From: an uncultured Clostridia bacterium
GTDB lineage: Bacteria > Bacillota > Clostridia > Christensenellales > Borkfalkiaceae
Direction: 5' to 3'
NCBI GenBank assembly: GCA_944362555.1
Contig: CALVTL010000010.1
Location: forward strand, 1 to 55,692
Length of the DNA stretch: 55,692 bases
This document shows, in pieces, positions 1 to 55,692 of the stretch. Below the pieces are notes generated by a model that saw nothing but the letters and a program-made list of their open reading frames with translations, ran no database searches and was not told the origin of the DNA. Each line of letters starts with the position of its first letter. Positions within the stretch are counted from its first letter, which is position 1. The translations under genes and the position numbers were made by a program.

Positions 1-74
1 TTGAGGTGACGGGACTTGAACCCACGACCTCTTGGTCCCTAACCAAGCGCGCTACCAAACTGCGCTACACCTCA
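1..74 (-). tRNA. tRNA-Pro, anticodon AGG
   Basis: Read on the minus strand this folds into a standard cloverleaf: the acceptor strand TGAGGTG (74-68) pairs with CACCTCA (8-2) and A73 is at position 1. The anticodon stem CTTGG/CCAAG encloses the loop TTAGGGA, which puts AGG at positions 34-36 and G at 37, the usual proline pattern. The 3' CCA cannot be judged because the window ends at the discriminator base. An adenine at wobble position 34 is uncommon for bacterial proline tRNAs. Confidence 0.93.
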
Positions 75-102
75 ATGTCGTGTTTTGAAAACAGCATATC
101 CT

Positions 103-130
103 ATTATAACAACTATTCAAAAAGTGTCAA
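103..130 (-). promoter_or_regulatory. sigma-A promoter of tRNA-Pro
   Basis: On the minus strand TTGACA (130-125) is followed after 16 bases by TATAAT (108-103). Both boxes match consensus, and the predicted start lies about 20 bases before the tRNA 5' end. Confidence 0.85.
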
Positions 131-440
131 GCGATTTTTCGACATATCTACAAAAAATTTCCCGTGATCGGGAAAAAAAGAGGAGTGGAGCGTTCTTTTG
201 TCCGTTCCGTAAGATCCGACGCCCGTCATTTCATGATCAATTTGGTCGGGCGCAAACGCGCAAATCAACAATTCCTTTCCCAAAAATCCCCATGCGGGTG
301 CGGGTTTTGGAGAAGTTCGCGCCGATGGCGTATAATTTGTGAGAGCGCGCCCGAAAATAAGGGTATGAGGAAGATCAGGGAAAACCCGCTCGGCAAGACG
401 CGCGAGGAGCGCGAGACCTGCTTTCCCGCGGCGGGGCGGG
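131..440. other. non-coding region upstream of spoVAC
   Basis: I see no credible gene here. A small hairpin, TTTCCCG/CGGGAAA, sits at 158-175 inside A-rich sequence. A sigma-A-like pair, TTGGAG (307-312) and TATAAT (331-336) with 18 bases between, could drive spoVAC. No clear forespore sigma-G motif was found, although spoVA genes are normally expressed in the forespore. Confidence 0.4.
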
Positions 441-453
441 AGGAGGTGCGCCC

Positions 454-909
454 TTGACGGGCAGATCGCGCGAAAATTTCAACAAAAATTATATCGACTA
501 TGTGCATTCCTTCGCGCCGCCGACGCAGCACTTCAAAACGTGCCTGCGCGCCTTTTTTGTGGGCGGGCTCATCTGCTGCATCGGGCAGTTCCTGCGCATG
601 ATGCTCGGACTTGCGGGACTGACGGGGGACGTCCTCGCGGGCACCGTTTCGGTGGCGCTCATCTTTCTGGGCGTTCTGCTCACGGGCTTGGGCGTCTACG
701 ACCGCATCGGCAAAAATGCGGGCGCGGGGAGCATCGTCCCCATCACGGGGTTCGCAAATTCCGTCGCTTCTCCCGCCGTCGAGTTCAGGACGGAGGGCTT
801 TGTCTACGGCACGGCGGCGAAGATGTTCGTCGTCGCGGGGCCCATCCTCGTGTTCGGCGTAACGGCGGGCGCGGCGGTGGGACTGCTGTATTGGCTGATG
901 GCGCTCTGA
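454..909 (+). CDS. spoVAC: Stage V sporulation protein AC (SpoVAC)
   Basis: SpoVAC is an inner-membrane subunit of the SpoVA channel, which moves Ca-dipicolinate into the developing spore and releases it at germination. The 151-residue length equals the family norm. Family hallmarks are visible: the segment FFVGGLICCIGQ, the run LLTGLGVYDRIGKNAGAG and the motif VPITGFANS, with about four hydrophobic segments. The start is TTG at 454, placed 7 bases after AGGAGG (441-446). The usual partners spoVAD and spoVAE are not next to it; the following gene is unrelated and has its own promoter. The lone position is odd, and the partner genes should be elsewhere if the channel works as in Bacillus. Confidence 0.93.
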   Translation: MTGRSRENFNKNYIDYVHSFAPPTQHFKTCLRAFFVGGLICCIGQFLRMMLGLAGLTGDVLAGTVSVALIFLGVLLTGLGVYDRIGKNAGAGSIVPITGFANSVASPAVEFRTEGFVYGTAAKMFVVAGPILVFGVTAGAAVGLLYWLMAL

Positions 910-924
910 CGGACGCGAAAAGGT

Positions 925-953
925 TTGCAATTTTTCGCGAAATGTGCTATAAT
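925..953 (+). promoter_or_regulatory. sigma-A promoter of the DUF1858 gene
   Basis: TTGCAA (925-930), a 17-base spacer and a perfect TATAAT (948-953). The start codon follows about 30 bases later with a GGAGG ribosome binding site between. Confidence 0.85.
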
Positions 954-983
954 ACCTGCAAAACAAGACGGAGGAACACGGCT

Positions 984-1181
984 ATGGCAAAGATCACCAA
1001 GGATACGCTGATCGCCGACTGCCTGCAGATCAACCCGAACGCGGCGGAAGTGCTGCTCGCGGCGGGGATGCACTGCTTCGGCTGCGCGCTTGCGCACGGT
1101 GAGACCATCGAACAGGCGGTCGCCGTTCACGGGGAAGACCTCGACGCGCTGCTTGCAAAGCTCAACGAAGGCATCGAATAA
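984..1181 (+). CDS. DUF1858 redox-disulfide domain protein
   Basis: This 65-residue protein consists of a single DUF1858 domain, the small helical domain also found attached to hybrid-cluster proteins and other redox enzymes. It shows the typical opening (ITKDTLIADCLQINP), the conserved G-MHCFGC segment with a Cys-x-x-Cys pair at residues 31 and 34, and a helical end. The Cys pair suggests a thiol-disulfide or metal/cluster role, but no substrate is known for stand-alone members. It is a single-gene transcript: its own promoter lies upstream and a strong terminator follows immediately. The start ATG at 984 has GGAGG about 8 bases upstream. Confidence 0.85.
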   Translation: MAKITKDTLIADCLQINPNAAEVLLAAGMHCFGCALAHGETIEQAVAVHGEDLDALLAKLNEGIE

Positions 1182-1184
1182 CGC

Positions 1185-1211
1185 AAAAACCGCCCGCCCG
1201 GGCGGTTTTTG
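1185..1211 (+). terminator. Rho-independent terminator
   Basis: Stem CCGCCC (1190-1195)/GGGCGG (1200-1205) with a 4-base loop, flanked by AAAAA and TTTTT. It directly follows the DUF1858 stop codon. Confidence 0.9.
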
Positions 1212-1352
1212 TATGAGAAAACCGATTGCAGGAATGCTGATTTCCGGCGCGGCGATGTGGTAAGCGCGGCGGCGTGCACGGGCGCGCTCATCGGTTGAGC
1301 CGGATTTCATTCACACTCACATCGGTCGCGCCGAATTTCATTCACCCAAAAG

Positions 1353-1386
1353 AAAAACAGCTCACGCGGAGGCGTGAGCTGTTTTT
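1353..1386 (-). terminator. Terminator of nifJ
   Basis: A 15-bp perfect inverted repeat (1353-1367 with 1372-1386) that begins and ends in A/T runs. On the minus strand it lies just after the nifJ stop and ends in a U-tract. It could also stop plus-strand readthrough. Confidence 0.9.
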
Positions 1387-1396
1387 GCAAGCAGAG

Positions 1397-4966
<3,570 letters not shown>

Positions 4967-5070
4967 TCACACGTTTTTCCGTCGGGCGGACAAAGAGCCG
5001 TTCCAAGGAAAAACGCCGTGATCGCATGGGAGAGCGCGCGGAAAAAGCAGCGCGTTCCGCGCACATACAT

Positions 5071-5099
5071 ATTATAAATGTTTTCGCGGGACAAGTCAA
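5071..5099 (-). promoter_or_regulatory. sigma-A promoter of nifJ
   Basis: Minus strand: TTGACT (5099-5094), 17 bases, TATAAT (5076-5071). It predicts a 5' leader of about 130 bases before nifJ, in which I recognise no riboswitch. Confidence 0.85.
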
Positions 5100-5282
5100 C
5101 CCCCAATCGTGAAAAAATTCATCATTTCCCAAAAGAAATTTTCCCCCGCGCCGCACGGAACGGGGGGAGGCGGCATCGTCCGCCCCGGCGGCGCCGTGTC
5201 CGGCGTGAGGCACGGGAATGTCCCCGGGCGGAAAAATTTTATTCTGCGGGCGGGGTTTTACAAAAATATCACGGCGATTTCA

Positions 5283-5311
5283 TTGTAAAATGACGGACGA
5301 TTTGCTATAAT
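5283..5311 (+). promoter_or_regulatory. sigma-A promoter of the ecf operon
   Basis: TTGTAA (5283-5288), 17 bases, TATAAT (5306-5311). The leader to ecfA1 is about 60 bases, too short for a typical vitamin riboswitch. Confidence 0.8.
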
Positions 5312-5376
5312 ATAGTTGTTTATACCTGTTATCATGCAATGACCGCCGCGCGACAGGGCGCGGCTGCGGGAGCAAT

Positions 5377-6201
5377 ATGAAAGCCATCGAATTTGCGGAC
5401 GTGTCCTTCCGCTATGAGGAGGGAGGGCCGCTCGCCGTCAGTCATCTCAATTTATCCGTCGAAGAGGGGGAGTTCGTCGCGGTGCTCGGGCACAACGGCA
5501 GCGGAAAATCGACGCTCGCCCGCCTTTCCAACGGGCTGCTCACCCCCGACGCGGGCAGCGTGCGCGTGTTCGGGCAGACGGTGAACGAGAAAAACCTCTT
5601 TGACGTGCGCTCGCAGGTGGGCGTCGTGTTCCAGAACCCCGACAATCAGACGGTCGCCACCATCGTGGAGGACGACGTCGCCTTCGGGGCGGAGAACGTC
5701 GGGCTCGCGCGCGAGGAGATCGGGAAGCGCATCGACTTCGCCCTGCGCGCCGTCGGAATGGAGGAATACCGCCACGCCACGGTCGCGCGCCTTTCGGGCG
5801 GGCAGAAGCAGCGCATCGCCATCGCGGGCGTTCTCGCGCTCATGCCCAAAGTCGTCATTCTGGACGAATCCACCGCCATGCTCGACCCGCGCGGGCGGCG
5901 GGAGATCGTGGACGTCGTCACCCGCCTCAACAAGGAGCGGGGCATCACCGTCATCCTCATCACCCACTTCATGGAGGAGGCGCTGCTCGCCGACCGCGCC
6001 ATCGTCATGAACCGCGGCGAGCTCGTCATGGAGGGCGCGCCTGCGGACATCTTCGAGCGGCGGGAGGAGCTCGTCACCTACAACCTCGCCCTGCCCCACA
6101 TCGGCATCATCTGCGAAAAGCTGCGCGCGGGCGGCATGGACGTCGCCTACACCCTCGACGCGGCGGTGCTCGCAAAGGAGATCGCAAAATGCGTATCGTA
6201 G
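5377..6201 (+). CDS. ecfA1: ECF transporter ATPase subunit EcfA1
   Basis: This is the first of two ABC ATPases that power the energy-coupling factor transporter, a shared import module for vitamins and trace nutrients. The 274 residues contain Walker A GHNGSGKST (about 38-46), the Q-loop VFQNPDNQ, signature LSGGQKQR, Walker B VVILDEST and the H-loop ITH. In Walker B the catalytic Glu is present (DES). The C-terminal extension is typical of EcfA. The gene overlaps ecfA2 by 13 bases, which fits strict co-translation of the two ATPases. No S-component (EcfS) is encoded nearby, so this is the group II arrangement where one core serves several substrate-binding subunits encoded elsewhere. Confidence 0.96.
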   Translation: MKAIEFADVSFRYEEGGPLAVSHLNLSVEEGEFVAVLGHNGSGKSTLARLSNGLLTPDAGSVRVFGQTVNEKNLFDVRSQVGVVFQNPDNQTVATIVEDDVAFGAENVGLAREEIGKRIDFALRAVGMEEYRHATVARLSGGQKQRIAIAGVLALMPKVVILDESTAMLDPRGRREIVDVVTRLNKERGITVILITHFMEEALLADRAIVMNRGELVMEGAPADIFERREELVTYNLALPHIGIICEKLRAGGMDVAYTLDAAVLAKEIAKCVS

Positions 6202-7121
6202 CCGAGCACCTCTTTTACACCTATAATCCGAGATCGCCCTTCGAAACAGCGGCGTTAAAGGACGTCTCCCTCACCATCGAGGAGGGGGAATTTTTCGGCA
6301 TCATCGGGCACACGGGCAGCGGAAAATCCACCTTCGTGCAGCACCTGAACGGGCTGCTGCGCCTGCCCTCCTCCCTCAAAAAATACCGCCCCAAAAAGCC
6401 GAGGAAGGGGGACGTATCGCGTCCAAAGACAGTTCTTACGGTGGGGGAGTTTGACCTCGCCGACAAAAAGACCGACTTCCGCGCCCTGCGCAGGAACGTG
6501 GGGATGGTGTTCCAGTACCCCGAATATCAGCTCTTTGCCGAGACGGTCGCCGAGGACGTGGCGTTCGGGCTCAAGAACTTCTCCGAGGAGAAGCTCTCCC
6601 CCGAACAGATCGCCGCCGCAGTGAAGGCGGCGCTCGAGGTGGTGGGGCTCGACTATGAGGAGATGAAGGACAAATCGCCCTTCGAACTCTCGGGCGGGCA
6701 GAAGCGGCGCGTCGCCATCGCGGGGGTCATCGTCACCCGTCCCGAGGTGCTCGTGCTCGACGAACCCGCCGCGGGGCTCGACCCCCTCGGCAAGCGCGAG
6801 GTGATGGAGCTTCTGCATAAGCTGCACAGGGAGTGGTGCAAGACGGTCGTCATCGTCTCGCACGATATGGACGAAATTTCCGAAAACTGTACGCGGGCGG
6901 CAGTGTTCGCGGACGGGCGCGTCAGATATGTGCTCCCCCCGCGCGAGCTCTTCCGCCATGCCGCGGAGCTCGGGGAGATGGGGCTGGACGTGCCGCTCAC
7001 GGCAAAATTGTGTGCGCAGCTCGAAGAGGCGGGCGTGCACGTTGACTGCGACTACACGACGGAGGACTTCTGCCGCGCGGTGCTCGCGGCGTGGCGGGAA
7101 AAGAAGGAGGGCGCAAGATGA
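6189..7121 (+). CDS. ecfA2: ECF transporter ATPase subunit EcfA2
   Basis: Second ATPase of the ECF module, 310 residues. It has Walker A GHTGSGKST, Q-loop VFQYPEYQLFAETV, signature LSGGQKRR, Walker B VLVLDEPAAGLDP and H-loop VSHDMDE. Between Walker A and the Q-loop is a basic insert (roughly residues 60-90, KKYRPKKPRKGD) of the kind seen in Firmicute EcfA2. EcfA1 and EcfA2 form the heterodimer that contacts the EcfT coupling helices. The start lies inside the end of ecfA1, and the stop overlaps the ecfT start (ATGA), so all three subunits are translationally coupled. Confidence 0.96.
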   Translation: MRIVAEHLFYTYNPRSPFETAALKDVSLTIEEGEFFGIIGHTGSGKSTFVQHLNGLLRLPSSLKKYRPKKPRKGDVSRPKTVLTVGEFDLADKKTDFRALRRNVGMVFQYPEYQLFAETVAEDVAFGLKNFSEEKLSPEQIAAAVKAALEVVGLDYEEMKDKSPFELSGGQKRRVAIAGVIVTRPEVLVLDEPAAGLDPLGKREVMELLHKLHREWCKTVVIVSHDMDEISENCTRAAVFADGRVRYVLPPRELFRHAAELGEMGLDVPLTAKLCAQLEEAGVHVDCDYTTEDFCRAVLAAWREKKEGAR

Positions 7122-7930
7122 AAGACGTCTCCTTCGGGCAGTTCTATCCCGTCGATTCCTTTGTGCACCGCCTCGACCCGCGGCTGAAGATCCTCTTCCT
7201 CATCGCCTACATCGTCGCCATCTTTCTTGCGAGCAACTTTTACGGGCTCGCGGCGTGCGCGGCGGTGCTCGTGCTCATCGTCATCTTTGCGCGCATCCCC
7301 TTCGGAAAGGTGCTGCGCGCCATCCGCGGCGTCACCTTCCTCGTCCTCTTCACCGCAGTTCTCAATGTGCTCTTTTACAGCGGCGAGACGGTGTATTGGG
7401 AGTGGGGGATCTTCTGCATCTCCTTCGAGGGCATCATCTTTTCCCTCTTTCTCGCATTGCGGCTCGTGCTGCTCGTTGTGTGTTCCTCCATGCTCACCTA
7501 TACGACGACGCCCGTCTCCCTCACGGACGGCGTGGAGAGCCTGCTCACCCCCTTGAAGTGGATCAGGATCCCCGTGCACGAGATCGCGCTCATCATGAGC
7601 ATCGCTCTGCGGTTCATCCCCATTCTGATGGACGAGACGTCCCGCATCAAGAACGCGCAGATGGCGCGCGGGGCGGACTTCGAGAGCCGCGGCCTGGGCA
7701 AGAAGATAAAGGCGACCATTCCCATCCTCGTTCCCTTGCTGCTCTCCGCCTTCCGCCGCGCGGACGAGCTGGGCGACGCGATGGACGCGCGCTGCTACAC
7801 GGGCGGAAAACATCGCACAAAGTACAAAAAACTGCGCTTCACCTGGCGCGACGCCGTCGCGTTCCTGCTGGGTGCGGCGCTCATTGCGGGCGTGGTCGTC
7901 ATGAAAATTTACCTGCCCGCACCCTATTGA
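7118..7930 (+). CDS. ecfT: ECF transporter transmembrane subunit EcfT
   Basis: EcfT is the integral membrane scaffold that links the two ATPases to exchangeable S-components. The protein is 270 residues, with an N-terminal DPRLKILFLIAYIVAIF helix and several further hydrophobic segments. The cytoplasmic coupling motif MARGADFESRG (Ala-Arg-Gly) is clear near residue 190. I chose ATG 7118 rather than the longer frame because AAGGAGG lies 7 bases upstream and the ATG overlaps the ecfA2 stop. It is followed 8 bases later by truA, the same neighbour seen in many Firmicutes. Confidence 0.95.
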   Translation: MKDVSFGQFYPVDSFVHRLDPRLKILFLIAYIVAIFLASNFYGLAACAAVLVLIVIFARIPFGKVLRAIRGVTFLVLFTAVLNVLFYSGETVYWEWGIFCISFEGIIFSLFLALRLVLLVVCSSMLTYTTTPVSLTDGVESLLTPLKWIRIPVHEIALIMSIALRFIPILMDETSRIKNAQMARGADFESRGLGKKIKATIPILVPLLLSAFRRADELGDAMDARCYTGGKHRTKYKKLRFTWRDAVAFLLGAALIAGVVVMKIYLPAPY

Positions 7931-7938
7931 GGCAGCCT

Positions 7939-8703
7939 ATGCGCTATGTCTTGCTCATCGCCTACGACGGAACGCACTTTGCAGGGTCGCAGCGGCAGAA
8001 GAACGGGCGCACCGTGCAGGGCGAGCTCGAACGGGCGGCATTGGAGGCGGGCAGCTTTTCGCGCACGGCGCTCTCGGGCAGAACGGACGCGGGCGTGCAC
8101 GCGGCGGCGCAGGTGGGCACGCTGGACGGCGAAACGCCCGTCCCCGCGCACAAATTGGCGGCGGTGCTCAATATGCACCTTCCGCCCGACGTCAAAGTCT
8201 TAAAAAGTGCCGCGGCGCCCGAGGGATTCGACTGCACGCGCGCCGCGCGGAAAAAGACGTACTGCTATCGCTTTTACACTTCTCCCGTCGCGCATCCGCT
8301 GCTCTCCCGCTATGCGGCGCGGCTGGACGGCACCCCGGACATGGGTGCCATGCGCGCGGCGGCAAAGCTGCTGGAGGGGGAGCATGACTTCGCCGCGTTC
8401 CGCGCCACGGGGTCGTCCGCAAAGACGACGGTGCGCACTCTGTATGAGGTCCGCGTGGACGCCATGACCGTTTACGGGGTACCCATGTACGAGGTCCGCG
8501 TCACGGGAAACGGCTTTCTTTACAACATGGTGCGCATCCTCGCGGGCGAAATTTACGCCGTGGGGTGCACGCCCGCAAGGGCGGACGACATCGGCAGGGC
8601 GTTTTTGACGGGGGAGCGTTCGCTGCTCTTCCGCACCCTCCCGCCCGAGGGCTTAACGCTCGAGCGCGTGGAATACGAGATCCCTCTGTTTGAAGGAGAA
8701 TAA
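7939..8703 (+). CDS. truA: tRNA pseudouridine(38-40) synthase TruA
   Basis: TruA converts uridines 38, 39 and 40 of the tRNA anticodon arm to pseudouridine. The 254-residue protein has the N-terminal YDGTHFAGSQ motif and the catalytic motif SGRTDAGVHA, in which Asp50 is the nucleophile. The C-terminal half carries the conserved GNGFLYNMVRI(L)AG segment. ATG 7939 was chosen because it begins the conserved MRYVLLIAYDG strand; a longer in-frame extension overlaps ecfT and has no homologous content. It lies 8 bases after ecfT and is presumably transcribed from the ecf promoter. Confidence 0.95.
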   Translation: MRYVLLIAYDGTHFAGSQRQKNGRTVQGELERAALEAGSFSRTALSGRTDAGVHAAAQVGTLDGETPVPAHKLAAVLNMHLPPDVKVLKSAAAPEGFDCTRAARKKTYCYRFYTSPVAHPLLSRYAARLDGTPDMGAMRAAAKLLEGEHDFAAFRATGSSAKTTVRTLYEVRVDAMTVYGVPMYEVRVTGNGFLYNMVRILAGEIYAVGCTPARADDIGRAFLTGERSLLFRTLPPEGLTLERVEYEIPLFEGE

Positions 8704-8704
8704 C

Positions 8705-9619
8705 ATGGAATTTTTTGATTGGGTCAACATCGTGCAGGTCTTTGCCGAGTACTTTACGACGGCGGCGACGCCGGAGGCGTATATCGAGGCGCTCCTGCGC
8801 ACACTGTACATCAGCCTCGGCGTGGCGGGCGGCGTGTATCTCATCTGCCTCGTGCTCGGCGGGCTGGGGATGCGCAAAATGGCGCAGCGCGCGGGCATGA
8901 AACACACCTTCCTCGCCTTTCTGCCCTTCGCCAACACCTATTATGCGGGCAAGCTCGCGGGCGACGCGCAGGTGTTCGGCACGAAGATGAAGCGCGCGGG
9001 GCTGTACGCCATGCTCACGGAGATCGTCTATGTCGGCATCAGCCTCTTTTATACCGTCATTCAGATCTTTCTCTACCGCCCCGAATACTTTGAGGTGATG
9101 GAGGACGGTTCGACGCTCTATCTCAACACCAACAACGTGCCGCTCGCGCTGCGCTGGATGGTGACCGCCGACCTCGTTCTCTCGTGGGTGAACACCGTCT
9201 GCTATCTTGCGCTGCTCTTTTTCTTCTGCGTGCTGTTCATCGCCTTCTTCCGCAAGTACTTTGCGCGCGGCGTGTTCTGGATGACGCTGTTGAGCACCAT
9301 CGTTCCGCTGCGCGGCGTCGCCATCTTTGCGGTGCGCAACAACACGCCCGTCGACTACGACGCCTATATGCGCAGGCGGATGGAGGAGTACGCGCGCCGT
9401 CAGCAGGGTTACGGACAGGGCGGCTACGGCGGTTATGGCGGCGGCTACGGCGGATACGACGCGGACGGCAACCGCACGAACGCGCCGCAGGACGATCCCT
9501 TCTCCGACTTCGGCGGCTCCCCCGCGCAGACCGGCGGACAGGGCGGCGGCTCGGACGAAGGCTCGGGCGGCAGCAATGGCGGCAACGGGGGCAACAACGA
9601 CCCGTTCCCCGATTTCTGA
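8705..9619 (+). CDS. Membrane protein with Gly-rich C-terminal tail, function unknown
   Basis: I do not recognise this 304-residue protein. It has about four to five transmembrane segments between residues 35 and 215 (for example YISLGVAGGVYLICLVLGGLG and LALLFFFCVLFIAFF). A hydrophilic stretch rich in Arg follows (MRRRMEEYARRQQ). The tail from about residue 235 is low-complexity, with Gly-Tyr repeats (GQGGYGGYGGGYGGY) and then Gly/Ser/Asn/Asp residues ending in DPFPDF. The start ATG 8705 follows AAGGAGA and overlaps the end of truA by spacing only, so it belongs to the ecf-truA transcript. The tail resembles disordered cytoplasmic segments that mediate interaction, but that is inference. A terminator follows. 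Confidence 0.75.
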   Translation: MEFFDWVNIVQVFAEYFTTAATPEAYIEALLRTLYISLGVAGGVYLICLVLGGLGMRKMAQRAGMKHTFLAFLPFANTYYAGKLAGDAQVFGTKMKRAGLYAMLTEIVYVGISLFYTVIQIFLYRPEYFEVMEDGSTLYLNTNNVPLALRWMVTADLVLSWVNTVCYLALLFFFCVLFIAFFRKYFARGVFWMTLLSTIVPLRGVAIFAVRNNTPVDYDAYMRRRMEEYARRQQGYGQGGYGGYGGGYGGYDADGNRTNAPQDDPFSDFGGSPAQTGGQGGGSDEGSGGSNGGNGGNNDPFPDF

Positions 9620-9628
9620 TGAATGTCG

Positions 9629-9672
9629 GCTGCGGCGGATTTTCCCGAAGGAAAAATCCGCCGCAGCTTTTT
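9629..9672 (+). terminator. Terminator of the ecf-truA operon
   Basis: A 17-bp inverted repeat (GCTGCGGCGGATTTT.. with ..AAAATCCGCCGCAGC) followed by TTTTTATTT. Confidence 0.9.
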
Positions 9673-9678
9673 ATTTGC

Positions 9679-9706
9679 TTGCAATTTGCCGCGGGCGTGC
9701 TATAAT
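9679..9706 (+). promoter_or_regulatory. sigma-A promoter of mnmE
   Basis: TTGCAA (9679-9684), 16 bases, TATAAT (9701-9706), giving a leader of about 70 bases. Confidence 0.8.
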
Positions 9707-9784
9707 ATATAAGGAAATATAAAGGAAATTTATATCCGAAACCCATCGGACGGAGGAAGGCGCGGCGGACAAGAAGCTGCGCTT

Positions 9785-11080
9785 ATGGAAAAGATGAACG
9801 ATCTCATTGCAGCCATCGCCACGGCGAGCGGCGCGGCGGGCGTCGCCGTCATCCGCATGAGCGGCGAGGGCGCGCTCGAAACGGCAAAAAAGATGTTCTC
9901 CCGCAAGGGGGAGTTCGTGCCCAATATGCTCTATCCCGGCGTCATCGACGCGGGGACGTTCTGCGACTACGGAATGTGCGTCTACTTCCGCGCCCCCAGG
10001 TCGTTTACGGGGGAGGACGTCGTGGAGCTGCACTGCCACGGCGGAACGGAGATCGCGCGCGGCGTGCTGCGGCGGGCGCTCGGGCTGGGCGCGCGCATGG
10101 CGGAGCGCGGCGAGTTCACGCGCAGGGCGTATCTCAACGGCAAGCTCTCGCTCTCGGCGGCGGAGGGGCTGGGGGAGATGATCGCCGCCTCCTCGGAGGC
10201 GCAGGTGCGCGCGGGGTATCTGCTCTACACGGAGCGCCTCACCCGCCTCGGAACGCAGCTTCAAAGCGCTCTCACCGAGTGCCTTGCGCAGGTGGACGCC
10301 GACCTCGACTATCCCGAGGAGGAGCTGGGCGCGGAGACGCGCGCGCAGATAAAGGAGCGCCTCGTGCGGGCGGAGGGGGAGCTTACACGCCTTCTTTCGC
10401 AGTACCGCGCGGGCAGAAAGATAGCATCCGGCGTGCGCGTCGCGCTCGTCGGTGCGCCCAATGCGGGCAAAAGCTCCCTTTTAAACGCCCTTCTGGGGTA
10501 TGACCGCGCCATCGTGTCCGACGTCCCGGGCACCACGCGCGATCTCAACGAGGGCACGCTCTGCATCCGCGGCGTCAACTTCCTCCTTACCGACACGGCG
10601 GGCTTGCGCGAGAGCGCCGACAAGGTGGAGCGCGAGGGGGTGCGCCGTGCAAAGGAGGCGATCCGCGCGGCGGACGTCATCGTCTATTTTAAGGAGGACG
10701 CGCCCGCGCCCGAGCTTCCGCAGGGCACGCCCGTCATCACGGTGGGCGCAAAGAGCGACATCTCGCGCAGAACGGACTGCGACGTCGTGCTCTCCTCCGT
10801 GACGGGGGAGGGGCTCGACGCGCTGCGCGAACTTTTATACGAACGCGGGTTCGGGCGGGAGAACGACGACGCCTTCCTCCTGTCCGAGCGGCACTACCGC
10901 GCCGTCGGGGCGGCGCACGCCGCGGTCTGTGCGGCGCTCGCGGCGGTGGAGGACGCCCCCTGCGAGCTGTATGCCGAGGACATCCGCCGCGCGTGGGAGG
11001 CGCTGGGCGTCATCTCGGGCGAGACGGCGAACGAGGCGGTCATCGACGAAATTTTCTCCAAATTCTGCGTGGGGAAATAG
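9785..11080 (+). CDS. mnmE: tRNA modification GTPase MnmE (TrmE)
   Basis: MnmE with MnmG installs the 5-carboxymethylaminomethyl group on wobble uridine 34. The 431 residues show the N-terminal tetrahydrofolate-binding domain (DLIAAIATASGAAGVAVIRMSG), a helical middle, an inserted G domain and the C-terminal FCVGK ending that carries the catalytic Cys. G1 is GAPNAGKSS, G2 lies before DVPGTTRD, and G3 is DTAG. The G4 motif is unusual: where NKxD is expected the frame reads AKSD, so the guanine-specifying Asn is missing. ATG 9785 starts at the conserved N-terminus, but the best Shine-Dalgarno (GGAGGAAGG, 9751-9759) is 26 bases away, so initiation may be weak or start at ATG 9794. mnmG is not adjacent. 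Confidence 0.95.
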   Translation: MEKMNDLIAAIATASGAAGVAVIRMSGEGALETAKKMFSRKGEFVPNMLYPGVIDAGTFCDYGMCVYFRAPRSFTGEDVVELHCHGGTEIARGVLRRALGLGARMAERGEFTRRAYLNGKLSLSAAEGLGEMIAASSEAQVRAGYLLYTERLTRLGTQLQSALTECLAQVDADLDYPEEELGAETRAQIKERLVRAEGELTRLLSQYRAGRKIASGVRVALVGAPNAGKSSLLNALLGYDRAIVSDVPGTTRDLNEGTLCIRGVNFLLTDTAGLRESADKVEREGVRRAKEAIRAADVIVYFKEDAPAPELPQGTPVITVGAKSDISRRTDCDVVLSSVTGEGLDALRELLYERGFGRENDDAFLLSERHYRAVGAAHAAVCAALAAVEDAPCELYAEDIRRAWEALGVISGETANEAVIDEIFSKFCVGK

Positions 11081-11139
11081 GGCCCTTCCCCCTCAACGGG
11101 GCGGAAAGCGATACACGGTCATCAAAAAGAGGGAACGGT

Positions 11140-12033
11140 ATGGTCAATCTGGAACTTTACAAGGTATTTTACACGGTGGCGCGGTGCGGGAGCCTCACCA
11201 AGGCGGCGGAGGAGCTCTTCATCTCCCAGCCAGCCGTCTCGCAGGCGGTCAAGCAGCTCGAAACGCAGCTCGGCACGTCGCTCTTCCACAGGATGCACAA
11301 GGGGATGGAACTCTCCAAGCAGGGGGGCGAACTCATCTTCCCCGACGTGGAGCGCGCGCTGCGCCTTTTGAGCGGCGTGGAGGACAAGCTCTCCGAACTC
11401 AAAAAGAGCGCCACGGGCACGCTGCGCATCGGCGCGTCGGAGACCATCTTCCAATACATCCTCGCCGACAAGATCGTCGCCTATCACAAGCTCTGCCCGC
11501 AGGTGAAGATCGAGCTCATCTCCGAGGTCTCTCCCCGCATCATCGAATTTTTGAAGACTGACCGCTGCGACGTCGGCTTTCTCAACCTGCCCATCCCGCC
11601 CGACGACGGCATCGTCATCTCGGATACGGTGGCGCTTTTGAGCGACGTCTTTGTCGCGGGGAACGCCTTTTCCGAGCTCAAAGGGCGGGAGGTGGGCGTG
11701 TGGGAGCTCGCCGAATATCCCCTGCTCCTGCTCGAAGGGAACACGGTGGCGCGCGCCGCGTTCGACCACTTTGCCGAGAGCCTGGGCGTTAAGCTCACCC
11801 CCGCGGTGGAGGTGGGGAGCTGGGACTTCATGAAGCGCCTCGTGACGGACGGCATGGGCATCGGGTGCCTGCCGCGCGAGTATGCGCAGCGCCGCCTGCG
11901 CGACGGCGAGCTGTTTGAAGTCAACGTAAAGCCCGCCATGCCCGTGCGCTCGGTGGGGCTGGCGCTCGCCAAAGACGCCAATATGCCCTATTCCCTGCGC
12001 GCCTTCATCAACCTTCTGCGGAGGGAGCGCTGA
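11140..12033 (+). CDS. LysR-family transcriptional regulator
   Basis: This 297-residue protein has the LysR architecture: an N-terminal winged helix-turn-helix (residues about 1-60, with GSLTKAAEELFISQPAVSQAVKQLE), a linker helix and a periplasmic-binding-like effector domain. The ligand is unknown. Its start ATG 11140 is preceded by GAGGGAA. It sits 60 bases after mnmE and the next gene, an SDR oxidoreductase, begins one base after its stop, so the two are co-transcribed. LysR regulators often control an adjacent divergent gene; here no divergent partner exists, so the target cannot be inferred from position. Confidence 0.92.
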   Translation: MVNLELYKVFYTVARCGSLTKAAEELFISQPAVSQAVKQLETQLGTSLFHRMHKGMELSKQGGELIFPDVERALRLLSGVEDKLSELKKSATGTLRIGASETIFQYILADKIVAYHKLCPQVKIELISEVSPRIIEFLKTDRCDVGFLNLPIPPDDGIVISDTVALLSDVFVAGNAFSELKGREVGVWELAEYPLLLLEGNTVARAAFDHFAESLGVKLTPAVEVGSWDFMKRLVTDGMGIGCLPREYAQRRLRDGELFEVNVKPAMPVRSVGLALAKDANMPYSLRAFINLLRRER

Positions 12034-12034
12034 C

Positions 12035-12856
12035 ATGGGCGCAGACATGGGTGCAAAAAAGAGCGCGGAAAAGGGCGCGACCCTTGTCACGGGCGCGTGC
12101 GGCGGGCTGGGCGGCGCGTTCGTGCGGGTGCTCGCCGCGCGCGGAGAGCCGCTCTTTCTGACGGGCAGGAGCGCCGAGCGCCTTGCAGCCCTTCAGGGGG
12201 AGCTGCAAACGGAGTATCCCGCGCTCCCCGTTCAGACGTTCGCGTGCGACCTTGCGTCGAGCGCGGAGCGGGAGGCGCTCTTTGCCTATGCCGACGGGCG
12301 CGGCGTGAAGATCTCCCGCCTCGTGTACGTCGCGGGGATCGACACGCAGAAGGCGGCGGAGAAGTACACGGAGGAAAAGCTCGTCATGCAGGCGCGCGTC
12401 AACTTCGAGGGCGCCGTGTCTCTGGCGCGCATGGTCGCGGAACGTGCCGACGGCGCGTGCGAGCTGCTCGCCGTGGGCAGTATGTCCGCCGCCTCGCCCA
12501 TGCCCTATTTTGCGCTGTACAGCGCGAGCAAAAAGGCGCTCGAACAGTACTTCGTCGCCCTGCACTCCGAGCTGCGCGGGCGCGCCAAAGTCACCGTCGT
12601 GCTCCCGGGCGGCATCCCCACGCGGGAGGATATCAGGGAGAATATCGCCGCGCACGGCTGGTTCGGAAGGGTGTCGCAGCTCCCGCCCGAGACGGTCGCC
12701 GTCCGCTCCTTAAAGGCGCTCTCCAAAAACCGCCGCCGCGTCGTCATCGGCGGCTGGAACAAATTGCTCGCCTTCCTCATGCGCCTTGCGCCGCTCTCGT
12801 GGAAGATGCGCGTCATCGCCCGCATCTGGAGCAGGACGGAAAAGGACGCCTTCTGA
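12035..12856 (+). CDS. Short-chain dehydrogenase/reductase family protein
   Basis: A classical SDR of 273 residues. It has the NAD(P)-binding motif TGACGGLG near residue 20, the Ser of VGSMSAASPMP and the catalytic YSASKKA (Tyr-x-x-x-Lys). After the strand VTVVLPGGIPT the C-terminal part contains a hydrophobic helix (LLAFLMRLAPLSW), reminiscent of SDRs acting on lipid-like substrates, but the substrate is unknown. The start ATG 12035 follows GGAGGG by 9 bases; a second ATG at 12047 is possible. It is the last gene before a bidirectional terminator. Confidence 0.88.
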   Translation: MGADMGAKKSAEKGATLVTGACGGLGGAFVRVLAARGEPLFLTGRSAERLAALQGELQTEYPALPVQTFACDLASSAEREALFAYADGRGVKISRLVYVAGIDTQKAAEKYTEEKLVMQARVNFEGAVSLARMVAERADGACELLAVGSMSAASPMPYFALYSASKKALEQYFVALHSELRGRAKVTVVLPGGIPTREDIRENIAAHGWFGRVSQLPPETVAVRSLKALSKNRRRVVIGGWNKLLAFLMRLAPLSWKMRVIARIWSRTEKDAF

Positions 12857-12869
12857 ACTGCGTAAAAAT

Positions 12870-12907
12870 GCGCGCCCCCGCCGTCAGAGGACGGCAGGGG
12901 CGCGCGC
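12870..12907. terminator. Bidirectional terminator
   Basis: Long GC stem (GCGCGCCCC-CGCCGTC with GACGGC-GGGGCGCGC) between the convergent SDR and PH-like genes. The minus-strand side is followed by ATTTTTA, the plus side by AAATTTTC. Confidence 0.8.
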
Positions 12908-12914
12908 AAATTTT

Positions 12915-13511
12915 CTACTTCTTCTTTTTGAGTTCGTTCTCCTCCTCGGCGGTGGAGAAGGTGAACACGATGCGCTCATTGCGGGAGAGCAGGTCCTTTA
13001 CAAACGTCTCGTAGAGGCTCTCCCTGATGACGATCGCCATATATTTGTTCTTCTCGTCCTCGAAGTAGACGACGAGTTTTTTTGCGCCCTTGAAGAGGTG
13101 GACGGAGCGGATGGCGGCGAGCGGGTAGCGGGTGCGGATAAACCCGAAGACGAGCGTCAGATTGCGTCCGCCGAGCTGGTATTCCGAGCGCAGCAGCACG
13201 GCGACGATGAGCGCGCCCAGCGCACCGCTCACAAGGTACATGAGCCCGAGTTTGAGCCATTCGAGGACGGAGGTGTTCGTGCCCGTGCGCAGAAGGTCGA
13301 AGAGCTGCCATGTCGTCAGCGCGATGGCGGCGACGCACAGGGCAAGGCCCGCAAAAAGCACGGCGCGCGTGAGCGCCGAAAAGCGGAATTTATAGCGCGT
13401 GACGGGGCGGGAGCTGTCGTCCGCCGCGCGGACGGGCAGTTCGCTCTTTCCCGCAAGCTCGGGCGCGATGACTTCGGGCGCATCCGAAGGGTAAACTTTT
13501 TTGCGTTTCAT
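12915..13511 (-). CDS. PH-like domain membrane protein, function unknown
   Basis: The 198-residue protein has a basic, Pro-rich N-terminus of about 50 residues, two transmembrane helices (near residues 60-80 and 95-115) and a soluble C-terminal domain. In that domain the order of strands (EYQLGGRNLTLVFGFIRTRYPLAAIRSVHLF) matches bacterial PH-like domains that follow a pair of membrane helices. It ends in a Glu/Lys-rich tail. Function is unknown. ATG 13511 is the only credible start, and no Shine-Dalgarno sequence precedes it: the -10 box ends 6 bases before the ATG, so the mRNA should be leaderless. Confidence 0.75.
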   Translation of the reverse strand: MKRKKVYPSDAPEVIAPELAGKSELPVRAADDSSRPVTRYKFRFSALTRAVLFAGLALCVAAIALTTWQLFDLLRTGTNTSVLEWLKLGLMYLVSGALGALIVAVLLRSEYQLGGRNLTLVFGFIRTRYPLAAIRSVHLFKGAKKLVVYFEDEKNKYMAIVIRESLYETFVKDLLSRNERIVFTFSTAEEENELKKKK

Positions 13512-13517
13512 ACCGTA

Positions 13518-13546
13518 AGTATAGCAAATTGTCGGGCAAATTGCAA
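13518..13546 (-). promoter_or_regulatory. sigma-A promoter, leaderless geometry
   Basis: Minus strand: TTGCAA (13546-13541), 17 bases, TATACT (13523-13518), then 6 bases and the ATG. The predicted transcription start is the A of the start codon. Confidence 0.8.
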
Positions 13547-13637
13547 GAAAATGGGGGGAATGCGGGCATATTTTCATGCAGTTTCCCGTACGGAAAAAAT
13601 TGTTTTGCGTAAATTTTACGGAAATTTTGCCGAACGC

Positions 13638-13666
13638 TTGAAATCGCGCGAAAAATCCTGTATAAT
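13638..13666 (+). promoter_or_regulatory. sigma-A promoter of the hydratase-macrodomain operon
   Basis: TTGAAA (13638-13643), 17 bases, TATAAT (13661-13666). Confidence 0.85.
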
Positions 13667-13725
13667 GGGATACGATTATCATAGGGGAGTTTACACAGCG
13701 TGAAATCTCCCCGCAGGAGGAAGGT

Positions 13726-15957
13726 ATGGTCAAGCTCATCAAAAAGGGCGTCTATTATATGGACGGCCGCATCGTCAGGGAGGCGCAGGCGTTCTTCACG
13801 TCGGACAAAAAGGAGCGGGCGCAAAAGAGCACGCTCACCTATTCCGTCTTAAAGTCGCACAACGTCGGAAGTGAGGGGGACTTAAAGCTCCGCTTCGACG
13901 CCATCGTCTCGCACGACATCACCTATGTCGGCATCATCCAGACGGCGAAGGCGAGCGGGCTCACTTCCTTCCCCATTCCCTATACGCTCACCAACTGCCA
14001 CAATTCTTTGTGCGCCGTGGGCGGCACCATCAACGAGGACGACCACGTCTTCGGGCTCTCCGCCGCCAAAAAATACGGCGGGGACTACGTTCCCGCCCAT
14101 CTCGCCGTCATCCATCAGTATATGCGCGAGTGCGCGGCGAAGTGCGGGGCGATGATTCTCGGCTCCGATTCGCACACCCGCTACGGCGCGCTCGGCACGC
14201 TCGCCGTGGGCGAGGGCGGACCCGAGCTCGTCAAGCAGCTCCTGCGCCAGACGTACGACGTGAAGCGCCCCGAGCTCATCGCCGTCTACTTAAAGGGCAA
14301 GCTGCGCAAGGGGGTGGGCCCGCAGGACGTGGCGCTCGCCCTCGTCGGGGCGACGTTTGCAAGCGGGTTCGCAAAGAACAAGATCCTCGAGTTCGTCGGC
14401 CCCGGCATCGCAAACCTCTCCATGGACTACCGCATCGGCATCGACGTGATGACGACGGAGACCACCTGCCTCTCCTCCATCTGGGAGACGGACGAAAAGA
14501 CGCGGGAATACTTTAAGGCGCACGGAAGAGAGGGGGACTACTGCGAGATGAAGGTGAAAGAGCCCGCCTTCTACGACGGCGCCGTCGTCATCGACCTCTC
14601 GCGCGTCGAGCCCATGATCGCGCTGCCCTTCCACCCGTCCAACGCGATCCCCATCCGCGAGTTTCTGTCCGATCCCGTTCCCTACCTCAAAAAGGCGGAG
14701 GAGCAGGGCAGGAAGATCAAGGGGGACGATTCCTTCACTCTCACCGACAAGGTGAAGGACGGCAAGGTGTACGTCACGCAGGGCGTCATCGCGGGGTGCG
14801 CGGGCGGCGGGTACGAGAACGTCGCCGAGGCGGCGGAGATCCTGCGCGGCAAGAGCGTGGGAACGGGGGAGTTTGCCCTCTCCGTCTATCCCGCCTCCCA
14901 GCCCGTCTATAAGGCGCTCACCGACGCGGGCTACACCTCTGCCTTGATGGAGGCGGGCGCCGTCATCAAGACGGCGTTCTGCGGCCCCTGCTTCGGCGCG
15001 GGGGACGTGCCCGCCAACAACGGGCTCTCCATCCGCCACACGACGCGCAACTTTGAAAACCGCGAGGGGAGCAAACCCGCGCAGGGACAGCTCGCCGCGG
15101 TGGCGCTCATGGACGCGCGCTCCATCGCCGCCACGGCGGCAAACGGCGGCGTGCTCACCTCCGCGCTGGACGTTGCCTACAACAAGCGCATCAAAAAATA
15201 CACCTTTGACGGCAAGATCTACGAGAACCGCGTCTATCACGGAGCGGGCAAGCCCGATGCTTCCGCCGAGCTCGTCTACGGCCCCAACATCGCCGACTGG
15301 CCCGAACAGATCGCCCTCGGCAAGCACCTTCTCATGAAGGTGGTCTCCGTTCTCACCGACCTCGTGACGACGACGGACGAGCTCATCCCCTCGGGGGAGA
15401 CGTCCTCCTATCGCTCCAACCCCTTAAAGCTCGCCTCCTTCGCGCTCTCCCGCAAAGATCCCATGTATGTGGAGCGGGCGAAGGCGGTCGCCGCCGACGA
15501 GGGCGTGCGCCGCGAGACGGGCGCCCTTCCCGAACACGTTCTAAAGGAGTTGGGCGCCTTCACCCCTGCGGAGGGGACGGTGTACGGCAGCGTCGTCGTG
15601 TCCGTAAAGCCCGGGGACGGTTCCGCGCGCGAGCAGGCTGCCTCCTGCCAGCGCGTTCTGGGGGGCGTCGCCAACATCTGCAAGGAGTACGCCACCAAGC
15701 GCTACCGCTCCAACCTCATCAACTGGGGGATGCTCCCCTTCACCTGCAAGGATGCGGGCGTGAAGGTGGGGGACTTTCTCTATCTCGAAAATATAGCGGA
15801 AAACATCGCCTCGGGCGAGGAGCGCTTTGTCGCCAAAGTCATCTCGGGCGGCAGGACGCGCGATATTGCGCTCGATACGGGCGCGCTCACGCGGGAGGAA
15901 CGCAAGATCCTGCTCGCGGGGTGCCTCATCAACTTCAACAAGGAGAATGCAAAGTGA
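13726..15957 (+). CDS. Aconitase-superfamily hydratase (YbhJ-like)
   Basis: This 743-residue protein is an aconitase-fold [4Fe-4S] hydratase. It keeps substrate and cluster motifs: GSDSHTRYGALGTLAVGEGG near residue 145, the first cluster Cys in AGCAGGGYENV, and the pair in CGPCFGAGD. The swivel domain lies at the C-terminus. Length and motif layout resemble E. coli YbhJ, whose substrate is not established, more than AcnA or AcnB, so I do not call it aconitase outright. ATG 13726 has AGGAGGAAGG just upstream. The stop overlaps the GTG start of the macrodomain gene, so the two are translationally coupled. Confidence 0.9.
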   Translation: MVKLIKKGVYYMDGRIVREAQAFFTSDKKERAQKSTLTYSVLKSHNVGSEGDLKLRFDAIVSHDITYVGIIQTAKASGLTSFPIPYTLTNCHNSLCAVGGTINEDDHVFGLSAAKKYGGDYVPAHLAVIHQYMRECAAKCGAMILGSDSHTRYGALGTLAVGEGGPELVKQLLRQTYDVKRPELIAVYLKGKLRKGVGPQDVALALVGATFASGFAKNKILEFVGPGIANLSMDYRIGIDVMTTETTCLSSIWETDEKTREYFKAHGREGDYCEMKVKEPAFYDGAVVIDLSRVEPMIALPFHPSNAIPIREFLSDPVPYLKKAEEQGRKIKGDDSFTLTDKVKDGKVYVTQGVIAGCAGGGYENVAEAAEILRGKSVGTGEFALSVYPASQPVYKALTDAGYTSALMEAGAVIKTAFCGPCFGAGDVPANNGLSIRHTTRNFENREGSKPAQGQLAAVALMDARSIAATAANGGVLTSALDVAYNKRIKKYTFDGKIYENRVYHGAGKPDASAELVYGPNIADWPEQIALGKHLLMKVVSVLTDLVTTTDELIPSGETSSYRSNPLKLASFALSRKDPMYVERAKAVAADEGVRRETGALPEHVLKELGAFTPAEGTVYGSVVVSVKPGDGSAREQAASCQRVLGGVANICKEYATKRYRSNLINWGMLPFTCKDAGVKVGDFLYLENIAENIASGEERFVAKVISGGRTRDIALDTGALTREERKILLAGCLINFNKENAK

Positions 15958-16796
15958 CGCCTCATAAGACGGAAGGGGTCATCGATCTTGCGCCCTATCC
16001 GCGCCCCGAGCCGCTCGACGAGGCGGGCGTGCGGGAGGCGACGGATACCCTCCTCAAATGGCTGCTGCGCGAACGCGGGCTCATCGCGGCGTTCAGCGCG
16101 AGCGTGGAAAAAAAGCGCGCCCTCATGCGCGGCTACATGAACGAGCGTCCCGCGCACCCCGTTCCCGCCGATATGCTCGCCGTGCAGGACAGGCTGTTCT
16201 GGACGGAATCGCTGGAGCGCGGCATCGTGCAAACGGACGAGATCCCCGAGCGGGACGGGGTCTCGCTCTGGCAGGGGGACATCCGCAGGCTCGCCGCGGA
16301 CGGCATCGTCAACGCTGCCAACAAGGGGCTTTTGGGCTGTTTTCTGCCCAATCATAACTGCATCGACAACGTCATCCATTCGGCGGCGGGGATGCAGCTG
16401 CGCGACGACTGTGCCAAGCTCATCGCCGCGCAGGGGCACGAGGAGGAGTGCGGCGACTGCAAGGTGACGCGCGCCTACAACCTGCCCGCAAAGTACGTCC
16501 TGCACACCGTGGGTCCCATGGTGCGGCGGGAGGTGACGGAGGAGGACCGCGCGCTGCTGCGCTCGTGCTACACCTCCTGCCTGGAAGCCGCCGAGGAGCT
16601 TTGCATGAAGTCGGTGGCGTTCTGCTGCATTTCGACGGGCGTGTTCAGTTTCCCGCAGGCGGAGGCGGCGGAGATCGCCGCGGGCGCCGTCATGCGCTGG
16701 AAGATGCGCCACCCCGAGAGCAGGCTCCGCGTCATCTTCAACACCTTCCTCGACTCGGATACCGCCATCTACCGGAATATTTTAAAACACCTGTAA
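15954..16796 (+). CDS. Zinc-dependent macrodomain protein-ADP-ribose hydrolase
   Basis: The 280-residue protein has a helical N-terminal region (about 100 residues) followed by a macrodomain. The segment GCFLPNHNCIDNVIHSAAG contains the Cys-x4-His-x-Cys zinc-binding pattern and the catalytic-loop Asn of the zinc-containing class, and the phosphate loop reads STGVFSFPQ. This class removes ADP-ribose from proteins and in staphylococci and streptococci sits beside a class M sirtuin and lipoate genes. None of those are here; instead it is coupled to the hydratase. The start is GTG at 15954 (8 bases after AAGGAG), overlapping the hydratase stop. Confidence 0.92.
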   Translation: MTPHKTEGVIDLAPYPRPEPLDEAGVREATDTLLKWLLRERGLIAAFSASVEKKRALMRGYMNERPAHPVPADMLAVQDRLFWTESLERGIVQTDEIPERDGVSLWQGDIRRLAADGIVNAANKGLLGCFLPNHNCIDNVIHSAAGMQLRDDCAKLIAAQGHEEECGDCKVTRAYNLPAKYVLHTVGPMVRREVTEEDRALLRSCYTSCLEAAEELCMKSVAFCCISTGVFSFPQAEAAEIAAGAVMRWKMRHPESRLRVIFNTFLDSDTAIYRNILKHL

Positions 16797-16851
16797 ATGC
16801 CTGCGGGTATGGGTTTTACCCAAAAAATCCCTGAAAACACCAGACGATTTC

Positions 16852-16884
16852 GCCGCGTCCGTTCTCATCGGACGCGGCATTTTC
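16852..16884 (+). terminator. Terminator of the hydratase-macrodomain operon
   Basis: Perfect 10-bp stem GCCGCGTCCG/CGGACGCGGC (16852-16861 with 16869-16878), loop TTCTCAT, then ATTTTC. A small GGGT/ACCC hairpin lies just upstream. Confidence 0.8.
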
Positions 16885-16897
16885 ATATACTGACGGG

Positions 16898-17875
16898 ATG
16901 AAGATCTTTGTTTTGAGGCGAAGCTTTTTTACCTTCCGCGGGCGCAAGGCGCACGAACTCGCCCTCGCGGGGAAGGATACCCTTTCAAGGATGTGCTCCG
17001 ATCTGGGCGCGCAGGTGACGGACGGCGCATTGCCTGCGGGGGAAAAGTGTGTCCTGTGGGCGGTTTTTCCCTTTCTGACGCGGGAGAAGCTCGCGGCATA
17101 TCTCTGCTCTCACGCGGGCAGCGTCCGCTTTCGCGGCGGATTTTTAGAGCGCGGCGGCGCGTTCTCCGAGGCGGAGCCGCCCGACGCGGGGATGTTCACC
17201 CTCGCCGACTATGCCGCCATGCGCGGGCGCGCCTTTTCGGAGAAGGCGGAGGCGCTGCGGCGGGGCGGCGTGTGCGTGGAGGAGGGGGCGCAGGTGGACG
17301 ATGCCTGCGTGCTCGGCGAGGGCTGTTTTGTGGGCAGCGGGTGCGTTCTGCGCGGCGCGTGCGTGCTGGGGGAGAACGTCACGGTGGAGGGGGCGAGCGT
17401 GCTTGCGGACTGCTCCGTCGGCAGTGGAACGCGCATTGTCAGTTCCCACGCCGACCACGCCGTTTTGGGGGCGGATTGCACTGTGGGACCCTTTTCCTTC
17501 CTCCGCGCGGGCACTCGCCTTGAGGACGGCGTGCGCATCGGCTCCTTCGTCGAATGCAAGAATGCGCACATCGGCAGCGGCAGCAAGGCGGCGCACCTTG
17601 CCTATATCGGGGACGCGGAACTCGGCGAGGGGGTGAACGTCGGCTGCGGCGTCGTATTCGCCAACTTCGACGGGAAAAATAAGCACCGTACGCGCGTCGG
17701 CAGCGGCACGTTTTTGGGGTGCAACTGCAACCTCATCGCCCCTGTCGGTATCGGGAAGGGGTGCTTCGTCGCGGCGGGCACCACCGTGACGCGCGATCTG
17801 GCGGACGGGGACTTCTGCATCGGCAGGAGCCGCGCGCTCGCCGTAAAAGAGGGGGCAGGGAAGTACCTTTCCTGA
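16898..17875 (+). CDS. GlmU-type acetyltransferase lacking the uridyltransferase domain
   Basis: A 325-residue left-handed beta-helix protein that matches the C-terminal half of GlmU, which acetylates glucosamine-1-phosphate. Key features are present: RAGTRLEDGVRIGSFVECKN, the GSKAAHLAYIGDA motif with the catalytic His, NFDGKNKHRTRVG, and LIAPVGIGKGCFVAAGTTVTRD. The first 110 residues do not contain the nucleotidyltransferase signature (GxGTRM) and resemble nothing I recognise. The UTP-dependent step must therefore be encoded elsewhere, or the enzyme serves another sugar. Only 60 bases separate it from glmM, which supplies its likely substrate. A TATACT box (16886-16891) ends 6 bases before the ATG. 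Confidence 0.85.
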   Translation: MKIFVLRRSFFTFRGRKAHELALAGKDTLSRMCSDLGAQVTDGALPAGEKCVLWAVFPFLTREKLAAYLCSHAGSVRFRGGFLERGGAFSEAEPPDAGMFTLADYAAMRGRAFSEKAEALRRGGVCVEEGAQVDDACVLGEGCFVGSGCVLRGACVLGENVTVEGASVLADCSVGSGTRIVSSHADHAVLGADCTVGPFSFLRAGTRLEDGVRIGSFVECKNAHIGSGSKAAHLAYIGDAELGEGVNVGCGVVFANFDGKNKHRTRVGSGTFLGCNCNLIAPVGIGKGCFVAAGTTVTRDLADGDFCIGRSRALAVKEGAGKYLS

Positions 17876-17935
17876 CGCACGCGCCGCGCGCCCCGCGGCA
17901 TAGGATGGGGGTGCGCAGCCGCGCGGGGAGGTGCT

Positions 17936-19255
17936 ATGAAATATTTCGGAACGGACGGCTTTCGCGGGCGGGCGAACGAGACGCTCACCGCCATCCATGC
18001 CTTTCGGGCGGGGCGATTTTTGGGGCATTACTACGGGCGCGGCAGGCGGGCGCGCATCGTCCTCGGCAAGGATACCCGCCTCTCCTCCTACTGCTTCGAA
18101 TATGCGTTTGCGGCGGGTGCGGCGGCTTCGGGGGCGGACGTCTTTCTCCTGCACGTCACCACTACGCCCTCCGTCGCCTTCGTCGCGCGCACGGAGGGGT
18201 TCGACTGCGGCGCGATGATCTCTGCCAGCCACAACTGCTACTTGGATAACGGCATCAAGCTGTTCGGCGGCGACGGGGAAAAGCTCTCGGAGGAGGTGCT
18301 CCTTCTTCTGGAGGAATATCTCGACGGCGGAACGCTGCCCCTCGCAACGGGCGCGGACATCGGCAGAACGGTGGACTACGCGGCGGGGCGCAACCGCTAT
18401 CTCGCATATCTTCTCTCCCTGCCGCGCGCCTCCTTTCGCGGGCTGCGCGTGGGGCTGGACTGCGCCAACGGCAGCGCGTGGTCGCTCGCCAAGACGGTGT
18501 TCGACGCGCTGGGCGCGCAGGTGCGCTGCCTCGGCGTCTCGCCCGACGGCACCAACATCAACGCGGGGTGCGGCTCCACCCGTCCCGAGGGACTGTGCGA
18601 GCTGGTGCGCCTGCATTCGCTCGATATGGGATTTGCCTTCGACGGCGACGCCGACCGCTGTATCGCCGTGGATGAGCGGGGGGAGATCGTGAACGGCGAC
18701 GGCATCCTCTACCTCTGCGCGCGGGAGATGGCGGAACGGGGGGAGCTGGGCGCGGGCGTGGTGACGACGGTGCTCTCCAACGGCGGGCTTCTGCGTGCGC
18801 TCGAACGCATAGGCGTGGTGTGCACGCGCACGCAGGTGGGGGATAAGTTCGTCGCGGGCGAAATGGCGCGCCGCGGCGTGCTTCTGGGCGGAGAGCCCTC
18901 GGGGCACATCATCTTCCGCAAGCACGCCTCGACGGGCGACGGCATCCTCACGGCACTCAAAACGGCGGAGATCGTCGCTGAAAAAAAGTGCCCGCTCTCC
19001 GTTCTTCTGCGCGGCTATTCCCCCCTTCCGCAGCGCGCGTGCAACGTCGCCGTCGGGGGCGGCGCGGCGCTCGTCGCGGGCGAGGGGGTGCAGCGCGCCG
19101 TACGCGAGGCGGAGAAGGCGGGCGTGCGCATGGTCGTGCGTCCCTCGGGGACGGAGGAGGTCGTGCGCGTGCTCGCCGAGGGGGAGGAGGCTGCCGCCGA
19201 GGAGGCGGTGCGGCGCGTGGAGCGCGCCCTGCGCGAGAGCGCGGAGGCGCTCTGA
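17936..19255 (+). CDS. glmM: Phosphoglucosamine mutase
   Basis: GlmM interconverts glucosamine-6-phosphate and glucosamine-1-phosphate on the way to UDP-GlcNAc and peptidoglycan. The 439-residue protein starts with KYFGTDGFRGRAN, carries the phosphoserine loop ISASHN, the metal site DGDADRC, the sugar loop GGEPSGH and the phosphate-binding RPSGTEEVVRV. Its stop overlaps the glmS start by one base (TGATG), so mutase and synthase are translationally coupled. The preceding gene is the acetyltransferase that uses its product. GGGGAGGTG lies before the ATG. Confidence 0.96.
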   Translation: MKYFGTDGFRGRANETLTAIHAFRAGRFLGHYYGRGRRARIVLGKDTRLSSYCFEYAFAAGAAASGADVFLLHVTTTPSVAFVARTEGFDCGAMISASHNCYLDNGIKLFGGDGEKLSEEVLLLLEEYLDGGTLPLATGADIGRTVDYAAGRNRYLAYLLSLPRASFRGLRVGLDCANGSAWSLAKTVFDALGAQVRCLGVSPDGTNINAGCGSTRPEGLCELVRLHSLDMGFAFDGDADRCIAVDERGEIVNGDGILYLCAREMAERGELGAGVVTTVLSNGGLLRALERIGVVCTRTQVGDKFVAGEMARRGVLLGGEPSGHIIFRKHASTGDGILTALKTAEIVAEKKCPLSVLLRGYSPLPQRACNVAVGGGAALVAGEGVQRAVREAEKAGVRMVVRPSGTEEVVRVLAEGEEAAAEEAVRRVERALRESAEAL

Positions 19256-21027
19256 TGTGCGGCATCGTCGGCTATGTCGGCGCCCGCCACGCGGCGCCCG
19301 TTCTGCTGGACGGACTGTCCCGCCTCGAATACCGCGGCTACGACTCCGCGGGCATCGCCGTCGTGGGGGCGGAAGGAAGATTCTCCCTCGTCAGGCGCAA
19401 GGGGCGCGTCGCGGCGCTGGAGAGCGCCCGCGCGCTTGCGGGAAACTGCGGCATCGGGCACACGCGCTGGGCGACGCACGGCGCGCCCTCGGAGCGCAAT
19501 GCCCACCCGCACCGCTACCAAAACGTCTGCCTCGTCCACAACGGCATCCTCGAGAACGCCGCCTCCCTCAAAGAGGCGTGCCTTGCGCGCGGCGAGCGCT
19601 TTTCCTCGGACACGGACAGCGAGGTCGCCGTCCACCTCATCGCCCGTTTTTTGCAGGAGGAGGGGGAGCTGCTGCGCGCCGTCGCGCGGGCGACGGCGCT
19701 GCTTTCCGGCTCGTATGCGTTCGCCGTTTTGTGCGAGGGGAGGGAGGAGATCGTCTGCGCGCGGAGAAGGAGCCCGCTCCTCGTCGCCGCGGGGGAGGGG
19801 GAGGCGTTTGCGGCGAGCGATGCCGCTGCTTTCCCCGGTGCGGGGCGGCGCGCCTATGCGCTCGAAGACGGCGAATTTGCCCGCCTCACGCGGGCGGGCG
19901 TGGAGGTGTTCGACGCGCATCTGCAACGCGCGGAGCGCGCCTTCTTCCCGCTCCCCGAAGAGGGTGCGTCCTCCCAAAAGGGCGCGTTCCGCCACTTCAT
20001 GCGCAAGGAGATCGCAGAAGTCCCGATGGCGGCGCAGCGCTCCCTTTCCGCCGCCCGCAAAATGGCGAATTCGCAGCTTTGTGAGGTACTATGTCAGACA
20101 AAGTACCTTCATATTGTGGCTTGCGGCACGGCATACCACAGCGGGTTGTGTATGAAAGTTGCCGCCGAATCGCTCGCGCGCGTGCCGACGGAAGTCTTTT
20201 TAGCGAGCGAATACCGGTATGCAGACCCCATCGTCCCCGCGGGCGGGCTGACCATCGCGGTGAGCCAGAGCGGGGAGACCGCCGATACGCTCGCCGCGGC
20301 GGAGCTTGCCAAAGAGCGGGGGAGCACGCTGCTCGCCCTCACCAACGTGGAGCACAGTTCGCTCTCCCGCCTTGCCGACGTCTGCCTCTTCACGCGCGCG
20401 GGGCAGGAGATCGCCGTTGCCGCGACCAAGAGTTTTTCCGCTCAGCTCGCGGCACTCTATGCGCTCGTCGTCCGCCTCGCCGAGGCGCGCGGAAGGGGTG
20501 CTCCCCGCCTTCGGAACGTCGCCGCGCTCTGCCGTGCGGCGATCGGCGCGGGGGAGGGCACGCGGGCGTGGGCGCCCTCGTTTACGGGGGCGCGCAGCGT
20601 CTTTTTCCTGGGGCGGGGTGCCGACCGCTGCGCCGCGCTCGAAGGGAGCTTAAAGCTCAAAGAGGTGAGCTATCTCCCGGGCGAGGGGTATGCCGCAGGG
20701 GAGCTCAAGCACGGCACGCTCGCGCTCGTGGACGAGGGTACGCCCGTCGTCGCCCTCGTCTGCGACAGGGCGCTCGCCGACAAGACGATGAACGCAGTGC
20801 ACGAGGTGTACGCGCGCGGCGCGCCCGTCTTTCTCGTCACGCCGTTTGCAGAGCTTGCCCGCGCCAAAGAGGTGCGCGGGAGCGTGCTCCTTCCCGCGTG
20901 CGCGCCCGTCTTTTCGCCCCTTGTGTCCGTCATCCCGCTCCAGCTCCTTGCCTATCACGTCGCCGTCGCCATGGGGCGCGATCCCGATAAGCCGAGAAAC
21001 CTCGCAAAGTCGGTGACGGTGGAGTAG
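19255..21027 (+). CDS. glmS: Glutamine-fructose-6-phosphate aminotransferase (isomerizing)
   Basis: GlmS makes glucosamine-6-phosphate from fructose-6-phosphate and glutamine. The 590-residue protein begins MCGIVGYVGAR, so after Met removal Cys is the glutaminase nucleophile. The amidotransferase half has LEYRGYDSAGIAV and HTRWATHG; the isomerase half has two SIS domains (CGTAYHSG, SQSGETADT, ATKSFSAQLA) and the C-terminal DKPRNLAKSVTVE. The start at 19255 overlaps the glmM stop. No glmS ribozyme can precede it, because it is internal to the operon with no leader; feedback control would have to act at the operon front or on the enzyme. Confidence 0.97.
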   Translation: MCGIVGYVGARHAAPVLLDGLSRLEYRGYDSAGIAVVGAEGRFSLVRRKGRVAALESARALAGNCGIGHTRWATHGAPSERNAHPHRYQNVCLVHNGILENAASLKEACLARGERFSSDTDSEVAVHLIARFLQEEGELLRAVARATALLSGSYAFAVLCEGREEIVCARRRSPLLVAAGEGEAFAASDAAAFPGAGRRAYALEDGEFARLTRAGVEVFDAHLQRAERAFFPLPEEGASSQKGAFRHFMRKEIAEVPMAAQRSLSAARKMANSQLCEVLCQTKYLHIVACGTAYHSGLCMKVAAESLARVPTEVFLASEYRYADPIVPAGGLTIAVSQSGETADTLAAAELAKERGSTLLALTNVEHSSLSRLADVCLFTRAGQEIAVAATKSFSAQLAALYALVVRLAEARGRGAPRLRNVAALCRAAIGAGEGTRAWAPSFTGARSVFFLGRGADRCAALEGSLKLKEVSYLPGEGYAAGELKHGTLALVDEGTPVVALVCDRALADKTMNAVHEVYARGAPVFLVTPFAELARAKEVRGSVLLPACAPVFSPLVSVIPLQLLAYHVAVAMGRDPDKPRNLAKSVTVE

Positions 21028-21047
21028 GGCGAACGGGCATTGCCGAT

Positions 21048-21101
21048 AAAACTTAAAAACGCCAAGCCCCCGTTCGGCAGATTGCCGAACGGGGGCTTGG
21101 C
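21048..21101. terminator. Terminator between glmS and the nitroreductase gene
   Basis: A 19-bp perfect inverted repeat (21061-21079 with 21083-21101) with a 3-base loop. On the minus strand it is followed by TTTTTAAGTTTT, so it best fits as the nitroreductase terminator; on the plus strand it lacks a U-tract. Confidence 0.85.
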
Positions 21102-21132
21102 GGTCGCCGCAGAGGCTGCCCGGCGGGCGCAT

Positions 21133-21657
21133 TCAGTTTACAAAGTCGATCTTCGTCACGTCGTTTGCGGGCACTTCGCGGGGCGCGGCGGGCGAGGCGG
21201 CATAGCCTGCGGCAACGCTCGCCACGGGCGTAAAGCCCGCGGGGATCTTCATGTCCCGCATGAGCGCCTCGTCCTTTGCGACGTCCGAAATGACGCCGCG
21301 CACATACAGATTCCCCAGCCCCAGGTCGGTTGCCGCGAGCAGCATATTCTCCACCAGGCAGGAGACGTTGAGCGCGCCGATGTCGCCCTCTAAAGAGGAG
21401 GACACGACGATGAGAAGGGGCGCGCCGTGCAGCGGATCTGCCGCCTTGTCGCCCGAAGCCTTGACGGCGCACTGCCGCACGCGCTCCAAAATTTCCTTGT
21501 TTGTGATGACGCTGAGGTGCAGCGTTTCGTAGCGGTGCATCCCGACGGGCGCATAGAGCGCCGCCTGCAACAGCTCCTTTACGGCAGCCTCCGGAACGGG
21601 CTGCTCCAAAAACGCACGCGTAGAAACGCGCTCCTGCAAAACCTTCAAAAATTCCAT
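21133..21657 (-). CDS. Nitroreductase family protein
   Basis: A 174-residue member of the FMN-dependent nitroreductase fold. It starts MEFLKVLQERVSTRAFLEQPV, where the R-x-S-x-R-type phosphate-binding pattern is replaced by ERVSTRAF, as in many family members. The middle holds ALYAPVGMHRYETLHLSVIT and VENMLLAATDLGLGNLYVRG, and the C-terminal VASVAAGY matches the usual P-x-x-x-GYP region. The substrate is unknown; such enzymes reduce nitroaromatics, quinones or flavin-linked substrates. The start is ATG 21657, with a GGGAGG ribosome binding site, not the longer upstream frame, which crosses intergenic repeats. Confidence 0.85.
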   Translation of the reverse strand: MEFLKVLQERVSTRAFLEQPVPEAAVKELLQAALYAPVGMHRYETLHLSVITNKEILERVRQCAVKASGDKAADPLHGAPLLIVVSSSLEGDIGALNVSCLVENMLLAATDLGLGNLYVRGVISDVAKDEALMRDMKIPAGFTPVASVAAGYAASPAAPREVPANDVTKIDFVN

Positions 21658-21710
21658 AAAAACCTCCCGATGTTGATAAGTCTGATTTGACGATCTGATG
21701 TTTTCGCCGC

Positions 21711-21755
21711 AAGGGGATCCCTCCGCTCCACTTTGTTCCGCGTTCGGGATGACGG
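21711..21755 (-). repeat. Repeat family D fragment (GTCATCCCGAA type)
   Basis: On the minus strand this begins GTCATCCCGAACG and ends GGAGGGATCC, the same signature as the elements at 29834-29984 and 34385-34756. This kind of GTCATCC-type repeat is common in gut Firmicute genomes. Confidence 0.7.
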
Positions 21756-21817
21756 GGGCGCCGCGATCACGCCGCAAGGAACGCCGCGCCTTTGCGCTGC
21801 AAGATCGAATTTGACAA

Positions 21818-21880
21818 CCCTCCCGCCTCGCTGTGCTCGGCACCCTCCCGAATAGGACTCCCGCAGGGGAGGCAAGATAA
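21818..21880 (-). repeat. Repeat family E copy
   Basis: On the minus strand it carries CCTATTCGGGAGGGTGCCGA and GGCGGGAGGGTTGT, matching 55370-55480. The stem-like GGGAGG/CCTCCC parts suggest a palindromic dispersed repeat. Confidence 0.7.
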
Positions 21881-21891
21881 GAGCTATAAAT

Positions 21892-22091
21892 ACTCGCGCA
21901 AGCAGGGTTTCCCTGCGCCCGCGCCCCACATTTGCGCATACCTGCGCTTTTGCGGAAAAAGGAGCCGATGGGAGTTATAACTGTTGCGAAATCCCATCGG
22001 CGGAAAAAACCGAACGCAGAGCGAAGCGAACGTTGGGTTTTTTCTCCCCCTCACGACGTTTCTTTTCATCAGTTTGAAAAGAAACGTGTGA
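21892..22091 (+). repeat. Structured repeat family A, copy A1
   Basis: A four-part element shared with 43812-44012 and, in its last three parts, with 30474-30613. (1) The first 60 bases differ from copy A3 at only three positions: one loop base and one compensatory C-G to G-C swap in the stem GCAGGG/CCCTGC. (2) Hairpin I, 21964-21973 with 21992-22001, is a 10-bp perfect stem around a loop containing TGTTGCGAA. (3) Hairpin II pairs GAAAAAACC with GGTTTTTTC. (4) Hairpin III, 22056-22067 with 22076-22087, is a 12-bp perfect stem within CACG...GTGTGAA. It lies downstream of the aldo/keto reductase gene, in the opposite orientation. Confidence 0.85.
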
Positions 22092-22099
22092 ACTCCCTT

Positions 22100-23074
22100 T
22101 CACCCTATTTTCCTGAAAAACGGATGGTAGTCGAGGATGGCGTCGATCTCGTCGAGGACGGACTGCGGCAGCGTGAGTCCGCTCGCTTTGACGTTTGCTT
22201 CGAGCTGGGCGGGCTTGCTCGCGCCCGTGATGACGGACGTCACCTGTTTTTGCCGCAGGATCCACGCGAGGGCGAGCACCGAGAGCGGCACGCCGAGCCC
22301 TTCGGCAATGGGCAGAAGGCGCTCCACCTTGTCAAGGTTTTCCTCCGTTAAAAGATTGTTGATCTGCTTGTCAGCCTGCCACGTCGCGCGCGAATCTGCG
22401 GGGATGGGCATTCCTTTGCGGTATTTCCCCGTCAGAAGTCCCTGCGCAAGGGGGGAGAACGTCGTGATGCCGATGCCGTTCTTTTCGCAGATGCCGACGA
22501 TCTCGTCCTCGATGTAGCGGTCCACCATGTTATACTCCGGCTGGATGACGGAGAGGGGGCGCAGGTGCAGCTCCTTGGTGACGGCGACCGCCTCCGTGAT
22601 CTGCACGGGCGACCACTCCGAAACGCCGTAGTAGAGGATCTTGCCCGCCGCGACCATATCGGAGAGCGTCTGCATGGTCTCCTCGATGGGGGTGGTGGGG
22701 TCGAAACGGTGGCAGAAATAGAGGTCGAGATAGTCGAGCTTCATGTTTTTCAGCGTCTTGTCGAGCTGTTCGACGATGTGCTTTCTCGAAAGCCCCCAGT
22801 CGTTCGCGCCCCGCCCCATGGGGAAGAACACCTTGGAGGAGACGACGTATTCGTTGCGGCTGTGCTCCTTCAAAGCCTTGCCCAGAAAGCGCTCCGCCGC
22901 GCCGCCCGAATAGGCGTCCGCGCAGTCGAAAAAGTTGACGCCCGCGTCAAAGGCGGCGTTCACCGTCTGCAGGGCGAGCTTCTCCGCCTCGGTGCCCGCA
23001 AGGTCTGTGACCCAGCTCCCGAGGGCGACTTCGCTCACTTTGAGTCCCCATTTGCCGAGATTGCGATACTTCAT
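22100..23074 (-). CDS. Aldo/keto reductase
   Basis: A 324-residue NADPH-dependent aldo/keto reductase with a TIM-barrel pattern. The catalytic tetrad is visible: Asp and Tyr in FDCADAYSGG, Lys in SSKVFFP, and His in LYFCHRFDP. The sequence is closest in feel to the Kv-beta/YghZ-type subfamily (KYRNLGKWGLKVSEVALGSW start, with STP-like IEETMQTLSDMVAAGKILYYGVSEWS). The physiological substrate is unknown; methylglyoxal or other aldehydes are common for relatives. ATG 23074 is 8 bases after AAGGGAG; an upstream in-frame GTG at 23083 would overlap that site. It is monocistronic. Confidence 0.92.
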   Translation of the reverse strand: MKYRNLGKWGLKVSEVALGSWVTDLAGTEAEKLALQTVNAAFDAGVNFFDCADAYSGGAAERFLGKALKEHSRNEYVVSSKVFFPMGRGANDWGLSRKHIVEQLDKTLKNMKLDYLDLYFCHRFDPTTPIEETMQTLSDMVAAGKILYYGVSEWSPVQITEAVAVTKELHLRPLSVIQPEYNMVDRYIEDEIVGICEKNGIGITTFSPLAQGLLTGKYRKGMPIPADSRATWQADKQINNLLTEENLDKVERLLPIAEGLGVPLSVLALAWILRQKQVTSVITGASKPAQLEANVKASGLTLPQSVLDEIDAILDYHPFFRKIG

Positions 23075-23106
23075 AAACTTCACTCCCTTTTATGATTTTC
23101 GTAAAT

Positions 23107-23135
23107 AATATACCATGCCCACGCAAAAAAATCAA
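23107..23135 (-). promoter_or_regulatory. sigma-A promoter of the aldo/keto reductase gene
   Basis: Minus strand: TTGATT (23135-23130), 17 bases, TATATT (23112-23107). Confidence 0.8.
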
Positions 23136-23150
23136 CGGGGAACGGAAGAT

Positions 23151-23246
23151 TTCCCCTCAAATTTTGCAGAACTTCGCGCGTGCGCGCGATAAGGCGTGCA
23201 AAATCTTGCGGGAACACTTGTTTTTCCCGCGCGGATGTGGTATCAT
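23151..23246 (+). repeat. 96-bp promoter repeat, copy 1
   Basis: Aligns without gaps to 23574-23669 at 92 of 96 positions (offset 423). Both copies contain ATTTTGC...GCAAAAT and GCGGGAA...TTCCCGC inverted repeats, the second overlapping the -35 box. Confidence 0.95.
23218..23246 (+). promoter_or_regulatory. sigma-A promoter of the small-ORF transcript
   Basis: TTGTTT (23218-23223), 17 bases, TATCAT (23241-23246). It is the first copy of the duplicated promoter; the -10 box is one base worse than in the mrnC copy. The predicted start is near 23253. Confidence 0.75.
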
Positions 23247-23300
23247 GATTGCAGGCAACAAGGGCGTTGCAGACAGGTGGTTAGCCTCTTGGGGGGAAAT

Positions 23301-23321
23301 ATGATGAGTATTTCCTTGTAA
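23301..23321 (+). CDS. Six-codon leader ORF (MMSISL)
   Basis: ATG 23301 follows GGGGGG by 4 bases and runs six codons to TAA at 23319. The stop overlaps the AAGGGGG ribosome binding site of the next small ORF, so translation of the leader could control it, as mok does for hok. The leader ATG also sits in a possible hairpin, GGAAATA/TATTTCC. Such a short frame can arise by chance. Confidence 0.4.
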   Translation: MMSISL

Positions 23322-23333
23322 GGGGGTGATTGT

Positions 23334-23438
23334 ATGAACGATGCGTTCGTGCGCCTGCTTCTCCGGTTGGTGGAGCTGGGCGCGATCCTCTCTTTCAGAG
23401 TGACGAAGGACAAAGTTTACATAATCATAAAAAAATAA
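23334..23438 (+). CDS. 34-residue small protein, candidate type I toxin
   Basis: The frame runs ATG 23334 to TAA 23436 and encodes 34 residues. It has a strong ribosome binding site, AAGGGGG, 8 to 9 bases upstream. Residues 5-21 form an amphipathic to hydrophobic segment (FVRLLLRLVELGAILSF), and the end is basic and beta-prone (KDKVYIIIKK). The stop codon lies inside the stem of a bidirectional terminator, and a consensus antisense promoter faces it from the other side. That layout, a short peptide with a convergent overlapping antisense RNA, is the layout of type I toxin-antitoxin loci such as Fst/RNAII and TxpA/RatA. I do not recognise the peptide as a member of a named toxin family, and toxicity is inference. 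Confidence 0.6.
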   Translation: MNDAFVRLLLRLVELGAILSFRVTKDKVYIIIKK

Positions 23439-23523
23439 CCGCCCCCATAGCCGGTAACTCTGACGGGCGGTTATTCGATCGCACGCGGGGCTGACCGCTG
23501 AATGGCAGCGCCCCTTAAGTTGC
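23430..23523 (-). ncRNA. Predicted antisense RNA opposite the small ORF 3' end
   Basis: Predicted from a consensus promoter (23558-23530) and a terminator with a U-rich tail on this strand. The RNA of about 90 bases would begin with a strong hairpin (GGGGCGCTG...CAGCG..GCCCC) and overlap the last codons and the 3' UTR of the small-ORF mRNA. Its ends are estimates. Confidence 0.55.
23434..23475. terminator. Bidirectional terminator shared by the small-ORF mRNA and antisense RNA
   Basis: Stem AATAACCGCCC (23434-23444)/GGGCGGTTATT (23465-23475). On the minus strand it is followed by TTTTTTTATG, a good U-tract; on the plus strand the tail is TTATTCG, a weaker one. Confidence 0.85.
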
Positions 23524-23529
23524 TCCTTT

Positions 23530-23558
23530 ATTTTATCACGCGTTTGATCATCTGTCAA
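23530..23558 (-). promoter_or_regulatory. sigma-A promoter of the antisense RNA
   Basis: Minus strand: TTGACA (23558-23553), 17 bases, TAAAAT (23535-23530). It is stronger than the promoter of the small-ORF mRNA, as expected for an antitoxin RNA. Confidence 0.8.
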
Positions 23559-23573
23559 CCGTTCCGCAGAAAA

Positions 23574-23669
23574 TTCCCTTCAAATTTTGCAGAACTTCGC
23601 GCGTGCGCGCGACAAGGCGCGCAAAATCTTGCGGGAACACTTGTTTTTCCCGCGCGGATGTGGTATAAT
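23574..23669 (+). repeat. 96-bp promoter repeat, copy 2
   Basis: Second copy of the repeat at 23151-23246. It provides the mrnC promoter, and the pair flank the small-ORF cassette as direct repeats. Confidence 0.95.
23641..23669 (+). promoter_or_regulatory. sigma-A promoter of the mrnC operon
   Basis: TTGTTT (23641-23646), 17 bases, TATAAT (23664-23669). The mrnC ATG is only 7 bases after the -10 box. Confidence 0.85.
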
Positions 23670-23676
23670 AAAGGGG

Positions 23677-24075
23677 ATGTTTTTACCCGACGAGCCCGTT
23701 CATGCAGAGCGGGCAAAACTCATGAACCCCGTCGTCCTTGCCTTTGTGGGGGACGCCGTGTACACGCTGTGCGTGCGGCAGCGGCTCGCGCTTGCGAGCG
23801 GGGAAAAGACGGGCGCGCTCAACAAACGCGCCTCCGAAAAGGTGTCCGCGCACGGGCAGAGCGCCGCGCTGGACGCCATTTTGCCGCGCCTTACCGAGGA
23901 GGAGGCGGACATCTTCCGCCGCGGCAGGAACGCCAAAAAGCCGACAAAGAGCAAGAACGCCACCGTGGGCGAATATGTGCGCTCGACGGGGTTTGAAGCG
24001 CTCATCGGCTTTCTCTATCTGACGGGGCGGGCGGCGCGCATCGAAGAATTATTCTTTCAAGAGGAACTTTCATGA
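23677..24075 (+). CDS. mrnC: Mini-ribonuclease 3 (Mini-III)
   Basis: Mini-III is a dimeric RNase III-like endonuclease without a dsRNA-binding domain that trims the ends of 23S rRNA precursor. The 132-residue protein carries the RNase III signature in reduced form (LAFVGDAVYTLCVRQRL), the GRNAKKPTKSKNATVGEYVRSTGFEALIGFLYL segment split across the second active-site helix, and the usual length. ATG 23677 lies 7 bases from the -10 box, so the first codon coincides with the predicted transcription start and the mRNA would be leaderless; an internal ATG at 23722 also precedes the conserved core. Its stop overlaps the rlmB start (ATGA). Confidence 0.93.
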   Translation: MFLPDEPVHAERAKLMNPVVLAFVGDAVYTLCVRQRLALASGEKTGALNKRASEKVSAHGQSAALDAILPRLTEEEADIFRRGRNAKKPTKSKNATVGEYVRSTGFEALIGFLYLTGRAARIEELFFQEELS

Positions 24076-24782
24076 AGACGGAAGGCAGAAATGCCGTATT
24101 GGAACTGTTCAAGACGGACAAGACCATCGAGAAGGTCATGCTCGAAAAGGGCGCGCAGGGCACGCTCGGCAAAATTTTCGCCGAGGCACGGCGGCAGAAC
24201 GTGCGCGTGCAGTTCGTGGACAGGGCGGTGCTCGATAAAGAGAGCGTCACGGGGCGCCATCAGGGGGTCATCGCCTTCACGACGGCGTTTTCGTACTCCG
24301 CGCTCGAAGAGCTCTACGCGGACGGGGACAGCCTCATCGTTCTGTGCGACGGCATCGAGGACGTGCACAATTTAGGCAGCATCCTGCGCGTTGCCGAGTG
24401 CGCGGGCGCGAGCGGCGTCGTCATCCCCGCAGCCAAGGGCGCGACGGTGACGGAGGCGGTCATCCGCATTTCGGCGGGGGCGGCGGAGCACATCAAAGTC
24501 GCCAAAGTCCCTTCCGTCAACCGCGCCGTCGAGGAATTGCAGAAGAACGGCTATTGGGTGTATGCGCTGGAGGCGGGCGGCGAGAGCATTTACGAAAAGA
24601 CCCTCACGGGCAAAGTGGGGCTCGTCGTCGGCGGCGAGGACAGCGGCGTCAGACGGCTGACGCGCGAGAAATGCGACGGTACGTTGTCCATCCCCCTGTT
24701 CGGGAAGGTCAATTCGCTCAACGCATCGGTGGCGCTCGGCATTGCCGCGTACGAGGTGGTGCGTGCAAGACTTCAGAAATAA
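24072..24782 (+). CDS. rlmB: 23S rRNA 2'-O-methyltransferase of the TrmH/RlmB family
   Basis: A 236-residue SPOUT methyltransferase that methylates ribose in 23S rRNA (Gm2251 in E. coli). The N-terminal 70 residues form the substrate-binding domain (GRNAVLELFK, then VTGRHQGVIAF). The knotted domain has DGIEDVHNLGSILRVAECAGASGVV, VVGGEDSGVRRLTREKCD and the closing IPLFGKVNSLNASVALGIAAYE, the three classical SPOUT motifs. It overlaps mrnC by four bases and contains the start of sigH. The order mrnC-rlmB-sigH matches Bacillus subtilis, except that rae1 (yacP), normally between rlmB and sigH, is absent. Confidence 0.94.
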   Translation: MKTEGRNAVLELFKTDKTIEKVMLEKGAQGTLGKIFAEARRQNVRVQFVDRAVLDKESVTGRHQGVIAFTTAFSYSALEELYADGDSLIVLCDGIEDVHNLGSILRVAECAGASGVVIPAAKGATVTEAVIRISAGAAEHIKVAKVPSVNRAVEELQKNGYWVYALEAGGESIYEKTLTGKVGLVVGGEDSGVRRLTREKCDGTLSIPLFGKVNSLNASVALGIAAYEVVRARLQK

Positions 24783-25323
24783 GAAGGACGAATATATCGC
24801 CGCCGCCGCGCAGGCGGGGGACGTCGGCGCGGAGACGGAATTGCTCAACCGCTATAAGAGCACCGTCCGCGGCGTTGCGAGAAAGTACTTTCTCGCGGGG
24901 GGAGAGACGGAGGACCTGGTGCAGGAGGGGATGATCGGGCTGGTGTTCGCCATCCGCAACTTCCGCGCAGACGGCGGGACCGCCTTCAAGAACTTCGCCT
25001 ATCTGTGCGTCAGACGCCGCATTTGCAGCGCGCTGCGGGCGGCGGACGGCGGAAGGATCGACCCCGACATCCTCCCCGACAGCCTTGCGGGCGCGGGCAC
25101 GCCCGAGGACACGCTGCTTGCGGAGGAGGACCTTGCCGAGCTGCGCATACGGCTCATGAAGGCGCTCTCCGATTTCGAGTTCCGCGTCACATTGCTCTGG
25201 CTGTACGGCGAGAGCTACCGCGAGATCGCCGAGGCGACGAACAAGCCCCTGAAATCGGTGGACAACGCGCTCGCCCGCGCGAGAAAAAAGCTGCAGGCGG
25301 CGCTCACGGACGGAAAAAAATAA
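24763..25323 (+). CDS. sigH: RNA polymerase sigma factor, SigH-like
   Basis: In Bacillus SigH directs transition-state and early sporulation genes, including kinA, spo0A and spo0F. The 186-residue protein has region 2 (YKSTVRGVARKYFLAGGETEDLVQEGMIGLVFAIRNF) with the core-binding and -10 recognition helices, and region 4 (DFEFRVTLLWLYGESYREIAEATNKPLKSVDNALARARKKL). Synteny after rlmB supports SigH over other group 3 factors. I place the start at GTG 24763 inside rlmB, giving a 20-base overlap; the ribosome binding site (GAGGTGG) is close, so the exact start is uncertain. It is followed 15 bases later by dnaX. Confidence 0.88.
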   Translation: MQDFRNKKDEYIAAAAQAGDVGAETELLNRYKSTVRGVARKYFLAGGETEDLVQEGMIGLVFAIRNFRADGGTAFKNFAYLCVRRRICSALRAADGGRIDPDILPDSLAGAGTPEDTLLAEEDLAELRIRLMKALSDFEFRVTLLWLYGESYREIAEATNKPLKSVDNALARARKKLQAALTDGKK

Positions 25324-25338
25324 GGAGAACGGAACCCT

Positions 25339-27120
25339 ATGGCGCATCTTTCGCTCTATCGCAAATACCGCCCCGCAACGTTCGGCAAGATCGTGCGGCA
25401 GGAACACGTCGTGCGCGTTCTCACCAACCAGATCGAGCGCGGCGAGGTGGGACACGCCTACCTCTTCACGGGCCCGCGCGGAACGGGCAAGACGAGCGTG
25501 GCGCGCATCTTTGCGCGCGCCGTCAACTGCGAGCACCCCGAGGGCGGATCGCCCTGCGGGAAGTGCGCCACCTGTCTTGCGCTGGAAAATTCCCTCGACA
25601 TCTCCGAGATCGACGCCGCCTCCAACAACGGCGTGGGGGAGATGCGCGACCTGCGGGAAAAGGTGCAGTATCCGCCCGTCACGGGGAAGTACAAGGTGTA
25701 CATCATCGACGAGGTGCATATGCTCACGGACAGCGCCTTCAATGCCCTCTTAAAGACGCTTGAAGAGCCGCCCGCGCACGCCATTTTCATCCTCGCCACC
25801 ACCGAACCGCACAAGATCCCCGCCACCATCCTCTCGCGCTGTATGCGGCTCGACTTCAAACTCATCCCCGAGGCGGATCTCGAGCGGCACCTTTGCGGCA
25901 TCCTCGACGAGATGGGACGCCCCTACGAGCGGGAGGCGGTCGCCGCCATCGCCCGCGCGGGCGCGGGGAGCGACAGGGATATGCTCTCCATCGCCGAAAT
26001 GTGCCTTGCGTACGGCGATAAACTCACCTATCAGGGCGTCATCGGCGTGCTGGGTTCGGCGGATTTCTTCACCAACCTGCACCTCATCGAGGCGCTGCTC
26101 ACGGGCGATCTCCCCGCGGCGCTCGCGGCGGCGGAGGACGCGCTCTCCTCGGGCAAGAGCGTGGGCGTGCTGCTCAAAGATATTCTGGAACTTCTCAACA
26201 CGATCGCCATCGCCAAAGCGTGCAAGAACGCCGAGGCGCTGCTCGCCCTTCCCAAGGAGTTTTTTGCGGAAGCGGCGCGCGTTGCAAATGCTGCGGACAG
26301 CCGCGCCATCCTGCGCGCGACGGAGATCTTCACGGGGACGGAGAGCGAGCTGCGCTTTGCCTCCTCGCCCCGTATTTCGCTGGAGACCGCCATCCTGCGT
26401 GCAGCCATGCCGCAGGCGGAACTCTCTGCGGACGCGCTCCTTCTGCGCATCTCCGCGCTCGAAAAACAGGTGGCGGCGCTCTCTGCGGGCGCGCCCGTCG
26501 GGGCGGCGCAGCCCTCCGGGAACAGTTCCAAGCCCGCGCAGGCGGCGCCCGCCGCAAAGGCGCCCGAACGGGCGATGCAGGAGAACGAGTTCCCGCCCCT
26601 TATGGAGCCCCCGCCCGAGGACGACGTTCCCCCGTGGGAGGAACCCGCACCCCGCGCGCCGTCAAGGCGCCCCGCGCCTTCACCTGCGCCTTCACCTACG
26701 TCGATGCCCGCGCCCGCGCCTTCGCCCAAAGAGGGTCGGAGCGAGCGGCAGGGCGGCGCGCAGAGCTCGCCCTTTGCGGAGAACGCGGCGGCGGTTTCGC
26801 CCGACGATTCGCCCGAGGCGGTGTTCGGGCTGTTCCTGCGGCGGCTGCGCAAGCTCCCCAAGAGCGGCGTTGCCTATGCGCTCTGCCGCGACCTCGTCCC
26901 TTCGCGCGAGGGAGAGCTGTTCGTTCTGACGACGGACGTTAAGACGGTGTGCGATACGCTCAATTCGGAGCGTCATCGCCCCACGCTCGCGGAGGTGCTG
27001 TCGGAGATCGGCGTCACGCAGTTTGAAGTCCGCTTTGCGGGGGCTGCCCGCAGCGAGCAAAAGGACGGCATTCAGAAATTAAAGGAGGATTTCGCGGGCT
27101 ATCCCGTGGAAGTCAGATAA
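25339..27120 (+). CDS. dnaX: DNA polymerase III subunit gamma/tau
   Basis: DnaX is the ATPase motor of the clamp loader. The 593-residue protein has Walker A GPRGTGKTS, the zinc module (Cys in CEHPEGGSPCGKCATC), Walker B VYIIDEVHML, sensor 1 ATTEPHKIP and the SRC arginine finger (LSRCMRLDF). After the collar domain a Pro/Ala-rich linker (about residues 390-480) precedes a small C-terminal tau-like domain. No slippery AAAAAAG-type frameshift sequence was noticed, so one product is expected. It begins after GGAGAACGG and heads the conserved dnaX-ybaB-recR trio. Confidence 0.95.
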   Translation: MAHLSLYRKYRPATFGKIVRQEHVVRVLTNQIERGEVGHAYLFTGPRGTGKTSVARIFARAVNCEHPEGGSPCGKCATCLALENSLDISEIDAASNNGVGEMRDLREKVQYPPVTGKYKVYIIDEVHMLTDSAFNALLKTLEEPPAHAIFILATTEPHKIPATILSRCMRLDFKLIPEADLERHLCGILDEMGRPYEREAVAAIARAGAGSDRDMLSIAEMCLAYGDKLTYQGVIGVLGSADFFTNLHLIEALLTGDLPAALAAAEDALSSGKSVGVLLKDILELLNTIAIAKACKNAEALLALPKEFFAEAARVANAADSRAILRATEIFTGTESELRFASSPRISLETAILRAAMPQAELSADALLLRISALEKQVAALSAGAPVGAAQPSGNSSKPAQAAPAAKAPERAMQENEFPPLMEPPPEDDVPPWEEPAPRAPSRRPAPSPAPSPTSMPAPAPSPKEGRSERQGGAQSSPFAENAAAVSPDDSPEAVFGLFLRRLRKLPKSGVAYALCRDLVPSREGELFVLTTDVKTVCDTLNSERHRPTLAEVLSEIGVTQFEVRFAGAARSEQKDGIQKLKEDFAGYPVEVR

Positions 27121-27131
27121 ACGGAGGAATT

Positions 27132-27461
27132 ATGGCAGGATTCAACAGAGGCATGGGGGGCGGAATGCAGAACCTCATGAAGCAGGCACAGAAGATGCAG
27201 GAGGAGATGCAGGCGACGGAAAAACTCCTCGACGAGTGGGAGATCGTCGGCACGGCGGGCGGCGAGGCAGTCGTCGTCTATATGAACGCAAAGAAGGTGA
27301 TCGACGGCATCGAGATCGACAAGTCGGTCATCGACCCCGAGGACGAGGAGATGCTCGAGGACCTCATCATGGCTGCCATCCTCGACGGCTATAAAAAGGC
27401 GGACGCCGTGCGCGAGGAGAAGATGGGCAAGTTTGGCGGCGGCATGGGAGGGCTTCTGTAA
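27132..27461 (+). CDS. ybaB: YbaB/EbfC family nucleoid-associated protein
   Basis: A 109-residue small DNA-binding protein that forms a dimer with protruding helices. It shows the family core: NLMKQAQKMQEEMQATEKLLDE, then EAVVVYMNAKKVIDGIEIDKSVID and EEMLEDLIMAAILDGYKKAD. The Met/Gly-rich ends (GMGGGMQ, GGGMGGLL) are typical. Its place between dnaX and recR is conserved across bacteria and suggests a link to replication repair, although the exact role is not settled. GGAGGAA precedes the ATG. Confidence 0.94.
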   Translation: MAGFNRGMGGGMQNLMKQAQKMQEEMQATEKLLDEWEIVGTAGGEAVVVYMNAKKVIDGIEIDKSVIDPEDEEMLEDLIMAAILDGYKKADAVREEKMGKFGGGMGGLL

Positions 27462-28055
27462 GTGGAAGTGTTTATCGAGCCCATCGGCAGGCTCATGAAC
27501 GAGTTTTCCAAGCTCCCGGGCGTCGGCAAAAAGACGGCGCAGCGCTATGCCTATAAGGTCATCTCCATGACGGAGGCGGAGGCGCGTTCCTTTGCGGACG
27601 CCGTGCTCAACGTCAAAAAAAAGGTGCGCTTCTGCAAGGTGTGCGGCAATTTTACGGAGGACGAGGTGTGCGACATCTGCAAATCGCGCGATGCGTCCAC
27701 CATCTGCGTCGTCAAAGAGCCCAAGGACGTCATCGCCTTTGAAAAGCTGCACGAATACAAGGGCGTATACCACGTTCTGCACGGGGTCATCGACCCCATG
27801 AACGGCGTCTCTCCCAACGACATCCGCATCCGCGAACTGCTCGGCCGCGTTGCGGAGGGCGGGGTGAAGGAGGTCATCATGGCGACCAATCCCGACGTCG
27901 AGGGCGAGGCGACCGCCATGTACATCGCAAAACTCTTGAAGCCGCTCGGCGTGCTCGTCACGCGCATCTCGCGCGGGGTGCCCGTCGGCTCGGAGCTGGA
28001 ATATGCGGACGAGGTGACGCTCGCCCGCGCGCTTCTCGAGAGGAAACAGATATGA
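27462..28055 (+). CDS. recR: Recombination protein RecR
   Basis: RecR with RecO and RecF loads RecA at gaps. The 197-residue protein has the helix-hairpin-helix ([17 protein letters not shown]), a four-Cys zinc finger ([16 protein letters not shown]), and a Toprim domain ([14 protein letters not shown] ... [19 protein letters not shown]), ending in the Walker B-like [12 protein letters not shown]. The start is GTG 27462, directly after the ybaB stop, with GGGAGGG about 10 bases upstream. Its stop overlaps gpsA by four bases. Confidence 0.96.
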
Positions 28056-29026
28056 ATATTTCCGTCCTCGGCTGCGGAAGGTGGGGGTCCTTCATCGCGT
28101 GGTACCTCTCCCGCCGCGGCAATGCGGTCATAAGCTGGGGTCCCGAAGGCGACCCCTCCTACGAAGTTCTGAAGGCTACGGGGCGCAACGAATACGTCAC
28201 GCTGGACGAGCGCATCACGCTGACGTGCGATCTGAAGCGGGCGGTCACTTCGGCGGAGATCGTTGTCATCTCCATCAGCTCGCAGGGGCTGCGCGGCTTC
28301 ATGCAGCGCATCATGCAGTTCCCCGTACAGGGCAAGGTGTTCGTGCTGTGCATGAAGGGCATCGAAACGGGAACGGGCAAGCGCCTCTCGGAGATCCTCG
28401 TCGAGAGCGGCGTTCCCGCGCAGAACATCGCCGTCTGGGTGGGCCCCGGGCACATCCAGAGCTTCGTGCAGGGCGTCCCCAACTGCATGGTCATCGACTC
28501 GGAGAACGAGCAGCTCAAAAAATGGCTCGTCGGGGAGTTCAAGAGCGACCTCATCCGCTTTTATTACGGGAACGACCTTTTGGGCACCGAGATCGGCGCC
28601 GCGGCAAAGAACGTCATGGGGATCGCGGCGGGCGTGCTCGACGTCGTGTGTGTTCCCTTAAAGGGCCCGCTCATGTCGCGCGGCGCGCGCGAGGTCGCCC
28701 GCCTCATCAAGGCGATGGGGGGGAACGAGCTCTCCGCCTACGGGCTCGCACACCTCGGCGACTACGAGACGACGCTCTTCTCGCCCTATTCGCACAACCG
28801 CAAATACGGCGAGATGCTCGCAAAGGGGCAGCGGTTTGAAAAGCTCGCCGAGGGGGTCGCCACCAGCAAGGCGATGAAACTTCTGGGCGAACGGTACGGC
28901 GTCGACCTTCCCATCACGGAGGCGGTCTATCACGTCTGTTACGAAGAGGGGAACGATGCGGAGCGCTGCAAGCAGGAGATCGCCAAGCTCTTCAACCGCT
29001 CCACCAAGGCGGAATTGGACGACTGA
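28052..29026 (+). CDS. gpsA: Glycerol-3-phosphate dehydrogenase [NAD(P)+]
   Basis: GpsA reduces dihydroxyacetone phosphate to sn-glycerol-3-phosphate, the backbone precursor of phospholipids. The 324-residue protein has an N-terminal Rossmann fold ([17 protein letters not shown], a slightly altered GxGxxG), the strand [13 protein letters not shown] and the catalytic Lys region [16 protein letters not shown]. The C-terminal helical domain contains [23 protein letters not shown]. It overlaps recR (ATGA) and closes a seven-gene run from mrnC. Its placement after recR is unusual; gpsA more often follows der/plsY. Confidence 0.93.
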
Positions 29027-29051
29027 ATTGCGGATATTTGCCTGTTTCATA

Positions 29052-29075
29052 GTACTATGCGTGACATAATAGTAC
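29052..29075 (+). promoter_or_regulatory. Inverted-repeat operator candidate before the YcxB-like gene
   Basis: GTACTAT (29052-29058) and ATAGTAC (29069-29075) form a 7-bp palindrome with a 10-base spacer. It overlaps a weak promoter-like CATAAT (29065-29070). The motif resembles sites of YtrA-type GntR repressors, but no such gene is in the window. Confidence 0.45.
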
Positions 29076-29090
29076 AAAAAAGGGAGGATC

Positions 29091-29663
29091 ATGGAAGAGT
29101 TTTCTGCAAATGAAGCGCTGCGGGACGTTCCGCAAGGCGAAGGGGCAGTGGTGCGGACGCGCGTCACGGTGGACAACGCGCTGCAAAAGCGCATCTTCAG
29201 ACGGGTGCGGGCGGTCCTGCTCGGCATGATGATCGTCGGGGTCGCGATGCTTGTTGCATACGTCGTGCTCTATGTCGTCACGGACGAGGGGAGCACTCTG
29301 CCCGACGGGTTCTGGCTGGACGCGCTCCTGTGGTTTGGCGCCCTCTGTTTCGCCATGGGGCTTGTTGCGTTTATTTCAAGCGGAAAGGCAAACAAAAAGC
29401 AGCTTTCGCTGCGCCTCGTCAATGAATATGAATTTCGCGCCGACGGGCTCGTCATCAACGATTACCGTTCGGACGAGCTTGTCTCCACCTCGCGTCTGAA
29501 ATATTCCGACTTTGAAAAGATCAGGGAGAGCAAGGAATTTTTCCTGCTGTATCCCAACCGTGTGACCGTCTATCCCGTCGATAAGACGCTGCTCTCCGGG
29601 GAGGAATGCGCCCTGCTGCGCACCTTTTTCCGCCTCCCCGCAAAGGGGTCTCGCAGAGTTTGA
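29091..29663 (+). CDS. YcxB-like membrane protein
   Basis: The 190-residue protein has an acidic N-terminus, two transmembrane helices (about residues 43-65 and 80-100) and a C-terminal PH-like domain. The end of that domain (RLKYSDFEKIRESKEFFLLYPNRVTVYPVDK) matches the YcxB pattern, in which a strand-turn-strand carries the F-x-L-y motif. Function is unknown. It has the same topology as the membrane protein at 12915-13511. GGGAGG precedes the ATG by 7 bases, and a terminator follows. Confidence 0.75.
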   Translation: MEEFSANEALRDVPQGEGAVVRTRVTVDNALQKRIFRRVRAVLLGMMIVGVAMLVAYVVLYVVTDEGSTLPDGFWLDALLWFGALCFAMGLVAFISSGKANKKQLSLRLVNEYEFRADGLVINDYRSDELVSTSRLKYSDFEKIRESKEFFLLYPNRVTVYPVDKTLLSGEECALLRTFFRLPAKGSRRV

Positions 29664-29683
29664 AATGGTATTTGCAAAGTAGC

Positions 29684-29721
29684 GCCGCGCGCCGCCCGTT
29701 TTCGGGCGGCGCGCGGCTCTT
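29684..29721 (+). terminator. Terminator after the YcxB-like gene
   Basis: A 14-bp GC stem (29684-29697 with 29704-29717), loop GTTTTC, tail TCTTT. Confidence 0.8.
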
Positions 29722-29757
29722 TCGCAAAAATCTTTTCAGAGAAAATTTTTTGCGAGA
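29716..29757 (+). repeat. Hairpin repeat family C, copy C1
   Basis: GCTCTTT followed by the stem CGCAAAAAT/ATTTTTTGCG around CTTTTCAGAGAAA. Compare 30213-30275 and 35011-35076. Confidence 0.7.
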
Positions 29758-29785
29758 TTGCAGGTTTATTTATTATTCGGTGAGG

Positions 29786-29828
29786 CGCATTTTGCAGGCA
29801 TCCGGCGCACGCGAATGCCGCGCTGTTT
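29786..29828 (+). repeat. Repeat family F, copy 1
   Basis: About 43 bases starting GCGCATTTTGC, with an imperfect GGCATCCG/CGAATGCC palindrome. It aligns without gaps to 30174-30217. Confidence 0.6.
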
Positions 29829-29833
29829 AACAC

Positions 29834-29984
29834 GTCATCCCGAACCAAGTGAAGGTTCTACACGTCATTCCGAAGCAAGGCAAAGGTTTTACACGTCATC
29901 CCGAACGAATGTGAGGGATCTCCCCGCAAGAGACAGAGAGCGGGGGGGGATTCCTCGTCGCAAAAGCTCCTCGGAATGACGGGG
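29834..29984 (+). repeat. Repeat family D cluster
   Basis: Three successive GTCAT(C/T)CCGAA starts at 29834, 29864 and 29896, spaced about 30 bases, then GGGATCTCCCC and a closing CTCGGAATGAC. The outer ends form an inverted repeat. Confidence 0.75.
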
Positions 29985-30173
29985 AGGGAACACGCCCTGC
30001 CTACTTCGCCCCTATGGGGCTCGTGCGCCGCTTCGTCGAAATGCTCCTGCAAGCAGGCATTTCTCCTCGCGTCGGGCGGAATGACAGTCAAGAACAAAAG
30101 CGCGCGCCCCCGCTATCAATTTCGCCGCAAGGAAAGTTGCACCTTTCCACAGCGGTACTCGCGTCGCGGCGAA

Positions 30174-30217
30174 GCGCGTTTTGCGGGCATTCGGCACAGC
30201 CGAACGCCGCGCCTTTT
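30174..30217 (+). repeat. Repeat family F, copy 2
   Basis: Starts GCGCGTTTTGC with the palindrome GGCATTCG/CGAACGCC. It aligns with 29786-29828. Confidence 0.6.
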
Positions 30218-30275
30218 ACGCCTGCCGCTCCTTTTTCGCCAAAATCTTTTCCAATGAAAATATTTTGGCGAGAGG
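30213..30275 (+). repeat. Hairpin repeat family C, copy C2
   Basis: CTTTTACGCCTGCCGCTCC followed by the stem CGCCAAAAT (30237-30245)/ATTTTGGCG (30262-30270). The first 20 bases recur, inverted, at 35076-35052. Confidence 0.75.
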
Positions 30276-30318
30276 TTATAATGACGTAGCAAAAGGCTTC
30301 ACTTGTTATGCCTTTTGC

Positions 30319-30465
30319 GCCCCTATTTGCTGCTCACGCAGCTTACGGGGGTGAAGAGCGCGTTATGCGCATCAGCGCGGTGCGCTGTGCGCGCGCTCTG
30401 AACTGAGGTTTTTGACATTGCAGTCAAAAACCGTGACCGAGGCGGTGTCTTCCTTGCGCCGCCGA
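30319..30465 (+). repeat. Structured repeat family B, copy B1
   Basis: Starts with a leader hairpin (CCCC..GCTGC/GCAGC..GGGG). A long arm follows: AGAGCGCG (30355-30362)/CGCGCTCT (30392-30399) enclosing CAGCGC-GGT-GCGCTG. Then comes a second hairpin, GGTTTTTGAC (30407-30416)/GTCAAAAACC (30423-30432), and a third GGCGG/CCGCC stem. It aligns to B2 with an offset of exactly 4500 through the first two hairpins. Confidence 0.85.
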
Positions 30466-30473
30466 GATAGAGT

Positions 30474-30613
30474 GAATGCGGCGATGCTATGATCGTAAGC
30501 CCCTTATCGCCGCAGAGAGAAAACGAGACGGAGCAGCGCTTGCGCGTGCCCCGTCGGTGTTTTCTCTTTCTCACGGAATTTTGTCGCGCCTTTGCGCGAG
30601 AAAATTCGTGAAC
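30474..30613 (+). repeat. Structured repeat family A, copy A2
   Basis: Hairpin I TGCGGCGAT (30477-30485)/ATCGCCGCA (30506-30514). Hairpin II GAGAAAAC/GTTTTCTC with an inner GACGG/CCGTC. Hairpin III CACGGAATTTT...AAAATTCGTG with an inner CGCGC/GCGCG. It directly follows repeat B1 and lacks the first 60-base block of A1 and A3. Confidence 0.8.
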
Positions 30614-30683
30614 CCCAAAAAAACAGAAACCCCACATATCGGCGCATTCGGACGGAACCTTCGGCACGATATACAGGGTTCGA

Positions 30684-30760
<77 letters not shown>

Positions 30761-30773
30761 ATGGACAACGGCT

Positions 30774-30802
30774 ATCATACTAAAAAATCACGCGCTTGTC
30801 AA
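30774..30802 (-). promoter_or_regulatory. sigma-A promoter of tRNA-Val
   Basis: Minus strand: TTGACA (30802-30797), 17 bases, TATGAT (30779-30774). Confidence 0.85.
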
Positions 30803-30884
30803 GCGTTCTGCACCGTTTATGCAAGAATTTTTTGTCGACGGTGCGAATTTTTTCGCAAAACGCCAAAAAATTTTCCAAATCCGC

Positions 30885-30913
30885 TTGAATTGCCCGCCGT
30901 TCCATATTATAAT
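30885..30913 (+). promoter_or_regulatory. sigma-A promoter of the acetyltransferase-HAD-CAT-TIR operon
   Basis: TTGAAT (30885-30890), 17 bases, TATAAT (30908-30913). The leader is about 40 bases. Confidence 0.85.
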
Positions 30914-30958
30914 AGAGACGATCAACCAAAACGCAGTACCCATCGGGGAGAATAACGC

Positions 30959-31531
30959 ATGAATGAATTTTTTGTGAAGGCGCGCGGCGGGGAGGTCATC
31001 GACCTCGTCCATGACGAACGCTTCCAGACGCTCTGTATGCAGGAGATCCGGCGTTCGCGCAAGGCGTGCTATCTGCTCAATAAGACCGACCCCACGTCGG
31101 CGCGCTACCGCAGGCGGCTGGAGGCGCTCTTTCAGAGCGCCATCGACAAGACGACCTTTCTTGAGCCGCCCGTGCAGATCGACTACGGCTGTCAGATGCG
31201 CATCGGAAAGGGGGTGTTCATCGGCAACGGCTTTTCCGCGTCGGCGTTCGGCGGCATCGACATCGAGGACGGCGCGCAGGTGGGGCTGGGCTGCACCATC
31301 GCCACGGTCAATCACTTTCTGAATGACCTCACCATCGTGCAGGGAAAGGGCGTGCGCATCGGAAAGGGCGCATGGATCGGCGCCAATGTGACCATCGTCC
31401 CCGGTGTCACCATCGGCGAGGGCGCCGTCATCGGCGCGGGCAGCGTGGTGACGCACGACGTTCCGCCCCGCGCGGTCGCCGTGGGCAATCCCGCCCGCGT
31501 CGTCAAGACCCGCCCGCAGGAGGAGTTATGA
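30959..31531 (+). CDS. Hexapeptide-repeat acetyltransferase (maltose/galactoside type)
   Basis: The 190-residue protein has the N-terminal maltose-acetyltransferase-like helix pair (about residues 15-65), then a left-handed beta-helix of hexapeptide repeats ([14 protein letters not shown] ... [50 protein letters not shown]). The catalytic His is in ATVNHF. Relatives use acetyl-CoA to acetylate sugars or nodulation factors; the true acceptor is unknown. GGGGAG lies before the ATG. Its stop overlaps the start of the HAD gene (ATGA), making this the first gene of a tightly coupled operon that ends with a TIR-like gene. Confidence 0.9.
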
Positions 31532-32100
31532 ATATCGCCATCGACCTGGACGGCGTCGTCTTTAATTCGGAGATGTACTTTATGGCGGCGGCGGAAATTT
31601 ACGACGCCATGATCCTCGGGAAGAACAGCATCCTCCGCCCCGAGGAGCCGCGCGTGCAGAACAAGTACGCGTGGAACGAGGAGGAGCTTGCGGGCTACAT
31701 TTCGCGGTTTGCCAACGCCGAGGACTTCGACGTCATGCCGTGCGCCAAGACGGTCATCGACCTTCTGCGCAAGCGGCACACGCTCTACGTCGTGTCGGCG
31801 CGCGGGCAGTTCAACGAAGGGGAGATCGAGATCGCAAAGCGCAAGCTGGCGGAGGCGGACATCGCATTCGACCGGTACTGTTTCGGGCACCTCGACAAGA
31901 CGCAGATCGTGCGGGACAACCATATCTCCGTCATGATCGACGATCGTTACGACGTCTGCGAGACGCTCTCCGCACAGGGCGTGTTCTGCATCTATTTCCG
32001 CATGGCGGGCAGAAAAAAGCTCGCCGAGACGCCCTTTTTGCGCGAAGCCAACAACTGGGGCGACGTATGCAGGATCATGAAGGACAAGGACTTATTATAA
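31528..32100 (+). CDS. HAD-family phosphatase, nucleotidase-like
   Basis: A 190-residue haloacid-dehalogenase fold enzyme. Motif I is [10 protein letters not shown] with both Asp residues (positions 6 and 8), motif II is the Ser of VVSARGQF, motif III Lys is in HLDKTQIV and motif IV is the acidic pair in MIDDRYD. The short cap and overall form recall the NT5C/YqfW nucleotidase-like group, so a nucleotide or sugar phosphate is a reasonable guess. AGGAGG lies 5 bases before ATG 31528, which overlaps the previous stop. A 32-base gap with weak signals follows before the CAT-like gene. Confidence 0.87.
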
Positions 32101-32132
32101 TCGGACAAAGGATAAAGGATAAAAGACGGAAC

Positions 32133-32819
32133 ATGAAAAAGATAGACCTTGAAAGCTGGGCGCGGCGCAGCCACTTCGAGTGGTTTTCGGCGTTCGCCGA
32201 CCCGACGCTCGCCATGAACGTGCGCATGGACATCACAAATTTGCTCGCCTTCTGCAAGCAGGCGGGGCATTCCTCCTTCGCTTCCATCATGTATATCGCC
32301 TGCGCCTGCCTCAACAAGATCCCCGCCTTCCGCCTGCGCACCCTGGCGGGGGAGGTGGTGGAGCTCGACGGCGCCAACGTCGCATATACCGCCATGTCGC
32401 GCGCGGGGAACTTCGTCAACTGCCGCGCCTCGCTCGCGGCGGGGTACGAGGCGTTCGCCGCCACGGTGCGCGCCAATCAGGAGGCGCTCGACAGAAGCGA
32501 CGGCATCCAGAAGCAGTTCAACGACCTCTCCATCGTGGACGACATCTACTGTTCGTGCGTGCCGTGGGTGGATTTCCTCTCCGTCACGCAGCCCATCCCC
32601 GACCACGTTCCCGACAACAAGAGCATCCCGCGCGTGTGCTGGGGAAAGTACAGCAAGGAAGAAAAGGGCACGTTCATGACGCTCAACCTCACGGCGAACC
32701 ATGCGCTCGTGGACGGGCGGGAGATGGCGGAGGCGTTCTGCATGATCCAGCGCGCGTTCTCCGCGCCACAGGCATTTTCAGAGGGCGATATTCAGAAAAA
32801 TGAGGAGAGCGGAAGATGA
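32133..32819 (+). CDS. Chloramphenicol-acetyltransferase-family protein
   Basis: A 228-residue member of the trimeric CAT fold. The catalytic HxxxDG motif is present as NHALVDGREMAE near the C-terminus, and the structural FTSCV-like region reads IYCSCVPWVDF. The N-terminus (WARRSHFEWF) matches the CAT R-x-x-HFxxF opening. Whether it acetylates chloramphenicol is doubtful; many chromosomal CAT-like proteins in Clostridia have other acceptors. Ribosome binding is weak (AAGGATAAAAGACGG), so translation may depend on coupling. Its stop overlaps the start of the TIR-like gene (ATGA). Confidence 0.88.
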   Translation: MKKIDLESWARRSHFEWFSAFADPTLAMNVRMDITNLLAFCKQAGHSSFASIMYIACACLNKIPAFRLRTLAGEVVELDGANVAYTAMSRAGNFVNCRASLAAGYEAFAATVRANQEALDRSDGIQKQFNDLSIVDDIYCSCVPWVDFLSVTQPIPDHVPDNKSIPRVCWGKYSKEEKGTFMTLNLTANHALVDGREMAEAFCMIQRAFSAPQAFSEGDIQKNEESGR

Positions 32820-34249
32820 AGGACTATGTGTTTATCGGCTGGAGCAGGAACCGCGAGGTCGCCATCGAACTCAAAAAGATCCTCGACGGACAGGGATTTG
32901 TGTGCGTCGTGGGCGGACAGTATGAGAACAACCCCGAGAGCGTGCGCAACCGCAGGGGGACGGTCAACGAGACCATCAACTTTCAGATGAACCACTGCGA
33001 CCAGTCCATCCTGCTCTTTCAGAAGATCGACGACAACGTGGGCATCAGCGGCAATCTCATCTATGAGCTCGGCTATATCAACGCGCAGTACAATTATATC
33101 CAGTCGCCCACCAAGCTGCACATCTTCCGCATCGACATCACGCGGGCGGACGACGCCCTCTTCCCGACCGATCTGGGCGGCATCTGGGGGAGCAGCATCA
33201 CCTCGGGCGGACGTTCGGAGCGGGAGATCGCACAGGAGATCGCGCAGGAGTTTTTGAAGAACCAGGCGCAGATCGCCAGGAGCGATAAATTCCGCCTGCT
33301 CAACAATCACTACTTCATCGAGTATGAATTGAAGCGGCATATCGAAAACCCCGCCATGTCCGACTACGACCTCGCCATGAACCTGCTCGTCTATGTGCAG
33401 TCGGCGTTCTGCTATCAGGAGCAAAACGACATACGGCTCAAAGTGGAGCGCTTCAAAAGTCAGATGGTGGATAAGGCGATACGGTCGACCGAGCTCGAAT
33501 GGGCGACGAACTATGCCATTCAGACGCTCGATCTCTACTGTCTCACCGTTCCCGACGAGGACAGCGGCGTCATACGGATGCCCGGCGTCACCTTCCGCGG
33601 GATCTTGAACGAATTCCGCGAGATAGGCGAGCGCATCGCCCAAAAGTTCCCCGAGGTGTTCGGGGGCGCGGATTTCTCCGAAATGAAGTTTGACGAGGCG
33701 TTCTATCATCGGAACGACTTCGAGGCGTGGCTCGTTGCGCAGATGCAGGAGCACGTCACCTATCTCATCCTCGTCTATCTGCTCAACTCGGAGATCGCGG
33801 CGGAGGAGAAGGAATATTATGCGCGGCTGGGCGTCAAATACTGCCGCATCTCCATCGGAAATCTCGAGCTGCTCGCCAAATTTGACGAGAACAAGATGTA
33901 CGCAAAGCTCCTCCTTGGCTATGCCTATAAGAACATGAGCACGTTCTGTGCGGTGCTCGGCATGGATGCGGAGGTCGCGAGCAGCCGTGAGGCATCCTTC
34001 CGCCTGCGTCGCGAGGTGTATTCCTACGTCAAGGGGATCTCCGCCATCCAGCCCTCCTTAAAGGAGTACATTGCGCTCGAATACCTGCTGCAGGCGGTGG
34101 AGCGCGCAGCGGTGTGCGGGGATAAGTACGAGCGTTCCGACTATCTGCGGGAGATCGGCGACTACATCCGAGAACGCAGTAAATCGGAGCGCAACCGCAG
34201 CTATATGTTCCGCTCCCTCATCGAAAGCTACAAGGCGCTGACGGAATAG
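32816..34249 (+). CDS. TIR-like domain protein with helical C-terminal region
   Basis: The first 150 or so of 477 residues resemble TIR-like domains of the predicted nucleotide-binding (Cap12-type) class: a first strand and helix YVFIGWSRNREVAIELKKIL, a middle VNETINFQMNHCDQSILLFQ and the hallmark GNLIYELGYI with the candidate catalytic Glu, followed by LFPTDLGGIWG. Domains of this class hydrolyse NAD or bind nucleotides in bacterial immunity. Residues 160-477 are predicted almost all helical and match nothing I know; they could be a sensor or an oligomerisation module. It ends the operon and is coupled to the CAT-like gene. A defence role is inference, because the other three genes look metabolic. 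Confidence 0.7.
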   Translation: MKDYVFIGWSRNREVAIELKKILDGQGFVCVVGGQYENNPESVRNRRGTVNETINFQMNHCDQSILLFQKIDDNVGISGNLIYELGYINAQYNYIQSPTKLHIFRIDITRADDALFPTDLGGIWGSSITSGGRSEREIAQEIAQEFLKNQAQIARSDKFRLLNNHYFIEYELKRHIENPAMSDYDLAMNLLVYVQSAFCYQEQNDIRLKVERFKSQMVDKAIRSTELEWATNYAIQTLDLYCLTVPDEDSGVIRMPGVTFRGILNEFREIGERIAQKFPEVFGGADFSEMKFDEAFYHRNDFEAWLVAQMQEHVTYLILVYLLNSEIAAEEKEYYARLGVKYCRISIGNLELLAKFDENKMYAKLLLGYAYKNMSTFCAVLGMDAEVASSREASFRLRREVYSYVKGISAIQPSLKEYIALEYLLQAVERAAVCGDKYERSDYLREIGDYIRERSKSERNRSYMFRSLIESYKALTE

Positions 34250-34254
34250 GGGAT

Positions 34255-34427
34255 CATTGTCATCCCGAACCACAAGTGCGCGCGTTTTGTGACGCGCTAT
34301 CTCGTCGGGCGTTTTTCCATTGTCATCCCGAACCACAAATGCGCGCGTTTTGTGACGCGCTATCTCGTCGGGCGTTTTTCCATTGTCATCCCGAACCACA
34401 AATGCGCGCGTTTTGTGACGCGCGCAT
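34255..34427 (+). repeat. 63-bp tandem repeat
   Basis: Two full units (34255-34317, 34318-34380), nearly identical, and a third that merges into the longer family D element. The unit starts CATTGTCATCCCGAACC. Sixty-three is a multiple of three, so spurious open frames run through it. Confidence 0.9.
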
Positions 34428-34526
34428 TTGTGCGGGAGGGATCCCCCGGCAAGTGAAAAAAGCGAGGGGATTCCTCACAGGCAAGAGCGCGCGCCGGATG
34501 GGCGCGCTCTTGCCGTTCGGAATGAC
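34385..34526 (+). repeat. Repeat family D, full-length palindromic copy 1
   Basis: Ends GTCATCCCGAAC...GTTCGGAATGAC are inverted. Inside are two more hairpins: AAATGCGCGCG/CGCGCGCATTT and AAGAGCGCGC/GCGCGCTCTT. It is about 93 percent identical to 34614-34756. Confidence 0.85.
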
Positions 34527-34613
34527 GGAAGGGTTGTCGTGCACGCGCGGTACCGACCATTACAACCCTTCTGCCTTGTTTCGTACGCCATCCCGTCGGT
34601 TGCTTATTACACT

Positions 34614-34756
34614 GTCATCCCGAACCACAAATGCGCGCGTTTTGTGACGCGCGCATTTGTGCGGGAGGGATCCCCCGGCAAGGGAAAAAAGCGGGGGGAT
34701 TCCTCACAGGCAAGAGCGCGCGCCGATTGGTGCGCGCTCTTGCCGTTCGGAATGAC
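34614..34756 (+). repeat. Repeat family D, full-length palindromic copy 2
   Basis: Second full copy with the same three nested hairpins as 34385-34526. No transposase is present, so if mobile it is MITE-like. Confidence 0.85.
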
Positions 34757-34781
34757 GGGAGGCGGCAAGGGAATTTTTTGC

Positions 34782-34829
34782 GTAAAAGAAAACAGCTTGA
34801 GCCTGCTCAAGCTGTTTCAAAACGCGCCT
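34782..34829 (+). repeat. Hairpin repeat family G, copy G1
   Basis: GCGTAAAAGAAAACAGC, then TTGAGC-CT-GCTCAA, then GCTGTTT. It matches G2 in flanks and differs in the stem by compensatory changes. It could act as a terminator on either strand. Confidence 0.8.
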
Positions 34830-34846
34830 TGTACAAGCGTTCCTTA

Positions 34847-34987
34847 TTCTTGCCCCCTTGTGTAAAGGGGGTGAGCCGCGCGTTATGCGCATCACCACGG
34901 TGTGGTGTGCGCGCGTGGCGAACTGAGGTTTTTGCCATTGTGGGCAAAAACCGTGACCGTTGGCGGCGTCGCTCCTTGCGCCGCCGA
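34847..34987 (+). repeat. Structured repeat family B, copy B2
   Basis: Leader hairpin CCCCCTT/AAGGGGG. The first arm ends in CACCAC (34873-34878)-GGT-GTGGTG (34882-34887). The second hairpin is GGTTTTTGCC (34927-34936)/GGCAAAAACC (34943-34952). The third stem is GGCGGCG/CGCCGCC. Confidence 0.85.
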
Positions 34988-35010
34988 GAAATTAAAGGGG
35001 GGATTGTCAA

Positions 35011-35076
35011 AGGGCTCCCGAAAAAGATTTGCGCAGCAAAGATTTTTTGGGAAGAAGGAGCCGCAGGCGTAAAAGA
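35011..35076 (-). repeat. Hairpin repeat family C, copy C3
   Basis: On the minus strand CTTTTACGCCTGCGGCTCC leads into CCCAAAAAATC...GATCTTTTTCGGG. It is the inverted relative of C2 (30213-30275). Confidence 0.7.
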
Positions 35077-35115
35077 AAACAGCCCGGGCTTGCCCGAGCT
35101 GTTTTGAAACGTGCC
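35069..35115 (-). terminator. Terminator of tRNA-Leu and repeat family G, copy G2
   Basis: Stem AAAACAGC-CCGGGC/GCCCGA-GCTGTTTT, ending on the minus strand in TTTTCTTTT just after tRNA-Leu. It shares flanks with G1 at 34782-34829. Confidence 0.8.
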
Positions 35116-35129
35116 TAGCGGCGACGCGG

Positions 35130-35214
35130 TGGTGCCGCCGAGCGGATTTGAACCGCTACGCCTCGCGGCACAGGATTCTAAGTCCTGCGTGTCTGCCAAT
35201 TTCACCACGGCGGC
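35130..35214 (-). tRNA. tRNA-Leu, anticodon TAG
   Basis: On the minus strand the acceptor GCCGCCG pairs with CGGCGGC, followed by A73 and an encoded CCA (35132-35130). Anticodon stem CAGGA/TCCTG with loop CTTAGAA gives TAG. The long variable arm TGCCGCGAGGCGT is typical of leucine tRNA. A 12-bp inverted repeat (CACCGCCGCTTT...) lies just 5' of the mature end, in the precursor. No good promoter separates it from degV, so it may be read through from there. Confidence 0.95.
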
Positions 35215-35271
35215 ATTCACCGCCGCTTTCGTGCGGCGGGGGCATCGGAAGCGGCGGTGTGTTTCGCATTG

Positions 35272-36213
35272 TCAAGCTTTATGCGGGGCGGGTGCGGCGG
35301 CGGGGACGCGCTCCGTTTCCGCCAAAGGGGCGCGGCGGTCCTTCCCCCAGAAGAAGAGCCCGAGCATCCCGGGACCGACGTGCGAGCCCGTGCAGATGTC
35401 GTGATACTCGATGAGGATGTTTTGCACACCGCGGGCGCGGAGGATGCCGGCAAGCGCTTCGGCGTCCGCAAGGCAGTCGCCGTGGGAGATGGCGACGATG
35501 TCCGTCTCGGGGCGGAACGCCCGCTCAAAGAAGATGTCCGCGATCGCCTCGATGGCTTTTTTGCGTCCGCGCACCTTGCCGCAGGCGACGATCTTCGCGT
35601 TGTCGCTCTCGTCCGCGCGCAGGATGGGCTTGATGTTGAGCAGCGTCCCCGCAATGGCGACGGTGCGCGAGATGCGCCCCGTTCTGCGCAGATATTTGAG
35701 ATCCTCCACCGTAAAGTAGCTGTTCATTTTATAGGTGTTCTGCTTCACCCACTCCGCGCACGTTTCGGCACTCTCGCCGAGGTCGCCGAGGTCCGCCGCC
35801 TTGATGGCGATGAGCCCTTCGCCCAGAGAGGCGTTCGCGCTGTCGAGGGCGAACACCTTGCGTTCGGGGTACGCCTGCATGAGGCGCTTTGCCGCCTCCT
35901 GCGCCTGCGCATAAGTGCCGCTCACGCCCGATGAGATGGTAAAGACGAGGGCGTCCTGTCCCGCCTCCATGGCGGGGCGCAGCGCCTCCTCAAAGACCTC
36001 TGCGGTGAGAAGGGAAGTCTTGGCGTCCGCGCCCGCGCGCATGGCGTCATAGAACTTTTTCGCCGTCTCCTCAAAGGGCATATCTTCGGAAAAGCAGGGG
36101 TATTCCTCGCCCTCCACCGTGTAGTGGAAAGGGATGACGCGGATGTCCCGCGCAATGCGGATGTCGTTGGGGATGTTGGCGCCCGAATCGACGTAGATGG
36201 CAAAGTTACGCAT
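35272..36213 (-). CDS. DegV family fatty-acid-binding protein (FakB-like)
   Basis: DegV/FakB proteins hold a fatty acid for phosphorylation by FakA. The 313-residue protein shows the family pattern: IYVDSGANIPNDI at the N-terminus with the Asp-Ser pair, TSLLTAEVFEEALRP, the lipid-head loop TISSGVSGTYAQAQ and, in the second half, VEDLKYLRRTGRIS and GTLLNIKPIL. The C-terminal ICTGSHVGPGMLGLFFWG matches the conserved HxGPG motif. I place the start at ATG 36213, nine bases after AAGGAG, rather than the ATG six bases earlier. No fakA is nearby. Upstream are about 400 non-coding bases. Confidence 0.93.
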   Translation of the reverse strand: MRNFAIYVDSGANIPNDIRIARDIRVIPFHYTVEGEEYPCFSEDMPFEETAKKFYDAMRAGADAKTSLLTAEVFEEALRPAMEAGQDALVFTISSGVSGTYAQAQEAAKRLMQAYPERKVFALDSANASLGEGLIAIKAADLGDLGESAETCAEWVKQNTYKMNSYFTVEDLKYLRRTGRISRTVAIAGTLLNIKPILRADESDNAKIVACGKVRGRKKAIEAIADIFFERAFRPETDIVAISHGDCLADAEALAGILRARGVQNILIEYHDICTGSHVGPGMLGLFFWGKDRRAPLAETERVPAAAPAPHKA

Positions 36214-36219
36214 ACTCAT

Positions 36220-36629
36220 TTTCTCCTTATCGATGATTTTCCCGGATGCCCGGGGGGGACTTTGTCTGTCGTGCAGCCCGCGCGCCGCCATCATGCAAGA
36301 GCGCGGGGGCATTGAGTCGCGGGAACGCGGGAACGGGAAGGGCGGCAAGCGGCGTTTTCGTTCACGGTCTTTCCGCGTCCGCACTCCTGCGCGGCTTATT
36401 TATATTCAGCATATCACACATTCCCTGATAATACACCCTATTTCGCGCTTGTAAGGCTCTCCATTCCCCCGAAAGCCGTCTATTGTACGTTTTCTTAACT
36501 CTACCGCGCAAAAAATACACTCTACTCACGGTAGAGTTGCCATTTTTCTGCCCTCTGCATGGGACAAACCGCCCCGCGCATACGATGATTTGTGCACGGC
36601 GCAGCCAAATCGCCGTGGGGAGGTAGAGG
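36220..36629. other. Intergenic region between degV and sigK
   Basis: No gene seen. A long-range inverted repeat, CTCTACC (near 36502) and GGTAGAG (near 36530), flanks an AT-rich centre. CATACGAT at 36579-36586 resembles a sigma-E or sigma-K type -10 element upstream of sigK; the matching -35 is unclear. Confidence 0.4.
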
Positions 36630-37331
36630 ATGCTGGAAATGCTCTGTTCGCTGTTGTGCCGTCTGTTCTTCTTTACGGGCGCGGTGGAGCGGGAGAGTTC
36701 GTACCCCAAGCCGCTCTCCGCCGAGGAGGAGGCGAACTGCCTTGCGCTCGCGCGGAAGGGGGACGCGAAGGCGCGCGATAAGCTCGTGCGGCACAATATG
36801 CGGCTGGTGGCGCACATCGTCAAAAAATACACGGGCGCGGCGGAGACGGACGACATGATCTCGGTGGGGAGCATCGGGCTCATCAAGGCGATCGACAGCT
36901 TTCAGCCCGCGCGCGGCACCCGTCTTGCGACGTACACGGCGCGCTGCATCGAGAACGAAATTTTGATGTTCATCCGCGCGAGCAAAAAGCACAAGTCCAA
37001 CGTCTCGCTCTCCGACCCCGTGGGCACGGATAAGGACGGGAACGAACTCACCATCATGGACCTTCTGTTTGAAAAGGAGGATAAGGTGTTCGGCAGCGTG
37101 GAGCAGTCGCTCATGCAGGAAAAATTTCTGCTTGCGGTGCGGCGGCTGCTCACGGAGCGGGAGACGACGGTCATCTGCCTGCGCTATGCGCTCGCGGGCG
37201 GCAGCCCGATGGCGCAGCGGGAGGTGGCGCAAAAGTTGAAAATTTCCCGCTCCTATGTCTCGCGCATCGAAAAGCACGCGCTCGAAAAACTGCGCGACGG
37301 GCTCTCGCGCGAGGATTTTTTCGCAGACTGA
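36630..37331 (+). CDS. sigK: Sporulation sigma factor SigK
   Basis: SigK drives late mother-cell genes, including coat and cortex genes. The 233-residue protein is contiguous, with no skin-type interruption. Residues 1-20 form a hydrophobic pro-sequence (MLEMLCSLLCRLFFFTG) like the one cleaved by SpoIVFB in Bacillus. Region 2 reads HNMRLVAHIVKKYTGAAETDDMISVGSIGLIKAI and RLATYTARCIENEILMFIRASKK, and region 4 has REVAQKLKISRSYVSRIEKHALEKL. Placement alone, after a candidate sporulation -10 box, fits SigE/SigK control. Pro-sequence processing is inferred. A terminator follows. Confidence 0.95.
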   Translation: MLEMLCSLLCRLFFFTGAVERESSYPKPLSAEEEANCLALARKGDAKARDKLVRHNMRLVAHIVKKYTGAAETDDMISVGSIGLIKAIDSFQPARGTRLATYTARCIENEILMFIRASKKHKSNVSLSDPVGTDKDGNELTIMDLLFEKEDKVFGSVEQSLMQEKFLLAVRRLLTERETTVICLRYALAGGSPMAQREVAQKLKISRSYVSRIEKHALEKLRDGLSREDFFAD

Positions 37332-37402
37332 ACGCACCGCCCGTTCCGTGCGCGGCTGTGCGGCGATCAAAAGGGGGCAAAAAGGGGGAGGATATAAAAG
37401 GG

Positions 37403-37447
37403 GGCGCGGCGCCTGCGGCTTTTGCCGCAAGCGCCGCGCCGAAATTT
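37403..37447 (+). terminator. Terminator of sigK
   Basis: GGCGCGGCGC (37403-37412)/GCGCCGCGCC (37431-37440) with an inner TGCGGC/GCCGCA stem; the tail is GAAATTTTC, a modest U-tract. Confidence 0.7.
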
Positions 37448-37458
37448 TCATGCAGCAT

Positions 37459-37487
37459 TTGACATTTCGCGCGCATTCCGCTATAAT
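37459..37487 (+). promoter_or_regulatory. sigma-A promoter of the metF-metH operon
   Basis: TTGACA (37459-37464), 17 bases, TATAAT (37482-37487), all consensus. The leader is about 30 bases, with no room for a SAM riboswitch. Confidence 0.9.
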
Positions 37488-37523
37488 AGTAAAAATACAT
37501 AAGACGGATCAGGAGGTCTCCCC

Positions 37524-38396
37524 ATGCGCATCGACGGCATTCTTTCCCAAAAGCGCACGCTCTCGTTCGAGGTGTTCCCGCCCAAAAAGGGCGCGGAGGA
37601 GCAGGACAAGCTGCTCGCCGTCATCGACGGGCTCAAGGAATTTTCGCCCGACTTCATCAGCGTGACGTACGGCGCGGGCGGGAGCAACTCCAAAAATACG
37701 GTGGAGATCGCCGATTACATCCAGAACACGGCGCGCATCACGGCGCTCGCGCACATCACGGGCGGGCCGTCCACGCCCGCGGACGTCGACGGTGTGGCGC
37801 GCGCGCTCCGGGAGAGGGGGGTGGAGAACGTGCTCTGCCTGCGCGGCGACCGCCCCGTGGGGTACGAGGCGGAGTACTGCCGCTACTTTCCGCACGCGAG
37901 CGACCTTGCCGAGTACCTCGTGCCCTATTCCTTCACGCTGGGCGCGGCGTGCTATCCCGAGGGGCACACCGAGTGCGAATCGCTCTACGCCGACCTCGTC
38001 AACATGAAAAAGAAGGAGGAGGCGGGGGCGAAGTTCTTCATCACGCAGATCTTTTACGACAATTCCTACTACTACCGCCTCGTCAATGAGGCGCGCCGCA
38101 TCGGCATCACGTCGCCCATCCTCCCGGGCATCATGCCCCTCGTCAATCCCAAAAACATCCGCAGGATCAAGGAGATGTGCGGGAGCACCATCCCGCTCGA
38201 ATTCCGCAACATGATCGAAATTTACTCCTCCCGCCCCGCGGTGATGGAGGAGATCGGGTATAATTACGCCGTCTATCAGATCATCGACCTCATCGCCAAG
38301 GGCGCGCCCGGCGTGCACCTGTATGTGATGAACAATCTCCGCACGGCGCAGGCGATCTGTTCGCGCATCGGGAGGGTGCTGCATGAGCTCTTCTGA
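37524..38396 (+). CDS. metF: Methylenetetrahydrofolate reductase
   Basis: MetF reduces 5,10-methylene-THF to 5-methyl-THF, the methyl donor for MetH. The 290-residue TIM-barrel protein has the conserved SFEVFPPKKG start, FISVTYGAGGS, LAHITGGPST-like folate/FAD residues, VLCLRGDRP, and AKFFITQIFYDN in the middle. The C-terminal region contains LPGIMPLVNP. AGGAGG precedes the ATG. The stop overlaps the next gene by 14 bases, which fits co-production with the methionine synthase parts. In acetogens MetF pairs with RnfC2 or MetV; neither is seen here. Confidence 0.96.
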   Translation: MRIDGILSQKRTLSFEVFPPKKGAEEQDKLLAVIDGLKEFSPDFISVTYGAGGSNSKNTVEIADYIQNTARITALAHITGGPSTPADVDGVARALRERGVENVLCLRGDRPVGYEAEYCRYFPHASDLAEYLVPYSFTLGAACYPEGHTECESLYADLVNMKKKEEAGAKFFITQIFYDNSYYYRLVNEARRIGITSPILPGIMPLVNPKNIRRIKEMCGSTIPLEFRNMIEIYSSRPAVMEEIGYNYAVYQIIDLIAKGAPGVHLYVMNNLRTAQAICSRIGRVLHELF

Positions 38397-39003
38397 CCTC
38401 GTCCGCCGCGCGCTCGCCTACCTCGGCTGCCGCACCTCGCCGGACGATCGGCTTGTTTCGCTCGTGGGGGAATGCCTTGCGGAGGCGGAGCGCCTTGCAC
38501 ACTTCCGCGCCGTGGGCGAAGTGTTCTCCCGCCGTCTGCCTTTTTTGCAGAACGCGCCCTATCTGCAGTTCCTCGAAGGGTGCGCGGAATACGCGCTGGT
38601 CGCCATGACGCTGGGGAGCGAGGCGGAGCTGCGCGTGCGCGCGCTCATGAAGGTGGATCCCGCCCGCGCCGTCGTTCTGGACGCCTGCGCGAGCGCCCTC
38701 GTCGAGGCGGAGGGCGACAAATGGGAGGAACGGTTCAGAAAAAACAGGACCTTCCGCTTCTGCCCGGGCTACGGCGGGAGCAGCGTTTCGGACAACGCAT
38801 TCATCTTTGAGGCGCTGCGCCCGGAGCGCATCGGGATGCAGCTTCTGCCCTCGGGCATGATGGCACCGCAAAAGTCGATGGCGGGCATTATCGGCATCGG
38901 TAAACAGGGAACAAGAACGTGCAGCGGCTGCATGGCGGCTGCGGGCTGTAAATTTTTCAGGGAGGGCGGCGTATGTTATCGCTCGGAACAAAGCTCATCA
39001 TAA
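38383..39003 (+). CDS. Stand-alone MetH reactivation-domain protein
   Basis: A 206-residue protein corresponding to the C-terminal S-adenosylmethionine-binding reactivation domain of cobalamin-dependent methionine synthase. It has the N-terminal helical part, an RFCPGYGGSS segment equivalent to the R-x-x-PGY motif, and the closing IGMQLLPSGMMAPQKSMAGIIGIG. The tail CSGCMAAAGCKFF is Cys-rich and unusual; such Cys residues could bind metal or be redox-active, but this is inference. It is encoded between metF and the catalytic metH and overlaps both, so the synthase is a split, two-gene enzyme. Confidence 0.9.
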   Translation: MSSSDLVRRALAYLGCRTSPDDRLVSLVGECLAEAERLAHFRAVGEVFSRRLPFLQNAPYLQFLEGCAEYALVAMTLGSEAELRVRALMKVDPARAVVLDACASALVEAEGDKWEERFRKNRTFRFCPGYGGSSVSDNAFIFEALRPERIGMQLLPSGMMAPQKSMAGIIGIGKQGTRTCSGCMAAAGCKFFREGGVCYRSEQSSS

Positions 39004-41285
39004 TGGACGGCGGCATGGGGAGCGAATTGGAGCGCGCGGGGCTGGGCGCGCACGACCCCATGGAACTCAACCTCACCCATCCCGAGGCGGTGCGCGCCGT
39101 CCATGCCGCGTATGCGGCGGCGGGGGCGGACATCATCACCTGCAACTCCTTCGGGCTCAACCGAATCAAGTACCGCGGGAAGTACCCCCTGGAGGAGCTC
39201 GTGCGCGCCGCCGTGGAGAATGCGCAAAGCGCGGGGCGGGAGGTGTTCTTCGACGTCGGTCCCACGGGCGCGCTGCTTGCGCCCGTCGGTACGCTCACCT
39301 TTGAGGAGGCGTACGAGGCGTATGCGGAGATCGCGCGCCTCACCTCGGACATGGTGGGGGGATACATCGTCGAGACCTTCTCCGACCTCTATGAGATGAA
39401 GGCGTGTCTGCTCGCGCTGAAGGAGCATTCTACAAAGCCCGTGTTCGCCACCATGACGTTCGACAGGACGGGGCGCACGCTCACGGGCTCCACGCCCGAG
39501 ATCGTCGCCCTCACGCTGGAAGGGCTGGGCGCCGACGCGCTCGGCGTCAACTGCTCCCTGGGACCGGAGGAGCTCTTTCCCATCGTCGAACGTATCCTCG
39601 CCGTCACCCGCGTCCCCGTCATCGTGCAGCCCAACCGCGGGCTGCCCGTTCTTAGGGAGGGCAGGACGGTGTACGACCTCTCCGACGACGAATTTTTCAC
39701 CTGGGCGCAGAGGATGCAGCGCGCGGGGGTCGCTATCCTTGGCGGCTGCTGCGGCACCACGCCCGCGACCATTTCCCGCCTTTCCCGCCTCGCGGGGAAA
39801 AAGGTGCGCGCGCATAGGTCGCACCCGCAGACGGCGGTGTGTTCTGCCGTAAAGTATGTCGCCTTCGACGGCGTGCGCGTGTGCGGCGAGCGGCTCAATC
39901 CCACGGGGAAGCCCAAACTGCGCGACGCCATCCGCGCGGGGGATACGGACTACCTCATCGCCGAGGCGCTCCGGCAGGAGGAGGCGGGCGCCGACCTGCT
40001 CGATCTCAACCTCGGCGTGCCCGGCATCGACGAGGCAGCCGCCATGGAGCGCGCCGTAAGGGCGGTGCAGGAGTGCTGCACCCTGCCTTTGCAGCTCGAT
40101 TCTTCCGACGTCGCCGCGCTCGAACGCGGGGCGCGTGCCTATAACGGCATCCCGCTTTTAAACAGCGTCAACGGGGAGGACGCCGTCATGGACGCCGTAT
40201 TCCCCGTCGCCAAAAAGTACGGCGCCGTGGTGCTGGGACTGACGATGGACGAAAAGGGCGTGCCGCGCACGGCGCGCGAACGCGCAAAGATCGCCGTGCG
40301 CATCATGGAACGCGCCGCGCAGTACGGCATCCCGCGCCACAAGGTGATGATCGACACCCTCGTTCTCACCGCTTCCGCGCAGCAGCCGCTCGTCCGGGAG
40401 ACGCTCGGGTCGCTCGCCCTCGTCCGAAAGATGGGGGTAAAGACGGCGCTCGGCGTCTCCAACGTGTCCTTCGGGCTGCCCGCGCGCCCTCTCCTCAACC
40501 GCACCTTTCTCGCTGCCGCCCTTGCGAACGGGCTCACGATGCCCATCCTCAACCCGATGGACGCCGAAATGACGGGCACGGTGCACGCGTTCCGCGTTCT
40601 CTCCTGCGAGGACGGCGGGGCGGCGGAATATATCGCCCGCTACGGCGCGCAGGCGGACGCGGCGCCGCCGCAGACGGAGGAGAGCCTGTTTGAATGCGTA
40701 TTGCGCGGACGGGAGAAGGAGGCAAGGCGGCTTGCGGAGCAGGAGACGGCGCATACGCCGCCCATGCAGGTGGTGGAGAACATCCTCGTTCCCGCCCTTC
40801 AGAAGGCGGGGGAGGGGTATGCGCAGGGCACGCTCTATTTGCCGCAGCTCCTCGCCTGTGCCGAAGCCGCCAAGGCGGCGTTCGCCGTCGTCGGGGAAAA
40901 GCTGGGCGGCGGGGGCGTCTCGCGCGGCAAGGTGGTGCTCGCCACCGTGCGCGGCGACGTGCACGATATCGGCAAAAATATCGTCAAGGTGGTGGCGCAG
41001 TCGCACGGGTACGAGGTCATCGACCTCGGTAAAGACGTCGAAAAGGAGCGCGTCGTGGAGGCGGTGCTTTCCGAACAGCCGCTCGCCGTCGGGCTCTCCG
41101 CCCTCATGACGACGACGGTCGCCTCGATGGAGGAGACCATCGCCGCCCTGCGCAGGGCGGGCTGCAAGGCAAAGATCTTCGTGGGGGGAGCGGTGCTCAA
41201 CGCAGAACTCGCCGCGCAGATCGGTGCAGACTTTTACACGGCGGACGCCCCCGCCTTCGCCGCCGCGCTCGATAAGCTCCAATAA
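38973..41285 (+). CDS. metH: Cobalamin-dependent methionine synthase, catalytic domains
   Basis: This 770-residue protein transfers the methyl group from 5-methyl-THF via cobalamin to homocysteine. Domain 1 (about 1-290) is the homocysteine/zinc domain, with DGGMGSELERAG, LGVNCSLGPEE and GGCCGTTP supplying the Cys ligands. Domain 2 (about 300-560) binds methyl-THF (GERLNPTGKPKLRDAI, LDLNLGVPG, QLDSSD). A helical cap and the cobalamin domain follow, with DVHDIGKNIVKVV containing the cobalt-ligating His, and MTTTVASMEETI. The reactivation domain is missing from this chain and encoded upstream. It overlaps the preceding gene by 31 bases; GGGAGG precedes the ATG. Confidence 0.96.
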   Translation: MLSLGTKLIIMDGGMGSELERAGLGAHDPMELNLTHPEAVRAVHAAYAAAGADIITCNSFGLNRIKYRGKYPLEELVRAAVENAQSAGREVFFDVGPTGALLAPVGTLTFEEAYEAYAEIARLTSDMVGGYIVETFSDLYEMKACLLALKEHSTKPVFATMTFDRTGRTLTGSTPEIVALTLEGLGADALGVNCSLGPEELFPIVERILAVTRVPVIVQPNRGLPVLREGRTVYDLSDDEFFTWAQRMQRAGVAILGGCCGTTPATISRLSRLAGKKVRAHRSHPQTAVCSAVKYVAFDGVRVCGERLNPTGKPKLRDAIRAGDTDYLIAEALRQEEAGADLLDLNLGVPGIDEAAAMERAVRAVQECCTLPLQLDSSDVAALERGARAYNGIPLLNSVNGEDAVMDAVFPVAKKYGAVVLGLTMDEKGVPRTARERAKIAVRIMERAAQYGIPRHKVMIDTLVLTASAQQPLVRETLGSLALVRKMGVKTALGVSNVSFGLPARPLLNRTFLAAALANGLTMPILNPMDAEMTGTVHAFRVLSCEDGGAAEYIARYGAQADAAPPQTEESLFECVLRGREKEARRLAEQETAHTPPMQVVENILVPALQKAGEGYAQGTLYLPQLLACAEAAKAAFAVVGEKLGGGGVSRGKVVLATVRGDVHDIGKNIVKVVAQSHGYEVIDLGKDVEKERVVEAVLSEQPLAVGLSALMTTTVASMEETIAALRRAGCKAKIFVGGAVLNAELAAQIGADFYTADAPAFAAALDKLQ

Positions 41286-41294
41286 CCGCATGAA

Positions 41295-41334
41295 AAATCG
41301 CGGGCAGCCTTCCAAAGAAGGCTGCCCGCGATTT
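41295..41334. terminator. Bidirectional terminator after metH
   Basis: An 18-bp perfect stem (41295-41312 with 41317-41334), AAATCGCGGGCAGCCTTC and its complement, between the convergent metH and AraC-type genes. Confidence 0.9.
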
Positions 41335-41375
41335 CTATATAATATTGAAAGGTCGCGTAATTTCCCGTATCGCGC

Positions 41376-42338
41376 TCACGGCGCGCTGTCCGCGGCGTCC
41401 GTCTTGCGGAATTTATGCGGCGTCATGCCGTACATCTTCTTGAAGACGCGGTAGAAATTGCTCTGATTTTCATACCCGACCGCCCGCACGATCTCCTCCA
41501 CGCCGAGCGACGTTTCGCGCAGCAGCTTTTCCGCCGCGCGGATGCGCTCCTCCTGCAAGAGGAGGCGGAAGGGCTTTCCGAACACGAGATGCACCCGCCG
41601 CGAGAGATAGGCGGGGGCGTAGCCGAGCGTGCCCGCAAGTTCCTCGAGCGTTCCGCCGACGTAGTGCGCCTCCAGATAGCCGAGCACCGCGCGCCGCAGC
41701 TTTGCATCGGGCGAGCTGTTCCGCTGCGCGTTGACGAGGGTGTCGCGGTAGTAGGCGAGATAGGCAAAGAGGAGGGAAACAAGCCCCGCATACACCTCCT
41801 GCGAGCGGTTGACGACGGCATAGATGAGGTTGTCCATCAGATTGCGGATGGGGAAGTTGTCTTTGGTGCGGAAAAAGAGGTATTCCTCCTCGCCCGCGTC
41901 GTCAAAGTTCCCCGTCAGAAATTCGCTCATCACGGGATTGTTGCGCACTTCGCGGAAGATGACCTGCAAAAAGGCGTTGGAGAGGATGAAGTTGATGCCC
42001 AGATCGTGCTCGCCCGCCCGCTTCACGCTGTGCCGCGCGTGGCGGTTGAGGAAGAGGATGTCGCCCCGTTCGAGCGTCACCGTCTCCTCGCCGATGACGT
42101 GCGAGATGCTCCCCGCGTACACATACATAAATTCCATGTAGTCGTGCCCGTGCTCGGGGAAGTCGATAAACCGCGTGTGCGGGCGCAGGTCGAGCTCCCG
42201 CCCCGCCAGAAAGCGCGCGCTGTTGACGATGAATTGTCCCGCGGCGGAGTAATCCCCCTGCTGCACCTTCTGCCCGTGCAGGATGGCGCGCTCCTCGTCG
42301 GTGAGGCGCGCAAGTTGTTCCACAATGGCGCTGTCCAT
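41376..42338 (-). CDS. AraC-family regulator, likely rhamnose regulator
   Basis: The 320-residue protein has an N-terminal cupin sensor region (HTRFIDFPEHGHDYMEFMYVYAG, ERGDILFLNRHARH) and a C-terminal double helix-turn-helix (LEELAGTLGYAPAYLSRRVHLVFG and VEEIVRAVGYENQSNFYRVFKKMYGMTPHKFRK). Cupin-AraC proteins usually sense sugars, and this one is divergent from rhaB, so it probably controls the rhamnose genes, in the manner of RhaR/RhaS. ATG 42338 is 6 bases after a TATCCT box, with no Shine-Dalgarno sequence, so the mRNA appears leaderless. An upstream in-frame extension would have no promoter. Confidence 0.9.
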   Translation of the reverse strand: MDSAIVEQLARLTDEERAILHGQKVQQGDYSAAGQFIVNSARFLAGRELDLRPHTRFIDFPEHGHDYMEFMYVYAGSISHVIGEETVTLERGDILFLNRHARHSVKRAGEHDLGINFILSNAFLQVIFREVRNNPVMSEFLTGNFDDAGEEEYLFFRTKDNFPIRNLMDNLIYAVVNRSQEVYAGLVSLLFAYLAYYRDTLVNAQRNSSPDAKLRRAVLGYLEAHYVGGTLEELAGTLGYAPAYLSRRVHLVFGKPFRLLLQEERIRAAEKLLRETSLGVEEIVRAVGYENQSNFYRVFKKMYGMTPHKFRKTDAADSAP

Positions 42339-42344
42339 GCAAAC

Positions 42345-42373
42345 AGGATAGCACATTTTGCGAAAGATGTCAA
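42345..42373 (-). promoter_or_regulatory. sigma-A promoter of the AraC-type gene, leaderless geometry
   Basis: Minus strand: TTGACA (42373-42368), 17 bases, TATCCT (42350-42345), then 6 bases and ATG. Confidence 0.8.
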
Positions 42374-42404
42374 ATAAAGATAGGATTTTGCTGAAATTGC
42401 GTCC

Positions 42405-42432
42405 TTGTTTTATTTTCATTCTGTGATATAAT
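42405..42432 (+). promoter_or_regulatory. Promoter of rhaB
   Basis: TTGTTT (42405-42410), 16 bases, TATAAT (42427-42432). The 32 bases between this and the divergent promoter are a natural place for the AraC-type operator. Confidence 0.75.
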
Positions 42433-42463
42433 GAGGGCGAACAAGGACGAAAGGAGGGAAGGG

Positions 42464-43762
42464 ATGAAATATTTTTTGGCGATCGACATCGGCGCGTCGA
42501 GCGGGCGTCACATCGTCGGCCGGAAGGAAGGCGGCGAAGTGCGCACCGAGGAAGTGTACCGCTTCCCCAACGGCGTAAAGGAGGAGGCGGGGCACCTCGT
42601 CTGGGACATCCGGGCGCTCCTTTCGCACGTCAAGCGCGGCTTGAAGGCGGCGTTTGCAAAATATCCGCGCATCGAGAGCCTTGCCATCGACACCTGGGCG
42701 GTGGACTATGTCCTCATGAAAGGGGAGAGCGAGGTGCTGCCCTGCTATTCTTACCGCGACGGCAGAACAAAGGGTGCGGTCGAAGCCGTTCATGCCAAAG
42801 TGCCCTTTGAAAAGCTGTATGCAAGAACGGGCATCCAGTTCCAGCCCTTCAACACCGTCTATCAGCTTTCTGACGATCTTGCGCGCGGCAGGCTCGACGG
42901 GGTGACGGACTTTCTGATGATCCCCGAATACCTTTCGTACAAACTCACGGGCGTCAAGGCGCACGAATACACCAACGCGACCACGACGGGGCTCGTGAAC
43001 GCGCAGACGGGCGAATACGACAGGGAACTCGTGGAGGCATTGGGGCTGCCCGCGCACCTCTTTGGAAAACTCTCCCGCCCCGGGGATAGCGTCGGCGCGC
43101 TTCTTCCCGAGGTGGCGTCGGAGGCGGGCGGAAACTGCAAGGTGGTGCTGTGCGCCTCGCACGACACGGCGTCGGCGGTGGAGGGGATACCCATGTCCGA
43201 GGGTGCCTTCCTTTCGAGCGGGACATGGTCGCTGTTGGGCGCCAAACTCCCGCAGCCCGTATGCTCGGACATGGCACGCACCTACAACTTCACCAACGAG
43301 GGCGGCGTGGGGTATGTCCGCTTCCTCAAAAACATCATGGGGATGTGGGTGATCAACCGCTTAAAGGCGGAACTCGCGCCCGAAAAGAGCTTCGACGAGG
43401 CGATGGAGCTGGGGCAGCGCAGCACCTTTCAGGGGCTTGTCGACGTCACGGACGCGCGTTTTCTTGCGCCTGCGTCCATGAAAGAGGCGTTCGACGGCTG
43501 CTTTGCGGAAGGGGAGAAGCCGCGCACGGCGGGCGACTATTTTGCCTGCGCGCACAAGAGCCTTGCGCTCGGGTATAAAAAGGCGCTCGAAGAACTCGCC
43601 GCCTGCACGGGAAAGAAGTACGATACGCTCTACATTGTGGGCGGCGGCGCCAAAAACAAGTGGCTCAACGCCTTGACCGAACAGGCGTGCAGCGTCCGCG
43701 TCATGGCATTGCCCATCGAGGCAACGGCGCTTGGGAATTTGGCAGTGCAGATGAAAGAATAA
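42464..43762 (+). CDS. rhaB: Rhamnulokinase
   Basis: RhaB phosphorylates L-rhamnulose to rhamnulose-1-phosphate. The 432-residue FGGY-type kinase opens with FLAIDIGASSGRHIVGRKEGG, the phosphate-1 motif with Asp. The middle has AIDTWAVDYVLM and NTVYQL, and the C-terminal domain has ASHDTASAVEGIP, SSGTWSLLGAKLPQPV and the adenosine-binding IVGGGAKNKWLNALTEQA. ATG 42464 has AAGGAGG 6 bases upstream; the longer frame begins inside the promoter. It is separated from rhaA by the structured repeat A3 (270 bases). Confidence 0.95.
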   Translation: MKYFLAIDIGASSGRHIVGRKEGGEVRTEEVYRFPNGVKEEAGHLVWDIRALLSHVKRGLKAAFAKYPRIESLAIDTWAVDYVLMKGESEVLPCYSYRDGRTKGAVEAVHAKVPFEKLYARTGIQFQPFNTVYQLSDDLARGRLDGVTDFLMIPEYLSYKLTGVKAHEYTNATTTGLVNAQTGEYDRELVEALGLPAHLFGKLSRPGDSVGALLPEVASEAGGNCKVVLCASHDTASAVEGIPMSEGAFLSSGTWSLLGAKLPQPVCSDMARTYNFTNEGGVGYVRFLKNIMGMWVINRLKAELAPEKSFDEAMELGQRSTFQGLVDVTDARFLAPASMKEAFDGCFAEGEKPRTAGDYFACAHKSLALGYKKALEELAACTGKKYDTLYIVGGGAKNKWLNALTEQACSVRVMALPIEATALGNLAVQMKE

Positions 43763-43797
43763 TTTTTCTTTTCGTCAGTTCGAAAAGAAATTCGTGA
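43762..43797 (+). repeat. Solo hairpin III of repeat family A
   Basis: TTTCTTTTCG-TCAGTT-CGAAAAGAAA followed by TTCGTGAAAA. It is identical over about 32 bases to the last hairpin of A3 (43981-44014), so the element between is flanked by direct copies. Confidence 0.85.
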
Positions 43798-43811
43798 AAA
43801 TTGTTATGATC

Positions 43812-44012
43812 ACTCGCGCAAGGAGGGTCTCCCTCCGCCCGCGCCCCACATTTGCGCATACCTGCGCTTTTGGGGAAAATGTGAATGCGGCGCGCTATAT
43901 TGTTGCGAATGCGCCGCAGAGAGAAAACACGCGGTTAGCCATAGGCGTACCCGCGGGTTGTCTTTGAAGAATCACGGAATTTCTTTTCGTCAGTTCGAAA
44001 AGAAATTCGTGA
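43812..44012 (+). repeat. Structured repeat family A, copy A3
   Basis: The first 60 bases match A1 except one compensatory pair and one loop base (stem GGAGGG/CCCTCC). Hairpin I TGCGGCGC (43886-43893)/GCGCCGCA (43911-43918) holds the conserved loop TGTTGCGAAT. Hairpin II joins GAAAAC-CGCGG with CCGCG-GGTTGTC. Hairpin III is GAATTTCTTTTCG/CGAAAAGAAATTC in the CACG...CGTGAA frame. It lies in sense orientation between rhaB and rhaA, ending 22 bases before the rhaA start. Confidence 0.85.
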
Positions 44013-44033
44013 AAATATACGGAGGGAAACAAA

Positions 44034-45275
44034 ATGAGTTATCAGGAAGCAAAAAAACAGTATGCTGCGTTCGGCGTAGACTCGGACGCGGCGATCGCGG
44101 CGCTCAAAAACGTGCCCGTCTCCGTGCACTGCTGGCAGGGCGACGACGTTCTGGGGTTCGAGGGTGCGGAGAGCCTTACGGGCGGCATTCAGACGACGGG
44201 CAACTACCCCGGGCGCGCAAGAACGCCCGAGGAGCTGATGGCGGACTACGCCTTCGCGCTCTCCCTGATGCCCGGCAAAAAGCGCATCAATATCCACGCG
44301 AGCTACGCCTTTCTCGGCAAGGACAAGGGGAAGGCGGACCGCGACGGCTACCGCCCCGAACACTTCGCGCCGTGGGTCAGGTTCGCAAAGGAACACGGGC
44401 TCGATGGCATCGACTTCAACCCGACCTTCTTCGCGCACCCCAAAATGAAGGACGGCCTGACGCTCTCCTCGCCCGACGAGGCGACGCGCAAGTTCTGGGT
44501 GGAGCACGGCAGGCGCTGCATGGAGATCGCAGCCTATCTCGGCAAAGAGATGGGCAGCCCCTGCCTTGTCAATATCTGGATCCCCGATGGCTATAAGGAC
44601 ATCCCCGCCGACCGCCTCGGACCCCGCCAAAGATACGCGCAGTCTTTGGACGAGATACTCGAAGGGTACGATAAGGCGTGGGTCATCCCCGCCATCGAGA
44701 GCAAGGTGTTCGGCATCGGCGTGGAGAGTTACACGGTGGGCAGCAACGAATTCTGCCAGAACTATGCGGCGACGCGCGGCATCTGCTCCCTCCTCGACAA
44801 CGGGCACTATCACCCGACGGAAGTCGTCTCCGACAAGATCCCTTCCATGCTCTGCTTCCACGAGAACGTTGCGCTGCACGTCTCCCGCCCCGTTCGATGG
44901 GACTCCGACCACGTCGTCATCTTCGAGGATGAACTCAAAGAGATCATGAAGGAAGTCGTGAGGAACGACGCGCTCGGAAGGGTGAAGATCGCACTCGATT
45001 ACTTCGACGCCTCCATCAACCGCGTGTTCGCTTGGGTGACGGGGCAGCGCTCCGTCCAAAAGGCGCTCCTTTTTGCGCTGCTCCTTCCCAACGGGCAGAT
45101 GAAGGAAGCGCAGGAAAAGGGGGAGTTCACCCGCCTCATGTATTTGCAGGAGCGCGTCAAAATGCTGCCCTTCGGCGAGGTGTGGGAGGAGTACCTCAAA
45201 GAGAGCGGGCTCGATGACGATTATTTTGAAACCATCGCAGAATACGAAAAAACCATTCTGGAGGAGAGAAAATGA
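44034..45275 (+). CDS. rhaA: L-rhamnose isomerase
   Basis: RhaA isomerises L-rhamnose to L-rhamnulose with Mn. The 413-residue protein matches the family along its full length: SVHCWQGDDVLGFE near the N-terminus, GLDGIDFNPTFFAHP, the metal-binding and catalytic region NIWIPDGYKD, HPTEVVSDKI and MLCFHENVALHVSRPVRWDSDHVV. CGGAGGG lies 8 bases before the ATG. Its expression probably comes from the rhaB promoter through the structured repeat upstream, since no promoter was found after the repeat. It overlaps rhaD by four bases. Confidence 0.96.
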   Translation: MSYQEAKKQYAAFGVDSDAAIAALKNVPVSVHCWQGDDVLGFEGAESLTGGIQTTGNYPGRARTPEELMADYAFALSLMPGKKRINIHASYAFLGKDKGKADRDGYRPEHFAPWVRFAKEHGLDGIDFNPTFFAHPKMKDGLTLSSPDEATRKFWVEHGRRCMEIAAYLGKEMGSPCLVNIWIPDGYKDIPADRLGPRQRYAQSLDEILEGYDKAWVIPAIESKVFGIGVESYTVGSNEFCQNYAATRGICSLLDNGHYHPTEVVSDKIPSMLCFHENVALHVSRPVRWDSDHVVIFEDELKEIMKEVVRNDALGRVKIALDYFDASINRVFAWVTGQRSVQKALLFALLLPNGQMKEAQEKGEFTRLMYLQERVKMLPFGEVWEEYLKESGLDDDYFETIAEYEKTILEERK

Positions 45276-46105
45276 AGGATATTTTAACGGCGCCCTTCGT
45301 GCGCGAAATGTGTGAAACGACCGCCAATATGTACCGTTTGGGCTGGGACGAGAGAAACGGCGGCAACATCAGCTATCTTCTTGACGAGAGGGAAGTTGCA
45401 GAGTATCTCGACCTTGACAAGGTCATCCGCACCATCCCGCTGATGGGCGTCAACGAGGTGGACTTCGACGCCTCGCCCTTGGAGGGCAAGATCTTTATCG
45501 TCACGGGCACGGGCAAGTACTTCAAGAATGTCGAAAAAGACCCCGAAGAGAACCTCGGCGTCGTGCGTATCGGCAAGGGCGGCAAGGAAGTGGAGCTTCT
45601 CTGGGGCTACAAGGGCGGCGGAAGACCCACCTCGGAGTTCCCCGCGCACATGATGAGCCACATCGCGCGCCTTTCGGTCGACCCCGAGAACCGCGTCGTC
45701 ATGCACTCGCACCCCACCAACACGCTCGCGATGAACTATGTGCACGAGCTCGACGAAAAGAAGTTCAGCCACACTCTTTGGGAGATGTGCACGGAGTGCA
45801 TCGTCGTCTTCCCCGAGGGCGTCGGGGTGCTCCCGTGGATGCTGTGCGGCACGGCGGAGATCGGCGTCGCCACGGCGAACAAGATGAAGGATTTCCGCCT
45901 CGTCGTCTGGGCGATGCACGGCATCTACGGCGCGGGCAAGACCTTGGACGAGACGTTCGGGCTCATCGAGACGGTGGAAAAAGCCGCGCAGATCTATATG
46001 CTCACGGCGCACCTTCCGAGAAAGAATACCATCAAAGACGCCGATATGCTCAAGCTCATCGAGCTGTTCGGCATCACCTGCCGCAAAGATTTTCTTGACC
46101 TCTGA
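45272..46105 (+). CDS. rhaD: Rhamnulose-1-phosphate aldolase
   Basis: RhaD splits L-rhamnulose-1-phosphate into dihydroxyacetone phosphate and L-lactaldehyde. The 277-residue class II aldolase has the N-terminal GWDERNGGNISYLLDE phosphate-binding segment, the catalytic-Glu loop region FDASPLEGKIFIVTGTG, the Zn ligands in VMHSHPTNTLA and the third His in VVWAMHGIYGAG. ATG overlaps the rhaA stop (ATGA). The following oxidoreductase has its own promoter that begins inside the end of rhaD. Confidence 0.96.
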   Translation: MKDILTAPFVREMCETTANMYRLGWDERNGGNISYLLDEREVAEYLDLDKVIRTIPLMGVNEVDFDASPLEGKIFIVTGTGKYFKNVEKDPEENLGVVRIGKGGKEVELLWGYKGGGRPTSEFPAHMMSHIARLSVDPENRVVMHSHPTNTLAMNYVHELDEKKFSHTLWEMCTECIVVFPEGVGVLPWMLCGTAEIGVATANKMKDFRLVVWAMHGIYGAGKTLDETFGLIETVEKAAQIYMLTAHLPRKNTIKDADMLKLIELFGITCRKDFLDL

Positions 46106-46123
46106 CGGAATATGCGGTACAAT
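46095..46123 (+). promoter_or_regulatory. Promoter of the Gfo/Idh/MocA gene
   Basis: TTGACC (46095-46100), 17 bases, TACAAT (46118-46123). The -35 box lies inside the last codons of rhaD. Confidence 0.75.
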
Positions 46124-46153
46124 AGAGGTACCGGTATTTCGGGAGGGGAAAAG

Positions 46154-47101
46154 ATGTTTGAATGGGCGTTTTTGGGATGCGGCAACATCGCGGGGCAGGT
46201 CGCCCGTGAGATAGCGGGCGAGCGCGGTATTCGCATCGGCGCGTGCTGGAACAGGACGCCCGCGCGGGCGGAGCGCTTTGCGGAGCAATTCGGCGCCGCG
46301 GCATATCCCACGGCGGAGGAGGCGATCGCCGCGCACGGCGTGCGGGCGGCGTATCTCGCCATGACGGCGAACAAGCACTTCGACTATATCCGTCTGTGCC
46401 TGGAACGGGGCGTGCCCGTTCTGTGCGAAAAGCCGTTCACGGTCAACCTGCGCGAGGCGGAGGAGGCGTTCGCGCTCGCCCGCCAAAGGGGGGTGTACCT
46501 CGCCGAGGCAATGTGGACGTGGTTCAATGCGCCCGCGCACAAGGTGCGCGAATGGCTGCGAAGCGGGGCGATCGGCGCCGTGCGCAGGGTGACGGCGAAG
46601 TATGCCGAGCGCTATATCGACATCCCGCGCTTTTCTTCGCCCGAGCTTTTAGGCGGCACGCTCGTTGACATCGGCGTCTATCCGCTGCGCTATGCCTATG
46701 AGCTGTTCGGGATGCCGAAAGCCGTTTTTTGTGAGGGTGAGGTGCGCGGCGGCGTGGACGTCACCGAGCGCATCCGCCTCGATTACGGCACGTTCTGCGC
46801 CGAGCTCTACGTCTCCGTCGAGGACGCGCAGGGCGAGGAGTTCGTCATCGAGGGGACGGAGGGCGTCATCCGCGTGCCGTACTTCCACTGCGCGTCCGAG
46901 GCGCAGCTTATGGGGCGTAGGAGCGAGCACTTTTCGGACAGCTCCAAAAAGTACGCCGTGCAGCTTGCAAGGGCGGCGGAGGAGATCGCGGCGGGGCGCA
47001 CACGGAGTGCGTTCTGCCCGCCGGAGGCGACGCTCGACACCATGCGCCTTCTGGACGAATGCCGCCGACAGCTCGGCGTCGTCTATCCGTGCGAGCGCTG
47101 A
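46154..47101 (+). CDS. Gfo/Idh/MocA-family oxidoreductase
   Basis: A 315-residue NAD(P)-dependent sugar or polyol dehydrogenase. The Rossmann motif is FLGCGNIAGQVA, the conserved EKP motif is CEKPFTVNLREAEEA, and the second domain has YAERYIDIPRFSSPELLGGTLVDIGVYPL with the usual catalytic G-x-x-x-D-x-x-x-Y order. The substrate is unknown; its location between rhaD and fucO suggests rhamnose- or fucose-related sugars. ATG 46154 is preceded by GGGAGGGGAAAAG; the frame extends upstream but overlaps the promoter. Confidence 0.9.
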   Translation: MFEWAFLGCGNIAGQVAREIAGERGIRIGACWNRTPARAERFAEQFGAAAYPTAEEAIAAHGVRAAYLAMTANKHFDYIRLCLERGVPVLCEKPFTVNLREAEEAFALARQRGVYLAEAMWTWFNAPAHKVREWLRSGAIGAVRRVTAKYAERYIDIPRFSSPELLGGTLVDIGVYPLRYAYELFGMPKAVFCEGEVRGGVDVTERIRLDYGTFCAELYVSVEDAQGEEFVIEGTEGVIRVPYFHCASEAQLMGRRSEHFSDSSKKYAVQLARAAEEIAAGRTRSAFCPPEATLDTMRLLDECRRQLGVVYPCER

Positions 47102-47160
47102 CGCGGTGGGGAAAAATATGGATCGGAACTTTTGAAAAATATTGATAAGGAGATAGAGTT

Positions 47161-48309
47161 ATGGCAAACAGGTTTGTTCTCAACGAGACGAGCTACCACG
47201 GCAAGGGCGCAATTCAGGAAATTGCGAACGAGGTGAAGGGCAGAGCATTCAAAAAGTGCTTCGTCTGCTCCGACCCCGACCTTTTGAAGTTCGGCGTCAC
47301 AAAAAAGGTGACCGACGTTCTGGACGGGGCGAACATCGCCTACGAGATCTATTCGGACATCAAGCCCAATCCCACCATTCAGAACGTGCAGACGGGCGTT
47401 GCAGCCTTCCAAAAGAGCGGCGCGGACTGCATCGTCGCCATCGGCGGCGGGTCCTCCATGGACACCGCCAAGGCGATCGGCATCATCATCGCCAACCCCG
47501 AATTTGCGGACGTGCGTTCTCTGGAGGGCGTCGCGCCCACCAGGAATAAGTGCGTTCCCATCATCGCCGTCCCGACGACGGCGGGCACCGCGGCGGAAGT
47601 CACCATCAACTATGTCATCACGGACGCCGAGAAGAACCGCAAGATGGTGTGCGTGGACGTGCACGACATCCCCGTCGTCGCCGTCGTCGATCCCGACATG
47701 ATGAGCTCCATGCCCAAGGGGCTGACGGCTGCCACGGGCATGGACGCCCTGACCCACGCCATCGAGGGCTACATCACCAAGGGCGCATGGGCGATGAGCG
47801 ATATGTTCCACTTAAAAGCCATCGAGATCATCGCAAAGTCGCTGCGCGGCGCCGTCGCCAACACCCCCGAAGGGCGCGAGGGCATGGCTCTGGGGCAGTA
47901 CATCGCGGGCATGGGCTTCTCCAACGTGGGGCTGGGCATCGTCCACTCCATGGCGCACCCTTTGGGCGCATTGTATGATACGCCGCACGGCGTCGCCAAC
48001 GCCATCCTTCTTCCCACCGTCATGGAATATAACGCCGAGGCGACGGGGGAGAAGTACCGCGACATCGCCAAAGCGATGGGCGTGGAGGGCGTCGACAAGA
48101 TGACGCTCGCCGAGGCGCGCAAGGCTGCCGTCGCTGCCGTCCGCAAGCTCTCCGAGGACGTCGGCATCCCGAAGGACCTCAAAAATATCGTGAAGGAAGA
48201 GGACCTCGACTTTTTGGCGCAGTCCGCCATGGACGACGCCTGCCGTCCCGGGAACCCCAAGGATCCCACCAAAGAGGACATCATCGCCCTCTATAAGTCG
48301 CTCCTGTAA
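47161..48309 (+). CDS. fucO: Lactaldehyde reductase, iron-containing alcohol dehydrogenase
   Basis: FucO reduces L-lactaldehyde, from the rhamnose aldolase, to 1,2-propanediol and restores NAD. The 382-residue group III alcohol dehydrogenase begins MANRFVLNETSYHGKGAI, typical of FucO. The nucleotide motif is AIGGGSSMDTAKAIGIII, and metal ligands lie in GMDALTHAIEGYI and VHSMAHPLGALYDTPHG. AAGGAG precedes the ATG. It follows the oxidoreductase by 60 bases and closes the rhamnose region; a terminator comes after it. Confidence 0.94.
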   Translation: MANRFVLNETSYHGKGAIQEIANEVKGRAFKKCFVCSDPDLLKFGVTKKVTDVLDGANIAYEIYSDIKPNPTIQNVQTGVAAFQKSGADCIVAIGGGSSMDTAKAIGIIIANPEFADVRSLEGVAPTRNKCVPIIAVPTTAGTAAEVTINYVITDAEKNRKMVCVDVHDIPVVAVVDPDMMSSMPKGLTAATGMDALTHAIEGYITKGAWAMSDMFHLKAIEIIAKSLRGAVANTPEGREGMALGQYIAGMGFSNVGLGIVHSMAHPLGALYDTPHGVANAILLPTVMEYNAEATGEKYRDIAKAMGVEGVDKMTLAEARKAAVAAVRKLSEDVGIPKDLKNIVKEEDLDFLAQSAMDDACRPGNPKDPTKEDIIALYKSLL

Positions 48310-48372
48310 GCGTTTTTCGCGGCGGATCCCCCTTCCGCCGCAGGAACGCCTCCGCGCACCGCGCGGGGGAAA

Positions 48373-48409
48373 TAAAAAAATCCATCGGATCGATTCCGAT
48401 GGATTTTTT
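48373..48409. terminator. Bidirectional terminator between fucO and hydA
   Basis: AAAAAAATCCATCGG/CCGATGGATTTTTTG around a 7-base loop, with A and T runs on both sides, serving both convergent operons. Confidence 0.92.
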
Positions 48410-48422
48410 GTTGTGCGAAGGG

Positions 48423-50147
48423 TCAAATGCGCTTGTCTTCCTTATACTTGGTGTGCAGCACCTCGTGCGCCTTGGGGCTGTTGGGGAAGATGAAGTAGTC
48501 GTCGTAGAGCATATCGATGACGGGGGAATCGGAGGAGCGGCGCTGTTCGTTGTGCGAATCGCTCATGTAGAGCGCCTTCGCGCGCGACTCTTTGAGTTCC
48601 ACCGTGTTGCGGATGCTGTCCGAGAGGGTGGGCTGACCGCCGCCGTTGACGCAGCCGCCGGGGCACGCCATCACCTCGATGAAATCGTAGTGCTTCTCGC
48701 CCGATTTGATCTCTTCGAGCAGTGCCGCCGCGTTCTCGAGCCCCGAGCAGACGGCGACGCGCAGCGTGTGTCCCGCCACGAGATAGGTCGCCTCCTTGAT
48801 GGGGTTGGTGCCGCGCACCGCAAAGAAGTCGAGCACTTCAAAGCTGCCGTCCAGCATATGCGCCGCCGTGCGGAGCGCCGCCTCCATGACGCCGCCCGTC
48901 GCGCCGAAGATGGCGCCGCCGCCCGTCGCCGTGGCAAAGGGATTGTCGAATTCCTCGTCGGGAAGTTCGGTGAACTTGATGCCCGCCGTCTTGATCATGC
49001 GCGCAAGTTCGCGCGTCGTGATGGCGGCGTTGACTTCGCCCTCCATCTCGGGGCGGTGGCACTCGTACTTCTTCGCCGTGCAGGGAATGACGGAGACGGT
49101 GAAAAGATCCTCGGGACGGATGTGGTGTTTTTCGCACCAATACGTCTTTAAGAGCGCGCCGAACATCTGCTGGGGCGATTTGCACGAGGAGAGGTGGGGG
49201 ATCATTTCGGGGTACTTCTGCTCCACGAACTTGATCCACGCGGGGCAGCAGGAGGTGAACATGGGCATGGGCTTGCCCGTCTTGATGCGGTTGATGAGCT
49301 CGCTCGCCTCCTCCATGATGGTGAGGTCGGCGGTCACGTCCATGTTGAACACCTCGCAGGGGCCGAGGCGGCGGATGGCAGCCACCATCTTGCCCTCCAC
49401 GTTGGTGCCGATGGGCATATCGAACGCCTCGCCCAGCGTCGCGCGGATGGAGGGCGCCGTGAAGAACACCACCTTTTTGGTGGGGTCGGCGAACGCCTTC
49501 CACACTTCGTCGATGGTGGAGCGCTCGGAGAGTGCGCCCACGGGGCAGGCGACGATGCACTGTCCGCAGCCGACGCACACCGATTCAAAGAGGGGCATAT
49601 CGAACGCGCTGCCGATGTGCACGTTGAACCCTCTGCCGATGGGACCGATGGCGTTGACGTGCTGCTTTCTGCACGCCGCCACGCAGCGCATACAGTTGAT
49701 GCATTTGTCGTTGTCGCGCACCACATAGGGAGCGGAGGTGTCGATGGGGAGCACGAAGTCCTCGCCCTTGAACCGGTCCTCGTCCACGCCGTAGCCCAAG
49801 GAGAGCTTCTGCAGCTCGCAGTTGTGGTTTCTCTCGCAGGAGAGGCACTTCTTCTTGTGCTTGGAGAGGAGCAGTTCGAGCGTCATCTTTCTGCTCTCGC
49901 GGCACTTCTCGGTGTTGGTGCGCACCTCCATGCCCTCGGCGACGGGGTACACGCACGCCGCGACCAGCCCTCTCGCGCCCGTCGCTTCCACGACGCACAT
50001 ACGGCAGGAGCCGACGCAGGAGACGTCCTTTAAGTAGCACAGCGTGGGAATTTCGATGTGCGCCTTTCTCGCCGCCTGCAGAATGGTCGTTCCCTCGGGA
50101 ACGGTGACGGAAATTCCGTTGATGGTCAATGTTACGTCTTTAGCCAT
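48423..50147 (-). CDS. hydA: Electron-bifurcating [FeFe]-hydrogenase, catalytic subunit
   Basis: HydA makes H2 at the H-cluster. The 574-residue protein starts with a [2Fe-2S] domain (CYLKDVSCVGSCRMC), then a His-Cys3 cluster region (HKKKCLSCERNHNC), two [4Fe-4S] motifs (CINCMRCVAAC, CVGCGQCIVACP) and the H-cluster domain. Motif L1 is TSCCPAW and L3 is ACPGGCVNGGGQP. In L2, normally MPCxxKxxE, the Met is Ile (VIPCTAKKYE; codon ATT at 49092-49090 on the minus strand). ATG 50147 lies 6 bases after GAGGTG, which overlaps the hydB stop. It is the last gene of the operon; maturases HydEFG are not in the window. Confidence 0.96.
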   Translation of the reverse strand: MAKDVTLTINGISVTVPEGTTILQAARKAHIEIPTLCYLKDVSCVGSCRMCVVEATGARGLVAACVYPVAEGMEVRTNTEKCRESRKMTLELLLSKHKKKCLSCERNHNCELQKLSLGYGVDEDRFKGEDFVLPIDTSAPYVVRDNDKCINCMRCVAACRKQHVNAIGPIGRGFNVHIGSAFDMPLFESVCVGCGQCIVACPVGALSERSTIDEVWKAFADPTKKVVFFTAPSIRATLGEAFDMPIGTNVEGKMVAAIRRLGPCEVFNMDVTADLTIMEEASELINRIKTGKPMPMFTSCCPAWIKFVEQKYPEMIPHLSSCKSPQQMFGALLKTYWCEKHHIRPEDLFTVSVIPCTAKKYECHRPEMEGEVNAAITTRELARMIKTAGIKFTELPDEEFDNPFATATGGGAIFGATGGVMEAALRTAAHMLDGSFEVLDFFAVRGTNPIKEATYLVAGHTLRVAVCSGLENAAALLEEIKSGEKHYDFIEVMACPGGCVNGGGQPTLSDSIRNTVELKESRAKALYMSDSHNEQRRSSDSPVIDMLYDDYFIFPNSPKAHEVLHTKYKEDKRI

Positions 50148-50157
50148 TGTTATCACC

Positions 50158-52050
50158 TCAGCTTCTCACAACTGCGCCGAACTTGCAGTTTTGCATACAT
50201 ACGCCGCACTTGATGCAGATGTCCTTGTCGATGACGTGCGCCTCGCGGACCTTCCCCGAGATGGCGTGCGTCGGACAGTTGCGCGCGCACAGCGTGCAGC
50301 CGCGGCATTTGGTGGGATCGATGGAATAGGTGAGCAGCGCCTTGCACACGCCCGCGTCGCAGTGCTTCTTCTCGATGTGGTCGACGTATTCCTGGCGGAA
50401 ATAGCGCAGCGTCGAGAGGATGGGGTTGGGCGCGGACTGTCCCAGCGCGCACAGCGAGGATTGCTTCATGTGGGAGGCGAGCTCCTCGATCTTCACAAGG
50501 TCCTCGGGTTCGCCCTTGCCCTCGGTGATCTTGGTGAGGAGCTGCAAAAGACGCTTGGTGCCGATGCGGCAGGGCGTACACTTTCCGCAGCTCTCGTCGG
50601 CGGTGAATTCAAGGTAGAACTTGGAGATGTCCACCATGCAGGTATCCTCGTCGAGGATGATCATGCCGCCCGAGCCCATCATGGAACCGATGGCGATGAG
50701 GCTGTCGTAGTCGATGGGGGTGTCGATGCACTCCGCAGGGATGCACCCGCCAGAAGGTCCGCCCGTCTGCGCCGCCTTGAACTTCTTCCCGTTAGGGATG
50801 CCGCCGCCGATCTCCTCGACGATGGTGCGCAAAGTCGTACCCATGGGCACTTCCACAAGGCCGACGTTGGTGATCTTGCCGCCCAGCGCGAACACCTTGG
50901 TGCCCGTCGAGGTGGGGGTGCCGATCTTGGCGAACCACGCGGCGCCGTTTAAGATGATGGGGTTGACGTTCGCCCACGTCTCCACGTTGTTGAGGATGGT
51001 GGGCTTCCCGAACAGACCCTTGACGGCGGGGAAGGGGGGACGGGGACGGGGTTCGCCGCGGTGCCCCTCGATGGAGGTCATGAGCGCCGTCTCCTCGCCG
51101 CAGACGAAGGCGCCTGCGCCGAGACGGATCTCGATGTCGAAATCAAACCCGAGCCCTAAAATGTTCTTGCCGAGCAAGCCGCGCTCGCGCGCCTGCGCAA
51201 GGGCGATCTTCAAACGTTCGACGGCGACGGGGTATTCCGCACGCACATAGATGTAGCCCTGATGGGCGCCGATGGCATAGCCTGCGATGGTCATCGCCTC
51301 GAGCACGCAGTGGGGGTCGCCCTCCAGAACGGAGCGGTCCATGAACGCGCCGGGGTCGCCCTCGTCGGCGTTGCAGCAGACGTATTTGATGTCCCCCTGC
51401 GACGCCTTGGCGAACGACCACTTTCTGCCCGTGGGGAAGCCCGCGCCGCCCCTGCCGCGCAGCCCGGAGGCGAGCATCTCGTTGATGACGTCGTCGGGCG
51501 TCATGGAGGTGAGCACTTTTTCGAGCGCCGCATAGTCGCCCGCGGCGATGGCTTCCTCAATGTCCTCGGGGGCGATGACGCCGCAGTTGCGGAGCGCGAT
51601 GCGCATCTGCTTTTTATAGAAGGGGGTCTCCGCGAAGGGGATGATGGAGCCGTCTGCGGCGACCGTGCCCTGGTATAAGAGCTCTTTGACGATGGATCCG
51701 CCCTTGACAAGGTGCTTTTCCGCCACCGTCTTGACGTGTTCGGGCGTCATCTGCGCATAGAACGCGCCCTCGGGGTAGACGATCATGATGGGGCCGAGGG
51801 CGCACAGCCCGAAGCACCCCGTCTTGACGATGAGGACGTCTTTGATGTTGAGTTCATTGAGCGAGGCTTCGAGCTGCTCGATGACCTTCATGGAGTTGGA
51901 GGAGGTGCAGCCCGTACCGCCGCAGACGAGCACCTGCTTTCTGTATCCCGTCTGTTTGGCGAGCTTTTCGCCCTGTTCGCGCACGACGCGCCGCACGTCG
52001 ATGAGCGGCTTTTTCTTCTTGCGGATGGCTTCAAGTTCCTGGATGGTCAT
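50158..52050 (-). CDS. hydB: Electron-bifurcating hydrogenase NADH/FMN subunit (NuoF-like)
   Basis: HydB oxidises NADH and splits electrons with the ferredoxin branch. The 630-residue chain has a thioredoxin-like [2Fe-2S] N-terminus (VCGGTGCTSSNS, then CFGLCALGP), the NuoF core with GLRGRGGAGFPTGRKW for NADH/FMN, a [4Fe-4S] site ESCGKCTPCRIGTK, and a C-terminal ferredoxin domain with CRGCTLCARNCP and CIKCGVCMQNC. This domain order is the HydB of NAD-dependent bifurcating hydrogenases. It overlaps hydC by four bases. Confidence 0.95.
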   Translation of the reverse strand: MTIQELEAIRKKKKPLIDVRRVVREQGEKLAKQTGYRKQVLVCGGTGCTSSNSMKVIEQLEASLNELNIKDVLIVKTGCFGLCALGPIMIVYPEGAFYAQMTPEHVKTVAEKHLVKGGSIVKELLYQGTVAADGSIIPFAETPFYKKQMRIALRNCGVIAPEDIEEAIAAGDYAALEKVLTSMTPDDVINEMLASGLRGRGGAGFPTGRKWSFAKASQGDIKYVCCNADEGDPGAFMDRSVLEGDPHCVLEAMTIAGYAIGAHQGYIYVRAEYPVAVERLKIALAQARERGLLGKNILGLGFDFDIEIRLGAGAFVCGEETALMTSIEGHRGEPRPRPPFPAVKGLFGKPTILNNVETWANVNPIILNGAAWFAKIGTPTSTGTKVFALGGKITNVGLVEVPMGTTLRTIVEEIGGGIPNGKKFKAAQTGGPSGGCIPAECIDTPIDYDSLIAIGSMMGSGGMIILDEDTCMVDISKFYLEFTADESCGKCTPCRIGTKRLLQLLTKITEGKGEPEDLVKIEELASHMKQSSLCALGQSAPNPILSTLRYFRQEYVDHIEKKHCDAGVCKALLTYSIDPTKCRGCTLCARNCPTHAISGKVREAHVIDKDICIKCGVCMQNCKFGAVVRS

Positions 52051-52547
52051 GCCTGTGCCTCCTTTCTGTACTTGTCAAGGATGCCCTTGACCATGTCGGG
52101 CGTGAGTTTGCCGTGCACGTCCTCGTTGATGGTCATGACGGGCGCAAGCCCGCACGCGCCGACGCAGCGGCAGCTGTCGATGGAGAACAGCCCGTCCGGC
52201 GTGCATTCGCCGCACTTGATGCCCAGCTCCTTTTCCACTTCCTCCAAGATCTTGTCCGACCCCTTCACATAGCACGCCGTGCCGAGGCAGACGCTGATGC
52301 GGTACTTGCCCTTGGGGTTCAAAGAGAACTGGGAGTAGAAGGTGACGACGCCGTATACTTCGGCAAGCGAAATATTCAGCCCCTCCGCAATGGTCTTCTG
52401 CACGGGCATGGGCAGGTATCCGTAGATGCCCTGCGCCTCCTGCAAGATGTGCATGAGGCAGCCCGGCGTCGAGCGGGATTCCTCGATGACAGCTTTGAGC
52501 TTTTCAAGCTGTTCGGGCGTTCCGCACGATGCTTCGCACTCTTTCAT
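52047..52547 (-). CDS. hydC: Bifurcating hydrogenase [2Fe-2S] subunit (NuoE-like)
   Basis: The 166-residue HydC carries one thioredoxin-like [2Fe-2S] cluster (CLGTACYVKG, then CRCVGACGLAP) and is the first gene of hydC-hydB-hydA. A helical N-terminus with LMHILQEAQGIYGYLP and VYGVVTFYSQF matches NuoE. It works with HydA and HydB to couple NADH and reduced ferredoxin oxidation to H2 formation, the exit route for electrons from the nifJ reaction. AGGAGGTT lies just before ATG 52547; a promoter is about 80 bases upstream. Confidence 0.95.
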   Translation of the reverse strand: MKECEASCGTPEQLEKLKAVIEESRSTPGCLMHILQEAQGIYGYLPMPVQKTIAEGLNISLAEVYGVVTFYSQFSLNPKGKYRISVCLGTACYVKGSDKILEEVEKELGIKCGECTPDGLFSIDSCRCVGACGLAPVMTINEDVHGKLTPDMVKGILDKYRKEAQA

Positions 52548-52630
52548 AACAACCTCCTGATCATATATCTTCGTCTTTCATCATATCTGCCGCGCGCCGT
52601 GCGGCGGCGAAACTGCATGACATTATACCT

Positions 52631-52659
52631 ATTATATCATATCTGCGTCGATATTTCAA
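52631..52659 (-). promoter_or_regulatory. sigma-A promoter of hydCBA
   Basis: Minus strand: TTGAAA (52659-52654), 17 bases, TATAAT (52636-52631). A second ATTATA motif at 52622-52627 may be an alternative -10. Confidence 0.85.
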
Positions 52660-52744
52660 TACAATTTGACAAAATGTAAAAAATTGTCGGAAAATATTTT
52701 CTGCGATCATTCGCGGAAAGGGGAACGGGGGGCAAAAAAAGCGA

Positions 52745-52773
52745 TTGACAACGATGGGCGCGTGTGGTAAAAT
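52745..52773 (+). promoter_or_regulatory. sigma-A promoter of glgP
   Basis: TTGACA (52745-52750), 17 bases, TAAAAT (52768-52773). The leader is about 85 bases and contains an AAAAGTG/CACTTTT hairpin, function unknown. Confidence 0.85.
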
Positions 52774-52863
52774 GGGGGCAAGTGTCGGAAAAAGTGGCAC
52801 TTTTTTCGTCATGCGAATACAAGATATTGTGGTCCGCTCGATGTTTGCGGACGGGGAGCAGAT

Positions 52864-55167
52864 ATGAAATTCGATAAAAAGACCTTTCTTGCGGACGTGG
52901 AACGCGTCCTCAATTCGGACTATGCCTGCGACATGAAGTCGGCAGGGAGAAGAGAGCTCTACAACGCCGTCTCCAAGGCGGTGATGGAGGAGGCGTACGC
53001 CGATTGGAGCAGGGAGAAGAAGTCCAACCGCCGCCGCTGCGGGTATTTCTCGGCAGAGTTTTTAATGGGGCGCGCCATCTATTCCAACCTTCTGAACCTC
53101 GGCATTTTAGAGGAAGTGGGGGACGCTTTGAAGAGCGTGGGCGAGGACCTCAACCAGTTTGAAGAGGTGGAGGACGCGGCGCTCGGCAACGGGGGGCTCG
53201 GAAGGCTCGCAGCCTGCTACCTTGAATCCGCCGCCTCCAAGGACATCGCCCTCGACGGCTACGGCATCCGCTACCGCTACGGGCTGTTCCGTCAGACGTT
53301 TGAAAACGGCTTCCAGCACGAGGAAGGGGACGATTGGCTCAAATGGGGAGACCCGTGGAGCGTGCGCGTCGACCGCGACGCCGTGCTCGTCAGGTTCGCC
53401 GACCAGACGGTGCGCGCCGTTCCCTACGATATGCCCATCTTCGGCTATAAGAACGGCGTCGTCAACACGCTGCGCCTGTGGCAGAGCGAGCCCGTTCAGG
53501 CGTTCGACTTCGCCTCTTTCAACGAGATGCGCGGCGAGGTGAAGGCGAACGAGAATTTTAACGCCACCAAGATCACCGACGTCTTGTACCCCAACGACAA
53601 CACGATGGTGGGAAAGATCCTGCGCCTTCGCCAGCAGTACTTTATGGTGAGCGCCTCCCTTCAGGACATCGTGAAAAAGTTCAAGGCGGCGGGCAAGGAC
53701 CTCAAAGCGCTGCCCGAAAAGTGGTGCTTCCAGCTCAACGATACGCACCCCGTCATCGCCATCCCCGAGCTTCTGCGCATCCTGCAGACGGAGGGGCTCT
53801 CCTTTGAGGAGGCGTTCGACGTCTGCCATAAGTGCTTCAACTTCACCAACCACACCATCATGGCGGAGGCGCTCGAAAAGTGGGACGCGCTCGCCCTCTC
53901 CGACCTTCTGCCCGATGTCTACGAGCAGATCGTCGCCTGCCAGCAGCGCCTCTCCTCCGAGGGCGTCGACCCCAACTACTTCTATATCGTGCGCGACAAC
54001 GTGGTGCACATGGCGAACCTCGCCATCTATGTCTCCGCGCACGTCAACGGCGTTGCCGAGATCCACACCAACATCTTAAAGACGCAGACCTTTAAAAATT
54101 GGTACGAGCGCTATCCCGAAAAGTTCGTCAACATCACCAACGGCATCACGCCGAGAAGGTGGATGCTGCTCAATAATCCGAAGATGGCGCGCCTCATCGA
54201 CTCCAAGATCGGCACCGTATGGCACACCCGCCTTCCCGAGCTCAAAAAAATAAAGCCCTTCATCGGGGAGATGCTGCCCGAGTTCGTGCGCATCAAGCAG
54301 GAGAACAAGCAAAAGCTCGCCGCCTACATCGCCGAGCATGAGGGCGTGGAGCTCTCTCCCGACTTCATCTTCGACGTGCAGGTCAAACGCCTGCATGAGT
54401 ACAAGCGGCAGATGCTCAATGCGCTCTCCGTGCTCTGGTACTACTTCGGCATCAAGGACGGCGACATCACCGACTTCCCGCCCACGGCGTTCATCTTCGG
54501 CGCCAAGGCTGCGCCAGGGTACTATATGGCGAAGGCGGTCATCAAGTTCATCAACGAGATCGCGCGCCTCGTCAACTCCGACGCGGAAGTCGCCGACAAG
54601 ATGAAGGTAGTGTTCGTGCAGAACTACAATGTCTCCTATGCGGAGAAGATCGTCTGCGCGGCGGACATCTCCGAACAGATCTCCCTTGCGGGCATGGAGG
54701 CGTCGGGCACGAGCAACATGAAGTTTATGTTGGGTGGCACCGTCACCCTCGGCACGCTGGACGGCGCAAACGTCGAGATCTGCGAGGAGGCGGGCAGCGA
54801 GAACAACTATATCTTCGGCGCGACGGTGGAAGAGGTCGCTGCCATCAAGCAGTTCTATTGCCCGCGCGAGATCATCGAGCAGAACCCCCGCCTGAAGCGC
54901 GCCCTCATGACGCTCGTGGACGGCACCTTCCAAGACGATTCGGGGATGCTGCAAAAGCTCTTTGAGAGCATGACGTCGGGATACGAGCCCGACAGATACC
55001 TCGTTCTGTATGATTTTGCCGACTATGTGCGCGTCAAGACGCAGCTTCTCTACGACTTCGGCAGCGACGAGTTCAACAAAAAGTGCCTTGTGAACATGGC
55101 GTCCGTCGGCAAGTTCTCCGCCGACCGCTCGGTCACCGACTACGCAAAGCTCATCTGGAATTTGTGA
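52864..55167 (+). CDS. glgP: Glycogen/alpha-glucan phosphorylase
   Basis: GlgP releases glucose-1-phosphate from glycogen or other alpha-1,4-glucans. The 767-residue protein is slightly shorter than E. coli enzymes, as usual in Clostridia. It shows FSAEFLMGRAIYSNLLNLG near the N-terminus, EDAALGNGGLGRLAACYLES, QLNDTHPVIAIPELLRIL, the pyridoxal-phosphate-binding Lys in MEASGTSNMKFMLGG, and NGITPRRWM. GGGGAGCAGAT precedes the ATG. It is monocistronic; other glg genes are not in the window. Confidence 0.96.
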   Translation: MKFDKKTFLADVERVLNSDYACDMKSAGRRELYNAVSKAVMEEAYADWSREKKSNRRRCGYFSAEFLMGRAIYSNLLNLGILEEVGDALKSVGEDLNQFEEVEDAALGNGGLGRLAACYLESAASKDIALDGYGIRYRYGLFRQTFENGFQHEEGDDWLKWGDPWSVRVDRDAVLVRFADQTVRAVPYDMPIFGYKNGVVNTLRLWQSEPVQAFDFASFNEMRGEVKANENFNATKITDVLYPNDNTMVGKILRLRQQYFMVSASLQDIVKKFKAAGKDLKALPEKWCFQLNDTHPVIAIPELLRILQTEGLSFEEAFDVCHKCFNFTNHTIMAEALEKWDALALSDLLPDVYEQIVACQQRLSSEGVDPNYFYIVRDNVVHMANLAIYVSAHVNGVAEIHTNILKTQTFKNWYERYPEKFVNITNGITPRRWMLLNNPKMARLIDSKIGTVWHTRLPELKKIKPFIGEMLPEFVRIKQENKQKLAAYIAEHEGVELSPDFIFDVQVKRLHEYKRQMLNALSVLWYYFGIKDGDITDFPPTAFIFGAKAAPGYYMAKAVIKFINEIARLVNSDAEVADKMKVVFVQNYNVSYAEKIVCAADISEQISLAGMEASGTSNMKFMLGGTVTLGTLDGANVEICEEAGSENNYIFGATVEEVAAIKQFYCPREIIEQNPRLKRALMTLVDGTFQDDSGMLQKLFESMTSGYEPDRYLVLYDFADYVRVKTQLLYDFGSDEFNKKCLVNMASVGKFSADRSVTDYAKLIWNL

Positions 55168-55186
55168 TCCTGCATTGCAGACCTGA

Positions 55187-55226
55187 CCCCCGAAAGCCTG
55201 TCCCGCGCAGGCTTTCGGGGGCTTTT
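55187..55226 (+). terminator. Terminator of glgP
   Basis: Perfect 14-bp stem CCCCCGAAAGCCTG/CAGGCTTTCGGGGG with loop TCCCGCG, then CTTTTTGTTT. Confidence 0.93.
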
Positions 55227-55321
55227 TGTTTGTATAAGCCCCCCCCCGCGATAGTCGCAGGGTTCGATTGAGGCTTTGCCGATGAGCAGAATTGAATTGA
55301 GAACACGTTATAATATCTAAA

Positions 55322-55480
55322 ACCCTTGCCCTCCCTGTGAAAATCCCATAAAAATATTGCGTCTTTTTGCGGGAGCCCTATTCGGGAGGGTGCCGAGCGT
55401 AGCGGGCTATTATCTCTACCCTTGCCCTCCCTGTGTAAGGGAGGGTGCCGAGCGAAGCGAGGCGGGAGGGTTGTAAAGGT
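55322..55480 (+). repeat. Repeat family E, tandem copies
   Basis: CCCTTGCCCTCCCTGTG occurs twice (near 55322 and 55420), each followed by a GGGAGGGTGCCGAGCG block. The second ends GAGGCGGGAGGGTTGT. It matches 21818-21880 on the other strand. Confidence 0.75.
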
Positions 55481-55574
55481 TGGTGTCGCGCGTGCATGAC
55501 AACTCCTCCGTCTGCTCTTTTCAATCGCAGACGCCTCCCCTTGCACAGGGGAGTCGAGAGAAGAGGAAGGCTTC

Positions 55575-55692
55575 CCCGTGGGGGGTGAGCCGCGCGTTAT
55601 GCGCATCACCACGGCGTGGTGTGCGCGCGTGGCGAACTGAGGTTTTTGCCATTGTGGGCAAAAACCGTGACCGCTAGCGGCGTCGCTCATTG
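55575..55692 (+). repeat. Structured repeat family B, copy B3 (cut by window end)
   Basis: First arm ends CACCAC (55607-55612)-GGC-GTGGTG (55616-55621); the second hairpin is GGTTTTTGCC/GGCAAAAACC. It is nearly identical to B2 and is truncated inside the third hairpin by the window edge. Confidence 0.85.

Follow-up and report, generated by a model that had tools for sequence, protein, structure and literature searches.

A candidate type I toxin-antitoxin cassette of Clostridia with a recurrent RNA chassis and variable peptides

Introduction

What is the function of a 34-codon open reading frame (ORF) that lies between two convergent promoters? The question is raised by a cassette of ~340 bases (about 23218-23558) in a stretch of 55,692 nucleotides, hereafter the window, which constitutes contig 10 in an assembly of 1.8 Mb from the class Clostridia; we infer the host genus to be Candidatus Gallimonas. 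The cassette is situated between a minus-strand gene starting at about 23080, which we take from its translation to be an aldo/keto reductase gene, and a plus-strand gene running from about 23677, which by recognition of its translation is presumably mrnC, and it stands directly upstream of the latter. An earlier note on the window, made from its sequence without database searches, had read the locus as a type I toxin-antitoxin system laid out like Fst/RNAII and TxpA/RatA. Here we compare the cassette with its relatives in the genus, order and class, and weigh this reading against three others.

Results

Organization of the cassette

The layout of the cassette is the one that the earlier note had described (Table 1), and the same convergent layout was found at 47 loci within the genus, where a peptide gene and an antisense RNA gene stand in a fixed overlap, as is generally required of a type I system. 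The 34-codon ORF with its AAGGGGG site and the convergent promoter are present as proposed; the bidirectional terminator, with the ORF stop inside it, folds on both strands and was not listed by a simple terminator scan. Against dinucleotide shuffles, the predicted folds of the mRNA and of the antisense RNA have z-scores of -3.92 and -3.09, respectively, and these values, together with the conservation of the whole arrangement in other genomes, suggest that it is more than a product of chance.

The proposed sense promoter was found as well, but it is weak and absent from the list of the promoter scan. Because its -35 element is supplied by the left copy of a direct repeat, it is the weakest in the 49 cassettes scored, and this weakness counts against the toxin-antitoxin reading. 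The sense promoters of most relatives are of the TTGACN-17/18-TATAAT-like form, and the antisense promoter reaches at least 9/12 in all 49 cassettes. Both RNAs start with a similar module, GCAAC followed by GCGGTTAGC and pyrimidines, whose GCAAC-like part was recognized with loose patterns in 44 of 49 sense leaders and in 49 of 49 antisense leaders; the scoring of promoters and modules left out L105, which has no leader match, and peptides of fewer than 32 residues.

Table 1. Predicted features of the cassette and its flanks (window coordinates)
Feature	Position	Strand	Basis
Left copy of 96-base direct repeat (mrnC promoter region)	23151..23246	+	supplies sense promoter
Sense (candidate toxin) promoter TTGTTT-17-TATCAT, TG before -10	23218..23246	+	sequence; 8/12
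mRNA 5' leader: GCAAC...GGTGGTTAGC module, then SD-sequestering hairpin	23253..23333	+	fold; relatives' leaders
SD-sequestering hairpin	stem 23285-23291 with 23319-23325; inner hairpin 23293-23317	+	fold
Six-codon leader ORF ATGATGAGTATTTCCTTG-TAA, inside SD hairpin	23301..23321	+	stop overlaps AAGGGGG
Shine-Dalgarno (SD) AAGGGGG	23320..23326	+	sequence; relatives AAGGGGG or AAGGAGG
34-codon ORF, candidate toxin peptide	23334..23438	+	ORF reading; purifying selection
Predicted antisense (antitoxin) RNA, about 90 nt	23430..23523	-	fold; ends predicted
Bidirectional intrinsic terminator AATAACCGCCC...GGGCGGTTATT, contains ORF stop codon	23434..23475	both strands	folds; conserved
Antisense promoter TTGACA-17-TAAAAT	23530..23558	-	promoter scan; 11/12
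Right copy of 96-base repeat, mrnC promoter region, outside cassette	23574..23669	+	

Flanking repeat and position upstream of mrnC

The cassette had been described as lying between duplicated promoters. It is indeed flanked by two copies of a 96-base direct repeat that are 96% identical, but by sequence comparison the duplication is a separate local event and not a part of the cassette; the relatives inspected have a single mrnC promoter at this site. Two matches, L008 and L010 (in G008 and G024), cover only the duplicated promoter stretch and were rejected as cassettes. The -10 regions of the cassette and of mrnC both hold GTGGTAT, and joining at this microhomology is therefore possible.

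The position directly upstream of mrnC and the leader ORF, whose stop overlaps the SD, could point to a transcription attenuator or leader-peptide regulator of mrnC, a reading that we find scarcely credible. Homologous cassettes are located elsewhere in other genomes, and the mrnC genes of relatives lack such an element: in a sample with a match in 39 of 41 genomes, own included, from which 30 loci were given, all 29 other mrnC neighbourhoods were without the cassette according to the RNA model run on the fetched flanks (some contigs end early), and an assignment of the cassette to mrnC was rejected on these grounds. At 6 of the 10 mrnC loci inspected, the aldo/keto reductase gene adjoins and the interval is plainly empty. 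As for the six-codon leader ORF proposed in the earlier note, it is present and overlaps the AAGGGGG site as claimed, but it is not conserved; its stop is found at that place in only 5 of 17 members of peptide class A, the window included, so the ORF looks incidental, and its role as an attenuator was rejected.

The same absence from 29 of 29 neighbourhoods, the multiple dispersed copies and the 96-base duplication around the window copy would also fit a small mobile repeat, with the RNA and terminator as its conserved part and the ORF as a passenger. This we consider very unlikely, given the coding selection on the peptide (see below), the lack of any transposase-like gene recognized by eye in the neighbouring translations, and the rarity of exact flanking direct repeats of at least 16 bases, which were found in only 7 of the 50 cassettes tested, the window included (the maximum in a cross-locus control was 14), and thus provide no general insertion signature. 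The flanks of L116, L119 and L067 contain direct repeats of 22-45 bases, two of them with a CTCATyCTGAGCG-like stretch; these could be repeats that are dispersed in the genus and have no connection with the cassette.

Sequestration of the SD in the mRNA leader

The SD is paired in 55 of 57 leaders, including that of the window, when at least four of its five bases are required to pair with the pyrimidine tract, which sits just after the GCGGTTAGC-like module. An upstream partner of the SD was found in 54 of 56 real leaders, as compared with 598 of 1120 shuffled ones. Among relatives, the SD alternates between AAGGGGG and AAGGAGG and the partner tract between CCCC and CTCC, and the two tend to change together: at columns 12 and 59 of 46 leaders, the pair is C-G in 22 cases, U-A in 12, U-G in 6 and something else in the other 6. 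In the count of SD-stem pairs, 12 cells are changed on both sides, against 6.5 in shuffles, a value reached by 1 of 500, and this covariation is that of a single column pair, with the register shifted in some members. A partner slid by one column is equally good on two measures (92.8% vs 92.0% paired; score 0.197 vs 0.181), partly owing to class B, in which the pairing is displaced by one base. Taken locus by locus, an SD helix of at least six pairs is possible in 42 of the 46 leaders. As judged from their sequences, L091 and L092 (both in G030) are a natural compensatory pair: their peptides are very similar, and the SD (GGAGG/GGGGG), the leader tract and the antisense tract differ together. 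The folds and the comparison thus give the cassette a predicted 5' stem-loop sequestering the SD of the candidate toxin, which is a feature of the Fst/par systems.

The peptide

The earlier note had made its reading dependent on conservation of the 34-codon frame in relatives. The frame is conserved, and in each of four peptide classes sequence comparison shows purifying selection on it: pairwise pN/pS values in frame are 0.34 in class A (17 sequences), 0.43 in B (9), 0.34 in C (6) and 0.52 in D (12; 0.51 over full length), whereas the two other frames give 0.77-2.01. The cassettes of relatives encode peptides of 32-38 residues, with a VTKxxxxxxIKK-like C-terminal tail in classes A and B and mostly an EYIAIKRxKK tail in classes C and D. 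Peak hydropathy over 15 residues is 1.83 for the window peptide, about 1.15-2.19 in classes A, B and C, and 0.30-1.30 in class D; the class D values are unlike those of membrane-spanning type I toxins and speak against a toxin. Helix, strand and amphipathy of the peptides were judged by eye.

The earlier note was unable to place the 34-residue peptide, and it has no family match in Pfam, NCBIfam or PHROGs in our searches either (query P0001). P0001 and three relatives did not match Pfam Hol_Tox (PF16935), and the peptide has neither an NCBIfam match to an Fst-type toxin nor any proline, so it lacks the PXXXG motif. Phage origin was rejected, as P0001 was unmatched in phage records and A3 in viral contigs. 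PDB profile matches were also set aside, being mostly to designed helical repeats; the eight best contain no stretch that passes alone, and two others are weak. No description of the peptides or their RNA chassis was recognized in the literature searched, which was thin in subscription papers.

The purifying selection, the lack of a match to any toxin family and, in class D, the lack of a clear membrane helix by hydropathy would be compatible with an antisense-regulated small protein in a useful, non-toxic role, for example as a membrane or cell-surface regulator, the level of which is tuned by the RNA pair. The distribution of the family and the pattern of its loss make this role unlikely, as described in the following sections, and favour a toxin-antitoxin pair.

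Distribution of the family

A DNA search of 61 genomes gave matches in 10, all of the same genus and own genome included. With the peptide profile, the family was found in 14 of 101 genus genomes (two of these through weak partial matches only) and in 7 of 200 genomes of the order (three through weak partial matches). This patchy presence in the genus, the several cassette copies in some of its genomes and the absence of the cassette from the other mrnC neighbourhoods all argue against a non-toxic regulator. At L118 (G068:C8:9200-10900), two cassettes of different peptide classes are placed about 200 bases apart in opposite orientation.

The covariance model of the antisense gene had matches in 29 of 101 genus genomes, 12 of 200 genomes of the order (8 of 102 genera) and 42 of 391 genomes of the class (26 of 222 genera), where the order and class samples include genus members and the weakest matches (e.g. 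L077, L078 and L084) were counted uninspected. The class matches of the RNA model mostly encode other short hydrophobic peptides. Of 27 loci fetched from elsewhere in the class, 23 have a short ORF that ends at the terminator, with an identical offset in 22, and none of the 10 such peptides tested scored above cut-off in Pfam or NCBIfam. Peak hydropathy of the chassis peptides of G219, G185 and G131 is 2.54-3.05. In G219, four RNA-model loci encode peptides reading MVTYE... or MVTYA..., and both of the two sequences tested pass the Pfam Hol_Tox cut-off of 23.3 bits (31.9 and 24.5 bits). NCBIfam matches of the G219 peptides, to PepG1 and ComI, are both below cut-offs, the weak similarity of one peptide to the type I toxin PepG1 having an E value of 2e-6, under the curated cut-off. 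The Hol_Tox link depends on this one genome, since a search for the family in 121 genomes of the order gave weak matches in three and none over the cut-off. In Rfam at a relaxed threshold, only matches far below gathering scores were obtained, and RatA was not among them.

Pairing of the two RNAs

The mRNA and the antisense RNA are perfectly complementary only at the terminator; elsewhere complementarity is imperfect. Pairing with the SD, the spacer and the start codon is possible through the 5' module of the antisense RNA (plus strand 23487-23503 and beyond), and the predicted duplex with the start region of the window has an energy of -21.2 kcal/mol (z -2.03). In a fixed register, 8.0 of 12 positions of the start region pair with the antisense RNA, versus 3.3-6.9 in the 17 other registers tried, and over 14 positions 9.1 pair; the mean z of start-region pairing against shuffled antisense RNAs is only -0.68. 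Antisense RNAs swapped between loci pair equally well by count (the observed value was attained in 2078 of 3000 permutations) and only slightly worse by energy (92 of 5000), a result that counts against this pairing and indicates that the start-region site is generic; permutation across loci detected no locus-specific covariation of this pairing. RNA specificity, if any, must lie outside the start site, perhaps in the terminator loop.

One-sided loss of the peptide gene

The 62 antisense-gene matches classed in the 101 genus genomes (E up to 2.6e-7; 8 weaker ones were left out) comprise 47 with an intact peptide gene, 14 orphans and one match cut by a contig end; a peptide gene was taken as intact if it had an SD and its ORF, of 26-45 codons, ended at the terminator. 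At the orphan loci, three of which stand in one array in G111, the antisense gene is intact and the peptide is either gone or reduced to its final part. Every one of the 48 peptide genes has an antisense gene (21 full-length genes of class A or B and 27 of class C or D, one of the latter cut by a contig end). Most partial peptide matches outside the 48 are remnants at orphan loci, and weak partial matches without an antisense match were seen in G018 (with a stop), G012 and G011:C2. The contrast of 14 orphans among 62 antisense genes with no lone gene among 48 peptide genes is the pattern that a toxin-antidote pair predicts, as read from peptide profiles built from cassettes having the antisense gene and from loci of which many were found through a model that includes the antisense promoter; this scoring would also count as present any antisense gene inactivated by a point mutation. 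Loss of the peptide with retention of the antisense gene is a further argument against a non-toxic small protein. In the G111 array, L113 (G111:C12:800-5400), four antisense genes are found within about 3.2 kb, three of them without a peptide gene, as tandem orphan candidate antitoxins.

Discussion

The comparison of sequences supports the type I toxin-antitoxin reading of the earlier note, and we consider it probable that the cassette is a type I toxin-antitoxin system of a diverse kind found across Clostridia. In such a system, the sense RNA, about 230 nt, would encode a small basic peptide whose synthesis would harm the cell or slow it down. As folding and comparison suggest, the fresh mRNA would be poorly translated, with its SD folded by the leader into a stem. 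The convergent near-consensus promoter would make an antisense RNA of about 90 nt which, judging from the complementarity and the published par/Fst mechanism, may make its first contact with the mRNA in the terminator hairpin before covering the start site. On loss or silencing of the cassette, the antisense RNA would be the first to disappear, and synthesis of the peptide would follow; under this proposed run-out of the antidote, the antisense gene could survive alone and the peptide gene would not be found alone.

In our judgement, the cassette would work like par/Fst. This system (RNA I/RNA II) of the Enterococcus plasmid pAD1 possesses convergent promoters, a bidirectional terminator, a peptide of about 33 residues, an SD hidden in a 5' stem-loop and, through direct repeats, a second complementary site at the translation start, and Fst-type toxins have a hydrophobic domain with PXXXG and a charged tail (PMC7472228). 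The cassette likewise contains convergent promoters with a bidirectional terminator, a peptide of similar size, and an SD in a 5' stem-loop, and a second complementarity at the start site is possible. Unlike par/Fst, its peptide is unrelated by the profiles searched and has no PXXXG, its candidate second site pairs imperfectly, and a common GCAAC...GCGGTTAGC-like module is found in the 5' parts of both its RNAs. TxpA/RatA and BsrG/SR4 of Bacillus subtilis pair at the 3' ends and have a sequestered ribosome binding site, as do the cassette RNAs, yet their complementary stretch is 100-140 bp, whereas that of the cassette is about 40-50 by its predicted ends (PMC6562991); unlike TxpA/RatA, the cassette has no RatA match in Rfam. 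The CD-RCd modules of Clostridioides difficile, compared by description only, are similar to the cassette in that the gene of a small toxin and that of an antisense RNA converge, again in Clostridia; their toxins have 50-53 residues and their complementary region is long (PMC6563280). The similarity to Hol_Tox (PF16935), PepG1 and ComI lies in the RNA chassis, which is the same for the G219 Hol_Tox peptides, whereas the 34-residue peptides are not matched by the Hol_Tox profile and have lower peak hydropathy. The likeness to Fst/RNAII and TxpA/RatA drawn in the earlier note holds for the layout and does not extend to the peptide or to RatA: by the tests made here, the cassette is outside Fst, Hol_Tox and TxpA/RatA, with an RNA chassis common to the Hol_Tox peptides.

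More tentatively, and with doubts that we would not understate, we propose that the heritable unit in Clostridia may be the RNA chassis and not the peptide. One conserved convergent RNA pair sharing a 5' module (GCAAC...GCGGTTAGC-pyrimidines), which would act as a cis anti-SD in the mRNA and as a trans anti-start in the antitoxin, could carry many unrelated peptides, some of them amphipathic and helix-plus-strand-like rather than membrane-spanning, and so maybe directed at a new target; loose RNA specificity could let one antitoxin, even an orphan one, cover several toxins. The orphan antitoxins suggest anti-addiction or cross-silencing. For gut Clostridia, the cassettes would offer a family of RNA-controlled peptides that is open to testing, conserved in its regulatory RNA and variable in its peptides. 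The divergence of their peptides makes type I toxins difficult to detect, and the antisense chassis may serve as a handle for finding them through the RNA.
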